A DNA stretch of 44,753 nucleotides from Fibrobacterota bacterium. Its GTDB lineage: Bacteria; Fibrobacterota; Fibrobacteria; UBA11236. The translations under genes were made by a program, and so were the position numbers. Location of the stretch: the NCBI GenBank assembly GCA_028287505.1, contig JAQBPN010000126.1, forward strand, positions 1-44,753, written 5' to 3'. Under the pieces are notes generated by a model. The model made no database searches. It was not told the DNA's origin and worked only from the letters and a program-made list of their open reading frames with translations. Shown piece after piece: positions 1 to 44,753 of the stretch. The stretch's first letter is position 1, and the number at the start of each line of letters is the position of its first letter.

Positions 1-849
1 AGCGAGATCCAGGGACGGGTCACCAAGGTGGGCTTCCGGGAAGGGGCCAAGGTCAAGAAGGGCGCCCTGCTGATCAAGATCAATGATGCGGAAATCAGGG
101 CCCAGCTCAGGAAACTGGAGAACCAGCTCAAGCTTGCGGAGAACAAGGAGTTCCGCCAGCGCAGCCTGGCGGCGCGGGATCTGGTGAGCAAGGAAGAGTA
201 CGAAATCGCCGAAGAGGAAAAGAACAGTCTGTTGGCGGACCGGGACATGCTCAGGGCCCAGCTGGCGAAGACGGAAATCCTGGCGCCCTTCGACGGCGTG
301 GTGGGTCTGAAGGATATCAGCGAGGGCAGCAATATCGCCGCGGGCACTCGCATCGCCGGGCTCTTCAGCCTGGACCCGTTGAAAATCGACTTTTCCATCC
401 CGGAGCAATACTTCGGGCAGGTGAAATCCGGGGACTCTCTCCTGATCTCCGTGGAGGGGCTTTCCAAGCCGGTAAAGGGCGTCGTCTATGCCATCGAGCC
501 CAAGGTCGATCCCGCCACCCGCATGCTGCGCATCCGCGGCTATTGCCCCAATGGGGAGGGTCTCATCCCTCCCGGCGCTTCGGCGCGCGTGCAATTGCCC
601 CTGAAAACCATCCCCGATGCCATCATGGTCCCGAGCATGGCCGTCATACCGGATATCAAGGGCCAAAAGGTGATGCTCTACAAGGGCGGCAAGGCGGCGG
701 CCGTTCCCGTGCGGATCGGATATCGCACCGAGGATCAGATCCAGATCGACGGCGTGGAAGGCGGCGATACTCTCATCGTCTCCGGTCTGATCCAGCTTAA
801 ACCCGGCAGCCCGGTGCGGTTGGCGGAGGTCAAACAGGGAGGCGGCTGA
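1..849 (+). CDS. RND efflux periplasmic adaptor subunit (partial, 5' end outside window)
   Basis: The reading frame is open from base 1, so the N-terminus and any signal peptide lie upstream of the window. The visible part has the order expected of HlyD/AcrA-type membrane fusion proteins: a lipoyl half-motif, an alpha-helical hairpin rich in Lys, Glu and Leu, the second lipoyl half (ILAPFDGVVG), a beta-barrel domain (KIDFSIPEQYFGQV) and a membrane-proximal domain ending near VRLAEVKQGGG. Such adaptors link an inner-membrane RND pump to an outer-membrane TolC channel. The pump gene follows after 3 bases, so the two are certainly one operon. The substrate cannot be read from the sequence. The apparent ATG at 28 is internal and is not the start. 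Confidence 0.95.
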   Translation, partial: SEIQGRVTKVGFREGAKVKKGALLIKINDAEIRAQLRKLENQLKLAENKEFRQRSLAARDLVSKEEYEIAEEEKNSLLADRDMLRAQLAKTEILAPFDGVVGLKDISEGSNIAAGTRIAGLFSLDPLKIDFSIPEQYFGQVKSGDSLLISVEGLSKPVKGVVYAIEPKVDPATRMLRIRGYCPNGEGLIPPGASARVQLPLKTIPDAIMVPSMAVIPDIKGQKVMLYKGGKAAAVPVRIGYRTEDQIQIDGVEGGDTLIVSGLIQLKPGSPVRLAEVKQGGG

Positions 850-852
850 CCC

Positions 853-3800
853 ATGCGGCTTTCCTCCGTTTCCATCCAGCGTCCCGTCCTCACCATCGTC
901 CTGAACCTGGCCATCGTCCTTTTCGGCGTGATTGCCCTGGAGACCCTGGGCGTGCGCGACTACCCGGCCATCGATCCCCCCATCGTCTCGGTCAACACGA
1001 GTTATTCCGGCGCCAATGCGGACGTGATCGAATCGCAAATCACCGAGCCCTTGGAAGAAGCCGTGAATGCCGTGCCGGGCGTCAAAGCCATTTCCTCCAC
1101 CAGCCGGGACGGGCGCAGTTCCATCTCCATCGAATTCGATTTGGGCGTCGATATGGAAGTGGCCGCCAACGACGTGCGCGACAAGGTGTCCAAGGCCGTC
1201 CGCAGCCTGCCTCCCAACGCCGACAATCCCGGGGTGTCCAAGGCCGATGCGGACGCCACTCCCATCATTTTCCTTTCCATCCAAAGCGACACCCGCAGCG
1301 ACCTGGAGCTCACGGCCATGGCCAACGATCTCTTCAAGGAGCGCCTCCAGACCATTCCCGGCCTCAGCGAAGCCCGCCTTTCGGGAGAAAAGAAGTACGC
1401 CATCCGCCTGTGGCTGGATCCCTACAAGATGGCGGCCCGCAGCGTCACCGCCGAAGACGTGAAGGAGGCGCTGGACCGGGAAAACGTGGAACTTCCCTCG
1501 GGAAGCGTGGAAGGCGATAAGGTGGAATTGACGGTGCGTACCGTGAGCCGGCTGCGCGACCCCGCCGAGTTCGACAAACTCATCCTCCGGGAGACCAACG
1601 GCCAGGCCGTGCGTTTCGGCGACGTGGGCAGGGCGGAACTGGGAGCGGAGAACAGCCGCACCACCATGCGCGACAACGGGCTTTCCGCGGTGGGCCTCCA
1701 GCTCATCCCGCAACCCGGGGCCAACCACATCGCCATCGCGGATGAATTCTATCTGCGGCTGGCGGCCATGGAAAAGGAATTGCCCAAGGACATCAAGGTC
1801 AGCATCGGCTTCGACACCACCCGCTTCATCGTCAAGTCCCTGCACGAGGTGGGGGAGACCATCTTCATCGCCCTGATCCTGGTCATCCTCATCATCTTCG
1901 CCTTCTTCCGGAATTGGCGCACCACGCTTATCCCCATCCTGGCCATCCCGGTTTCCCTGCTGAGCGCCTTCTTCATCATGTACCTGAGCGGCTTCTCGCT
2001 CAACATCCTCACCTTGCTGGCCATCGTCCTCTCCACCGGCCTGGTGGTGGACGATGCCATCGTGGTCCTCGAGAACATCTATACCAAGGTGGAAAAGGGC
2101 ATGGACCCGTTGGAGGCCGGCCATAAGGGGTCGACGGAGATCTTCTTCGCCATCGTCTCCACCACCTTGACCCTGGCCGCGGTCTTTCTGCCCATCATCT
2201 TCCTCAAGGGCACCACCGGCCGGCTGTTCCGGGAATTCGGCGTGGTGGTGGCCGGCTCCGTGCTGGTGTCCGCCTTCGTCTCCCTGACGCTCACCCCCAT
2301 GCTCTGCACGCGCCTGCTCCGCAAGGACCAGGGCGCCGGCTCTTTCTACCGCCGCACGGAACCCTTCTTCGTCAGCGTGACCGATGGGTACCGACGCGCC
2401 TTGGCCGCCTTCCTGGACAAACGCTGGCTGGTCTTTCCCATCCTGATCGTATCCCTGGGGCTCACCGCGGTTCTCTTCAAGTCCCTCCCTTCGGAAATCG
2501 CGCCCTTGGAGGATAAGGGCCGCCTCAACATCACCGTCACCGCGCAGGAAGGGGCCACCTTCGATTACATGGAAGCCCTGATGAACCGCATGATCCCGTT
2601 CATAAACGAAGAAGTGCCGGAGGCGGAAACCATCATCTCCCAGACCTCTCCCGGCGGCGGCTCAGGAGGCCTCAACCGGGGCACCTTCCAGCTGGTCTTG
2701 AGCGAAAGCGGCAAAAGGAAGCGGACCCAGGCGGAGATCGCTTCCGCGCTTTCCAAAAAGCTGAAGCGGTTTTCCGACGTGCGCATCTCCGTCACCCAGG
2801 AGCAGACCATCGGCGGGCGGCGCGGCGGCGACCCCGTGCAGTTCGTCATCCAGAGCCCGGACTTCGCCAAGCTGCGGGAGAAGCTCCCTTTGTTCCTGGA
2901 ACGGGCAGCCAAAGAGCCGGCCCTGCAGAACGTCGACGTGAATCTCAAGTTCACCAAGCCCGAAATCAACCTGGAGATCGATCGCGACAAGGCCCGGGCC
3001 CTGGGGGTATCCGCGCTCGATATTTCCCAAGCCCTGCAATTCGGCCTCAGCGAGAGCCGCTTCGGATTCTACGTCATGAACGGAAAGCAATATTCCATCA
3101 TAGGCCAGCTCGACCGCGCCGATCGCAACTCGCCCCTGGATCTGAAGTCCATCTACGTACGCAGCGAGTCCGGCGCCTTGGTGCAATTGGACAACCTGGT
3201 CCACCTCTCCGAAAGAAGCACGCCCCCGCAACTCTATCGCTACAACCGCTTCTCCGCGGCCACGGTCACGGCCGGCCTGGGGGACGGGAGCACCATCGCG
3301 GACGGCATCGCGGCCATGCAAAGCGCCGCCAAGGACATCCTGGACGAATCCTTCACCACCGCTTTGAGCGGCCCGGCGCGGGACTTCGTGGAAAGTTCCT
3401 CGACCCTGCTCTTCGCCTTCCTGTTCGCCCTGGTCCTCATCTATATGGTGCTGGCCGCCCAGTTCGAAAGTTTCCGCGATCCATTCATCGTCATGTTCAC
3501 GGTGCCTCTGGCTTTCGCGGGCGCGTTGCTCACGTTGTGGTACTTCCGCCAGACCCTGAACATCTTCAGCCAGATCGGAATCATCATGCTCATCGGCCTG
3601 GTGACGAAAAACGGAATCCTGATCGTCGAGTTCGTGAACCACAAGCTGGGCGAAGGGCTGCCGCCCCGGGAAGCCATCCTGGAAGGCGCCGTCTCGCGCT
3701 TCCGGCCCATCCTGATGACCAGCTTCGCGACGGCCCTGGGCGCGCTGCCCATCGCCTTGGCCCTGGGCGCGGGAGCCAAGAGCCGCGTGTCCATGGGCAT

Positions 3801-3951
3801 CGCCGTTATCGGCGGACTGCTGTTCTCGTTGGTGTTGACTTTGTTCGTGATTCCGGCGATGTGCGATTATCTGGGGAAGAAAAAAGCCGGGATGGGAGAA
3901 GCGGATGGAACGAGTCCGGAATACAATGGAAAAGTCCTGCAGCATGAATGA
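853..3951 (+). CDS. RND-type multidrug efflux permease (AcrB/MexB-like)
   Basis: A 1032-residue protein, the normal length for a hydrophobe/amphiphile RND pump, which exports compounds from the periplasm or inner membrane using the proton gradient. The N-terminus (SIQRPVLTIVLNLAIVLFG) is transmembrane helix 1. The proton-relay residues are present: the acidic pair D400-D401 in GLVVDDAIVV (helix 4) and K919 in GLVTKNGILIVEF (helix 10). Two large periplasmic loops follow helices 1 and 7, the usual internal duplication. Being a complete, motif-positive member it is probably active. It lies immediately downstream of the adaptor and its 3' end overlaps the following lipoprotein gene. No outer-membrane channel gene is visible; it may lie upstream of the window. 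Substrate unknown. Confidence 0.97.
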   Translation: MRLSSVSIQRPVLTIVLNLAIVLFGVIALETLGVRDYPAIDPPIVSVNTSYSGANADVIESQITEPLEEAVNAVPGVKAISSTSRDGRSSISIEFDLGVDMEVAANDVRDKVSKAVRSLPPNADNPGVSKADADATPIIFLSIQSDTRSDLELTAMANDLFKERLQTIPGLSEARLSGEKKYAIRLWLDPYKMAARSVTAEDVKEALDRENVELPSGSVEGDKVELTVRTVSRLRDPAEFDKLILRETNGQAVRFGDVGRAELGAENSRTTMRDNGLSAVGLQLIPQPGANHIAIADEFYLRLAAMEKELPKDIKVSIGFDTTRFIVKSLHEVGETIFIALILVILIIFAFFRNWRTTLIPILAIPVSLLSAFFIMYLSGFSLNILTLLAIVLSTGLVVDDAIVVLENIYTKVEKGMDPLEAGHKGSTEIFFAIVSTTLTLAAVFLPIIFLKGTTGRLFREFGVVVAGSVLVSAFVSLTLTPMLCTRLLRKDQGAGSFYRRTEPFFVSVTDGYRRALAAFLDKRWLVFPILIVSLGLTAVLFKSLPSEIAPLEDKGRLNITVTAQEGATFDYMEALMNRMIPFINEEVPEAETIISQTSPGGGSGGLNRGTFQLVLSESGKRKRTQAEIASALSKKLKRFSDVRISVTQEQTIGGRRGGDPVQFVIQSPDFAKLREKLPLFLERAAKEPALQNVDVNLKFTKPEINLEIDRDKARALGVSALDISQALQFGLSESRFGFYVMNGKQYSIIGQLDRADRNSPLDLKSIYVRSESGALVQLDNLVHLSERSTPPQLYRYNRFSAATVTAGLGDGSTIADGIAAMQSAAKDILDESFTTALSGPARDFVESSSTLLFAFLFALVLIYMVLAAQFESFRDPFIVMFTVPLAFAGALLTLWYFRQTLNIFSQIGIIMLIGLVTKNGILIVEFVNHKLGEGLPPREAILEGAVSRFRPILMTSFATALGALPIALALGAGAKSRVSMGIAVIGGLLFSLVLTLFVIPAMCDYLGKKKAGMGEADGTSPEYNGKVLQHE

Positions 3952-4450
3952 GCCCGCCCGGTGGCTTCGCCTCCTGCCGCTATTGCTGGCCGCCGGATGT
4001 TCCGATGGCAACAATCATTCCGCCCCATCGAAATCGGAACACCTCCGGCCGGTGCCCGTGGAGAGCATGGTGCCTTACAAGCAGGTGTTCCTGGCCTCCA
4101 GCCGGGACAGCATCCTGAATTGCGACACGGCCAGCGAATACCGGGTGCTGCTGAAAGCCAAGGCGCCCGCCGAAGCGGGAGAAGGCGGATACCGGTATGA
4201 CGTGTTCACCGCCAACGGATACAACGTGCCGCTGTTCACATTCCTGAAGTCATCGGGCGATTCCCTTTTCTTCGTCGCGACCATCAACAAGGGCGGGCCG
4301 GACAACTTCTTCTCCGGGATCTGCATCGAGAGGCGGGACATCGCCAGGGCATTCATGGAATCGGAGAGTTCGGGGCCAAAGCCCGAAGGAAAGAAAGCCC
4401 ACGCCCACGGAAGACATCGGGGCGGCGGCGGCGGATTCGGCAGCGGTTGA
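3905..4450 (+). CDS. Small putative lipoprotein after the RND pump
   Basis: A 181-residue protein with a lipoprotein signal: a hydrophobic stretch LRLLPLLLAAGC gives a lipobox with the lipidated cysteine at residue 32 if the ATG at 3905 is used. That ATG has a good ribosome binding site (GGGAG, 6 bases upstream). The ATG at 3944, overlapping the pump stop codon, would give a more usual short n-region but has no clear binding site; I cannot decide between them. The mature protein is about 150 residues, contains two cysteines in the globular part and ends in a His/Gly-rich tail (HAHGRHRGGGGGFGSG) that could bind metal. I do not recognise a family. The overlap with the pump gene implies co-expression, so it may be an accessory of the efflux system. 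Confidence 0.7.
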   Translation: MERVRNTMEKSCSMNEPARWLRLLPLLLAAGCSDGNNHSAPSKSEHLRPVPVESMVPYKQVFLASSRDSILNCDTASEYRVLLKAKAPAEAGEGGYRYDVFTANGYNVPLFTFLKSSGDSLFFVATINKGGPDNFFSGICIERRDIARAFMESESSGPKPEGKKAHAHGRHRGGGGGFGSG

Positions 4451-4528
4451 CCTTGCGGTCAATGCTGGGATTTCAGTCCTTATTAATGGACAATAGTGGG
4501 AATGGTGTCTTCCAAAGAAGGGATGGAC

Positions 4529-4786
4529 ATGCGGAACCTGCTTATACCCATACTGCTGGGCCTATGCGTCATCGGCGTCCAGAAATGCAAAACCGTCGAA
4601 ATCGATGAACAGCCTCCCGGGACCGGAGTCAAGGACACGACCACATATTCCTGCGCCGGCAAGACCCAGTGCTCGGAAATGAAATCGTGCGAGGAAGCCA
4701 AGTACTATCTCGACCATTGCCCCGATGTGTACACCGACGGGGACGGGGATGGTATTCCTTGCGAGGACCAATTGTGCGGCCACTAA
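4529..4786 (+). CDS. Small secreted/anchored protein with Excalibur-type Ca-binding domain
   Basis: An 85-residue protein. I chose the ATG at 4529 because GAAGGG lies 6 bases upstream; in-frame starts at 4496 (GTG), 4502 and 4523 are possible but have poorer spacing. The N-terminus (MRNLLIPILLGLCVIGVQ) is a membrane-targeting segment. The C-terminal half has the pattern of the Excalibur domain (PF05901): a Cys-rich helix (SCEEAKYYL) followed by the EF-hand-like loop DGDGDGIPCE and closing cysteines. Excalibur domains bind calcium and occur in extracellular proteins, often with nucleases; here the domain stands alone. The role is unknown. It is separated from the previous gene by 78 bases and faces a terminator belonging to the opposite strand. 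Confidence 0.75.
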   Translation: MRNLLIPILLGLCVIGVQKCKTVEIDEQPPGTGVKDTTTYSCAGKTQCSEMKSCEEAKYYLDHCPDVYTDGDGDGIPCEDQLCGH

Positions 4787-4800
4787 GGTAGGCGCACTCG

Positions 4801-4826
4801 CAAAAAAAGGCGCCCACGCGGCGCCT
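4801..4826 (-). terminator. Rho-independent terminator for the minus-strand PorV-like gene
   Basis: Read on the minus strand, a perfect 7-bp stem (AGGCGCC/GGCGCCT, 5-base loop, 4808-4826) runs straight into seven T residues (4802-4808). It lies about 30 bases beyond the stop codon of the barrel gene that ends at 4857. On the plus strand it follows the Excalibur gene but has no T tract in that direction. Confidence 0.8.
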
Positions 4827-4856
4827 CTGATTTCCCACATGTTCCGGCCGAAAAGC

Positions 4857-7493
4857 CTAGAAGCGCAGCAGCATGCTGAACCGCTTCTGATTGTTGCGGA
4901 TGCCGTTGTCGAAGGACTTGATGAAGGTCCCGTCCACTTGCAGGATGTCGGAAATCATGAAGCCGAGTCCCAGATCCAGCTCATAGCGCTTGCCGCTCTG
5001 GTCGTACAGGTAGCCCGTGCGGAACGCCGCCACGTTGGCGTACACGTATTCCATGCCGGTGTTGAACACGCTCTGGCGCACGTTTTCCTGCCAGGTTTCC
5101 AAGGCGGTATGGTCCTTGTCGTCGAAGGGATAAACAAGGTCTTTCCAGGCCCCTACGTACACGGGGGAGGCGTCGTTGCCTTCCCGATAGACGGCTTCCC
5201 GGTTTGCGTCCGCGGCCACGGTGAGGCGATGGTTGGGGGTATGCACAAGGTCATAGGCCAGGCCGAGTTTCCAGGTGAAGGGAATCGGGTCCGCCTGGGC
5301 CTGGTCCACGTAGAATACGGCCGGGCCCATGTTCTGCAGCACGAAGGCGAGATTCAGGCCTTTGACATACGGCATTTTCCAGAGCATGCCCACATCCACG
5401 GCGTAGCTGATGGCGATGCCATCCGTCTTTTCGCCGCTGGAAGTCACGCCCTGCGCCAGCGCGGAGTAGATGAACTTGGCGTTGACGCCCAGGCCCAGAT
5501 CCTTGCTCAGGCGCGTGCCGTAGCTGAGGGCGCCCACCAGTTCGTAGGAATCGAACTTGGCGATTTCCGCGCCTTCGGAATTGGTCTGGTTGTTCTGGCC
5601 GAAGGAGACGTAGTTCACGAAGCCGCCCACGGTTCCCCATTCTTCCACCGGGAAGGTGGCGCCCATGAAGGCATGATAGAGGTCGGGCAGGTTGAGGACC
5701 GGGAGCAGGCTTTCATAGAAGAAACCCACCTGGGCCTTGGCGCTGTTATAGCGCTCGATGCCTGCATCGGTGACGAACCAGATGTCCGGACCCTGGGCCT
5801 TGATTTCGTGCACGTTCTTGTCGGTAAGGCCGTTGCCGGTATGGAAGTGGACCCAGTCCGCGCGCAGATCCGATTTCCCGGCGGATTCCCCGTCCTTCTT
5901 GGTCTCGAGCCGGCCCTTGGCATTGGTGTACTTGGGAGTGTATTTCCAAGCGCCCTCGTTGGTGCCGATCCAGATGTGGCCGTCGTCGTCGAGGGCCAGG
6001 GAGCGCAGTTCCTGCTTCTTGAAGTGGATCTTCTCCCACACGCGCAGGGCCGTATAATGGGACATGCCGCCCGCATGCGCGGCCCACACGTGGCCGTCCT
6101 TGTCGAGCAGGATCTTGGTGACGGAGGAATCGATCAGCCCGTCCGCGACGGTGAAGATCTTCCACTTGGCCGCGCCGCCGGAGGACTTGGACGGAGTATA
6201 CCTCGCGATGCCCGCGTCCTTAAGGGACACGTAGATTTCGTCCAGGCTTTCGTGCGCGGCGATGCCGGTAACGTATTGGCTCGGCAGCAGGTTCTGCCCG
6301 CGGCGGTTGATGGAGGTCTTCTTGTACTCGTAAAGGCCGTCCTCGCTGCCGATCCAGACACTGCTGCCTTTGATGGTGAGCGCGGTGATGCCCAGTTTGC
6401 GGAAGGGGGAATTGCCGTTGCCGGCCGCGGCGGCTTCCTTCTTGGCTTTTGACGCCAAGGAGTCCGCCGTGTTGGCGGCTTCTTCCAGGATCTCGTTCTT
6501 GGCCGCGGTGGCGATGGAGTCGTACAGGGTGCGGGCCAGGGCGCGCCGGTTCAGGGAATCGGAAACCGAGAGGCCGGCTTTGGCTCCCGCCACTTTGGCG
6601 GCGGCGGCTTTGGCGGAATCGGTGTTGGCGGCCTTGGACGTATCCGCGGGGGCGGAGGTTTTGGTGCGGGCGGCGGCCAGGGTATCGGCGAGCTTATGGA
6701 AGGATGCCGTGTCCAGGGCGGCGAAGCGGGCGAGCACCTCGGGGGACTTGGCGTCGGCGCCTTTGACCGCGGAGGTGTCGGTGCCCAGATAGGTGAACCC
6801 GGGTTCCTTGTCGAAGGATTTCCAGCCGGAACCGTCGAAGCGGTAAAGGCCGCCGGTGGTTCCCACCCAGAGGCGGTCGGTGTTGTCCAGCGCGAGCGAG
6901 GTCACGGCCTCGTCGGGGAAGAGCAGGTTGAAGGGCAGCTTGAGACTGATGAGGTCTTCCTCATCTTTCTGGGAGGTGATTTTGTTGTAGGCCTTGACCC
7001 GCTTGACCAAGGTGTCGAGGTTGTCCCCGCTGCCGGCGTAGCGACGCACGATCTTGTCGATTTGATCGCCCTGTTCCAGCACGTACTCGTGGTATTCCCG
7101 CCAGAACTTGCCGTTGTAGAAAAGGAGCCCGTCCTTGGCGCCGGCCCATACCGTGGATTGGCGCAGGAAGCCCGACCGCGGCTTGGTGGCCAGGGCCGTG
7201 AACTCACGGGTCATCTCCAGGCCGTTGCGGCGGTAGGTTTTGGGGAGCACCAGCTCCCATTCGTTGGAAAGCGGTCCGAAGGCCATGCCGGCCGGATTCC
7301 AGAACGTGCCGAAAACATCGTCCGCCATGGCGATGGCGGTTTCGCCCATGCCCAACTGGCGCGCGCCCACGGGCATGACCAGGGTGATGACCGCGGAGCC
7401 GCCTTGGGCCCGGGCTTCGAGGACGGGGAGCAACACGGAGAGTGCCAGGATGGAGGGCGCAAGGCGGAAGCTGGAACTTTTAAAGCTTGACAA
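4857..7493 (-). CDS. PorV/PorQ-like outer-membrane barrel protein with inserted beta-propeller
   Basis: An 878-residue protein with a signal peptide (cleavage near EARAQ, residue 30). Residues about 40-75 (GARQLGMGETAIAMADDVFGTFWNPAGMAF) are the hallmark N-terminus of the PorV/PorQ, FadL-related barrel family, and residues about 600-878 are the remaining barrel, ending in a terminal Phe. Between them are propeller blades of the two-component-regulator type (LWVGTTGGLYRFDG, VWIGSEDGLYEYK, IWIGTNEGAWKYT) interrupted by an Ala/Lys-rich helical stretch at about residues 260-370. PorV proteins serve as shuttles in type IX secretion; that role here is inference. Start is TTG at 7493, supported by GGAG about 5 bases upstream; it overlaps the upstream gene by 14 bases, so translation is probably coupled. 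Confidence 0.85.
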   Translation of the reverse strand: MSSFKSSSFRLAPSILALSVLLPVLEARAQGGSAVITLVMPVGARQLGMGETAIAMADDVFGTFWNPAGMAFGPLSNEWELVLPKTYRRNGLEMTREFTALATKPRSGFLRQSTVWAGAKDGLLFYNGKFWREYHEYVLEQGDQIDKIVRRYAGSGDNLDTLVKRVKAYNKITSQKDEEDLISLKLPFNLLFPDEAVTSLALDNTDRLWVGTTGGLYRFDGSGWKSFDKEPGFTYLGTDTSAVKGADAKSPEVLARFAALDTASFHKLADTLAAARTKTSAPADTSKAANTDSAKAAAAKVAGAKAGLSVSDSLNRRALARTLYDSIATAAKNEILEEAANTADSLASKAKKEAAAAGNGNSPFRKLGITALTIKGSSVWIGSEDGLYEYKKTSINRRGQNLLPSQYVTGIAAHESLDEIYVSLKDAGIARYTPSKSSGGAAKWKIFTVADGLIDSSVTKILLDKDGHVWAAHAGGMSHYTALRVWEKIHFKKQELRSLALDDDGHIWIGTNEGAWKYTPKYTNAKGRLETKKDGESAGKSDLRADWVHFHTGNGLTDKNVHEIKAQGPDIWFVTDAGIERYNSAKAQVGFFYESLLPVLNLPDLYHAFMGATFPVEEWGTVGGFVNYVSFGQNNQTNSEGAEIAKFDSYELVGALSYGTRLSKDLGLGVNAKFIYSALAQGVTSSGEKTDGIAISYAVDVGMLWKMPYVKGLNLAFVLQNMGPAVFYVDQAQADPIPFTWKLGLAYDLVHTPNHRLTVAADANREAVYREGNDASPVYVGAWKDLVYPFDDKDHTALETWQENVRQSVFNTGMEYVYANVAAFRTGYLYDQSGKRYELDLGLGFMISDILQVDGTFIKSFDNGIRNNQKRFSMLLRF

Positions 7494-8067
7494 CGATTCT
7501 CCAATCCGGGGTAAGATACTTACCGTTCACGGGCAGAATCGGAGTCCAGGCGGCGTTTTCGTTGCCCGCGCTCCAGGCTTCCTTGGTGACCAGTTGGACC
7601 CCGCATCCAAGATGGAAGGGAGGGATCAGCTGCACGTGATTGTGGAGTTGCTCACGGGTTACGTAGGCATCTCCGCCGAACATCGCGCAGGTCCTTTGGC
7701 ATTTGGCCGGGACCTGATACCGGTAGGTCTGGATTCCTTCTCTATCCCCTTTTTCGATGTTATTTATACTAATATTCGCCTGCCGCCGCCACTCGTCCAG
7801 GTACTGCTCAGCCGAGCCATTTGCCGCCGCCGCCTGCGCCGAGGACAATACGGATTGCACCTCGCCCAAGGGAGGTTCGCGCTCTTGTAGCTCTTTGCGC
7901 GGCGATCTCCGGATCAGGGAGTACACGCCGCTTGCGTATATTGGGGAGGAATCGTCCGCTGACTGCCTGTCCCCGCCGCCTTGGCGCTTGAGGAACATGG
8001 ACAAGGCGGCTCCCAGTACCAGGATGATGAGCCCCAAGAGCATCCAGAACAAGGCCGATAGAATCAT
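7480..8067 (-). CDS. Membrane-anchored protein with Cys/His motif resembling phage MuF C-terminus
   Basis: A 195-residue protein starting at an ATG with AAAGGGGA 7 bases upstream. Residues 1-25 are one transmembrane helix followed by a basic stretch (FLKRQ), then a low-complexity linker. The C-terminal third carries CQRTCAMFGG, then NHVQLIPPFHLGCGVQL. This arrangement (Cys-x3-Cys, Gly-Gly, then Pro-Pro-x-His-x2-Cys) resembles the C-terminal part of phage Mu F/SPP1 gp7 head morphogenesis proteins (typically ...PPLHPNCRC), but no other phage genes are nearby. The resemblance is by eye and may be superficial. It is the first gene of a two-gene unit with the PorV-like barrel, overlapping it by 14 bases, so a role at the cell envelope is plausible. 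Confidence 0.75.
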   Translation of the reverse strand: MILSALFWMLLGLIILVLGAALSMFLKRQGGGDRQSADDSSPIYASGVYSLIRRSPRKELQEREPPLGEVQSVLSSAQAAAANGSAEQYLDEWRRQANISINNIEKGDREGIQTYRYQVPAKCQRTCAMFGGDAYVTREQLHNHVQLIPPFHLGCGVQLVTKEAWSAGNENAAWTPILPVNGKYLTPDWRIVVKL

Positions 8068-8179
8068 ATCGTGTCCCCTTTAAATCGCTTAAAAACCTAA
8101 AAAGTACATCTATTCGGCTGGTTCCACGGCCACTCCGAAAGGGATGTTATTGTGCTTTTTTGGGTTTCCGGGAAGAGCC

Positions 8180-9421
8180 TTACTTTACTCCGGAAAGCTT
8201 GGCTACCGCCTCGACGTGGGCGGTTTGCGGATAGAAGTCGAACAGCCGCAGATCGTCCAGGATGAATCCTCCGGCCAACAGGGTTTTCAGATCGCGCGCC
8301 AGGGTCACGGGATTGCAGGAGACGTAGATCAGCTTGGCCGGTTTCTTGGCGATCAGGAAATCCTTTACGGTCTTGTCCAACCCGTCGCGCGGGGGATCGA
8401 CTACTACCGCGTCCGGCCGGCATTCCGAAAGATGGCCTCTTTCCTCCGGAAGCAGATCCTCCAGGCGGCCGCGCAGGAAGGTATGGGCATCTCCTATGTT
8501 ACGGAGGGCGTACTCCAGGGAGATGGGGTTCTCTTCCACGGCCAGCACGTTGGTGAACCGGTCCTTGAGGAACGCGCCGAAGAGGCCCACGCCGCAATAC
8601 AGATCCAGGGCCTGGTTCCCGGACAATCCATCCAGGGCGAAGGGGATGAGCCGTTCCACCATCTCCAGATTGCTTTGGAAGAAGCAGCGCAGATCGAAGC
8701 GGATGCTCTTGCCCAGGATTTCCACGTCAATCTCCCCGCCGGTGTCCTCCACGCGGGGGCCGAGGTATTCCGGGATGGGACGGGCCGCGCCCGGCTGGGA
8801 ACTGGAAAGTATCAGACCGGGACCGGTGGCGCCGGGTTCGTCGCTGATCAGGAAATCGCCATCGCCGTTCTGGAGAGGGTGCGTCCAGGCGGTATGCCTG
8901 CCCGCGCGGCGGCCTTCCGCCGCCTGGCCGGGAAGCCCGGGCCTGGCCAGCAAGGTGTCGAAGGCGGTTCCGGCCACCGGGCAGGTGGAAATGGGCACCA
9001 CCGCGTGGCTGGTGCGGGCCAGGAACCCGGCTTCCCCGGAAGGGCCGCGGTGGATCTGGATCCGGTTACGGTAACGCCAAGGTTTCCCCGGCTCTATGGC
9101 GAGGCCCGGAAAGGAGAACCCGCCGGTGCGGCGCAGGGCGTCTTCCACCATGGACACCTTCTGGAGGAGCTGGGCGGGATAACCGATGTGCTGCCAATCG
9201 CAGCCGCCGCATTTTCCGAAGACGGAACAGGGCGGCTGGACGCGATCCGGGGACGGTTCCAGGATTTCCACCGCCACCGCTTTGGCGAAATCCTTTTTCG
9301 ATTCCGTGACGCGGACAAGCACCTTTTCCCCGGGCAAGGTCATGGGCACGAAGTACACCTTGCCCTCATGGCGGGCCAGGCCGTCTCCGCCGGGGACCAG
9401 TTTCTCGATGATCAATTCCAT
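8180..9421 (-). CDS. rlmD: 23S rRNA (uracil-5-)-methyltransferase, RlmD/TrmA family
   Basis: A 413-residue SAM-dependent RNA methyltransferase forming 5-methyluridine. A TRAM RNA-binding domain occupies about residues 1-55. The four iron-sulfur cysteines are present: C65, C71 and C74 (CSVFGKCGGCDWQH) and C147. The SAM-binding loop is DLYCGVGLFG (273-282), the DPPRDGL motif is at 342-348 and the catalytic cysteine is C369 in YVSCNP; HVE follows near the C-terminus. The presence of the iron-sulfur motif matches RlmD (U1939 in E. coli), but RlmC and RlmCD enzymes share it, so the exact target is not certain. Start ATG at 9421. It stands alone between two intergenic gaps. Confidence 0.95.
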   Translation of the reverse strand: MELIIEKLVPGGDGLARHEGKVYFVPMTLPGEKVLVRVTESKKDFAKAVAVEILEPSPDRVQPPCSVFGKCGGCDWQHIGYPAQLLQKVSMVEDALRRTGGFSFPGLAIEPGKPWRYRNRIQIHRGPSGEAGFLARTSHAVVPISTCPVAGTAFDTLLARPGLPGQAAEGRRAGRHTAWTHPLQNGDGDFLISDEPGATGPGLILSSSQPGAARPIPEYLGPRVEDTGGEIDVEILGKSIRFDLRCFFQSNLEMVERLIPFALDGLSGNQALDLYCGVGLFGAFLKDRFTNVLAVEENPISLEYALRNIGDAHTFLRGRLEDLLPEERGHLSECRPDAVVVDPPRDGLDKTVKDFLIAKKPAKLIYVSCNPVTLARDLKTLLAGGFILDDLRLFDFYPQTAHVEAVAKLSGVK

Positions 9422-9548
9422 GGATTCAGGCCCGGGCTTGGGGGGATTTATGCATAGCGACTAACAAAGTATTCAATCCGGAGCGTAATCCCTAAAGAAG
9501 CGGCCCGATAGTTACATTCCCTGCACCCACACTCCTCCGGAGGCATTC

Positions 9549-10565
9549 ATGCCCGGTTTTCCCTGGTCGATCGCCCGCGCCCATTCCCCTCTTTCCCGGT
9601 TGGCCGTCCCCGCCTTCATAGTCCGGTGCGTCCTGTGCGCGCTGAGCGGCCCGGCCTCCGCCGCGGATTCCCTGGCCCTCGATCCCGCCAAGGACAGCGC
9701 CATGGCCCGGCTTTACGCGGAGGAAAAGCAACTGGAGTACCGCAGCGGGGAAATCAAACTCAAGGATGGACTGGCGGTCATCCGGCTCCCGGACGGTTAT
9801 CGCTACCTCGATGAGGCCCAGACGGACAAAGTGCTTTCGGAAATGTGGGGCAACCCCAAAGGCAGCCTCACCCTGGGCATGATCCTGGCGCCCGGCATGA
9901 CTCCCCTGATGGACGATTCCTGGGCCGTCATCATCGAATACGATGACGATGGATATGTGAAGGACGACGAGGCGGAAAAGATCGACTACGACGATTTGCT
10001 GAAGGACATGCAGAAGTCATCGCAGGAAAACAACAAGGAGCGGGAGAAGCAGGGATACGCGCCCATCCATATCATCGGATGGGCGGAAAAGCCGCATTAC
10101 GACAAGGCCGCCCACAAACTGCATTGGGCCAAGGAATTACGCTTCGGGGAGTCCCGGGAGAACACGCTCAACTACAATATCCGCATCCTGGGCCGCAAGG
10201 GCGTGCTGGTGCTCAACGCGGTATCGGGAATGTCTTCCTTCGCGGCGGTGAAGGACGGCATGAAGCCCATCCTGGACGCGGTGGACTTCCAGGAAGGCCA
10301 CCGCTATTCGGAGTTCGATCCCAAGCTGGACAAGGTGGCCAAATACGGCATCGGCGGACTGGTGGCGGGAGGCATCCTGGCCAAGGTGGGATTCTTCAAG
10401 TTGCTGTTCGTCGGGATCCTGGCCTTGAAGAAATTCCTTCTCATCGGCCTGCTCGCCGTGGTTGCCTTCGTGCGCAGGTTCTTCCGGGGACCGGCCGAGC
10501 AGAAGGAAATCAAGGACGTAGTGAAGGAAATGCCCCAAGACCGGAAGGACGTTCCCAAAGAGTAG
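9549..10565 (+). CDS. DUF2167 family membrane protein
   Basis: A 338-residue protein with a signal peptide (hydrophobic stretch ending ASAADS, about residue 40) and hydrophobic C-terminal segments (about residues 270-312). The body matches the DUF2167 pattern: IRLPDGYRYLD, then VLSEMWGNP, LGMILAPG, the acidic stretch IEYDDDGYVKDDEAEKIDYDDLL, IIGWAEKPHYD with LHWAKEL, and LNYNIRILGRKGVLVLN. Function of the family is not established; members are predicted periplasmic domains tethered to the inner membrane. Start ATG has GGAGG 5 bases upstream. It is divergent from rlmD and appears to be a single-gene unit. Confidence 0.88.
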   Translation: MPGFPWSIARAHSPLSRLAVPAFIVRCVLCALSGPASAADSLALDPAKDSAMARLYAEEKQLEYRSGEIKLKDGLAVIRLPDGYRYLDEAQTDKVLSEMWGNPKGSLTLGMILAPGMTPLMDDSWAVIIEYDDDGYVKDDEAEKIDYDDLLKDMQKSSQENNKEREKQGYAPIHIIGWAEKPHYDKAAHKLHWAKELRFGESRENTLNYNIRILGRKGVLVLNAVSGMSSFAAVKDGMKPILDAVDFQEGHRYSEFDPKLDKVAKYGIGGLVAGGILAKVGFFKLLFVGILALKKFLLIGLLAVVAFVRRFFRGPAEQKEIKDVVKEMPQDRKDVPKE

Positions 10566-10593
10566 TCCGGCCGCGGATCAAACCGTCGGGACA

Positions 10594-10809
10594 CTAGACC
10601 GAAGGATGCCAGGCGGGGTCTTCCGGGAGCGCCGGATTCGCGGCCCGCTGCTCCAGGTAGAAGCGGCATTCGCGGCATTTCTTTTCGATGCGCTGGGAGG
10701 CGAACCACTCGTAGCAAGGGGTGCTGAAGCCCTTTCGATAACGCGTCTGTTTGTACACGCAGTAGGCGCAATCCTGGCCGCACATGATGTCCCAGCATAA
10801 AAGGGCCAT
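10594..10809 (-). CDS. Small cysteine-rich protein, possible zinc or iron-sulfur binding
   Basis: A 71-residue ORF with eight cysteines arranged as CWDIMCGQDCAYC near the N-terminus, a single Cys in the middle, and KKCRECRFY further on. The paired CxxC-like spacing suggests a treble-clef or ribbon-type metal site. No signal peptide or membrane segment is visible. Start ATG 10809 has AGGA about 8 bases upstream. I do not recognise a family. The Cys pattern, intact frame and lack of any competing gene in the region support it being real, but its short length leaves doubt. It lies convergent to the DUF2167 gene. Confidence 0.6.
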   Translation of the reverse strand: MALLCWDIMCGQDCAYCVYKQTRYRKGFSTPCYEWFASQRIEKKCRECRFYLEQRAANPALPEDPAWHPSV

Positions 10810-10895
10810 TGATCTAATCCTGCCCCTGGTTGGATATTTCGAGAATCAGGGTGCCCTCCCTGTCGGTTCTGTCCTCCGGAAAAGCGTTCGCCAAT

Positions 10896-10924
10896 GATTG
10901 GCATGCCTTTGTGGCATGCCAATC
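10896..10924 (-). terminator. Strong hairpin after the TPR/periplasmic-binding gene
   Basis: A perfect 12-bp inverted repeat (GATTGGCATGCC / GGCATGCCAATC, loop TTTGT) lies 10 bases beyond the stop of the gene ending at 10935. There is no T tract after it on the minus strand, so it may act as a transcript-stabilising 3' hairpin or a weak terminator rather than a classical Rho-independent one. Confidence 0.55.
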
Positions 10925-10934
10925 AAAGGCTCAC

Positions 10935-12836
10935 TCACTCCGCTTCCGGACAGGTCTCCACTTCCTTGAAGCCCTTTTTTTCCACGCGATACAGAGCCGC
11001 GTTGGCGTTGGCGCCGTACTTTTCGTCGAAGGCGATGCGGCCCAGCACGCCGTTGAAGCTGCGGATGGCTTTGAGGCCAGGGATCAATTGATCCTCTCCG
11101 GGAGACGAAGCCATGCCTTGCAGGATGAAGCGGGCCGCGTCGTAGGCCAGGGCGGCGACCTTGTCCGGGGGGTGCTTCCACTTGGCCGAGTAGGCGCGTT
11201 GGAATGCCAGGTAGATGTCGGTTTTGGGATTTTCCTGGAAGTCCACGCTGAAGTAGGCGCCCTGGATGGCGGTGGTGCTGCTGCGGTGGAGCATGGTCTT
11301 GTCGTTCCATCCCGATGAACCCAGGAACTGGGCGCGCAATTTGTTGAAGGCGGCCTGGGAGGCCATCTTGTAGGCCTCCTCGCCGTTGGTGGCGGCCAGG
11401 AAAATGCCGTCGAGCGGCAACACGGAATCGGCGAGGGTCTTGGCGTACGCCTTGGGATCCGTATCGGGCGGGTTGCCTTCCATCTTCTGCTTTTCGAAAT
11501 AAATCTTGATGGCCTGCTTCCGGATTTCCTCGAACTGCGGGGCCAAATCGTTCGATTCCGGAGAGAAGTACTGTACGGAAACCACGTTGCCGCCTTTCCG
11601 CTCCACGGTCCTCTGGAAGGCTTCCGCCAATTGGTATCCGTATTCGCTTTCCGGCGCCACGATGGCGAAGTCCTTGAGCTTGAGGCAACCGGTGGCATAG
11701 GAGGCGATGCGCTGCCCCAGGGTCCCCGTGGTTACGTTGAGCTGGAAGATGCCGTCGCCCAGGGCGGCGATGCCGTGGGTGGTGGCGGTGGGCGTCACCA
11801 GCGGCACCTGGCTTTTGCGCGCGCTCAGGTCCACCGCGGCGGCGGCGCTCACGTCGCTCATGGCGGGTCCCACCACGGCGTCGATTTTTTCCTCGCGCAT
11901 GGCCTTGCGCAGGCGGTGGATGCCCACGATGAGATTGCCCTGATCGTCCAGGATGCGGGTCTCGATGCGTCCCGCGCCCCTGGCGTTGTTTTCATCCACG
12001 GCCAGCTGGGCGCCTTCCTTGAGGGCGCGGCCGATTTCCGCGAACTCGCCGGACATGGGGGCCATGAACAGGATGGTGCGGTTCTGCTGGGGCGCGTCGG
12101 CGGACTGCTTCAGCTTGTCTTTGATCCGGGAGGCGGCGTCGGTCTTGCCGTAGCGATCCATCCAATCCTGGAAAGTGGTGTGCGCGGCCTGGAACCGGCC
12201 TTCCCGCAGGTATTGATCGCCCACGCGTTCCATCCATCCGGCCCGCAGGGCGGGATCCTTGTCCAGCAGTTCCAGGGTGGCTTCCATGTCCTCCGTGGTC
12301 AGCCCGCCGCCGTCCACCAGGGCCCACAGGCCTTTGGTCGCATTGGTGTAGAGGGCGGCGTTGGTCGAAGTTACGGCGGCGGATGCGAATGCCTTGGCGG
12401 CTTCGGCGTTGCGACCCAGGCGCAGCGCGGCCTGGCCCTGGTAGTAGGCCATGCGGGGGAGATGGGGGGATGTCCCGAAATAGCGGCGGAAGCGCGTGAC
12501 GTTGGCCAGGGCCAGGTCGGCTTTTCCGTTCCGGAGGCAGAGGTCGGCGAGCATGACCATGGCCTCTTCGGCGGCGGCGGATTTGCCGTTCTGCTTGACC
12601 AGGCGGTTGAGCCTGTCTTCCGAGTCCTTGAGCTGGCCCGTCTGGTAGGAGGCTTTCGCCTTTTTCAGCGCGGCCGCGCCGGCCTTGTCGACGGGCGCGG
12701 ATCCCGGGTTGGCGGACGCGGCGCTGTTGGAGACGGCGGGAGCCGAGGAGGCCGCGCCGGATTTCGCGGAAGTCTCGGCGAAGACCGAGCAAGCGAGGCA
12801 GAGGGTAAAAACCCTCACGATGGATGTGCCCTTCAC
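10935..12836 (-). CDS. TPR plus type 1 periplasmic-binding domain protein (LpoA/LivJ-like)
   Basis: A 633-residue exported protein. Residues 1-21 are a signal peptide (VFTLCLACSVFAE), followed by an Ala/Ser-rich linker. Residues about 50-260 are TPR-like helical repeats (ALKKAKASYQTGQLKDSEDRL, LADLCLRNGKADLAL, AAKAFASAAV). Residues about 270-625 are a periplasmic-binding fold type 1 domain (ILFMAPMSGEFAEIGRALKEGAQLAVDE, VVGPAMSDVSAAAA, VPLVTPTAT, AIVAPESEYGYQLA, GIFLAATNGEEA). TPR plus this fold is the architecture of LpoA, the outer-membrane activator of peptidoglycan synthases, so a cell-wall regulatory role is possible; no ABC transporter genes are adjacent. Start is GTG 12836, with AAAGG about 9 bases upstream. 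Function remains inferred. Confidence 0.85.
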   Translation of the reverse strand: MKGTSIVRVFTLCLACSVFAETSAKSGAASSAPAVSNSAASANPGSAPVDKAGAAALKKAKASYQTGQLKDSEDRLNRLVKQNGKSAAAEEAMVMLADLCLRNGKADLALANVTRFRRYFGTSPHLPRMAYYQGQAALRLGRNAEAAKAFASAAVTSTNAALYTNATKGLWALVDGGGLTTEDMEATLELLDKDPALRAGWMERVGDQYLREGRFQAAHTTFQDWMDRYGKTDAASRIKDKLKQSADAPQQNRTILFMAPMSGEFAEIGRALKEGAQLAVDENNARGAGRIETRILDDQGNLIVGIHRLRKAMREEKIDAVVGPAMSDVSAAAAVDLSARKSQVPLVTPTATTHGIAALGDGIFQLNVTTGTLGQRIASYATGCLKLKDFAIVAPESEYGYQLAEAFQRTVERKGGNVVSVQYFSPESNDLAPQFEEIRKQAIKIYFEKQKMEGNPPDTDPKAYAKTLADSVLPLDGIFLAATNGEEAYKMASQAAFNKLRAQFLGSSGWNDKTMLHRSSTTAIQGAYFSVDFQENPKTDIYLAFQRAYSAKWKHPPDKVAALAYDAARFILQGMASSPGEDQLIPGLKAIRSFNGVLGRIAFDEKYGANANAALYRVEKKGFKEVETCPEAE

Positions 12837-12971
12837 GTGGGGAAACCTTTCGTCCTCGGCGGGGGGATACGCCGCCGCGTCCCGGTAAAATAGCTCAAGG
12901 ACGGGGAAAATACACGGGGAGAGGCTGGGGGGCAGTAGTGTAGTGTCTCTGGTGGGTCGCGGGGGTTGGTC

Positions 12972-13117
12972 CGTCGGGCGTACGGCATCGCCGCTTTCAG
13001 TTGCTACGCGCCTAGGCGTCGGGCGTCGGGCGTAAAATCCAGGACAAATACGCTGTGCTATTAGTGGCCTGGACTTTTTCTTTTCGCCCGACGCCCGACG
13101 CCCGACGCCCGACGACG
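12972..13117. repeat. Intergenic palindromic element, copy 1
   Basis: Left part: CGTCGGGCG at 12972, then GGCGTCGGGCGTCGGGCGTAAA at 13015-13036. Right part: four tandem CGCCCGA units from 13085. The right arm is the reverse complement of the left, so the region can fold into a long hairpin; an inner pair TCCAGG/CCTGGA sits near the centre. The element fills most of the 312-base gap between the receptor kinase (ending 13149) and the TPR protein (starting 12836), both on the minus strand. Same family as the elements near 21791 and 26794. No coding content. Confidence 0.85.
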
Positions 13118-13148
13118 GAGCTTCGCCCCAGGGAACTCTTCGGCAGTC

Positions 13149-15704
13149 TCAGGGGTTGGGGAAAGCCGCTTCCAATGCCGCATAAAGTCCCATGCAGTTC
13201 GGATAGCGTTCTTCGGGCGTTTTCGACATGGCCTTGCGCAGGGCTTCCCAGAAGGGCGCGCCCAGGGAGGGATTAGCGTCGGTGATGGGGATGAGTTCGT
13301 TCTTGAGGATGCGGTTGCACAGCTCCGGGATTTTCGTTCCGATGTAAGGCAATTTGTACGTGAAGAGCTGGTATATGACCACTGCCAGACCGTATTGATC
13401 CGAACCGGGGCCCACTTTGATGCCGCTCAATTGTTCCGGGGACATGTAGGACGGCGTGCCCACGGTCATGCCGGTCTGCGTGAGTCCCACGTCTTCCATC
13501 TTGGCGATGCCGAAATCGAGCAGCTTGATGGTGCCGCCGTTGTTGACCACCATCAGGTTGGAAGGCTTGAGATCCCGGTGGATGATCTTATGGCCGTGGG
13601 CGTAGTCCAGGGCGGAGCTGATCTGCTGCAGCCAATGGGCGATGGCCAAGGGGCGCGGAGGCTGGGGATTGCCGCGCATCCACTGGGACAGGGTGATGCC
13701 GTCCAGGAACTCCAGCACCATGTAGGAAACATCCCGGATGGTGCCGAAATCGTAGATGGTGTTGATGCAAGGATGGTTGAGGGAGCCCGCCGCCTTGGCC
13801 TCCAGCACGAAGCGCTCGGAGGCGCGATCGAAATGGGCGGCCGCGTTCTTGGTGATGGTCTTGATGGCCACCTTGCGGCCCATGTGGGTGTCGAATCCTT
13901 CGAACACGTCGCCGCCGGAACCGAAGCCCATCTTGCGCACGATGCGGTATTTGCCGACGCGGACCAGTCCGCCCTTTCCGTCCCGCTCGATATCGTCGCC
14001 GACCGTTCCCGTATGCACGGGCGCCGGGGCCGGGGCCTGGGGGGCGGGTCTGAGGGTGGGAGCGGTCAGGGGAGCGGGCCGCAAATCCAAGGTCGCATTC
14101 TGATCCTGGGGCAGGATGGGCGGATCGCGCGGATCGGTGAACCTGGGCTCCGCGGGCGGCATGGCGCCTCCGGCTCCCTGTCTTTCCTTGGGCGGCTGGG
14201 GCCTTGCCTTGGCCTGCTGTTGGGGAGGAATGGATTGGGGCTGGGCCTGGGACGGGGCTCTCGCCGGCGGCTGTTGGGCCATCTGACCCACCTGGGGAGT
14301 GCCGCGGAGCGGCGTTATGGACTGGCCGCCCGGGGCCCCAGCGGCGACCGGCCTGGCGACGGAAGGCACGGACACCAGGGCGGGATCGTATCCGGGAGAA
14401 GGAAGGATGGATGGGGACCGATACTTGCGGTTGGGCGCCAGCAGACGCGTGATCGCGAACGGGAAATACGCGGCGGCCACCATCAGGGGAGGCAGTTCCG
14501 GCGGGAGCCACAAGGAGGATTTCACGAATACGAAAAGCGCCACCACGGGATACAGCAGCCCGAGGACGGCCGCCAGGATGAAAGCGGCGGGGGCGCTGAA
14601 GTCCAGGATCAGGGCGAGGATGACGAGCCCGGAAAGGATGAGGCCGATGACGACGGGAAGGGCCGCGCCCCAGGCGGGCGCCGTCACCGTGGAGCCCTCC
14701 ATGAAATTGGCGGCCGCGGAGGCCTGGATTTCCGTAGGGGTGCGGAGGCCGGCCACGGTGTTGACGGTGGGCCTGCCGGGAGCGGCCGGATCCACGAACA
14801 CGATTTTGCCTTGGACTTCCATTCCGGAGACGCGTCCTTCCAGGAAACGCGATGCCGGAATGCGGGGGATGCCGCCCTGTCCATGGAAGCGCAAGGGGGT
14901 TTCCCCGTTGGCATCGATGGGGAGCACATGCGCGGCGTTGAAGAGCACGCCCACGCCTTCCACATACCCGATTTTGCCGACCGGCACGCCCAAAGCGCGG
15001 CGCGCGGCTTCGATTCCCAGTCCGGCCACCACTCCGCGGCCCAAACGGACGAAGGCGGGCACGGAGAATACCTGGTTCCCGGCCAAAGGCGCGGAGAAGC
15101 CGGTGCTGGTCGTCGGGGCGCCCGCTTCCCGGGCGCCCCGGGTGATCAGCGTGTCGGAGAGGTCCATGCCTTCGCCCATGGGCAGGCTCAGCCCCGGCTC
15201 CGGACCGTCCAGGAGGGGATACAGGGAACGCGCCAGGATGGGCGGATTGGATTGGCTTCCGTTCTCGGAAACCGTCCAGGGACGGAAACCGGAAAACGCA
15301 TGGGAGATCACGATTGCTCCGGCCGGCAGACCGTCCATGCCTTCCAGGGTTTCCAGTTTGCCGGAGTCGTCGTCGGACGCGGAGGATGGACCCAGGGCCA
15401 GTACCGCGGGTCCCCGTTCCAGGATGGCGGCCGACAGGCGCGCGACGGTCTGGGCGTCTAGGGCCTCTCCTCCCGGATCGGCGGAGACGATGATGGTGGT
15501 GGTGGACGGGAGAGGCTCGCCCTTGCTTTTCAGGAAGTAGCCGAAGAACCAGGGTTCGGCGAAACGCGCCGCGCCGGAGGCGATCAGCAGGGCAAGCAGA
15601 AATACCGAGACAAGGGTAGCCGGTATGTAACGGAACGGAGACGCAGGTTTCCTTGCAGACGCCGATACGCCCGCGGTCGGCGTTCCCACATTGTTGTTCC
15701 CCAT
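13149..15704 (-). CDS. CHASE2-like receptor serine/threonine protein kinase
   Basis: A protein of about 851 residues: one N-terminal transmembrane helix (TLVSVFLLALLIASG), an extracytoplasmic region that fits CHASE2 sensor domains (IIVSADPG...; later GKIVFVDPAAPG and the LRTPTEIQASAAANFMEG region), about three transmembrane helices (PVVIGLILSGLVILALIL, AFILAAVLGLLYPVVALFVF and a third), a Pro/Gln-rich linker, then a C-terminal kinase domain. The kinase has GFGSGGDVFEG (P-loop), VAIK, HRDLKPSN, DFG and SYMSPEQL, so it should be active. The ATG at 15704 is preferred; a TTG at 15728 extends it by 8 codons, and neither has a good ribosome binding site. It follows the sigma-54 activator gene closely on the same strand, so the two are probably co-transcribed. 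Confidence 0.88.
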   Translation of the reverse strand: MGNNNVGTPTAGVSASARKPASPFRYIPATLVSVFLLALLIASGAARFAEPWFFGYFLKSKGEPLPSTTTIIVSADPGGEALDAQTVARLSAAILERGPAVLALGPSSASDDDSGKLETLEGMDGLPAGAIVISHAFSGFRPWTVSENGSQSNPPILARSLYPLLDGPEPGLSLPMGEGMDLSDTLITRGAREAGAPTTSTGFSAPLAGNQVFSVPAFVRLGRGVVAGLGIEAARRALGVPVGKIGYVEGVGVLFNAAHVLPIDANGETPLRFHGQGGIPRIPASRFLEGRVSGMEVQGKIVFVDPAAPGRPTVNTVAGLRTPTEIQASAAANFMEGSTVTAPAWGAALPVVIGLILSGLVILALILDFSAPAAFILAAVLGLLYPVVALFVFVKSSLWLPPELPPLMVAAAYFPFAITRLLAPNRKYRSPSILPSPGYDPALVSVPSVARPVAAGAPGGQSITPLRGTPQVGQMAQQPPARAPSQAQPQSIPPQQQAKARPQPPKERQGAGGAMPPAEPRFTDPRDPPILPQDQNATLDLRPAPLTAPTLRPAPQAPAPAPVHTGTVGDDIERDGKGGLVRVGKYRIVRKMGFGSGGDVFEGFDTHMGRKVAIKTITKNAAAHFDRASERFVLEAKAAGSLNHPCINTIYDFGTIRDVSYMVLEFLDGITLSQWMRGNPQPPRPLAIAHWLQQISSALDYAHGHKIIHRDLKPSNLMVVNNGGTIKLLDFGIAKMEDVGLTQTGMTVGTPSYMSPEQLSGIKVGPGSDQYGLAVVIYQLFTYKLPYIGTKIPELCNRILKNELIPITDANPSLGAPFWEALRKAMSKTPEERYPNCMGLYAALEAAFPNP

Positions 15705-15747
15705 ATGGCACCAATAATATAGAGCCAAAAGGGGGTCAAGGGAAGGG

Positions 15748-16902
15748 CTAGGTCGGAATTGTGCGGCTCATTTTGGCCAAACGGTATTGCAAAGCGCGTC
15801 TGGAGATGCCCAGAAGGGCGGACGCGCGGGCCCGGTGGCGCCCGCAGACGTCCAGCGCATGCAATATTTCACCGTCGGAGAGGCGGGAGTTGCGGATCCG
15901 CGCGTAAATTCCGCGCCCTTCCGGGTCCGGGCTTTCCGCGGCCGCGCCAGGTAACATTTCCGATACGCCGGTTCGGATTTTCCCCGGGGCCCCGGTTACA
16001 TCCGGATTGCAAGTTGCTTTCGCGGGCGCGGATTCTCCCGCACCGGCTTCCACACCGGCGGATCCATCCGCCGCCTCGGCCCAACCCGCGCCCATTTCCC
16101 GGAGCACGCAATAGCGTTCCGCCAGGTTCCGCAGTTCACGGACGTTTCCGGGGAAAGGAAGCGATAGGAAGGCGGGAGGAAACTCCGTCCAGGCGATTTC
16201 CGCGGCCAGGGCGGGAAGGGATTCGGAAAGGAAATGCCGCATCAGGGGCGCAATATCCATGCGTCGCTCCCGGAGCGGGGGCAGCCGGATTTCCACCACG
16301 TCAAGCCGGTAGAACAGGTCTTCGCGGAAACGGCCTTCCCTCACCTCGCGCCGCAAATCCCGGTGGGTGGCGCAGACCAGCCGGAAATCCACCGGGTATT
16401 CGCGGCCGTCTCCCACCGGGCTCACGGTCTTTTCCTGCAAAGTCCGCAGGAGGCGGGTTTGCACTTCCAAAGGCATGTCGCCGATTTCGTCCAGGAAAAG
16501 GGTGCCTCCCTCCGCTTGCCGGAACCGTCCCGGACTGTCCGCGTAAGCTCCGGTAAAAGCGCCTTTGCGGTGGCCGAACAGTTCGCTTTCAATCAGGGTG
16601 TGGGGCAAGGCCGCGCAATTGACCGCTACGAAAGGCCCGCGCGCGCGACCGCTGCGGGCGTGGAGGAAATGGGCCACGACTTCCTTGCCGGAACCGCTTT
16701 CACCGCGCAGGAATACGGGGCATTCCCTGCGCGCGGCCGCTTCCGCGAACCGGAGGACGGCTTCCAGCGGGGAACCGGGCGCGAAGATGAGTCCCCCCGG
16801 GTGAGGTCTCATGGACGCTACCCCTGCGGCGGCGGGGCGGCGGCCCGGAAGCGCGGGGTCCGCGGCGGGCGCGGGGCCGGCGATGGGGGCGGAGGATTCC
16901 AT
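15748..16902 (-). CDS. Sigma-54-dependent transcriptional activator without receiver domain
   Basis: A 384-residue enhancer-binding protein that would remodel RNA polymerase-sigma-54 at -24/-12 promoters. The AAA+ domain has Walker A GESGSGKE (67-74), the sigma-54 contact loop GAFTGA intact (114-119) and Walker [12 protein letters not shown] (132-142). The C-terminus is a Fis-type helix-turn-helix (about 350-380: [27 protein letters not shown]). Only about 35 Pro/Ala-rich residues precede the AAA+ domain, so there is no receiver, GAF or PAS domain. Start ATG 16902 gives the listed length; an internal ATG at 16812 preceded by AGGGG is an alternative that would leave just the AAA+ and DNA-binding parts. 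Likely co-transcribed with the downstream receptor kinase. The flagellar promoter near 22168 is a possible target (inference). Confidence 0.92.
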
Positions 16903-17032
16903 GGCGGTGAAGATAGGCCCCCTTGACCCCGCCGGCTGTGATCCGGATCGCCCGCGGACCGTGGCGGATTTCCGGGTGGGAACTAGATTTCACTGTCGCG
17001 GGGGGATTTTCCCTCCCCGAGGGAAGGCTGTC

Positions 17033-17542
17033 ATGATTGAGCTGAAGGATTCCCCCTTCTGGAAATATTTCACCGAGGACGTGGCCGCGCCGGAAAACCC
17101 CTCCGCCGCCTACGCGGACCATGCGGAAATCTGCCGCACCTATTTCACCAGCATTCCCGAAGGCAAATCGGCCTTGCGCTACGCCCCGGAAAAATGGAGC
17201 GTCAAGCAGGTGGTAGGACACATTACCGACGCCAATCTCATCTTCCTCTACCGCCTGGTGGCCATCGCGCGCGGCGAAACCAACCCCCTGCCGGGTTTCG
17301 ATGAGAACACCTATGTCGGCAACGCTCCCTTCGATTCCCAGGACTGGCGCGCCGTCCTGGACGGCTACCTCGGGGTGGCGCAAGCGGCCGCGGGCCTGAT
17401 CTCCGGCCTGGATTCCCAGGCATGGTCGCGGAGCGGATGCGCCAACGGAGTGCGCCTCACCCCCAGGGACATGCTCTGGGTGCTGATCGGGCATGAACGG
17501 CACCATATCCGGATCCTGAAAGAGCGATATGGACTCAAGTGA
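17033..17542 (+). CDS. DinB/YfiT-like putative metal-dependent protein
   Basis: A 169-residue protein of the DinB four-helix-bundle superfamily. Likely metal-binding histidines are H63 (VVGHITDAN) and H154 with H157/H158 (IGHERHHIRIL), the usual three-histidine arrangement; WSVKQVVGHITDA is the typical family motif. Members include thiol transferases such as bacillithiol S-transferase and many of unknown function; the substrate here is unknown. The frame is open further upstream, to 16811, but ATG 17033 has GGGAAGG 5 bases ahead and starts where family homology begins. The 3' end overlaps the DHH phosphoesterase gene by 14 bases, so the two are translationally coupled. Confidence 0.88.
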   Translation: MIELKDSPFWKYFTEDVAAPENPSAAYADHAEICRTYFTSIPEGKSALRYAPEKWSVKQVVGHITDANLIFLYRLVAIARGETNPLPGFDENTYVGNAPFDSQDWRAVLDGYLGVAQAAAGLISGLDSQAWSRSGCANGVRLTPRDMLWVLIGHERHHIRILKERYGLK

Positions 17543-18512
17543 GCGGATCTTCGTTTTCAACGGAGACGCCGACGGCCTGATAGGCCAGCACATCCTGGGG
17601 TTGGAACTGGGCGAACCCGGACTGCGGGTGACGGGCCTCAAGCGGGACATCGAACTGCTCCGCAAGGTGCCGCCTCGGGAAAACGGCCACATCCACGCGC
17701 TGGATATCAGCCTGGGCCGGAACCTCGACGCGCTTTCGGCCCTGCTGGCCCAGGGTAACTTGCGGATTACCTGGTACGATCATCACGATCCCGGTGAACC
17801 GCCCGTCCATCCCAACCTGGTTCTGCACATCAACCAGGCGCAGGAAACCTGCACCGCCGTCATCGTCAACTCGGTCCACGGCCTGCGCCATCCGCTCTGG
17901 GCGGCAATGGCCGCCTTCGGGGACAACCTTCCCGCCACCGCGTCGGCGTTGGCTTCCTCCGGAGGCGCTTCCGCCCACGAGGCGGCCCTGTTGCGCAGGG
18001 TGGGAGTGCTCCTCAACTACAACGCCTACGGGGAACAACCCGGGGACGCGCTTTTCCGGCCCGCGGACCTGGCGGCGCGCATCGCGCCCTTCCGGGAAGC
18101 CTACGACCTCTGCTGGGAGGAGTCCATCCTGGGTCCGCTGGCGGCCCAGTTCGAGTCGGACCGGGAACGCTTCATGGAACTGAAGCCCGTGGCCGCGAGG
18201 CCGGGAGCGCATGCCTACCTGGTTCCGGACGAAGCCTTCGCGCGGCGCTACGGCGCCACCTGGGCCAACGAGCGGGTGCTTCAGCAACCCGGCGAAGCCC
18301 TGGCGGTCATCCATGCCCGCGCGGACGGGACCTATATGGTCTCCATCCGCGCGCCCAGGAAATGGATCGGCGGAGCTGCGGGTTCCGCTTTCGATCTGGC
18401 CAAGGAATTCCCCACCGGCGGCGGCCGGAAGCTTGCCGCGGGCATAGACGTGCTCCCCGCCGATCAATTGGACCGGTTCACGGAACGGTTCAGCGAGTTT
18501 TTCGGAAGCTGA
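17529..18512 (+). CDS. DHH-family phosphoesterase-like protein
   Basis: A 327-residue protein with signature motifs of the DHH superfamily: NGDADG (11-16), an aspartate in ALDIS (D59), the DHH triad at 84-86 (WYDHHDPG), and a C-terminal DHHA1-like Gly-rich motif TGGGRKLAAGIDVLP. DHH/DHHA1 proteins hydrolyse phosphodiesters such as short oligonucleotides (NrnA, RecJ) or cyclic dinucleotides (GdpP, PDE). The length is like that of stand-alone NrnA-type proteins, but the spacing of the motifs is not close enough to assign a substrate. It overlaps the upstream DinB-like gene by 14 bases. Start ATG 17529. Confidence 0.88.
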   Translation: MDSSERIFVFNGDADGLIGQHILGLELGEPGLRVTGLKRDIELLRKVPPRENGHIHALDISLGRNLDALSALLAQGNLRITWYDHHDPGEPPVHPNLVLHINQAQETCTAVIVNSVHGLRHPLWAAMAAFGDNLPATASALASSGGASAHEAALLRRVGVLLNYNAYGEQPGDALFRPADLAARIAPFREAYDLCWEESILGPLAAQFESDRERFMELKPVAARPGAHAYLVPDEAFARRYGATWANERVLQQPGEALAVIHARADGTYMVSIRAPRKWIGGAAGSAFDLAKEFPTGGGRKLAAGIDVLPADQLDRFTERFSEFFGS

Positions 18513-18564
18513 GGAAGCGGGACGGGCGGGGATTGACGCGGAGGCCGATTAAAGGCCGCCGGAC

Positions 18565-18933
18565 TCAGGCGAGTTCGTCGAAATAGCCGGAGAGCTTGTC
18601 GGAAAGGGCCTCATCCATGTTTTTGCCGGTGTAGTATCCGGACTTCAGGCGCAGCTTGACCATTTCCATATGGTCGGCGAAGGACGTGCTCTCGGCGGCG
18701 GGGTTGGCTTTGGCCTTCCCGGAAGAAATGGCTGGGGAATCGGACGCGGCATTGGCGGGCGCGGCAGGGGCGGGAGCCGGCTGAGCCGGTTCCGATGGGG
18801 CCGCGGAGGCCTTCTTGAGCGCGTCCCGGAAGGACTTGCCGCCTTCTTTGGGCGCGGCCTTGCCTACCGAGAAGCGGCGGGCGTCTGATCCTTGGGGTTT
18901 CGGTGTGCCGTCGATTTTCATGTTTTCAGCCAC
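18565..18933 (-). CDS. Small FlgM-like protein (candidate anti-sigma-28 factor)
   Basis: A 122-residue, mostly disordered protein: a basic N-terminus (MKIDGTPKPQG), a long Ala/Pro/Ser-rich middle, and a C-terminal amphipathic segment (VKLRLKSGYYTG, then EALSDKLSGYF). The last part resembles the sigma-binding helices of FlgM (pattern: basic helix, SG-x-Y, then hydrophobic D-K-L). FlgM holds sigma-28 inactive until the hook is complete. The annotation is tentative; support comes from the flagellar operon 3 kb away and a sigma-28-like -10 box just upstream. Start is GTG 18933 behind AGGAG with short spacing; the ATG at 18921 is equally plausible. It is transcribed toward the DHH gene. Confidence 0.6.
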   Translation of the reverse strand: MAENMKIDGTPKPQGSDARRFSVGKAAPKEGGKSFRDALKKASAAPSEPAQPAPAPAAPANAASDSPAISSGKAKANPAAESTSFADHMEMVKLRLKSGYYTGKNMDEALSDKLSGYFDELA

Positions 18934-18948
18934 TATCTCCTATTTAGG

Positions 18949-18975
18949 ATATCGGCTGGTGCAGGTCTTTGCTTG
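18949..18975 (-). promoter_or_regulatory. Candidate sigma-28 promoter upstream of the FlgM-like gene
   Basis: On the minus strand GCCGATAT (18956-18949) matches 7 of 8 positions of the sigma-28 -10 consensus GCCGATAA. The expected -35 region, about 11-12 bases further up, reads TCAAGCAA, a weak match to TAAAGTTT. It lies 16 bases before the GTG start, which would leave a very short leader containing AGGAG. Confidence 0.35.
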
Positions 18976-19021
18976 AATCTTTTTTTAAGTTTTTTCCCGA
19001 CTCTAAGGAAAGCGATCAGGA

Positions 19022-20356
19022 ATGTCACGCATCGTATGCAAGTTCGGCGGATCCAGCGTAGCTGATCACACCCAATTCCTCAAAATCAGGAAAATCCTCC
19101 AAGCCAATCCCAAGCGGACGGTGGTGGTTCCCTCCGCTCCCGGAAAGCGCAATTCCGGGGAGGCCAAGCTCACGGATCTGCTCTACCTCTGCCACGACAT
19201 GGCCCAGAAGAAGCTGTCCCTGGACGGACCCTTCTCCCTGATCCGCGATCGTTACCTGGATATCGAGGCCAATCTGGGCCTGAAGGCGGGCATGGCCCAG
19301 GTCCTGGAAAACTTCCGCAAGGAAATCGAAGAGGGCGCCACGCGGGATTTCACGGCCTCGCGGGGCGAGTACCTGTGCGGCATCCTGATGGCGGCCTTCC
19401 TGGGCGCCGAGTTCGTCGATCCCAAGGACACGGTGTTCTTCGACAAGACCGGCCGCATCGATCCCAAGACCTATGAGGTTCTGGGCAAGCGCATGTCCGA
19501 TGAGAAGAAACTCTACGTGCTCCCGGGATTCTACGGCGTGGATGTCAAAGGCCATATCAAGACCTTCTCGCGCGGCGGCTCGGACATCTCCGGCGCCATT
19601 GCCGCGCGGGCGGTGATGGCGGAAATGTATGAGAACTGGACCGACGTTTCCGGCCTGCTGATGGCCGATCCCCGCATCGTGGAGAATCCCCATCCCCTGG
19701 ACGAGGTGAGCTACCGGGAAATCCGCGAGCTCTCCTATATGGGCGCCAACGTCTTCCACGACGAGGCCATCGCGCCCGTGCGGGACGTGGGCATTCCCAT
19801 CAACATCAGGAATACCAACCGTCCGGAGGATCCGGGCACCCTCATCGTCTCCAAGCTCCCGGCCGTCACCAAATACGACATAGCGGGCGTGGCGGGGAAG
19901 AAGAACTTCAGCATGTTCAGCCTGGAGAAGAACATGATGAACAAGGAGATCGGGTTCGCGCGCAAGATGCTGGGCATCTTCGAAACCAAGGGCGTCAGCA
20001 TCGAACACGTGCCTTCCAGCATCGACAGCATGAGCGTGGTGGTTTCCAGCGAGGAAATCAACGACAAGACCGAGGCCATTCTCGAGGACATCCGCCGCAT
20101 CCTGGAACCGGACACCCTGGAAGTGGAACAGGACCTCTCGCTTATCGCCGTGGTGGGCGAGGGCTTGTCCCACCAAGTGGGCCAGGCGGCCAAGGTGTTC
20201 ATCGCCCTGCGGGACGCCAATGTGAACGTGCGCATCATCGATCAGGGCTCTTCCGAGTTCAACATCATCATCGGCGTGGACAACGGGGATTACGAAAAGG
20301 CCATCCGGGCACTGTATGCTGCCATGATGACACCCAACCCGGCATTCAAGGGCTGA
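19022..20356 (+). CDS. lysC: Aspartate kinase
   Basis: A 444-residue enzyme phosphorylating L-aspartate, the first step to lysine, threonine, methionine and diaminopimelate. The N-terminal kinase domain begins with CKFGGSSVAD, and contains FSRGGSDISGAIAARA and the YENWTDVSGLLMADPRIV region, all typical of aspartokinase. Two C-terminal ACT domains follow (from about residue 300: FSMFSLEKNMMN...; and LIAVVGEGLSHQVGQAAKVF...VRIIDQGSSEFNIIIGV), so allosteric feedback by end-product amino acids is expected. Length and single-function architecture resemble monofunctional aspartokinase III. Start ATG 19022, AAGGA 10 bases upstream. It stands alone and is followed by a hairpin. dapF, acting later in the same pathway, lies 17 kb away. 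Confidence 0.95.
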   Translation: MSRIVCKFGGSSVADHTQFLKIRKILQANPKRTVVVPSAPGKRNSGEAKLTDLLYLCHDMAQKKLSLDGPFSLIRDRYLDIEANLGLKAGMAQVLENFRKEIEEGATRDFTASRGEYLCGILMAAFLGAEFVDPKDTVFFDKTGRIDPKTYEVLGKRMSDEKKLYVLPGFYGVDVKGHIKTFSRGGSDISGAIAARAVMAEMYENWTDVSGLLMADPRIVENPHPLDEVSYREIRELSYMGANVFHDEAIAPVRDVGIPINIRNTNRPEDPGTLIVSKLPAVTKYDIAGVAGKKNFSMFSLEKNMMNKEIGFARKMLGIFETKGVSIEHVPSSIDSMSVVVSSEEINDKTEAILEDIRRILEPDTLEVEQDLSLIAVVGEGLSHQVGQAAKVFIALRDANVNVRIIDQGSSEFNIIIGVDNGDYEKAIRALYAAMMTPNPAFKG

Positions 20357-20360
20357 CAAA

Positions 20361-20384
20361 CCCCGTCATTTCCAGATGACGGGG
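20361..20384 (+). terminator. Hairpin after aspartate kinase
   Basis: A perfect 9-bp stem CCCCGTCAT / ATGACGGGG with a 6-base loop starts 4 bases after the lysC stop codon. The following bases (GTCTCTCCC) are not T-rich, so it may be a weak or Rho-assisted terminator. Confidence 0.55.
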
Positions 20385-20501
20385 GTCTCTCCCGAAGCCC
20401 TTCCCCCATGCCCTGCAAGGCCCCTATTCCGGGGTCGCCCCCTTAATCCTTCCGAAATCGCGACTCTACTTACGGAACCGTCTGGTTTGCATCCGTGAAA
20501 A

Positions 20502-20529
20502 TTGTCTTGAGATCGGGGACCCTTATAGT
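20502..20529 (+). promoter_or_regulatory. Candidate sigma-70 promoter for the cNMP-binding/DUF4388 gene
   Basis: TTGTCT at 20502-20507 and TATAGT at 20524-20529 are spaced 16 bases apart, in the 310-base gap ahead of the regulator gene starting at 20667. That would leave a leader of about 130 bases, which contains a 26-codon ORF at 20537-20617. Apart from this and the lysC hairpin I see nothing else in the gap. Confidence 0.4.
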
Positions 20530-20666
20530 TTATCCTATGGGGGTTACCGGAGAAGACCCAAAATCCTCCAAACCTCGGCGGGACAAGGCTCCGGAGGCCG
20601 CGGACACCCCGGCTTGAAGCGGGACCGGTTTCCCAATCTCACTCGAATTAAGGTTAAGTTTACACT

Positions 20667-21734
20667 ATGGACGAAGCGGAAAAATCCTGGGCGCTCAAAG
20701 CGTTGGATCTGCATAACTGCCCGTTCTACACCAAGGGCGATTCCCTGCAAGTGCAGATGCCCGGCGTGTTCGGCAATCAGTTGACGATGTGTTCCATGCC
20801 CATCGCCACCTTCATTCCCGTGGCCATGGACGGTAGCAAGCCGGAAGGCCAGATCGAAGCGGGCTACAAGAACTGCTCCTGCCGATGGAGCTTCTGCAAG
20901 ATGAGCAAGCTGTCCAAGCCCGCGGTCCAGTTCGAAGAAGTGCTCACCGCCGAAAACCAGATGGCGCGGCCGTTCCTGGAACAGATGCCCGTCATGGTGG
21001 CCAGGGCCTTCCGTGAGCGCGCGAGCGCATTGCGTTTCCGCTCCGGGGACGTCATCCTGCAGGCCAACACCACCAGTTCGCATTTCCACGTCATCGTCAA
21101 GGGCATGGTGCGCATCGCCTCCCGGGGCGGGGACGGCCGCGTATTGGAGCTGTCCGTGCTGCGCAAGGGGGACTGCTTCGGCGAAATGTCCATCCTTACG
21201 GGCGCGGCCACCAGCAACCAGGTGGATGCGGTGGAAGAATGCCTCACTCTCGCCATCGCGCGGGAGGACTTCCACAAGCTGGTGGCGGAATATCCCGTCC
21301 TCAGCATCATCCTGTACCGCATGCTGTCCAAACGCATCAAGGCCACCAACCAGAAGCTGGCCCAGCTCCTGTCGCCGGGCCTCTCCGGGGATCTGCGGTT
21401 CTTCGCCTTCACGGATCTGATCCAGACGGTGATGACCGCGCGCATGACCGGCACCCTGGTGGTGGAGCAGTCCCAGCGCCGCGCGCGCTTCGGCTTCCGC
21501 GAAGGCGGGCTCATCCACGCGAGCCTGGGTAACGTCAATGGTACCCTGGCCGTGGACGAGGTGCTGCGCTGGAATTCCGGATCCTTCCGCTTCAATCCCG
21601 ATCAGCTTCCGCCCGAAGCCAATCTGGACGGGGACACCATGGCCATCCTGCTGGAAGCCCTGCGGCGCATGGACGAGTCCTCGGTGCTGGAAAAGCTGGC
21701 GGACGGCTTGGTCGAACCGCTCAAGACTCCCTGA
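20667..21734 (+). CDS. Cyclic-nucleotide-binding domain plus DUF4388 regulator
   Basis: A 355-residue cytosolic protein in three parts. Residues 1-90 hold five cysteines, three of them clustered as CSCRWSFC (C70, C72, C77), possibly a metal site. Residues about 108-235 are a Crp-like cyclic-nucleotide-binding fold (LRFRSGDVILQANTTSSHFHVIVKG, GDCFGEMSILTG), but the phosphate-binding cassette continues AATSNQV, where a conserved Arg is normal, so cNMP binding is doubtful. Residues about 245-335 are DUF4388/PATAN-like (FFAFTDLIQTVMTARMTGTLVV, FREGGLIHA). There is no helix-turn-helix, so it is more likely a signalling adaptor than a transcription factor. It precedes the flagellar operon but is separated from it by a repeat element. 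Confidence 0.85.
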   Translation: MDEAEKSWALKALDLHNCPFYTKGDSLQVQMPGVFGNQLTMCSMPIATFIPVAMDGSKPEGQIEAGYKNCSCRWSFCKMSKLSKPAVQFEEVLTAENQMARPFLEQMPVMVARAFRERASALRFRSGDVILQANTTSSHFHVIVKGMVRIASRGGDGRVLELSVLRKGDCFGEMSILTGAATSNQVDAVEECLTLAIAREDFHKLVAEYPVLSIILYRMLSKRIKATNQKLAQLLSPGLSGDLRFFAFTDLIQTVMTARMTGTLVVEQSQRRARFGFREGGLIHASLGNVNGTLAVDEVLRWNSGSFRFNPDQLPPEANLDGDTMAILLEALRRMDESSVLEKLADGLVEPLKTP

Positions 21735-21790
21735 GTTCTTCCATTGATCGGGAACCTATTGCGGTGTTTGAAATGAACCGCAAGGGGGCG

Positions 21791-21973
21791 ACGTTTCGTC
21801 GGGCGTACAGGCCGCCCTCCTGGAGCCAATGCTTCGCCCTTTGGCGTCGGGCGTCGGGCGTTAAGACCAAGAAAAGCAAAAGCAAAAGCGAAAACCGAAG
21901 GCCGCTCGAATCCTGTTCAGAGCGCTCTTCGGTTTTCGCGCCCGACGCCCGACGCCCGTCGCCCGACGAAACG
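21791..21973. repeat. Intergenic palindromic element, copy 2
   Basis: Outer ends: ACGTTTCGTCGGGCG at 21791 and CGCCCGACGAAACG ending at 21973, inverted. Inner left arm GGCGTCGGGCGTCGGGCGTTAAG at 21843; right arm of CGCCCGA units from 21938. A second perfect 13-bp inverted repeat (GCGAAAACCGAAG at 21888, CTTCGGTTTTCGC at 21927) lies inside. The whole 183-base region can snap back on itself. It occupies the front part of the 519-base gap between the cNMP/DUF4388 gene and the flagellar operon; the back part holds the sigma-54 promoter. Confidence 0.9.
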
Positions 21974-22167
21974 CCCACTACAACCCTCCAAAATTCCCCA
22001 TAACTCCAAATTCGATAAGGGCTTCTTATTCTTATATAGGCCGCCTCCGGGAAAAATCCACCTGCCGCCCGTTCTTCGAGGCAAGTTTTTCCCATCGCCC
22101 TTTTCGCGCTCTATTCGATAATCGGCCCTGATGCGCCCATATGAGGCTTTCGCCCCTTGCCTGTCCC

Positions 22168-22182
22168 TGGCACGCGCTTTGC
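22168..22182 (+). promoter_or_regulatory. Sigma-54 (-24/-12) promoter of the flgJ-flgN-flgK-flgL operon
   Basis: TGGCACGCGCTTTGC matches the consensus TGGCAC-N5-TTGC at every defined position, with the invariant GG (22169-22170) and GC (22181-22182) exactly 10 bases apart. Transcription should begin near 22194, leaving a leader of about 60 bases before flgJ. Sigma-54 control of mid-class flagellar genes is established in several phyla, and a sigma-54 activator is encoded at 15748-16902. Confidence 0.85.
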
Positions 22183-22253
22183 GTCATCTCACAATTGAAG
22201 AGGAACTTAAAGCAAGCTGACAAGCCACGAAAGCATAGAAGAGAGAAAGCGTC

Positions 22254-23234
22254 ATGACCCCCGAATCCACCAACAACCTCGACCTGATCAAGAACCGTCT
22301 TGGTCTGGGCGATTTGGCTCCTCTCGAGAAGACGGCCAAGGGTTTGGCGGCGGACAAGTCCAAGGGACAGGCCGCCGACAAGAAACGCTGGAAGGCCGCC
22401 CTGGATTTCGAAGGCATGTTCCTGAGCCAGATGTACAAGGGCATGCGCCAGAGCACTTTGAGCGAAGACAACGATATCACCAAGGCGTCCCCGGGCCGCG
22501 AGATTTTCACGGAGATGCTCGATAACACCTATGCCACCATGAGCGCGAAGAATCCCCTGATCGCCGGCGACCAGGGGATGCAGAACGCGGCCACCGGGAT
22601 CTCCAACAGCCTCGCCGCCCAGATTTACCGCTCCTTGAGCCGCCAGGAAGGCCAGAAGGCCGTAAGCGCCCCCGTGTCCCTGGCCAAGGTCGCCGTGCCC
22701 CGCTTCGATATGACCGGCGAAGACGATCAGATGTTCTCCACCGCGCCCTATCTGGCCAAGCTTATCAACCAAAGGGCCCGTTCCGGCCAATCCACCGCCG
22801 TTTCCTCCCTGACGGACGACAAGCTGAAGCCCATCGTCGACCTGGCATCCAGGACCTACGGCGTATCCGCGAACCTGATCAAGAGCGTCATCAAGGCCGA
22901 ATCCAACAATCAGCCGCTCGCCGTTTCCGGCGCCGGCGCCAAGGGCCTGATGCAGCTGATGGATTCCACCGCCAGCGACATGGGCGTGCGCAACGTATTC
23001 AACGCCAACGAAAACATCCTGGGCGGAACCCGCTATCTCAAGCAGATGCTGGAGCGCTTCCAGGGCGACGAAACCAAGGCCCTGGCCGCCTACAACGCCG
23101 GACCCGCCGTGGTGGAGCGCTTCAACGGCGTGCCCCCTTACGAAGAGACCAAGGCCTACGTGGAAAAGATCCTGAAGGCCAAGAAAACCCTCGATGACGC
23201 CGGCGCCCAAAACGCTTCCGGCGCCGGGAAATAG
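22254..23234 (+). CDS. flgJ: FlgJ-like rod-cap protein fused to a lytic transglycosylase domain
   Basis: A 326-residue protein with two halves. Residues about 45-125 match the FlgJ rod-binding domain (ALDFEGMFLSQMYKGMRQS, then IFTEMLDNTYATMSAKN and GMQNAATGISNSLAAQIYRSL). Residues about 195-310 are an SLT lytic transglycosylase (GH23-like) domain: catalytic Glu E216 in IKAESNNQP, GAKGLMQLMDSTA, and LAAYNAGPAVVERF. The protein would cap the growing rod and open peptidoglycan for it. In the enterobacterial FlgJ the enzymatic half is instead a glucosaminidase. No signal peptide is visible, as expected for a flagellar type III export substrate. First gene of the operon, behind the sigma-54 promoter; GAGAG lies upstream of the ATG. 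Confidence 0.9.
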   Translation: MTPESTNNLDLIKNRLGLGDLAPLEKTAKGLAADKSKGQAADKKRWKAALDFEGMFLSQMYKGMRQSTLSEDNDITKASPGREIFTEMLDNTYATMSAKNPLIAGDQGMQNAATGISNSLAAQIYRSLSRQEGQKAVSAPVSLAKVAVPRFDMTGEDDQMFSTAPYLAKLINQRARSGQSTAVSSLTDDKLKPIVDLASRTYGVSANLIKSVIKAESNNQPLAVSGAGAKGLMQLMDSTASDMGVRNVFNANENILGGTRYLKQMLERFQGDETKALAAYNAGPAVVERFNGVPPYEETKAYVEKILKAKKTLDDAGAQNASGAGK

Positions 23235-23243
23235 GAGAATAGC

Positions 23244-23858
23244 ATGGGCTCCGCATACCGAGAACTGTTGCTGGGCGAGGAATTCGCCGATCTGCTGGGA
23301 GAGCCGGCCCCCGCCACCGTCGTCCCGGTCGATACCCATGCATTGTGTGAAACGCTCATCGGCAACATGCAGGCGCAGATGGCCCTGTACTCGGCCTATC
23401 TGGACCAGGCCGACCGCCAGCGCCTGGCCCTGGTGAACCGGCGCCTGGTCGAAAACCATGATGTGAACCGCGAAGCCGACCAGCTCGTGAACCGCCTGGC
23501 CAATCTGGAAGAAGAACGCATCGCCGTCACCGACAAAATAGTCGGCCCGCGCAAGATGGGGGCCGCATCCACCCCCGTCAAGTGCGAGGCCATCTATCCC
23601 CTCGTCAGCCCGGACCAGGCCGAGCGCCTCAAGGAATGCCGGGACGCCCTGCTCAAAGCCGTGGGCGAACTCAAGAAAGCCCTGGACGTGAACCGGGCCC
23701 TGGTCGAGAACGGAAGCCGGATCGTGCATACCACCATCGGTATCATGACCAGCGTGGCGGGGCGCAGCAAGGCCGAAAAGATGAACACGTACACCGCCAA
23801 GGGCAACGTGAACGTGGGCAAGATGCAAATCCGCAACCTCGTGAACCGGAGCATTTGA
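23244..23858 (+). CDS. flgN: FlgN-like flagellar export chaperone
   Basis: A 204-residue, highly helical protein between flgJ and flgK, the usual position of flgN. The middle has the FlgN-type pattern of paired long helices (LIGNMQAQMALYSAYLDQADRQRLALVNRRL, then VNREADQLVNRLANLEEERIAVTDKI) and a C-terminal helical stretch. FlgN binds the C-termini of FlgK and FlgL in the cytoplasm and delivers them to the export gate. It is longer than the 140-residue enterobacterial protein, with an extended N-terminus (about 35 residues) and C-terminal tail. Start ATG 23244 has AGGAG 8 bases upstream. It ends 1 base before the flgK start. Assignment rests on position plus helix pattern. Confidence 0.8.
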   Translation: MGSAYRELLLGEEFADLLGEPAPATVVPVDTHALCETLIGNMQAQMALYSAYLDQADRQRLALVNRRLVENHDVNREADQLVNRLANLEEERIAVTDKIVGPRKMGAASTPVKCEAIYPLVSPDQAERLKECRDALLKAVGELKKALDVNRALVENGSRIVHTTIGIMTSVAGRSKAEKMNTYTAKGNVNVGKMQIRNLVNRSI

Positions 23859-23859
23859 A

Positions 23860-25545
23860 ATGGGACTGATGGACGCTCTCGGCATAGGCATGCGCGGCTT
23901 GAACGCCGCCCAGACCTCCATCGACGTAACCGGCCAGAACATCTCCAACGCCAATACGGAGGGTTACTCCCGCAAGCGCGTGAGCCAGTCCGCGGACGTC
24001 GTCGCCAACGCCACCTTCGGCCAGGTGGGCCTGGGGGTCAACGTCAATGAAATCGACCGCATCCGCAACACCTTCCTGGACCGCCAGACCTGGGAACAGA
24101 ACGGCGACCTGGGCTATAACACCCAAGTGGACTCCGCATACACCCGCCTCGAGAGCATCCTCAAGGAGCCTTCCGACGACGGCCTGGCCTCGAAACTCAA
24201 CGCCTTCTGGGCCTCCTGGCAGGATCTCGCCAACAATCCCGGCGACCTTTCCGCCCGCGAAGCCGTCAAGGCCAGCGCCACCACGATGATCGACACCTTC
24301 AACAGCGTCTACAAGCAGATCGAGGGTTACGGCTTGTCGATGAACAACCCGCTCATCCAGACCGCCAAGACCGTCAACGACCTGACCAGCCAGATCTACA
24401 CGCTTAACGAGAAGATCGCGGGCGTGGAAACGCGCCCCGGCGAAAACGCCAACGACACGCGCGACCAGCGCGACCTGCTGGTGCGCAAGCTGTCCACCTA
24501 CGTGGACGTGCAGACCTTGGAAGACGCCAACGGGCGTTGCATCATCACTTCCGGCGGAAACCTGCTGGTGGGTCCTTCCGAGGCGGTGCAGATCGAAACC
24601 TACGGCGTGGAAAGGACCCTGTCCGACGGCACCAAGGCCTCGGACCTGCGCCTGCGCTTCTCCGGATCGTTCCGCCCCTTCGAACCCCGCAGCGGCGAAC
24701 TCAAAGGCATCATGGATTCCCGCAGCAAGATTCTTTCCGGCTACATGGAAGACCTGAACGCCCTGGCCGGTTCGATCGTCAAGACCGTGAACGACGTGCA
24801 TGTGAACGGCTACAACCTGAACAAAGCCTCCGGGACCTATTTTTTCGACCCTTCCAAGACCAAGGCCGGCGATATGGCCCTTTCGGCCTCCATCAAGGCC
24901 GACGCCAGCAACATCGCCGCCGCGGAAGGCGGCAAGATCACGGATGTGGCCGCATTCATTCCGGCCGGAGGCCTCCCCGCCACGGGATCCCTCCTGGACC
25001 TCAAGGCCACGAATCCATCCTACCGGGATCTGGTGCAGGGCAGCATCAAGGTGACCCTGGCCGACGGTTCCGTCCTGGCCGAGGGCGCGGGCAAGGATTA
25101 CGTGGTCGATTACGAGAAGGGCACCATCAATTTCGTGAACTACGCCCGCTACTCCGCCGGCAACGCCATCACCGTGAAGGTATCCTTCAATACCACGGGA
25201 TATTCCGGCAACGGCAACGGCCAGAACGCCCTTGCCATCGCGGGCATGCGCCTCAAGAACACCATGGTCAAGGACAACGACGGCAAATACACCCAGAGCA
25301 TCAACGGCTTCTACAGCGCCACCATCGGCAAGCTCGGCATCGAGAAGAACCAGAATTCCTCGCAAAAAGACACCAAGGAATTCCTGATCGCGCAGATGGA
25401 CTCCGAACAGTCCTCGATATCCGGCGTCTCCCTCGATGAGGAGATGACCAACATGATCAAATACGAAAACAGCTACAAGGCTTCGGCACGCTACATTTCG
25501 ACCATCTCCTCGATGATGGACGTTCTGCTGGCGCTCGGACAGTAA
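23860..25545 (+). CDS. flgK: Flagellar hook-associated protein FlgK (HAP1)
   Basis: A 561-residue protein with the diagnostic N-terminus GMRGLNAAQTSIDVTGQNISNANTEGYSRKRV and C-terminus YKASARYISTISSMMDVLLALGQ, which form the coiled-coil D0/D1 core at the hook-filament junction. The central region is variable; around residues 393-446 (25039-25197) it holds a beta-rich segment with GKDYVVDYEKGTINF, also found in the neighbouring FlgL. FlgK joins hook to filament after export by the flagellar type III apparatus. It starts 1 base after flgN, indicating coupled translation. Length is within the normal range for FlgK (about 450-650). Confidence 0.96.
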   Translation: MGLMDALGIGMRGLNAAQTSIDVTGQNISNANTEGYSRKRVSQSADVVANATFGQVGLGVNVNEIDRIRNTFLDRQTWEQNGDLGYNTQVDSAYTRLESILKEPSDDGLASKLNAFWASWQDLANNPGDLSAREAVKASATTMIDTFNSVYKQIEGYGLSMNNPLIQTAKTVNDLTSQIYTLNEKIAGVETRPGENANDTRDQRDLLVRKLSTYVDVQTLEDANGRCIITSGGNLLVGPSEAVQIETYGVERTLSDGTKASDLRLRFSGSFRPFEPRSGELKGIMDSRSKILSGYMEDLNALAGSIVKTVNDVHVNGYNLNKASGTYFFDPSKTKAGDMALSASIKADASNIAAAEGGKITDVAAFIPAGGLPATGSLLDLKATNPSYRDLVQGSIKVTLADGSVLAEGAGKDYVVDYEKGTINFVNYARYSAGNAITVKVSFNTTGYSGNGNGQNALAIAGMRLKNTMVKDNDGKYTQSINGFYSATIGKLGIEKNQNSSQKDTKEFLIAQMDSEQSSISGVSLDEEMTNMIKYENSYKASARYISTISSMMDVLLALGQ

Positions 25546-25555
25546 GGAGAGAAAC

Positions 25556-26737
25556 ATGGCATCCAGAATCAGTTTCAACCAGATCAGCAATCGCATCCTC
25601 GACCGGCTTTTCGCCAACTATAACAAGCTGGAAGGCACCCAGAACCAATTGTCCACCGGCAAGAAACTGAACAGCCCTTCCGACAATCCCGTAGGCGTGA
25701 GCCAGAGCATGGAGATCCGCTCCGAGCTGGACCAGTTCAAGAGTTTCCAGCGCAACGTCGATGACGGTCTGGCCTACCTGGGAACGGTGGACTCCACCCT
25801 CGGCACCGCCAACAACCTCTACCAGAGCATGCGCGAGCGGGCCATCCAGGCATCGAATGATACCAACTCGGCGGATAGCCGCTATTACATCGGCCGCGAA
25901 GTGCGGGGCATGTTCGACCAGATGGTGTCCCTGTCCAACACCGCCTTCAAGGGCGAATACGTCTTCTCCGGCACCAACAGCCAGGTGCCTCCCTTCGAAC
26001 TCCGGGACGGCGCCAGCAAAATCGTGAACGGCGCGGGCGCTTTGTCCGGCAACGTGAACTATCTGGGCGCCGGCGTGCAGATGGATCTCATCGACAAGAA
26101 CGTGGACGATTCCAAGGACACGGTGACCAGCGACGCGAACCCGGTCCTGGTCGTCCCGGGAACCCTCAAGGTCAACGGCCTTACGGAAGGCACCGATTAC
26201 ACCATGGACTACGTGAAAGGCAAAATCACCTTTACCAGCGCCGCGGCCACGGCCCTGGTCGCCTCCGGCAACGCCGACATCACCTATACCTGGCTGCGCC
26301 GCAACGAAAAGGACATGGACGGCACCATCAACCGCGAAATCGAAGAAGGCGTGGCCGCCAAAATCAATACCACCGCCTCGGATGTCTTCGGAAGCAAGAC
26401 GGAAGCCAACGGCGCCTGGGAATCCATGATCAACCTCATGGAAGGCACTATCAACAACAAGCCGGAAAAAGTCCGCACGAGCATAGATCAGCTCGATGCG
26501 TCCCTGAAACGCCAGTTGACCGCCCAATCCACCAACGGTTCCCGCGTGTTGCGTTTCGAATCCACCCAGAGCCGCAACGACGAACGCACCGTGTACACCA
26601 CCAAACTCCAGTCCGACGTGGAAGACGTGGATTTCGCCCAAGCCATTTCCGACTTCAACCTGCAACAGGCCGTTTACGACGCCTCCCTGAAGATGGGCGC
26701 GCGGGCGCTGCAGAACACGCTGGTGAACTTCCTGTAG
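25556..26737 (+). CDS. flgL: Flagellar hook-associated protein FlgL (HAP3)
   Basis: A 393-residue protein with the FlgL/flagellin-type N-terminus (QISNRILDRLFANYNKLEGTQNQLSTGKKLNSPSDNPVG) and a C-terminal helix (VDFAQAISDFNLQQAVYDASLKMGARALQNTLVNFL). FlgL sits between FlgK and the filament. It is longer than the 317-residue E. coli protein; part of the difference is an insert at about residues 200-246 with GTDYTMDYVKGKITF, similar to a segment in FlgK. Start ATG has AAGGAG 7 bases upstream. Last gene of the operon; csrA and fliW, which often follow flgL, are absent here. A palindromic element lies 57 bases downstream. Confidence 0.95.
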   Translation: MASRISFNQISNRILDRLFANYNKLEGTQNQLSTGKKLNSPSDNPVGVSQSMEIRSELDQFKSFQRNVDDGLAYLGTVDSTLGTANNLYQSMRERAIQASNDTNSADSRYYIGREVRGMFDQMVSLSNTAFKGEYVFSGTNSQVPPFELRDGASKIVNGAGALSGNVNYLGAGVQMDLIDKNVDDSKDTVTSDANPVLVVPGTLKVNGLTEGTDYTMDYVKGKITFTSAAATALVASGNADITYTWLRRNEKDMDGTINREIEEGVAAKINTTASDVFGSKTEANGAWESMINLMEGTINNKPEKVRTSIDQLDASLKRQLTAQSTNGSRVLRFESTQSRNDERTVYTTKLQSDVEDVDFAQAISDFNLQQAVYDASLKMGARALQNTLVNFL

Positions 26738-26793
26738 ACGAAGATCCGCGGGACTAACCTAAGCACCGACTTGATGCTGCCTGCGCATGGCAG

Positions 26794-26939
26794 CATTTCG
26801 TCGGGCGACGGGCGTCTGGCGTAAATCTTTTTCCGATAGGTTTCGGGCGTAAAGACCGGCGAAAAACCATGAGCGTCGGCATTTCCGGGCGCTCTTGGGC
26901 TTTTCGCCCGACGCCCGATGCCCGTCGCCCGACGAAACG
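26794..26939. repeat. Intergenic palindromic element, copy 3
   Basis: Left end ATTTCGTCGGGCGACGGGCG at 26794, right end CGCCCGTCGCCCGACGAAACG-type ending at 26939, inverted. An inner GGGCGTAAAGACC block (26845-26857) matches the corresponding inner block of copy 2, and GCGCTCTT before the right arm is shared with copy 2. It lies between flgL and the rhomboid gene and fills most of that gap. Confidence 0.9.
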
Positions 26940-27014
26940 TCTCCAAAAGTACCCCGATATCAAACCACACAAAAGTATTTTTGCAGACTGGGATTTCCCT
27001 GGAGGACGCTTCGT

Positions 27015-27788
27015 ATGTTCATACCCCTGGGCGATGACAATTCCGGCCGGGTCACCACCCCTTACGTGGTCTATGGACTTATAGCGGCCAATGCGCTGAT
27101 GTGGTATCTCCAATTGCAATCCGGGCAGTCTTTCACCTACGGATTCTCGGCGGTCCCGTTCGAAATCACCCATGGAATCGATCTCACCCAGAGCAGCATG
27201 GTGGACATACGCGGGCAGGATTTTCCCATCCCCCAGTATCCCGGCCCCCATCCCATCCAGCTCACCCTGCTCACTTCCATGTTCATGCATGGGAGTTGGA
27301 TGCACATCCTCGGCAACATGCTGTACCTGTGGATCTTCGGCGATCAGATCGAAGATCTGCTGGGACATGTGAAGTTCTTCGTCTTCTACATCGTCTGCGG
27401 ACTCGCCGCCGCCCTGGCCCAGATCCTCTACAATCCGGATTCGGTGATTCCCACCCTGGGCGCTTCGGGAGCCATCGCGGGTGTCCTGGGCGCGTATCTC
27501 ATCAAGCATCCCACCAATCGCGTGAGGGTATTGATGTTCAGGTACATCACGCACATGCCGGCGGCGGTGGTGCTGGGTTTCTGGATCGTCCTGCAGATCT
27601 TCAGCCAGATCGGCACCCCCGCGGGCAAGGCCACCGGCGTGGCCTACATGGCCCACATCGGAGGCTTCATCGCGGGCGTGGTGCTGGTATTGATCTTCGG
27701 ACGCGGCCGCGGCCAGTCCGGCAAAGGCCGGGGCGGCTCCATGGGCAAATGGAAGCCGGGATTTTCCCCCGGTTCCTGGAACCGATAA
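27015..27788 (+). CDS. Rhomboid-family intramembrane serine protease
   Basis: A 257-residue membrane protein. The catalytic dyad is visible: S151 in LGASGAIAG and H214 in MAHIGGFIAG. The typical segment HGSWMHILGNMLYLWIFGDQIED (H92, H97, N101) precedes them, and about six transmembrane helices can be traced. Rhomboids cleave other membrane proteins within or near the bilayer; the substrate is unknown. The C-terminal tail is Gly/Ser/Arg-rich. Start ATG 27015 has GGAGG 8 bases upstream; the open frame extends back into the palindromic element but that part is not coding. Confidence 0.93.
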   Translation: MFIPLGDDNSGRVTTPYVVYGLIAANALMWYLQLQSGQSFTYGFSAVPFEITHGIDLTQSSMVDIRGQDFPIPQYPGPHPIQLTLLTSMFMHGSWMHILGNMLYLWIFGDQIEDLLGHVKFFVFYIVCGLAAALAQILYNPDSVIPTLGASGAIAGVLGAYLIKHPTNRVRVLMFRYITHMPAAVVLGFWIVLQIFSQIGTPAGKATGVAYMAHIGGFIAGVVLVLIFGRGRGQSGKGRGGSMGKWKPGFSPGSWNR

Positions 27789-27916
27789 ACCCAAGGTCCC
27801 CAATCCGCCGGGGTCGGACATGCCATCCTCCTTCCCATCGACGTGGTCGCGCGCGCGGAGCTGCTATACCAGGTGCTTTGAACAAGGCCGCGGACAACCC
27901 CGGGGGAGCCGGCTGC

Positions 27917-28330
27917 TCAGCGGCCCGGACGGGTATAACCGACGATACGGACGCCGGTCGCCGATTCGGCGATGGGGATTCCGGCCGCTTCCAATGCCTG
28001 CCAGATGGCTGCGCGGACATCCGCCTTTTTGTCCTTCGGCGCCGCGCCGGCGGACCTGGCATTCAACTCCAGCCACTCGATGGAATTGTACAGCGGGATG
28101 TTTTCCGGGAACCCTTCGTTCCACCGGTCGGCGGGAGGATCTTCCGCGTCCGTGATGCCGCGGAACCGGAAGGAAGCCCGGTATCCCTCGATGCCCTGGA
28201 TGGCGTCGATGGCGGCCCGCCATTTGGTGCCGTTCATCTGCGTCGAAAGGCGGTTGCGGGACACGAAGCTTCGAAGGCGTTCGATTTCCTTCTTCTGCGC
28301 TTCCGTCAATTTGTCTTTTTGAACGCCCAT
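27917..28330 (-). CDS. Hypothetical protein, possibly DUF6678-like
   Basis: A 137-residue soluble protein with no signal peptide. The N-terminus is a basic/acidic helix (KDKLTEAQKKEIERLRSFVS), followed by NGTKWRAAIDAIQGIEGYRASFRF, an IEWLELNAR segment and a C-terminal block (DVRAAIWQALEAAGIPIAESATGVRIVGYTR). The NGTKW...IEWLEL pattern recalls DUF6678 proteins, but I am not certain of it. Start ATG 28330 has only a weak GGTGGT upstream. It is the last gene of the minus-strand run containing the three barrel genes, 25 bases after the last of them, so it may be co-transcribed. Function unknown. Confidence 0.65.
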   Translation of the reverse strand: MGVQKDKLTEAQKKEIERLRSFVSRNRLSTQMNGTKWRAAIDAIQGIEGYRASFRFRGITDAEDPPADRWNEGFPENIPLYNSIEWLELNARSAGAAPKDKKADVRAAIWQALEAAGIPIAESATGVRIVGYTRPGR

Positions 28331-28355
28331 ACCACCGGATGCCGGTCATCCACTT

Positions 28356-29699
28356 TTAGAAGAAGAACCCAATCTTCCCGATCCAGTACCAATCGGTGGG
28401 CGCGATGAAAAAGGTTTCCCATTCGGATCCGGGTGCGGTTTGGGTACCGCTGGATCGACTATGGTCATTCGCGACTTGAGCGAGCAGTTGGACATGTCCG
28501 AAGGTCTTGGTGGCATGAAAGGCCCATTTCCAATCGTCGCGTTCCAGGTTCAAGTTGTGGGTATTGGGGACCGGTAAAGAGGATTGCCAAGCTCCGGAAG
28601 TGGATTGCAGGCGGGCCAAATCATCTTTGACCTTGGATCCGTACCATTCGACTTCCAGGGAAAGATGATCCAGGTAATTGAATACCGGGAAATTGAATCC
28701 GACCATGATGGGAATGCGCTCCGACATACCGCCATATAGCGCTTTATAGGGTTTGCTATAATCGAGACCGATCATGGCCACTTCCCCATACAGCTTCAGG
28801 TCATCGGGACCGAAGGCCGCGGCATCGAAAAACGCCTTGGGATCGAAGCTGAAGTCCGCCATGACCTTGGTGCCCTTGAAAGACATGTAGGTCGTATCCT
28901 GGGCCACCGAGTCCACATAAATCCTGGTACGGGAATTCGGATCGCCGGTGTAGTTGGTGAAATCGGAGCCGCTGTAGGAAACGGTGTCCGGGCTTGTGAG
29001 CTTGGGATCGATGGGGATCCAATGGTAAAGGTTCACTCCGGCGCCGAGGCGCAGACCCTTACCGATATTCACGTTCGCGATGTAGGCGGGGGAAAAATCG
29101 AAAAAGGGGAAGTTTTCGGTCTCGGTTCCCAGGATCAAATTCTGCTCGAAGGGACCGCTGATGTGCTGCAATCGGATCCCCGCTGTATTGGAATTCGGCG
29201 AGGTGTACTTCGAATCGTACCCGGAAACAAGCACGCCGGGGTAAACCGGACCGCGCAACAGGTACAATCCCAAATCCTTCACATCCGGATTGTAAGCGTA
29301 TGGGAAATAACCTCCGGTCAAAGCCAGGGTTTTATCTTCGGTCTTCCAGAAGGTGTACTTGAAATTCGCATTGACCATGAAGGGCGTCCAGATGAACGGG
29401 ATCCTTCCGCCGCTTTCATTGAGGCGGCCGGAGGGATAATGGCGATCCACTATCCCCAGCCCTGCGGAGACCAGTAGATGCTCCCCGAAGCGCGCGTCCA
29501 TGCCGAACTTGGCGGAGATGTTCTGGATGCGGTTCCTGCTGTAATGCATCGAGGACGTATCACTCGATTGCATGATCTCGCCCATCCCGACGGTAGCGCC
29601 ACCCTTGAACGTCATGTCCTGGGCCTTGGGTCCGCCGAGGCACAGCGCCAAGGCTGCGCAAGTCGTGGTCACCGTGGCCTGAAGTTGGAAATGCCTCAT
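28356..29699 (-). CDS. Putative outer-membrane beta-barrel protein, paralog A
   Basis: A 447-residue protein with a signal peptide (cleavage after about PKAQ) and alternating hydrophobic beta strands, ending in KIGFFF, the terminal aromatic signal of outer-membrane barrels. It shares with its two upstream neighbours the blocks YNPDVKDLGLYLLRGPVYPG, RIPIMVGFNFPVFNYLDHLSLEVEWY, DDWKWAF and ANDHSR, so all three derive from one ancestor. I do not recognise the family; no ligand-binding or enzymatic motif is visible. Start ATG 29699 begins at the signal peptide; the frame extends farther upstream without one. It lies 17 bases after paralog B, in one operon. Porin-like or structural roles are guesses. 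Confidence 0.82.
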   Translation of the reverse strand: MRHFQLQATVTTTCAALALCLGGPKAQDMTFKGGATVGMGEIMQSSDTSSMHYSRNRIQNISAKFGMDARFGEHLLVSAGLGIVDRHYPSGRLNESGGRIPFIWTPFMVNANFKYTFWKTEDKTLALTGGYFPYAYNPDVKDLGLYLLRGPVYPGVLVSGYDSKYTSPNSNTAGIRLQHISGPFEQNLILGTETENFPFFDFSPAYIANVNIGKGLRLGAGVNLYHWIPIDPKLTSPDTVSYSGSDFTNYTGDPNSRTRIYVDSVAQDTTYMSFKGTKVMADFSFDPKAFFDAAAFGPDDLKLYGEVAMIGLDYSKPYKALYGGMSERIPIMVGFNFPVFNYLDHLSLEVEWYGSKVKDDLARLQSTSGAWQSSLPVPNTHNLNLERDDWKWAFHATKTFGHVQLLAQVANDHSRSSGTQTAPGSEWETFFIAPTDWYWIGKIGFFF

Positions 29700-29716
29700 G
29701 TTATTACCGCAGTTCC

Positions 29717-31075
29717 CTAGAAAAAGTAAGTCGTCTTGAGCATCCAATACCAATCCTTGGGGGAGAGCATGGTTTCGGCATAAGACATGAATCCGATATC
29801 CGGAGGGCCGAACATGCGCAGGTGATCATCCGCAACCTGCCCCGACAAACGCAAATGCCCCAGTACGACCTTGGAAAAGTACACGGACCATTTCCAATCA
29901 TTCCGGCTGTTTTCCACATCGGGTACGGGACGCGGAACCCAGGAGTAATCCAGCTCCGCCTTACCGTAGTCCAGGAAGTACTTGGCGGCGTAGTATTCCA
30001 CCTCCACATCAAGCTTATCCAACCAGCCATAAGTCGGAAGGTTGAGGCCGACCATGACAGGCATGCGGCGTTTGATATCGTCGTAATATTTCGGATAGTC
30101 TTTCAGGCCCAATACGGCGAGTTCGCCGTACAGGACCCAATCTTCCTTGCCGAATTGGGATCCGAGGCCAAAGGTGACTTTCGGATCCCAGCGGAAACGC
30201 GCCATCAATTTGGTTCCGGCCATCGATCCGTATATGGTATCCACTTTCGCCGTATGCGCCACCGTATCCACCGAGATGGTGTCTTGTATGAAGCACACTT
30301 CGTCATCGGCGTTGTCGATTTGCGAATAGTTACGGGCTTCGTTAAGGCAAGGCTGCCTGGGAGATACGTTGTTTTTGATCCGGGGCAACACCCGGTAAAG
30401 GTTGATGCCGGTACCGAGCTGGAAAGACGGCGTAGCCTGCCAGGAAACCACGTCCGCGACCGACCAGTCGAAGTAGGGGCGGTTTTCGGTTTCCGAGATC
30501 AAAAGCAAATCATTCTTGAGTCCGCCCAGGGAATAGCTGAACATGCTGCCGAAGATGTTGGCCGCGGGCGTAGTGCCGCGGGCCTCGAAGCCCGACACGG
30601 GCGTACCGGGATACACGTAACCGCGCAGCAAGTAAAGGCCCAGGTCCTTCACCTCGGGATTGTAGTCGTAGGGAAAGAAACCCAAGTTCAATTGGAATTT
30701 CTGGTTGTCCGCGATCGGCAGGGTATAGGTAACGCGCGCTTCGCCCATGAAAGTGGACCAGGTGGGATACCAATTGTTGGCCACACTGACGTCTCCGCGC
30801 GCATTCTCGGATTGCAAGGCGCCCATGGCCATTGCGCCTTCCCAATTGGGTCCGAACTTGGCCGTGGACGCGACCTGGACGCCCATGGCCTGGATCCAAT
30901 TGCCGTCCATATTATTCGACTCACCGCCATTGACGAATGGGTACGACGCTTTCATCACCCTGCCGAATTGTAACCAAGCCGCGCCTTTATACTTCACCAC
31001 CGCGGAATCCTGTGCGGCGGCCAGGGCGGGCAGGAGCATTGCGAAGAGGATGTGATGCTCAAGCTTCAGTTTCAT
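29717..31075 (-). CDS. Putative outer-membrane beta-barrel protein, paralog B
   Basis: A 452-residue protein, signal peptide MKLKLEHHILFAMLLPALAAAQ, ending in LKTTYFF. It shares YNPEVKDLGLYLLRGYVYPG, RMPVMVGLNLPTYGWLDKLDVEVEYYAAKY, NDWKWS and ADDH with paralogs A and C. Differences from A and C are concentrated in the middle, where it has a Cys pair (QPCLNEARNYSQIDNADDEVC) predicted to lie in an extracellular loop and perhaps to form a disulfide. Start ATG 31075 has GGGGAA about 8 bases upstream. Spaced 20 bases after paralog C and 17 before paralog A. Family unknown. Confidence 0.82.
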   Translation of the reverse strand: MKLKLEHHILFAMLLPALAAAQDSAVVKYKGAAWLQFGRVMKASYPFVNGGESNNMDGNWIQAMGVQVASTAKFGPNWEGAMAMGALQSENARGDVSVANNWYPTWSTFMGEARVTYTLPIADNQKFQLNLGFFPYDYNPEVKDLGLYLLRGYVYPGTPVSGFEARGTTPAANIFGSMFSYSLGGLKNDLLLISETENRPYFDWSVADVVSWQATPSFQLGTGINLYRVLPRIKNNVSPRQPCLNEARNYSQIDNADDEVCFIQDTISVDTVAHTAKVDTIYGSMAGTKLMARFRWDPKVTFGLGSQFGKEDWVLYGELAVLGLKDYPKYYDDIKRRMPVMVGLNLPTYGWLDKLDVEVEYYAAKYFLDYGKAELDYSWVPRPVPDVENSRNDWKWSVYFSKVVLGHLRLSGQVADDHLRMFGPPDIGFMSYAETMLSPKDWYWMLKTTYFF

Positions 31076-31095
31076 GCTCAATTCCCCATCCCGCC

Positions 31096-32616
31096 TTAAA
31101 AGAAATACCCGATGCGAGCCATGAAATACCAATCCTTGGTGGATGTCAAAACCTCCGACAGACCGGAAGATTCATTGATCAATCCGCTGCGCACCGGACG
31201 GGGGATAAAATGATCATTGGCGATTTGCCCGCTGAATTGGACATGGCGCGCGAAGGTTTTCTCGACATTGAGGGACCACTTCCAATCATCGGCCGTGAAA
31301 TTCTCGGGATCGAGGGACGTGCCTTTGACGTGAATCGTGTCGCCGGTCTGGATTTCGTACAGGTTTCCGTCGGGAGTGACTTGGTAACGGGTGCCGCCTG
31401 TGTTGGCGAGATCAACCAAGGAGACCGGGAGGGCGGAGGGGGCGCTTTGCGCGATTAAAGGGGGTGCTGCGATATTCTTGAAGTAAAGCGAGCGATCGAA
31501 GCCGAGTTTACTGTAGTCGGGCCTGTACTTCGCGGTATAATGCTCAACTTCCATGGAAAAAAAATCCAGCAGGCCGAAAGTGGGAAAGTTGAATCCCAAC
31601 ATCACCGGTATGCGGTCCTTGCGATTGGCGTAAATGGAGCCGTAATTCTTCACGCCCACCAACGCGCCTTCGCCATAGAGGATCAGGTCTTTGGCGCCGA
31701 ACGGTCCCGAGAGACCCAGCAGATTCTTGATGTCCAAATTGAACATGGCCATCAGCTTGGTGCCCTGGTGGGTATAGAACACCGTATCACCCGGCGCCAT
31801 CACCTCCATGTATTGCAATTGATAGGGGTCGACTTTCCCGCCCGCCGCAATCAGGGCGGAGTCTTTTTGGTACAGGGCGAAATCCTGGGCGAACAAGGCG
31901 GGAGCGTTTTTGGTGGTCGGGGAGGTGATTTTCGCGTTATCCGGAATCAAGTGGTAGAAGTTGACCCCCGCGCCGATTTCCAGGGCGTTGAAGGCTTTAT
32001 ACTTGGCCACGTATCCCAAGCTCCAATCGAAGCTGGGCGGCAAATCGCGTTCATCGTAGAGCACCAGGTCCTGTTGGAAATTGCCCAGGCCGTTGTGCAG
32101 ATGCAGGCCCAAAAAGGTCGCATGGGTGGTGTCCGTATGGAATTCCTTGAATCCGGAAACCAGCAGTCCGGGATATACCGGACCGCGGAAAAGGTAAAGG
32201 CCGAGATTCTTGACCTGCGGATTGTAATTGTACGCGAAATCGCCGACCGTAGCACTGAACAGGGGATTCGGCTTCTCGCCCAATGTATAAGTGACGCGCG
32301 CATCGGAGACATAGTTGAAGAATTTGGAAAGCGTGAATTTTTCCGAGGTGGCATTGCCCAAGGAATGGTACACCTGAGTCAGGCCGAACCCGAATCCGCC
32401 TTCGAAATTGTCGCCCAGATTGGCGATGCCGTAAATCTGCATGCCCATGGTCTGTTGCCAATTGCCATTGAAATTCGTGACCAGGGTATCGGTGGAATTC
32501 ATGACGCGGCCGAAGTCATTCCAGGTTTTGGCATGCAGGTCGACGGAAACCGCATTGCTGCTGACGGGACTAGCGCATAATATGAAGGCCGCCAGCAGGG
32601 AAAACGGTTTGGTCAT
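31096..32616 (-). CDS. Putative outer-membrane beta-barrel protein, paralog C
   Basis: A 506-residue protein, signal peptide MTKPFSLLAAFILCASPVSSNA, ending in ARIGYFF. It shares YNPQVKNLGLYLFRGPVYPG, RIPVMLGFNFPTFGLLDFFSMEVEHYTAKY, DDWKWS and ANDHF with paralogs A and B, and FGRVMNSTDTLV near the N-terminus with FGRVMKASYPFV of B. It is the longest of the three because of a longer region before the DWKWS block (rich in Pro, Ala and Thr). Start ATG 32616 has GGGAG 9 bases upstream; the open frame continues 69 codons further but without supporting signals. First gene of the three-gene barrel operon. Function unknown. Confidence 0.82.
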   Translation of the reverse strand: MTKPFSLLAAFILCASPVSSNAVSVDLHAKTWNDFGRVMNSTDTLVTNFNGNWQQTMGMQIYGIANLGDNFEGGFGFGLTQVYHSLGNATSEKFTLSKFFNYVSDARVTYTLGEKPNPLFSATVGDFAYNYNPQVKNLGLYLFRGPVYPGLLVSGFKEFHTDTTHATFLGLHLHNGLGNFQQDLVLYDERDLPPSFDWSLGYVAKYKAFNALEIGAGVNFYHLIPDNAKITSPTTKNAPALFAQDFALYQKDSALIAAGGKVDPYQLQYMEVMAPGDTVFYTHQGTKLMAMFNLDIKNLLGLSGPFGAKDLILYGEGALVGVKNYGSIYANRKDRIPVMLGFNFPTFGLLDFFSMEVEHYTAKYRPDYSKLGFDRSLYFKNIAAPPLIAQSAPSALPVSLVDLANTGGTRYQVTPDGNLYEIQTGDTIHVKGTSLDPENFTADDWKWSLNVEKTFARHVQFSGQIANDHFIPRPVRSGLINESSGLSEVLTSTKDWYFMARIGYFF

Positions 32617-33088
32617 AACTAAAGCTCCCGCGGGAACAAGCCCGTTTGGGCAAAGATAATGCAAGGCTGATCGGTTGTAAAGTTTCAGTAGTGGATTTAT
32701 GAATCCCACGTCTACAGATGAAAGTGCGATTTTGCTTTGTACACAAGTAACGTTTCGCATCAAATATGCAGCGGTCCGATTCGATTTATTGATGCGAGAA
32801 TAATCAATCGAATTTGTTCGCACAAGAACATCGGAGTGCGGCTCTTGGAAAATGCTGTCAACGGTTCTGGTGACGAAAAGACTGAATAGCCGGGGTCACG
32901 TGCTATTCGATTGTCTTCGGCAAGTATGTCATCAATTAGATCCGAATGCAATCGGGAAATCTAAGGGCGGAATATCCGGATTACACCTTTATCATGACCA
33001 GGATTTAAGGAGCCGGCCTTTCGGCCGACTTGATTGAGTTTTCAGAACTCTCGCCGTTCTGCATGCTACGGCTCATGGCGAGGGTTGC
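32617..33088. other. 472-base gap without a convincing gene
   Basis: This stretch upstream of paralog C is clearly more A+T-rich than the window. It should hold the promoter of the barrel operon; on the minus strand TTTACA and TTATCT 16 bases apart (about 32682-32655) are a weak candidate. Two small palindromes, GCCCGTTTGGGC (32640-32651) and CCCGCGGG, lie in the predicted leader. An imperfect hairpin AGCCGGCC/GGCCGACT near 33012 follows the DUF1080 gene. Short ORFs here look non-coding. Confidence 0.5.
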
Positions 33089-34288
33089 TCAAATGCGGCT
33101 GAAGCGAATATGCTCCGTGCCGAGATGGCCCTTCAGCTCCACGACCAATACGCCCGTGGCGGGTGTGGTGAGCGTGTGATTCAAATTGCCGGAATCGCTG
33201 TGGAAGCGTTCCAGAACGTGGCCGCGCACATCCGTCACGCTCACATCGTAGGCCGCCCCCAGAGTCCCGGAAAGAACTCCGTTGGACAGGGTCAGCTTGG
33301 GTTTGGCAAACGTCATTCGGGATTGTTCAACCGAGGTCGGATCTTCGCTCTCTACCGGTACGAGCGGACCAGTTATGGGCGTACCGTCGGCCTTCAATGG
33401 GCGGACTTTTATCCTTTTGTATGCGGACCAAGTGCCCTGGTTCCAGCGGCCGCCGCCGTGTACCTGTAAGCCGATAGGACCGGCGGGAGTGACTTGCGGC
33501 AGGGTTTTCCCATATAGGGGGACCCAGGGAAGCGTGTTGGCCTTGCGGGTGAAGGTTTCCATCGTCACGCTGGTGCCTGCGGTGAGGCCGCCGTAGAACT
33601 TGACGCGCATCGTATTCCATCCGTTGACGTCCCAAATCTTCGGGAAGTCGGTAGCGACGCAGCCGCCTGCCGTGCAGCCGTAGGTAGTCGGACCCGGAGT
33701 CAGGCCCGCGGTGAATGTGGTCCAAGTTTTTATCGTCACACTGGAAGCAGCCCCCCCGAAAAGGTAGGGGTCATCGTTCAGGTTTCCGGAGGTCCAACCG
33801 TTTTCATTGAAGCTACCGCCCACGCTGCTGCCTGCGATGTAGTCGATGGTGGATTGCCAGCAAGAGCCACGCGCGGTGGTACGGTTGAATACGCCGCCGT
33901 CATTGCCGAAGGTGGGCCACACATCCAATATGATTTCGTAGTTGTCATAGATCTTGTTGGTGACGACAATGCCGCCGCTCTTGTTGTCTTCGCTGGAGTA
34001 CAGCAAGTGTTGAACGGAATCGGCGAACCACAGCGCGCCATTGGTGCCCGCGCTGGTATGACCCGTCTGGCAATCCTTCCACCAGCCGGTCAGATCTTTG
34101 CCGTTGAATATGGAGACGAATCCTTCCGCATCCGGAGCTGCGACAACGGTGTCCGGCGCACTCCCGTTCATTTTGGGGCCGGTCGGACAGGCTACGTTGG
34201 CCGGCACCTTCGTAGGCGCAGGAACCTGAGCCAAGGCGACTCCCGTCAAAACCAAAACGCAGGCGGTATTGATCAAAATGCTTTTCAT
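33089..34288 (-). CDS. Secreted DUF1080 (3-keto-disaccharide hydrolase-like) protein with sorting-type C-terminus
   Basis: A 399-residue exported protein. The signal peptide is MKSILINTACVLVLTGVALAQ. Residues about 55-300 match DUF1080/PF06439, a concanavalin-like fold: FVSIFNGKDLTGWWKD, IVVTNKIYDNYEIILDVWPTFGNDGGVFNR, WNTMRVKFYGG, PIGLQVHGGGRWNQGTWSAYKRIKVRPL. Members act on or bind modified sugars (3-keto-glycosides) or polysaccharides. The last 80 residues (GVLSGTLGAAYDVSVTDVRGHVL ... GVLVVELKGHLGTEHIRFSRI) resemble the C-terminal sorting domains of type IX secretion, so the protein may be exported to the cell surface. Start ATG 34288 has AAGGGAA 6 bases upstream. Substrate unknown. Confidence 0.87.
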   Translation of the reverse strand: MKSILINTACVLVLTGVALAQVPAPTKVPANVACPTGPKMNGSAPDTVVAAPDAEGFVSIFNGKDLTGWWKDCQTGHTSAGTNGALWFADSVQHLLYSSEDNKSGGIVVTNKIYDNYEIILDVWPTFGNDGGVFNRTTARGSCWQSTIDYIAGSSVGGSFNENGWTSGNLNDDPYLFGGAASSVTIKTWTTFTAGLTPGPTTYGCTAGGCVATDFPKIWDVNGWNTMRVKFYGGLTAGTSVTMETFTRKANTLPWVPLYGKTLPQVTPAGPIGLQVHGGGRWNQGTWSAYKRIKVRPLKADGTPITGPLVPVESEDPTSVEQSRMTFAKPKLTLSNGVLSGTLGAAYDVSVTDVRGHVLERFHSDSGNLNHTLTTPATGVLVVELKGHLGTEHIRFSRI

Positions 34289-34613
34289 GGATATTCCCTT
34301 GTACTCTATTTTCGTTGAGGCCCAACACCCCTCATATGGAGGTAAATATAAGCCGAAAACCCTTTAACGCCCCGCAAAATCAACGGTTTCCGATCAAGAA
34401 ACAAAACGACTGTAACGGAAAAAAATGGTGGCCGCTCGTCGCTTTTCAGCCTTGGCAGGCGCCGGTTTCAGACCATATGGTGTTGATTCTCGGATACAGT
34501 ACGGATTTTTACTTTGGGCCATATGTTTTGCCTAGTGTTTCTTGCATTTCCTTGGGATAATTCCTCCCACGCCCGGGGGCGTTTCGGCCCACGAAACGGA
34601 ACGGTATAACCCC
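34289..34613. other. Divergent intergenic region of 325 bases, A+T-rich
   Basis: It lies between the start of the DUF1080 gene (minus) and the thioesterase (plus) and should contain promoters for both. The best candidate for the thioesterase is an extended -10, TTGGGATAAT at 34552-34561. No hairpin, repeat or coding signal stands out. Confidence 0.4.
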
Positions 34614-35162
34614 ATGAATCTCATATTCCGCCTATGCAAAACCATACTCCTCTATCTGCTGCGCCCCACGCGCCGCGGCATCCTGGAGGAATCCGTGGTC
34701 CGCTTCCGCGTCTGGCCCAATGATCTGGATACCAACCTGCACATGAACAATGGAAGATACCTGACGTTGATGGACCTTGGGCGCTTGGATCTGCTGCTCC
34801 ACAACGGCGCCATTCCCTTTGTGCTGAAGAACAAATGGTACCCGGTATTGGCCGGCACCCAGCTCCGGTTCCGGCGTCCGCTCAATCTCTTCCAGAAGTT
34901 CGAGATCCGTACCCGCATCGTCACCTGGGATTTCAAATGGGTGTACCTGGAGCAAAGGATTTTCCGGAAAGGCGAGCTTGCCTTGCAGGCCTATCTGAAA
35001 GGCGTGTTCGTGGGTCCCAAGGGGAGCGTGCCGATAACGGAGTTGCTGGCGTTGATGGGCACCCGGGAGCCGCCGCCGCCCATGCCGGTGGGGCTTGCCG
35101 CGTGGCTGAAAAGCGAAGACCTCATGATCCGCGATATGAAGGAAGCCGTCGCGCAACCCTAG
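34614..35162 (+). CDS. Hotdog-fold acyl-CoA thioesterase-like protein
   Basis: A 182-residue protein. The block RVWPNDLDTNLHMNNGRYLTLMDLGRLDLL (residues about 32-61) is the signature of 4HBT-type thioesterases of the THEM6-like branch, with D37 or D39 as the likely catalytic acid and the helix LMDLGR packing behind it. Later strands (TRIVTWDFKWVYLEQRIFRKGELALQAYLKGVFVG) complete the hotdog fold. It probably hydrolyses an acyl-CoA or acyl-ACP; the substrate is unknown. The N-terminal 18 residues are hydrophobic and basic and could associate with membrane. ATG 34614 begins at the homologous region; the ribosome binding site is weak (ACGGA). Confidence 0.88.
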   Translation: MNLIFRLCKTILLYLLRPTRRGILEESVVRFRVWPNDLDTNLHMNNGRYLTLMDLGRLDLLLHNGAIPFVLKNKWYPVLAGTQLRFRRPLNLFQKFEIRTRIVTWDFKWVYLEQRIFRKGELALQAYLKGVFVGPKGSVPITELLALMGTREPPPPMPVGLAAWLKSEDLMIRDMKEAVAQP

Positions 35163-35186
35163 CGCTCCGACAGCCCGCGGGGGGAT

Positions 35187-35810
35187 TCAGGGTTTGAGCC
35201 CGTCTCCCTCGTCCGAGGCTTCCGATGCATCTTCCGATTCGTCATCCGGGGACCAGTCGCCGGCGGCTTCCAGGAGCGCGTCGGCCTCGGCTTGCAGCGC
35301 CGCTTCCCGTTCCCGCCGGGCGGCGGCGGATTCGGGCTTGGCTATTCCGGCGCCGGTCTTTGTTCCCGGAGCGCGCGACCCGTCGGCTTGCGGCTGGCCG
35401 CCCGCCGGGGGCGGAGACTTCTTCAAGCGCACCGCGAACTCGGCGGCGCGCAGGGATTCTTCATACAGGATATTGCCTGGGCTCATGGGCAGGAGCTTTT
35501 CCTTGATCAGGGTCGCGGCGCTTTCCGGGCGATCCAGATCGTGCAGGAAGATGGACGCGGTTTCCCACAGGGTCAATTCGTGCCCGGCATCGATTTCCAG
35601 GACCTTTTCGAATTTGAGAAGGGCCTGTTCGGGCTCGTCCATGGCCGTGAGCGCCCGGCCCCAGTAATAGTACCGGTCCAGGTCCGCGTCGGAACGGGTC
35701 AGGCGCGTCTTGACGTGATCGATGATGCCCTGGAGCAGGCGCTCCGCTTTGCGATCCTCGCCGTCGGCGAGCAGATCAAGGGCTTGGTTGAGGTTGGCTT
35801 CGTAATCCAT
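35187..35810 (-). CDS. TPR-repeat protein
   Basis: A 207-residue soluble protein. Residues about 1-130 hold three TPR-like helical pairs (LNQALDLLADGEDRKAERLLQGI, YYYWGRALTAMDEPEQALLKFEKVLEID, ETASIFLHDLDRPESAATLIKEKL), a scaffold for protein-protein contacts. The C-terminal 75 residues are a low-complexity, first basic then strongly acidic tail (SPDDESEDASEASDEGDG). No signal peptide or catalytic motif. Start ATG 35810 has AGGAG 9 bases upstream. It is convergent with the thioesterase and is followed upstream by a 50-base tandem duplication. Function unknown. Confidence 0.8.
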   Translation of the reverse strand: MDYEANLNQALDLLADGEDRKAERLLQGIIDHVKTRLTRSDADLDRYYYWGRALTAMDEPEQALLKFEKVLEIDAGHELTLWETASIFLHDLDRPESAATLIKEKLLPMSPGNILYEESLRAAEFAVRLKKSPPPAGGQPQADGSRAPGTKTGAGIAKPESAAARREREAALQAEADALLEAAGDWSPDDESEDASEASDEGDGLKP

Positions 35811-35852
35811 GACCGGGTCTCCTGGGAGGATGGACCCAATCTAACTTTTTTG

Positions 35853-35961
35853 AATGCGGTAAGCGTGGAGTTGCCTTGCAACTCCGGAGCGAACCGCCAC
35901 TGCGCCCTTTAAATGCGGGAAGCGCGGAGTTGCTTTGCAACTCCGGAGCGAACCGCCACTG
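35853..35961. repeat. Tandem duplication of a 50-base hairpin-containing unit
   Basis: Two copies, 35853-35902 and 35912-35961, period 59 bases, differing at only 3 of 50 positions. Each contains the palindrome GGAGTTGC-N3-GCAACTCC, so each forms a stable 8-bp hairpin. The pair lies between the start of the TPR gene and the stop codon (35965) of the STAS gene, both on the minus strand, so it sits at the 3' end of the STAS transcript. Confidence 0.9.
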
Positions 35962-35964
35962 ACA

Positions 35965-36333
35965 TCATGGACCCGTGAGCGCCAGACCTTGGGAGTGGAG
36001 CCGTTGTTCCAGGGAGCGCCAATCCGCGAAAATACTGTCGCCCATGAAGGTTTCGCACCCGAAAAGCTGGAAGAGATCGATCATGTAGGGCGTAGTGGCC
36101 ACCAACAGGAGGCTGGCTTCGTTTTCCCGGAACTTCCGCACGTTGTGCATGATGGCGCCGATGCCGGTGCTGCAGATGAGAGTCACCTCGCTCAGGTCCA
36201 TCGCCACCCAACGGCCGCCGTTCTCCAGCATGTTTTCCAGATGCTTGTCCAGGACGCGCCAGTTCTGCAGGCGGATCTTTCCCTTTACCGACAGGATTTG
36301 CAGATCGCCCTTTTTGTGTATTCCGATTTCCAT
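35965..36333 (-). CDS. STAS-domain protein (anti-sigma factor antagonist-like)
   Basis: A 122-residue single STAS domain. It has the expected order: an N-terminal strand (LQILSVKGKI), helix (NWRVLDKHLENMLENGGRWVAMDLSEV), the phosphorylatable loop ICSTGIGAIMHNV, where the conserved serine or threonine of SpoIIAA-type proteins lies, and a C-terminal helix region. Such proteins act in partner-switching by binding an anti-sigma kinase when unphosphorylated. No RsbW-like kinase or sigma-B-like gene is nearby. ATG 36333 marks the start of homology; upstream signals are weak. Divergent from the SPOR-like lipoprotein gene. Confidence 0.85.
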   Translation of the reverse strand: MEIGIHKKGDLQILSVKGKIRLQNWRVLDKHLENMLENGGRWVAMDLSEVTLICSTGIGAIMHNVRKFRENEASLLLVATTPYMIDLFQLFGCETFMGDSIFADWRSLEQRLHSQGLALTGP

Positions 36334-36519
36334 ATGCCGTTTCTTGGTTCCCACCAGCCGACGGGCATGGCCCGGCGATGGACAGATTCTACGCTCCGGC
36401 GCGAAAATTCCGCCGTAAAGTATGGGTAAAGGATTTGGGGTATTCGGACAGTTTGTGCGCGGGCCCCACTTTGCTACTTTTCGGAAGCGCGGAACTTGGG
36501 CGCACGGAGGGCGGACGTT

Positions 36520-37074
36520 ATGCGTGAACGCACGGTGGAATGGGGTCGAAAGCCGGTTGCCCTGATGTCCCTCCTGGGCCTGGCGGCGGTTTTGATGACG
36601 GGGGCGCTTTCGGGTTGCGCCGGCATCGCCAAGCGTGGCGGCGAGGACGTCCAGACGGGCTCGGAAACGGCCCGGGAGCCGGCAGCCGGCCAGCCGGAGT
36701 CTTCCCCCCAATCCAGGAAATTCGAAGAGCCGGGCGAGTTGGACAAGCTGCTCGATGCCAAGCCCATAGCCCTGGCGGCGGTCAGACCCGCTTCCCAGTC
36801 CGTTCCATCCGGTTCCGCCGCGCCCAAGGCCCCGGAGCCCGTCAGCAAGGGCAAAGGCAATTTCCGCATCCAGGTGGGCGCCGAGTCGGACGTGGACGCC
36901 GCCCAGGCCAAGAAGGCGGAGTATGAAAAGATGTTGGGAGGCGCCGTCGACGTGATATTCGACGCGCCGTATTACAAGCTGCGGTGGGGCTACTTCGATT
37001 CCAAGCAGGACGCGGAGGATAAGCTCCTGGAGCTATCCGACTTCAAAATCCAGGGATTCGTAGTCAAGCAATAG
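36520..37074 (+). CDS. Lipoprotein with C-terminal SPOR-like domain
   Basis: A 184-residue protein. A lipoprotein signal ends with LSGC (lipidated cysteine C33). A flexible Ala/Pro/Glu-rich linker follows (about residues 35-110), then a SPOR-type repeat: NFRIQVGAESDVDAAQAKKAEYEKM and YYKLRWGYFDSKQDAEDKLLEL, ending FVVKQ. SPOR domains bind septal peptidoglycan stripped of stem peptides, so the protein may act in division or cell-wall turnover. Start ATG 36520 with GGAGG 9 bases upstream. It is convergent with dapF. Confidence 0.85.
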   Translation: MRERTVEWGRKPVALMSLLGLAAVLMTGALSGCAGIAKRGGEDVQTGSETAREPAAGQPESSPQSRKFEEPGELDKLLDAKPIALAAVRPASQSVPSGSAAPKAPEPVSKGKGNFRIQVGAESDVDAAQAKKAEYEKMLGGAVDVIFDAPYYKLRWGYFDSKQDAEDKLLELSDFKIQGFVVKQ

Positions 37075-37098
37075 TTAAATCCATCCCCTTTTGAAGCT

Positions 37099-37935
37099 TC
37101 AGTCCGGCAACACGCCCTGGAAGACTTCCACCGCATTGCCGGTCATGAACACGCTTCCCTTGCCATCGTATTCCAGCAAAAGCTCTCCGCCGGTCAGATG
37201 GATGCGCAGGCGGGATCCGGTTTTGCCCAGTCTGAAACCGATGGCCGCCACGGCCGAAGCTCCGGTCCCGCAGGACCAGGTCTCTCCGGATCCGCGCTCC
37301 CAGGTCCTCTGGATGGCTTCGCCTTTGTTTATGACCTGGACGAATTCCACGTTCACCTTGCGCGGGAAATACGCATGGGTCTCGATGAGCGGGCCGATCT
37401 GCTCCACCGGGAACTTGACCACGTCGTCCACATAGATCACGCAATGGGGGTTCCCCATGGAAACGGAGCCGAACGTTAAGGTGCGGCCCGCGACTTCGAT
37501 GCTGCGTTCCAGCACTTCCGGCGCGTCGAAGGTGGTGGGGATCTTGAGGCCGTCCCAGATGGGCGGGCCCATGTCCAGGCGCACCTGTTGGGCCGCGCCG
37601 GAGGCGTCCCGCTTGACGATCCTGGCGCTGCGCCAGCCCGCTCCCGTCATCAGTTTCAGTTCGTCCTTGCCGCGGGCGTAGTGGTCGTGCACGTACTTGG
37701 CCACGCAGCGCAGGCCGTTGCCGCACATTTCCGACATGGAACCGTCCGCGTTGTACATTTCCATCTCCGCGTCCGCGTCCGGGCGGGGCTTGATGAGGAT
37801 CAGGCCGTCTCCGCCCACCCCAAAGCGCCGGTGGGACAGGGCCACGGCCGTCTTGACGGGATCGGCCACCTTCTCCGTGAACATGTCGACGTATACGTAA
37901 TCGTTGCCCGTGCCGTGCATCTTGACGAACTTCAT
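37099..37935 (-). CDS. dapF: Diaminopimelate epimerase
   Basis: A 278-residue enzyme interconverting LL- and meso-diaminopimelate, needed for lysine and peptidoglycan. The two catalytic cysteines are C71 in EMCGNGLRC and C222 in SCGTGASA; MHGTGNDYV at the N-terminus and GNPHCVIYV are family signatures. The ATG at 37935 overlaps the stop codon of the upstream gene (TGATG), so translation is coupled; a GTG 2 codons earlier is unlikely. It closes the minus-strand run that starts beyond the window end. Confidence 0.97.
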   Translation of the reverse strand: MKFVKMHGTGNDYVYVDMFTEKVADPVKTAVALSHRRFGVGGDGLILIKPRPDADAEMEMYNADGSMSEMCGNGLRCVAKYVHDHYARGKDELKLMTGAGWRSARIVKRDASGAAQQVRLDMGPPIWDGLKIPTTFDAPEVLERSIEVAGRTLTFGSVSMGNPHCVIYVDDVVKFPVEQIGPLIETHAYFPRKVNVEFVQVINKGEAIQRTWERGSGETWSCGTGASAVAAIGFRLGKTGSRLRIHLTGGELLLEYDGKGSVFMTGNAVEVFQGVLPD

Positions 37936-38423
37936 CACCACCCCGATACCGAATTGTCCAGAACCACTTTCACCAGGCTCTCCACCGCCAGCCTTTTGCC
38001 GGTCTCTTCGGTTTCGCCTTTGTCCACCGCGTAGGTCCCGTAACCGGGGACATGATCGTCCTTATAGAGCGTGTCTCCCTTCACCCGATCGATGAAGAGC
38101 ACGCTCACCAGCAAATCCACGCGATAGCTGGTCACCGTGGCCCCGCTGGTGGTCTGGGGGCGGTGGGAATAGTCCGTAAGCACGCACCGGAGTTCCGCGT
38201 CCCCGCCCTCGTTCACTTTGCGCAGATTGCTGCGGCTGCGGAAGCCTTCTTCCAGCCCCTGCGTGATTTGATCGGCCAGGGCCGATTCCAGGGTCTTGTT
38301 CTCCACCGGATCGATGCGCACGGTGCGCAGATGCGCCGGCAGGGTGGTCCCGGAAAAACTGTAGCAGCCCGCGGCCAACAATGCGGCGGCGGCGGGCAGG
38401 GAAAGGAGGCGGAGAGGGCGCAT
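37935..38423 (-). CDS. lptE: LptE-like LPS-assembly lipoprotein
   Basis: A 162-residue lipoprotein with lipobox LAAGC (C20). The mature N-terminus, CYSFSGTTLPAHLRTVRIDPVENKT, is typical of LptE-family proteins, which plug the LptD barrel and help place lipopolysaccharide in the outer membrane. The remainder is a mixed alpha/beta domain (ALADQITQGLEEGF, YRVDLLVSVLF). Family members vary a lot in sequence, so the symbol is a reasonable but not certain assignment. Overlaps dapF by one base and lies 6 bases after the DinG-type gene; the three are probably one transcript. Confidence 0.8.
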   Translation of the reverse strand: MRPLRLLSLPAAAALLAAGCYSFSGTTLPAHLRTVRIDPVENKTLESALADQITQGLEEGFRSRSNLRKVNEGGDAELRCVLTDYSHRPQTTSGATVTSYRVDLLVSVLFIDRVKGDTLYKDDHVPGYGTYAVDKGETEETGKRLAVESLVKVVLDNSVSGW

Positions 38424-38429
38424 GGAAGG

Positions 38430-41400
38430 CTAAAATAAAAAAACGCCCGGCTCCTGGCCGGACCGGGTTTCTTCGTGCGCGGGCGAGGTTTCCCCGGCGA
38501 CTCCGGCCTCCGCGAGCGCGGCTTCGGATCCGCCCTCGGCCGGAAGCTCCGGCCGCAGCAAAGCCGCGGTCCTGGCCAGCAAATCTCCTTCGTTGTCGCA
38601 GACGATCGCGTCCCGTCCCAGGCTGCGCTGGTAGAAGCGCGCATATTTTTCCGTGGCCAGGCGCGGATCCATGATCCAGATGGCGAGTTTCCTCCCCGGC
38701 CGCCGCGGCAGGCGGTTCAGTTCCTGTTTCAGGCGCAGGATGGAACAGGGAAGCAGATAATCGTAGAGGGGATTCTGTCCCGCCTCCTGGAGCCTTTCCA
38801 GGTGCGGCGCGATGAGCGGTTCGGTGGGAACGGGGAAGGGCAGCTTGGTGACGATGACGATCTCCGGAAACATGTCCCCTTCGCCCAAGGCTTCCACGAA
38901 GGACTCCGTGCCCAGCAGGCAAGCGTCCGGACGATGGCGGAACAGGTGCAGGAGATTGTCGCGGCTTCCGTCCACGTGCTGGGCCAGCACCATGCGTCCG
39001 GCCTTGGAAAGACCTTCCTGCAGGAGGCCGCGGGCCTGCTTGAGCATGCCGATGTGCGTGAACAGGGCGAAGGAAGGAACGGGGAAGCGCGTCAATCCGC
39101 GAATGAGGATCTGCCCCATGGTCTGGAGCGCGCCGTTGTTGGAGAGCACGGGACTGAACTTGGCGAGGAAGATGGGATCGGGCCGCTCGTCCCGCTCCCT
39201 GCCCTCCTTCCCAGGCGCTCCGCCTGCTTTCCCAGGCGCTTCGCTTGCCTTTACCGGCGCCCCGCCGGCCCGGACCAGGGCGGTCTTGAGGCGATCGGGA
39301 AAAGCGGTTTCCAATCCGATTTGCCGGCAGAAGAATTTGAATTCATCCCCCAGAGCCACCGCCGAGGACGCGAATACCACGGCGTCCATCTGCGGATAGA
39401 GTTTTTCCGCCAGCAGGGTCCCTATCTCCAACGGGGCGCTGCGTATGAGCGCGCGGTGCGGGTTGGGGAAATCCTCGATCCAGAATACCTCTCCCGTGCC
39501 GGATGGGTGGGCCAGATGTTCCAGATCGCTGCGGAAGGCGCGCAACAGGTCCGCGGTCTTGCGGAGGCCTTGGGACAGGTCTTCCCGGGCGGGCGCCAGG
39601 CGCGCCAGCAACTCTTCCACTTCCACCAGGGAGGCGATGACGGCTTCCGGTCCGGCGTTGAATTCCACCACCAGCTTGTCCGCGTAGCGGATCCGGTTTT
39701 CGCCGTCCTTGCGCCGCTTGGCCGCATGCTTGGCGATCTTGTTGAAGAATTTCTGCAACTGGCGTTCGGGTTCGAACACCTTCAGGCGCAGGCGCTCCAG
39801 GTCCGTCTTGGGTTCCCGGGCCGGGATCGCGGATTCCGGGACCCCGGTTTCAGGAGCGGGTTCGCCTTCGTGTTCCGGCGCGTCCGCATTGGCGGCTGTT
39901 TCTTCCGGCGCGGCCGAAGCGCGCGAATCCGCAGGGGCGGCGGTTTCCACGACCGGACTGCCGCCCTCCGTGCGTTCCAGTTCCGCGAGCAGGCCGCTGG
40001 CATCCTGTTTGGACTGGGCGATCATCTGCAGGATATGCTTGAGCCGGAAGAAGCTGACGTCACGGCCCAGCCGGGCCTGTCCCATCTCCGGCAGGCGGTG
40101 GGCTTCGTCGAAAACGATGAGTTCGTAGGTCGGCAACAGGGCGAAGTCCAGGGCCAGATCGTCCAGGAAAAGATCATGCGTGATCAGCACCAGGTGGGCG
40201 CGCGCCGCCCGTTCCCGGGCCGCATGGGCGTGGCTGCCCGGCTCGGAAGCGTAGGAATCCGACGCCAGCTTGGACCACAGCAGTTTGTTGCGCTCATGGT
40301 TGAAGCCCATGTTGCCGGCGATGTCGCCGTCCCGGGTGCCTTCCAACCAGGTGAGCAGAGGCAGGATGGCCAAGCGCTCCTCGCGGCTGAGGCGCGTTTC
40401 CGGATGCGCCAGAATGCCGGCCAGCTTGCGCGGACTCACGTAGTTGGAGGGAGCCTTGAGCGGCTCGACGCGGACTTCCCCGCCCAGCAGGTTTTCCAGC
40501 AAAGGCAGTTCGGACGTAACGATGCGTTCCTGGCGTCCGCGCCCCGCGACGGAAACGAAGACGGGACGGCGCCGGGCCCTGGCCTGGATCAGGGCCGGGA
40601 CGAGGCATGCCAGCATGCGGCCGGTGCCGGGTTCCGATTCGGCCACCAGGAAGCGGGATTCCTTGAGGGCCCGTTCCACCAGGGAAGCCATGCGGGTCTG
40701 TCTGGCGCGGGCCTGGTAGGGACGGCCGAGGGCGGCGAAGGTGTCCGCGACTTTGCCGGAGGCGAACAGGGATTCCGCGGAAGCATTGACCGGTTTGGCC
40801 GGGACGGCGGCGGGGATTCCGGGCGCGGTCGTTCCCGACTCCCGGGCCTGCCCGCCCTGGTTTGCGCCGATCATGTCCGGCGCATCGCCGAAAGCGGGCT
40901 GTCCGCCGCCGAGCAGGTCCCGCCATTGGGAAGGGCCGGCCGCGAGCACCCGCCCCAGCGCCGCCAGGGTGGCGGGGGAGTAACCGGCAAGTTTCTCTTC
41001 CGCCTTGAGCCAGAGCAGCGCCGATTGTTCCGCGTCGGGAAGGGCGCGATGCGCCTTCTGCGGCGGGATGCCCAGCTTTTCCACCAGGTTCTCCAGGCGA
41101 TGGCTGCCCATGGCGGGCCAGGCCACGCGCGCCAGGAGCAGGGAATCGAAAACGGGATTGGCCAGGGGAGGCATCGCGACTTTGGAAAGGGCGTGTTCCA
41201 GGAAGGCGGAATCGAAATCCGAGTTGTGGGCCACCAGGGGCAGTCCGCCCGCGAAGCGCAGGAACTCCTCGATGCATTCCTTCGGGTCCCGCGCGGCTTC
41301 CAGCATTTCCTTGCTGATTCCGGTCAGGGATTCCACCAGCGGGGTCAAGGCCTTCTCCGCCTTGAGCAGGCAGGACATGCGGTCCTCGATCACGCCTCCG

Positions 41401-41501
41401 CGCACGCGCACGGCGCCGATCTCGATGATTTCGTCGGTGTCGCGTTCGAGACCGGTGGTCTCCAGATCGAAGGCGACGAAATCCCTTAAAGGGTTCAACA
41501 T
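38430..41501 (-). CDS. dinG: DinG-type protein: DEDDh exonuclease fused to a degenerate XPD-like helicase
   Basis: A 1023-residue protein. The N-terminal DnaQ-like 3'-5' exonuclease is intact: D12 and E14 (FDLETTG), D97 (AHNSDFD), H151 and D156 (HRALPD). The rest follows the DinG/XPD layout with DEAH at 465-468, but the Walker A site reads ESEPGTGRML, with Arg at the lysine position (R295) and Met for Ser/Thr; the four iron-sulfur cysteines that should lie before the DEAH box are missing; and motif VI is QELNRLPRR. A long low-complexity insert follows the DEAH region and a triple 7-residue repeat (GGAPVKA, SEAPGKA, GGAPGKE) lies near residues 745-765. Exonuclease-fused DinG proteins of Firmicutes also lack the cluster. 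Probably a nuclease, not a helicase. GGAG lies 9 bases before the ATG. Confidence 0.92.
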   Translation of the reverse strand: MLNPLRDFVAFDLETTGLERDTDEIIEIGAVRVRGGVIEDRMSCLLKAEKALTPLVESLTGISKEMLEAARDPKECIEEFLRFAGGLPLVAHNSDFDSAFLEHALSKVAMPPLANPVFDSLLLARVAWPAMGSHRLENLVEKLGIPPQKAHRALPDAEQSALLWLKAEEKLAGYSPATLAALGRVLAAGPSQWRDLLGGGQPAFGDAPDMIGANQGGQARESGTTAPGIPAAVPAKPVNASAESLFASGKVADTFAALGRPYQARARQTRMASLVERALKESRFLVAESEPGTGRMLACLVPALIQARARRRPVFVSVAGRGRQERIVTSELPLLENLLGGEVRVEPLKAPSNYVSPRKLAGILAHPETRLSREERLAILPLLTWLEGTRDGDIAGNMGFNHERNKLLWSKLASDSYASEPGSHAHAARERAARAHLVLITHDLFLDDLALDFALLPTYELIVFDEAHRLPEMGQARLGRDVSFFRLKHILQMIAQSKQDASGLLAELERTEGGSPVVETAAPADSRASAAPEETAANADAPEHEGEPAPETGVPESAIPAREPKTDLERLRLKVFEPERQLQKFFNKIAKHAAKRRKDGENRIRYADKLVVEFNAGPEAVIASLVEVEELLARLAPAREDLSQGLRKTADLLRAFRSDLEHLAHPSGTGEVFWIEDFPNPHRALIRSAPLEIGTLLAEKLYPQMDAVVFASSAVALGDEFKFFCRQIGLETAFPDRLKTALVRAGGAPVKASEAPGKAGGAPGKEGRERDERPDPIFLAKFSPVLSNNGALQTMGQILIRGLTRFPVPSFALFTHIGMLKQARGLLQEGLSKAGRMVLAQHVDGSRDNLLHLFRHRPDACLLGTESFVEALGEGDMFPEIVIVTKLPFPVPTEPLIAPHLERLQEAGQNPLYDYLLPCSILRLKQELNRLPRRPGRKLAIWIMDPRLATEKYARFYQRSLGRDAIVCDNEGDLLARTAALLRPELPAEGGSEAALAEAGVAGETSPAHEETRSGQEPGVFLF

Positions 41502-41544
41502 TCGGAATTCTCCATGGGAAGATCCGGCACGCCCGGAATCGGAA

Positions 41545-43164
41545 TCATTTCAGGGAACGAAGGAGTTGCTGGGCCCGCTTAAGGTTTTCTTCCGCGCCCT
41601 TGGGTTTGAGAGCCAGATATTGCTTGAGCTCGGCCTTGGCCTTGGCGCCGCCGGGGCCGTCGATTCTGCCGCCGCGCCGGAGTTGCTGTTGGGCCGCCAA
41701 CCAATGGTATTGCGCCTGGTTCTCCCGCGTCATCTTTTTCAGCCAGGGTTGGATGCGCGCCAGTTCCGTTTCGGAAAGGTTGAACATCTCCTGGTCCTGG
41801 AGGATTTCCGTCTTGAGCAGGGCGATGGTGGGGTGGAAGGAATAGTCCAGGGCCTTATTGACCAGGAGCAGGGCGTTGCCGGGATCGTTCTTGTCGCGGA
41901 GGCTGGCCTTGGCCAGGGAATAGTATCCGCGCTGCTGGTCCTTGAGAGGAAGCGCCTTTATCTTGCGTTCGTCATCCGAAGTGATGGAGGCGCGTTCCGA
42001 CTGCTCCGCGTCCGTGGCCGGTTCCTTACGGCCCGCAGCGTTGGCGGGGGCCTGGGCAGATGGCGCGGCGGCGGCGGTTGAATTGGGCGCGCGGACCGCG
42101 GCGGATTCGTTGGCGGCGGCCGGCTTGGCTTTGCCGCCCTGCAAAGCCTGGAAGGCGAACCAGGCCGCGCCGGCCAGGGCCAGCGCCGCCACGCCTTTGG
42201 CGATCCGGTTGCGCCAAGGGGTTTCTTCCGGCAGGAGGGCGCGGAACTCGGCGGTGGTGAATTGCCCCCGGGTCAGGAAATCGTGCAGCACGGCCGCGGG
42301 CGGGGCGTCCCCATGGTAGAGCTTGTAGATGGGCCGCAGGGCGCCGAGCATCTGGGACGCGTCCTGGTAGCGGTTCGCGGCCTCGCGGGCGAGCGCCTTG
42401 CGGACGATCTGCAGCACCGAGGCGTCGCTGCCGCGCCAATCCTGATCCAAGTCCACGATGTTCCAGCGCAGGATGTTTTCCAGCACCTGGGTCTTGTTGT
42501 TTCCCGGAAAAGGGCGGTAGCCCTTGTGCAGTTCGAAGAACATCACGCCCAGGGAGAATACGTCTATGCTGCGGGTGCTCAACTCGCCGCGCAGCCGCTC
42601 CGGGGCCATATAGGCCACGCTGCCGCTGATATGCTGGGTCTGCGTCATCAGATCCGCGCCCACCTTAGCCACGCCGAAGTCGCAGATGACCGGCTGCCCG
42701 TTCTTGCGCACCATGATGTTTTCCGGCTTGAGATCCCGATGGATGACTCCGTCCAGGACGGTTTCCCCGAAGGTCAGCCGGGCCCTGTGCGCGTGCTCCA
42801 TGCCTTCCAGCACCGCTTGCACGATGGCGATGGTGACGGAGAGCGGAAAGCTCTTGCGCTTTTCCAGGTACTGCCGCAGGCTCAGGCCGTCGATGTACTC
42901 CATCTCGATCTGGAGCTTGGAGGAGGTCTGCGTCACGTCGAACACCTGCACGATGGCGGGATGCTTGAGATGGGCCGAGACCTGGGCTTCCATCTTGAAT
43001 TTGCTCCGGCGCTTGGCGTCCAGCATCATGTCGTGGTGCAGGATCTTGAGGACGCGCAACTCGCCCAGGGCGATGTGGCGGGCCAGGTATACCGTGGCGG
43101 ACGCGCCCTGTCCGAGGAGCTTGACGATATCGTAGCGGGTATCGGTCGCCTCGGAGAGCATCAT
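41545..43164 (-). CDS. Transmembrane serine/threonine protein kinase with C-terminal helical domain
   Basis: A 539-residue protein. The kinase domain occupies residues about 11-280: P-loop GQGASATVY (18-26), K40 in VLKIL, HRDLKPEN (142-149) and DFG (162-164), then SVAYMAPERL, so it should be catalytically active. A single transmembrane helix (about 320-340, VAALALAGAAWFAFQAL) is followed by an Ala/Pro-rich linker and a C-terminal alpha-helical, TPR-like region (YYSLAKASLRDKNDPGNALLLVNKALDYS) on the other side of the membrane. This is the usual PknB layout with a helical sensor replacing PASTA repeats. Start ATG 43164, GAGAGG 9 bases upstream; 5 bases after the previous gene. Confidence 0.9.
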   Translation of the reverse strand: MMLSEATDTRYDIVKLLGQGASATVYLARHIALGELRVLKILHHDMMLDAKRRSKFKMEAQVSAHLKHPAIVQVFDVTQTSSKLQIEMEYIDGLSLRQYLEKRKSFPLSVTIAIVQAVLEGMEHAHRARLTFGETVLDGVIHRDLKPENIMVRKNGQPVICDFGVAKVGADLMTQTQHISGSVAYMAPERLRGELSTRSIDVFSLGVMFFELHKGYRPFPGNNKTQVLENILRWNIVDLDQDWRGSDASVLQIVRKALAREAANRYQDASQMLGALRPIYKLYHGDAPPAAVLHDFLTRGQFTTAEFRALLPEETPWRNRIAKGVAALALAGAAWFAFQALQGGKAKPAAANESAAVRAPNSTAAAAPSAQAPANAAGRKEPATDAEQSERASITSDDERKIKALPLKDQQRGYYSLAKASLRDKNDPGNALLLVNKALDYSFHPTIALLKTEILQDQEMFNLSETELARIQPWLKKMTRENQAQYHWLAAQQQLRRGGRIDGPGGAKAKAELKQYLALKPKGAEENLKRAQQLLRSLK

Positions 43165-43169
43165 GCCGG

Positions 43170-43673
43170 CTATACCTCTCCCTTGGCCACGGCCTCGATC
43201 AGGGCGAAGAACTCCTGCAGCCCGCTTCCCATCAGCATCCGTTTGGGGCCTTCGGGAATGAAGCTCTTCAGGCCTTTCAGGATATACAACGGGATCTCCA
43301 CCCGGCCGGATGCGTGCAATTCGTCGAGGATGGCTTCGTATTCGCCGCGGAAGAAATACACGGGAGAGCCTTCATGGTCCTCCTCGTCCAGGAGGATTTG
43401 CAGCCAGGTGGCCACCTCGATGCGCTCGCTGCCGTCGAAACTGATCTCGATGGTTTCCTCGGCGTTGTCCGGATCGATGCTGCTGTAAGCGATATCGTCG
43501 AGGACCCGCTGGGCCTGGTCCAGATTCGGCGGTGATACGAGCAAGTGGAATTTTTCCCCATTGCGTTCGTCCGGGCGCACGTGGCAAAGGATGCCGTGAT
43601 GGCTCAGGTATTTTTCAAGCCGCTCCAGCGAAGCACGTTCCACGCTGGAGGCGATGGGCACAAATTCATCCAT
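43170..43673 (-). CDS. DUF2007-like N-terminal domain protein
   Basis: A 167-residue soluble protein. Residues about 1-60 (VPIASSVERASLERLEKYLSHHGILCHVRP, then FHLLVSPPNLDQAQRVLDDI) fit DUF2007/putative signal-transducing ACT-like domains (pattern: helix with A-x-x-x-x-L-x-x-x-G-I-x-x, then a loop and L-x-V-P-x-x-x-x-x-A). The rest is an acidic alpha/beta region with no family I recognise. Start ATG 43673 is the first that gives the homologous region; the longer frame to 43763 has no supporting signal. It precedes the kinase by 5 bases and is therefore probably a partner of it. Confidence 0.72.
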   Translation of the reverse strand: MDEFVPIASSVERASLERLEKYLSHHGILCHVRPDERNGEKFHLLVSPPNLDQAQRVLDDIAYSSIDPDNAEETIEISFDGSERIEVATWLQILLDEEDHEGSPVYFFRGEYEAILDELHASGRVEIPLYILKGLKSFIPEGPKRMLMGSGLQEFFALIEAVAKGEV

Positions 43674-43772
43674 GATAAGCTCGGAAAGGTAGATTTTTCG
43701 GGCCTTTCCGCCCAAGTCGGAAGAAGGGTGACCGGACTCACTTGCGCCCGGTCCATGGCGCATTCGTCCCTG

Positions 43773-43802
43773 TTGGCGCCCTCTTAGCGCCTTCTTGGCG
43801 CC
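43773..43802. repeat. Short 11-base tandem repeat between genes
   Basis: TTGGCGCCCTC, TTAGCGCCTTC and TTGGCGCC follow each other directly (2.7 copies). GGCGCC is self-complementary, so several alternative small hairpins are possible. It lies between the Ig-like gene (ending 43809) and the DUF2007-like gene and may act in termination or processing. Confidence 0.5.
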
Positions 43803-43808
43803 GATTTT

Positions 43809-44753
43809 CTACCAGCCGGGAGGCCAGGAAAGCATGCGGACTCCGGAGGAATCGGCGGTTCCCGAGGGGGAAGAGGCTTTTTTGTTCAAGTCCCCGCGGT
43901 TCACGCCGCCGGCCTTCACGTCCACGGAATCGGCGAACAGGGCATAGGGTTCCTGGACGGCCCAGGGCGCCAGGCTGCCCGGGTTCCAGATGCCGTCCCC
44001 GTTGGAGTCCCGGAAATACTCCACGGCGTAATTGCCCTCGGGCAGGCTGTCGACGGTCACTTCCGCCGCGGCCGGGGTCACGCGGCTGTATTCCCAGGCG
44101 GATGGCTGGCTGCGGACCACCAGGCGGGATCCGTAGGCGGAGGGCGCCTGCTTGAATTTCACGGACCCCAGCTTGGCGGCGTCCGCCAGAGTGAAGGTGA
44201 CGATGGGGATCGTTTGCGGCGCTGTGGTTTTGGTCCGGCCCAGGGAATCCTTGGCCACCGCGGCCGCTCCCGGGACTTTCGGGTTGGCCGTCGCGGTATC
44301 GGCCGCTTTCCAGGCCAGGCTCAGCTTTTGGCCTTTCAGGGGAACCGTCAGGGTTACCTGCAGGGAGAATTCGTGATGGCTGACGCGCGCCAGCGACCAA
44401 GTTGCGGGAAGCGTGTCCACCTTCAGCACCAGGTTGGCGCGCAGCCGGGTCAAGGTGGTATCCGAAAGCAGGCGGGGATAATAGACGGTGAGGCCGCGGC
44501 TGGGGAGCAGATTGTCGACGGTCATGCGCGGGACCTCCCCGGACACTTTGCGCGGGCCCAGGAAGACCAGGTCCGGTTTCGCCGTGTCGACGGCGCGGCC
44601 CACTCGGAATGCGGCTTTATCGCGGGCCGTATCAACCAGGTTACCGTACAGATCCCTCAGGCCCAGGCAGAAGGCCACGTATTGGCTGTCCGCTTCCAGG
44701 GGCGCGGTCATCAGTTCGATTTCGCCGGTATTGGGATTGACGCAAACGTCCAG
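43809..44753 (-). CDS. Ig-like domain surface protein, C-terminal part (partial)
   Basis: The frame is open to the window edge, so the N-terminus lies outside. The visible 314 residues begin with VNPNTGEIELMTAPLEADSQYVAFCLGLRDLYGN, the end of an SbsA-type bacterial Ig-like domain, continue through Ala/Pro-rich beta-type segments and end with SLPEGNYAVEYFRDSNGDGIWNPGSLAPWAVQEPYALF, a pattern common at the C-terminal end of such lipoproteins in the FCB group. Probably an exported lipoprotein with structural or adhesive role, but without its N-terminus this cannot be confirmed. First gene of the minus-strand run that ends with dapF. Confidence 0.8.
   Translation of the reverse strand: MDVCVNPNTGEIELMTAPLEADSQYVAFCLGLRDLYGNLVDTARDKAAFRVGRAVDTAKPDLVFLGPRKVSGEVPRMTVDNLLPSRGLTVYYPRLLSDTTLTRLRANLVLKVDTLPATWSLARVSHHEFSLQVTLTVPLKGQKLSLAWKAADTATANPKVPGAAAVAKDSLGRTKTTAPQTIPIVTFTLADAAKLGSVKFKQAPSAYGSRLVVRSQPSAWEYSRVTPAAAEVTVDSLPEGNYAVEYFRDSNGDGIWNPGSLAPWAVQEPYALFADSVDVKAGGVNRGDLNKKASSPSGTADSSGVRMLSWPPGW

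Follow-up and report, generated by a model that had tools for sequence, protein, structure and literature searches.

Ordered triplets of predicted porin-fold genes beside a sugar-enzyme gene in Fibrobacterota: a candidate outer-membrane sugar-uptake module

Three tandem barrel genes in a 44,753-nucleotide stretch of a Fibrobacterota genome (contig JAQBPN010000126.1 of assembly GCA_028287505.1; this whole stretch is hereafter called the window) form, together with a neighbouring gene encoding a PF06439 sugar enzyme, a fixed gene unit, and the co-location of their relatives with sugar-enzyme genes was likewise computed here. The three barrels, designated alpha, beta and gamma for positions 1 to 3, represent separate old lineages, each specific to its position, and are passed on together. 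Neither the sequence family nor the dedicated triplet-plus-enzyme unit is described in the databases and the mostly open-access literature searched, and the fold is a known one. Taken as a whole, the explanation towards which the balance tips slightly is that the locus constitutes a four-gene outer-membrane sugar-uptake module with an alpha-beta-gamma heterotrimer. The features of the locus are collected in Table 1. A preliminary description of this DNA had missed both the inheritance of the lineages as a set and the participation of the sugar enzyme in the unit.

Table 1. Features of the triplet locus, in positions of the window
Feature	Coordinates	Strand	Description
PF06439 (DUF1080, 3-keto-disaccharide hydrolase) gene	33089-34288	minus	First gene of unit; Pfam
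T9SS type A-like tail of PF06439 protein	33092-33301	minus	C-terminal; TIGR04183 below cut-off
Leader, PF06439 gene to alpha	32617-33088	minus	472 bases
Alpha porin (C)	31096-32616	minus	506 aa; position 1; 16-strand model; position-1 clade
Beta porin (B)	29717-31075	minus	Position 2; family profile match; position-2 clade
Gamma porin (A)	28356-29699	minus	447 aa; position 3; 16-strand model; position-3 clade
Gamma segment 134-170, motif YNPDVKDLGLYLLRGPVYPG	29190-29300	minus	Strands 5-6; modelled at the place of porin L3

Transcription runs from C through B to A, with spacers of 20 bases (C/B) and 17 bases (B/A), just as the preliminary description had read the open reading frames and gaps. 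The long blocks that it had seen shared among the paralogs reflect homology and not chance, since pairwise BLASTP revealed 35% identity between A and B (E 3e-78) and 34% between B and C (E 6e-83); the motifs it named belong to the best-conserved columns of the family alignment, and a C-terminal FF is indeed present in A, B and C. Identity between triplet positions is 36-37%. Beta scored E 3e-166 against the family profile, in which B itself is included, and is homologous along its whole length to its sister paralogs, the fold models being those of gamma and alpha. No sequence match beyond sub-threshold noise was found for A, B or C in Pfam, NCBIfam or the PDB, and no known porin family gave a profile match to them (Pfam and NCBIfam, E up to 1). 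Weak Pfam matches of B to Fructosamin_kin and Gp_dh_N were rejected, since they fall below the cut-off and the barrel fold speaks against them. Directly downstream of gamma lies a DUF6678 gene (27917-28330, minus strand), a homolog of which is likewise found at locus L082.

The earlier proposal of outer-membrane barrels belonging to an undescribed family agrees with these searches and with structure prediction. AlphaFold2 models, built from input alignments of 74 (gamma) and 71 (alpha) sequences, presented 16 long strands in both proteins, with a pLDDT of 89 and a pTM of 0.88 for gamma and a pLDDT of 88 and a pTM of 0.88 for alpha, and neither modelled barrel had a separate N-terminal plug domain. 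When compared with solved structures, gamma reached best Z scores of 19.6 (Omp35) and 19.5 (OmpM1), and the best porin match of alpha reached 20.1; the top fold matches were porins, namely OmpM1, Omp35, OprB, OmpF/OmpC and OmpK36. OmpM1, Omp35, OprB, OmpF and OmpK36 are known, from PDB titles or as general background, to be trimers. That these barrels have a porin fold, which was computed here from the predicted models of alpha and gamma, is almost certain. The most conserved block of the family, YNPDVKDLGLYLLRGPVYPG, sits in the long segment that links strand 5 to strand 6. This segment, residues 134-170 of gamma, presented the lowest column entropy of all regions, with Y136 and G144 invariant, and in the model it appears to occupy the place of the porin constriction loop L3.

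Arrays of barrel genes were mapped in genomes G000-G010, and alpha-beta-gamma triplets were counted in family f1 (G000-G009), in which 24 triplets of constant order and strand were found in 10 genomes. Two triplets split by contig ends and one with a frameshift are the sole apparent exceptions, and no orphan alpha, beta or gamma was found in the 10 genomes, one decayed locus apart. In this decayed locus of the window type (L079, G001 contig 232, 3172-5669), the PF06439 gene is intact, and all that comes after it is a truncated gamma carrying an internal stop. In maximum-likelihood trees (99 and 163 sequences), position, rather than locus or genome, determined how the barrel genes clustered: position changes on the tree numbered 4, 5 and 3 for positions 1, 2 and 3, versus shuffled means of 20-22 (0/500 shuffles), and the leftover changes trace to the type-4 beta, to labels at contig ends and to one separate array. 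The triplets fall into at least four types: that of the window, two found on contig 35, and the contig 89/78 type. Since the genes cluster by position, the three lineages split before the triplet multiplied into these types. The type-4 beta branches apart from the rest of the betas, though support for this is modest, and a single origin of beta is therefore likely but short of certain.

Another triplet, the C95 type, is carried by 7 genomes of two families; it was derived separately and is composed of its own ordered lineages. A third (L072) was found in an Alinen sediment assembly. Many barrel units in the mapped arrays are pairs or singles, so that three genes are not obligatory in the barrel family; the pairs are likewise ordered, with the first and second genes representing separate lineages.

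The neighbour that had been described as secreted and sugar-related was confirmed to be a PF06439 protein, which matched positions 1-187 of the 187 in the Pfam profile at E 3.3e-13 and 50.5 bits (cut-off 26.8) and which, like other neighbour enzymes, carries a signal peptide as judged by eye. Neighbour-gene clustering revealed a PF06439 homolog directly upstream, on the same strand, in 23/23 triplets with upstream DNA, and another PF06439 gene precedes the C95-type triplets wherever upstream DNA is present (6/6). Barrel pairs mostly adjoin ThuA genes, and the remaining units adjoin genes for PF06439 proteins, PQQ glucose/sorbosone dehydrogenase (GSDH) or GH20 enzymes. Ordered pairs beside ThuA, a two-gene counterpart of the triplet, were seen at L025, L084, L097, L102, L106, L117 and others. 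All 14 barrel units of the source genome adjoin PF06439, ThuA, PQQ glucose-dehydrogenase/GSDH or GH20 genes. With a background of about 31 PF06439 and about 21 ThuA genes among about 5000, the binomial probability of enzyme adjacency in at least 12 of the 14 units is about 1e-19. Moreover, barrels were found in 19 of the 21 PF06439-bearing Fibrobacterota genomes versus 15 of the 147 others (Fisher p 6e-14, which is no real probability because the genomes are related). The PF06439 gene and the barrels very probably make up one functional unit. PQQ-type glucose/sorbosone dehydrogenase genes lie beside barrels at L023 (10450-12006), L034 (1713-3437) and L110 (6253-8004); it is suggested that sugar oxidation, at the surface or in the periplasm, accompanies these porins. 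PF06439 members are known as 3-ketoglycoside hydrolases, BT2157 acting on 3-ketotrehalose and CCNA_01705 being proposed for 3'-ketolactose (PMC9007349); members of the family are also xanthan-related glycosidases (PMC5673643).

The C-terminal tail of the PF06439 protein of the window shows the typical pattern of a type A sorting domain. TIGR04183 matched it at E 0.12 and 12.3 bits, and the tails of its relatives at E 0.0009-0.0069 and up to 19.2 bits, all under the 23-bit cut-off; against a tail profile of its own genome it scored E 1.4e-16, the window tail being included in that profile. Such sub-cut-off tails being common, the T9SS cargo of Fibrobacterota may be under-annotated. SprA, the T9SS translocon, is encoded in the source genome, and T9SS-like tails were found on nearly all enzymes whose genes adjoin barrels. 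Both observations would fit a reading in which the barrels are outer-membrane partners that secrete or anchor the adjoining cargo, as PorP/SprF-like proteins serve type B T9SS cargo in Bacteroidota. This reading is nevertheless improbable: PF11751 did not match A, B or C (Pfam, E up to 1), the tails are type A-like and not type B, the predicted fold is that of diffusion porins, and the tail profile matches 91 places in the source genome (G000), only about 14 of which, all of sugar-enzyme type, adjoin barrels. In the sugar-uptake explanation, the tail would probably place the PF06439 protein on the cell surface. Another PF06439 protein, CCNA_01705, is proposed to be periplasmic (PMC9007349), a location that would change the surface-enzyme step of the mechanism set out below.

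The preliminary description had also raised the possibility of an acquired or expanded locus and called for the family to be counted. Expansion was evident, since the source genome (6.07 Mb, 130 contigs) harbors about 27 copies of the barrel family, mapped by searches and fetched stretches, in arrays of one to three genes, with two triplets side by side on contig 35. Every member of the genus and of the sister genus presented 13 to 45 matches. Barrel relatives were found in 34 of 168 Fibrobacterota genomes, four of them only weakly (E 1e-8 to 1e-5). The Fibrobacteraceae-like f3 genomes are nearly all without a barrel match. A collection scan used a closer subset of the own-genome paralogs, all 26 aligned being too diverse, and the named records that it matched are Fibrobacteres/Fibrobacteria, Chitinispirillaceae and a few 'Fibrobacter sp.' metagenome assemblies. 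That the array is recently acquired or antigenically varying is very unlikely. The paralogs are numerous and the three-gene stretch is, as had been noticed, less G+C-rich (0.544 versus 0.619 in the rest of the window), but mildly low GC is common to most triplets of other genomes, the same triplet lies between the same flanking genes in three genus-mates, position-matched orthologs are close (best 60-73% identity), and the tree shows no sign of exchange between positions; on the grounds of synteny and the trees of orthologs, recent acquisition was rejected.

The leader between the PF06439 gene and alpha is longer here than in the orthologous loci L082, L094 and L101, where it measures about 60-100 bases. 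It is a single copy in the genome, on which ground a repeated element was rejected; it had no Rfam match, and a promoter scan gave no excess over shuffles. A promoter or some element of regulation may lie within the leader.

The proposed mechanism would begin with the signal peptide taking the PF06439 enzyme over the inner membrane and the T9SS-like tail probably putting it on the cell surface, where it would bind or cleave (3-keto-)glycosides. The alpha, beta and gamma barrels, expressed from one tightly spaced gene set, would allow the products to diffuse to the periplasm via pores narrowed by the conserved strand 5-6 segment. They would most likely join 1:1:1 as one heterotrimer, each lineage being specialised for one place, and the set would have multiplied as a unit into types serving different substrates. 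A role in sugar uptake is reasonably likely, and both the substrate and the passive nature of the uptake are inferred.

The chances that the three barrels form a heterotrimer, rather than three homotrimers, seem about evenly poised. The heterotrimer is suggested because every triplet has all of its members, duplication has left their order unchanged and a set of three evolved more than once; confidence goes no further because pairs and singles are common and the residue-level interface test is unspecific. Divergence between paralogs is greater at the outward positions of strands 1-5 and 16 than at other outward positions (0.49 versus 0.31, p 6e-4), and inward positions behave likewise (0.47 versus 0.28). 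This was not taken to prove interface specialisation, since inward faces change as well as outward ones and the interface is not singled out. Outward-residue hydrophobicity is 1.1-1.6 in strands 1-7 versus 1.9-3.7 in strands 8-16; the less hydrophobic face is as expected of a subunit interface there, with which it is compatible.

Alternatively, and this we hold possible but somewhat doubtful, the triplet may encode three separate homotrimeric porins of differing selectivity, whose genes stay together in one operon to match the several products that the enzyme releases. Homotrimers are the usual form of known general porins, the positions share only 36-37% identity, barrel pairs and singles exist, and divergence between the paralogs peaks in loops 226-275 and 353-389, as changes in selectivity would predict. 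These peaks also bear out part of the earlier claim that the paralogs differ mainly in the middle; the other part did not stand, strands 1-5 being nearly as divergent as these loops, and divergence is lowest in strands 10-13 and the strand 5-6 segment. However, separate homotrimers leave unexplained why no member was lost or reordered in 24 triplets, why the order is constant across at least four triplet types, and why a second triplet arose separately. In a poorly studied Fibrobacterota branch, dozens of undescribed outer-membrane pores are inherited in fixed groups of three sister genes, immediately after the gene of a sugar-cutting enzyme that is probably on the cell surface, and this suggests that the three proteins may together form a single three-part sugar-uptake pore. 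Porin trimers are normally three identical copies from one gene; if the reading is true, a lineage whose three sister genes have stayed in strict order through repeated duplication would exemplify how, in nature, an outer-membrane homomer can become a dedicated heteromer. A likely role, the uptake of products of a surface enzyme, would also be assigned to a large unnamed barrel family in Fibrobacterota outside the genus Fibrobacter, and PF06439 proteins, ThuA and PQQ dehydrogenases would be linked to a dedicated outer-membrane step.

Among known systems, the modelled barrels resemble the general trimeric porins (OmpF/OmpC/OmpK36, OprB, OmpM1) in their 16 strands (Z about 18-20), the long strand 5-6 segment at the place of L3 and the C-terminal aromatic residue. 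Unlike these, they lack a match to Pfam porin models, share 7-13% identity with them in structural alignments, and have their genes arranged in ordered paralog triplets or pairs next to a sugar-enzyme gene. OmpC and OmpF of E. coli, encoded at separate loci, homotrimerise as well as mix. Their heterotrimers bring different porin chains within one trimer (PMC5056734). In E. coli two porins mix, whereas in the system of the window three dedicated lineages are inherited together, and no dedicated heterotrimeric-porin operon was found in the open-access literature searched, where papers on heterotrimers concern E. coli OmpC/OmpF or mention them in passing. The neighbour enzymes are members of PF06439 or ThuA, like the PF06439 3-ketoglycoside hydrolases (BT2157, CCNA_01705) and ThuA themselves, and the available text of PMC9007349, which proposes CCNA_01705 as periplasmic, describes no dedicated porin set. 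With respect to transporters, no Pfam match to a TonB-dependent transporter plug or barrel was found in A, B or C. The SusC/SusD systems of Bacteroidota, which occur as numerous paralogous units, pair the gene of an outer-membrane transporter with that of a glycan protein at the surface. The loci described here likewise repeat as paralogous units in which barrel genes adjoin the gene of a putative surface glycan protein, and differ in having a porin-type barrel without a TonB plug or SusD domain match in Pfam. We tentatively propose, at rather less than even confidence, that an obligate heterotrimeric porin arose at least twice and multiplied together with a surface sugar enzyme, as a T9SS-coupled, TonB-independent counterpart of SusCD.
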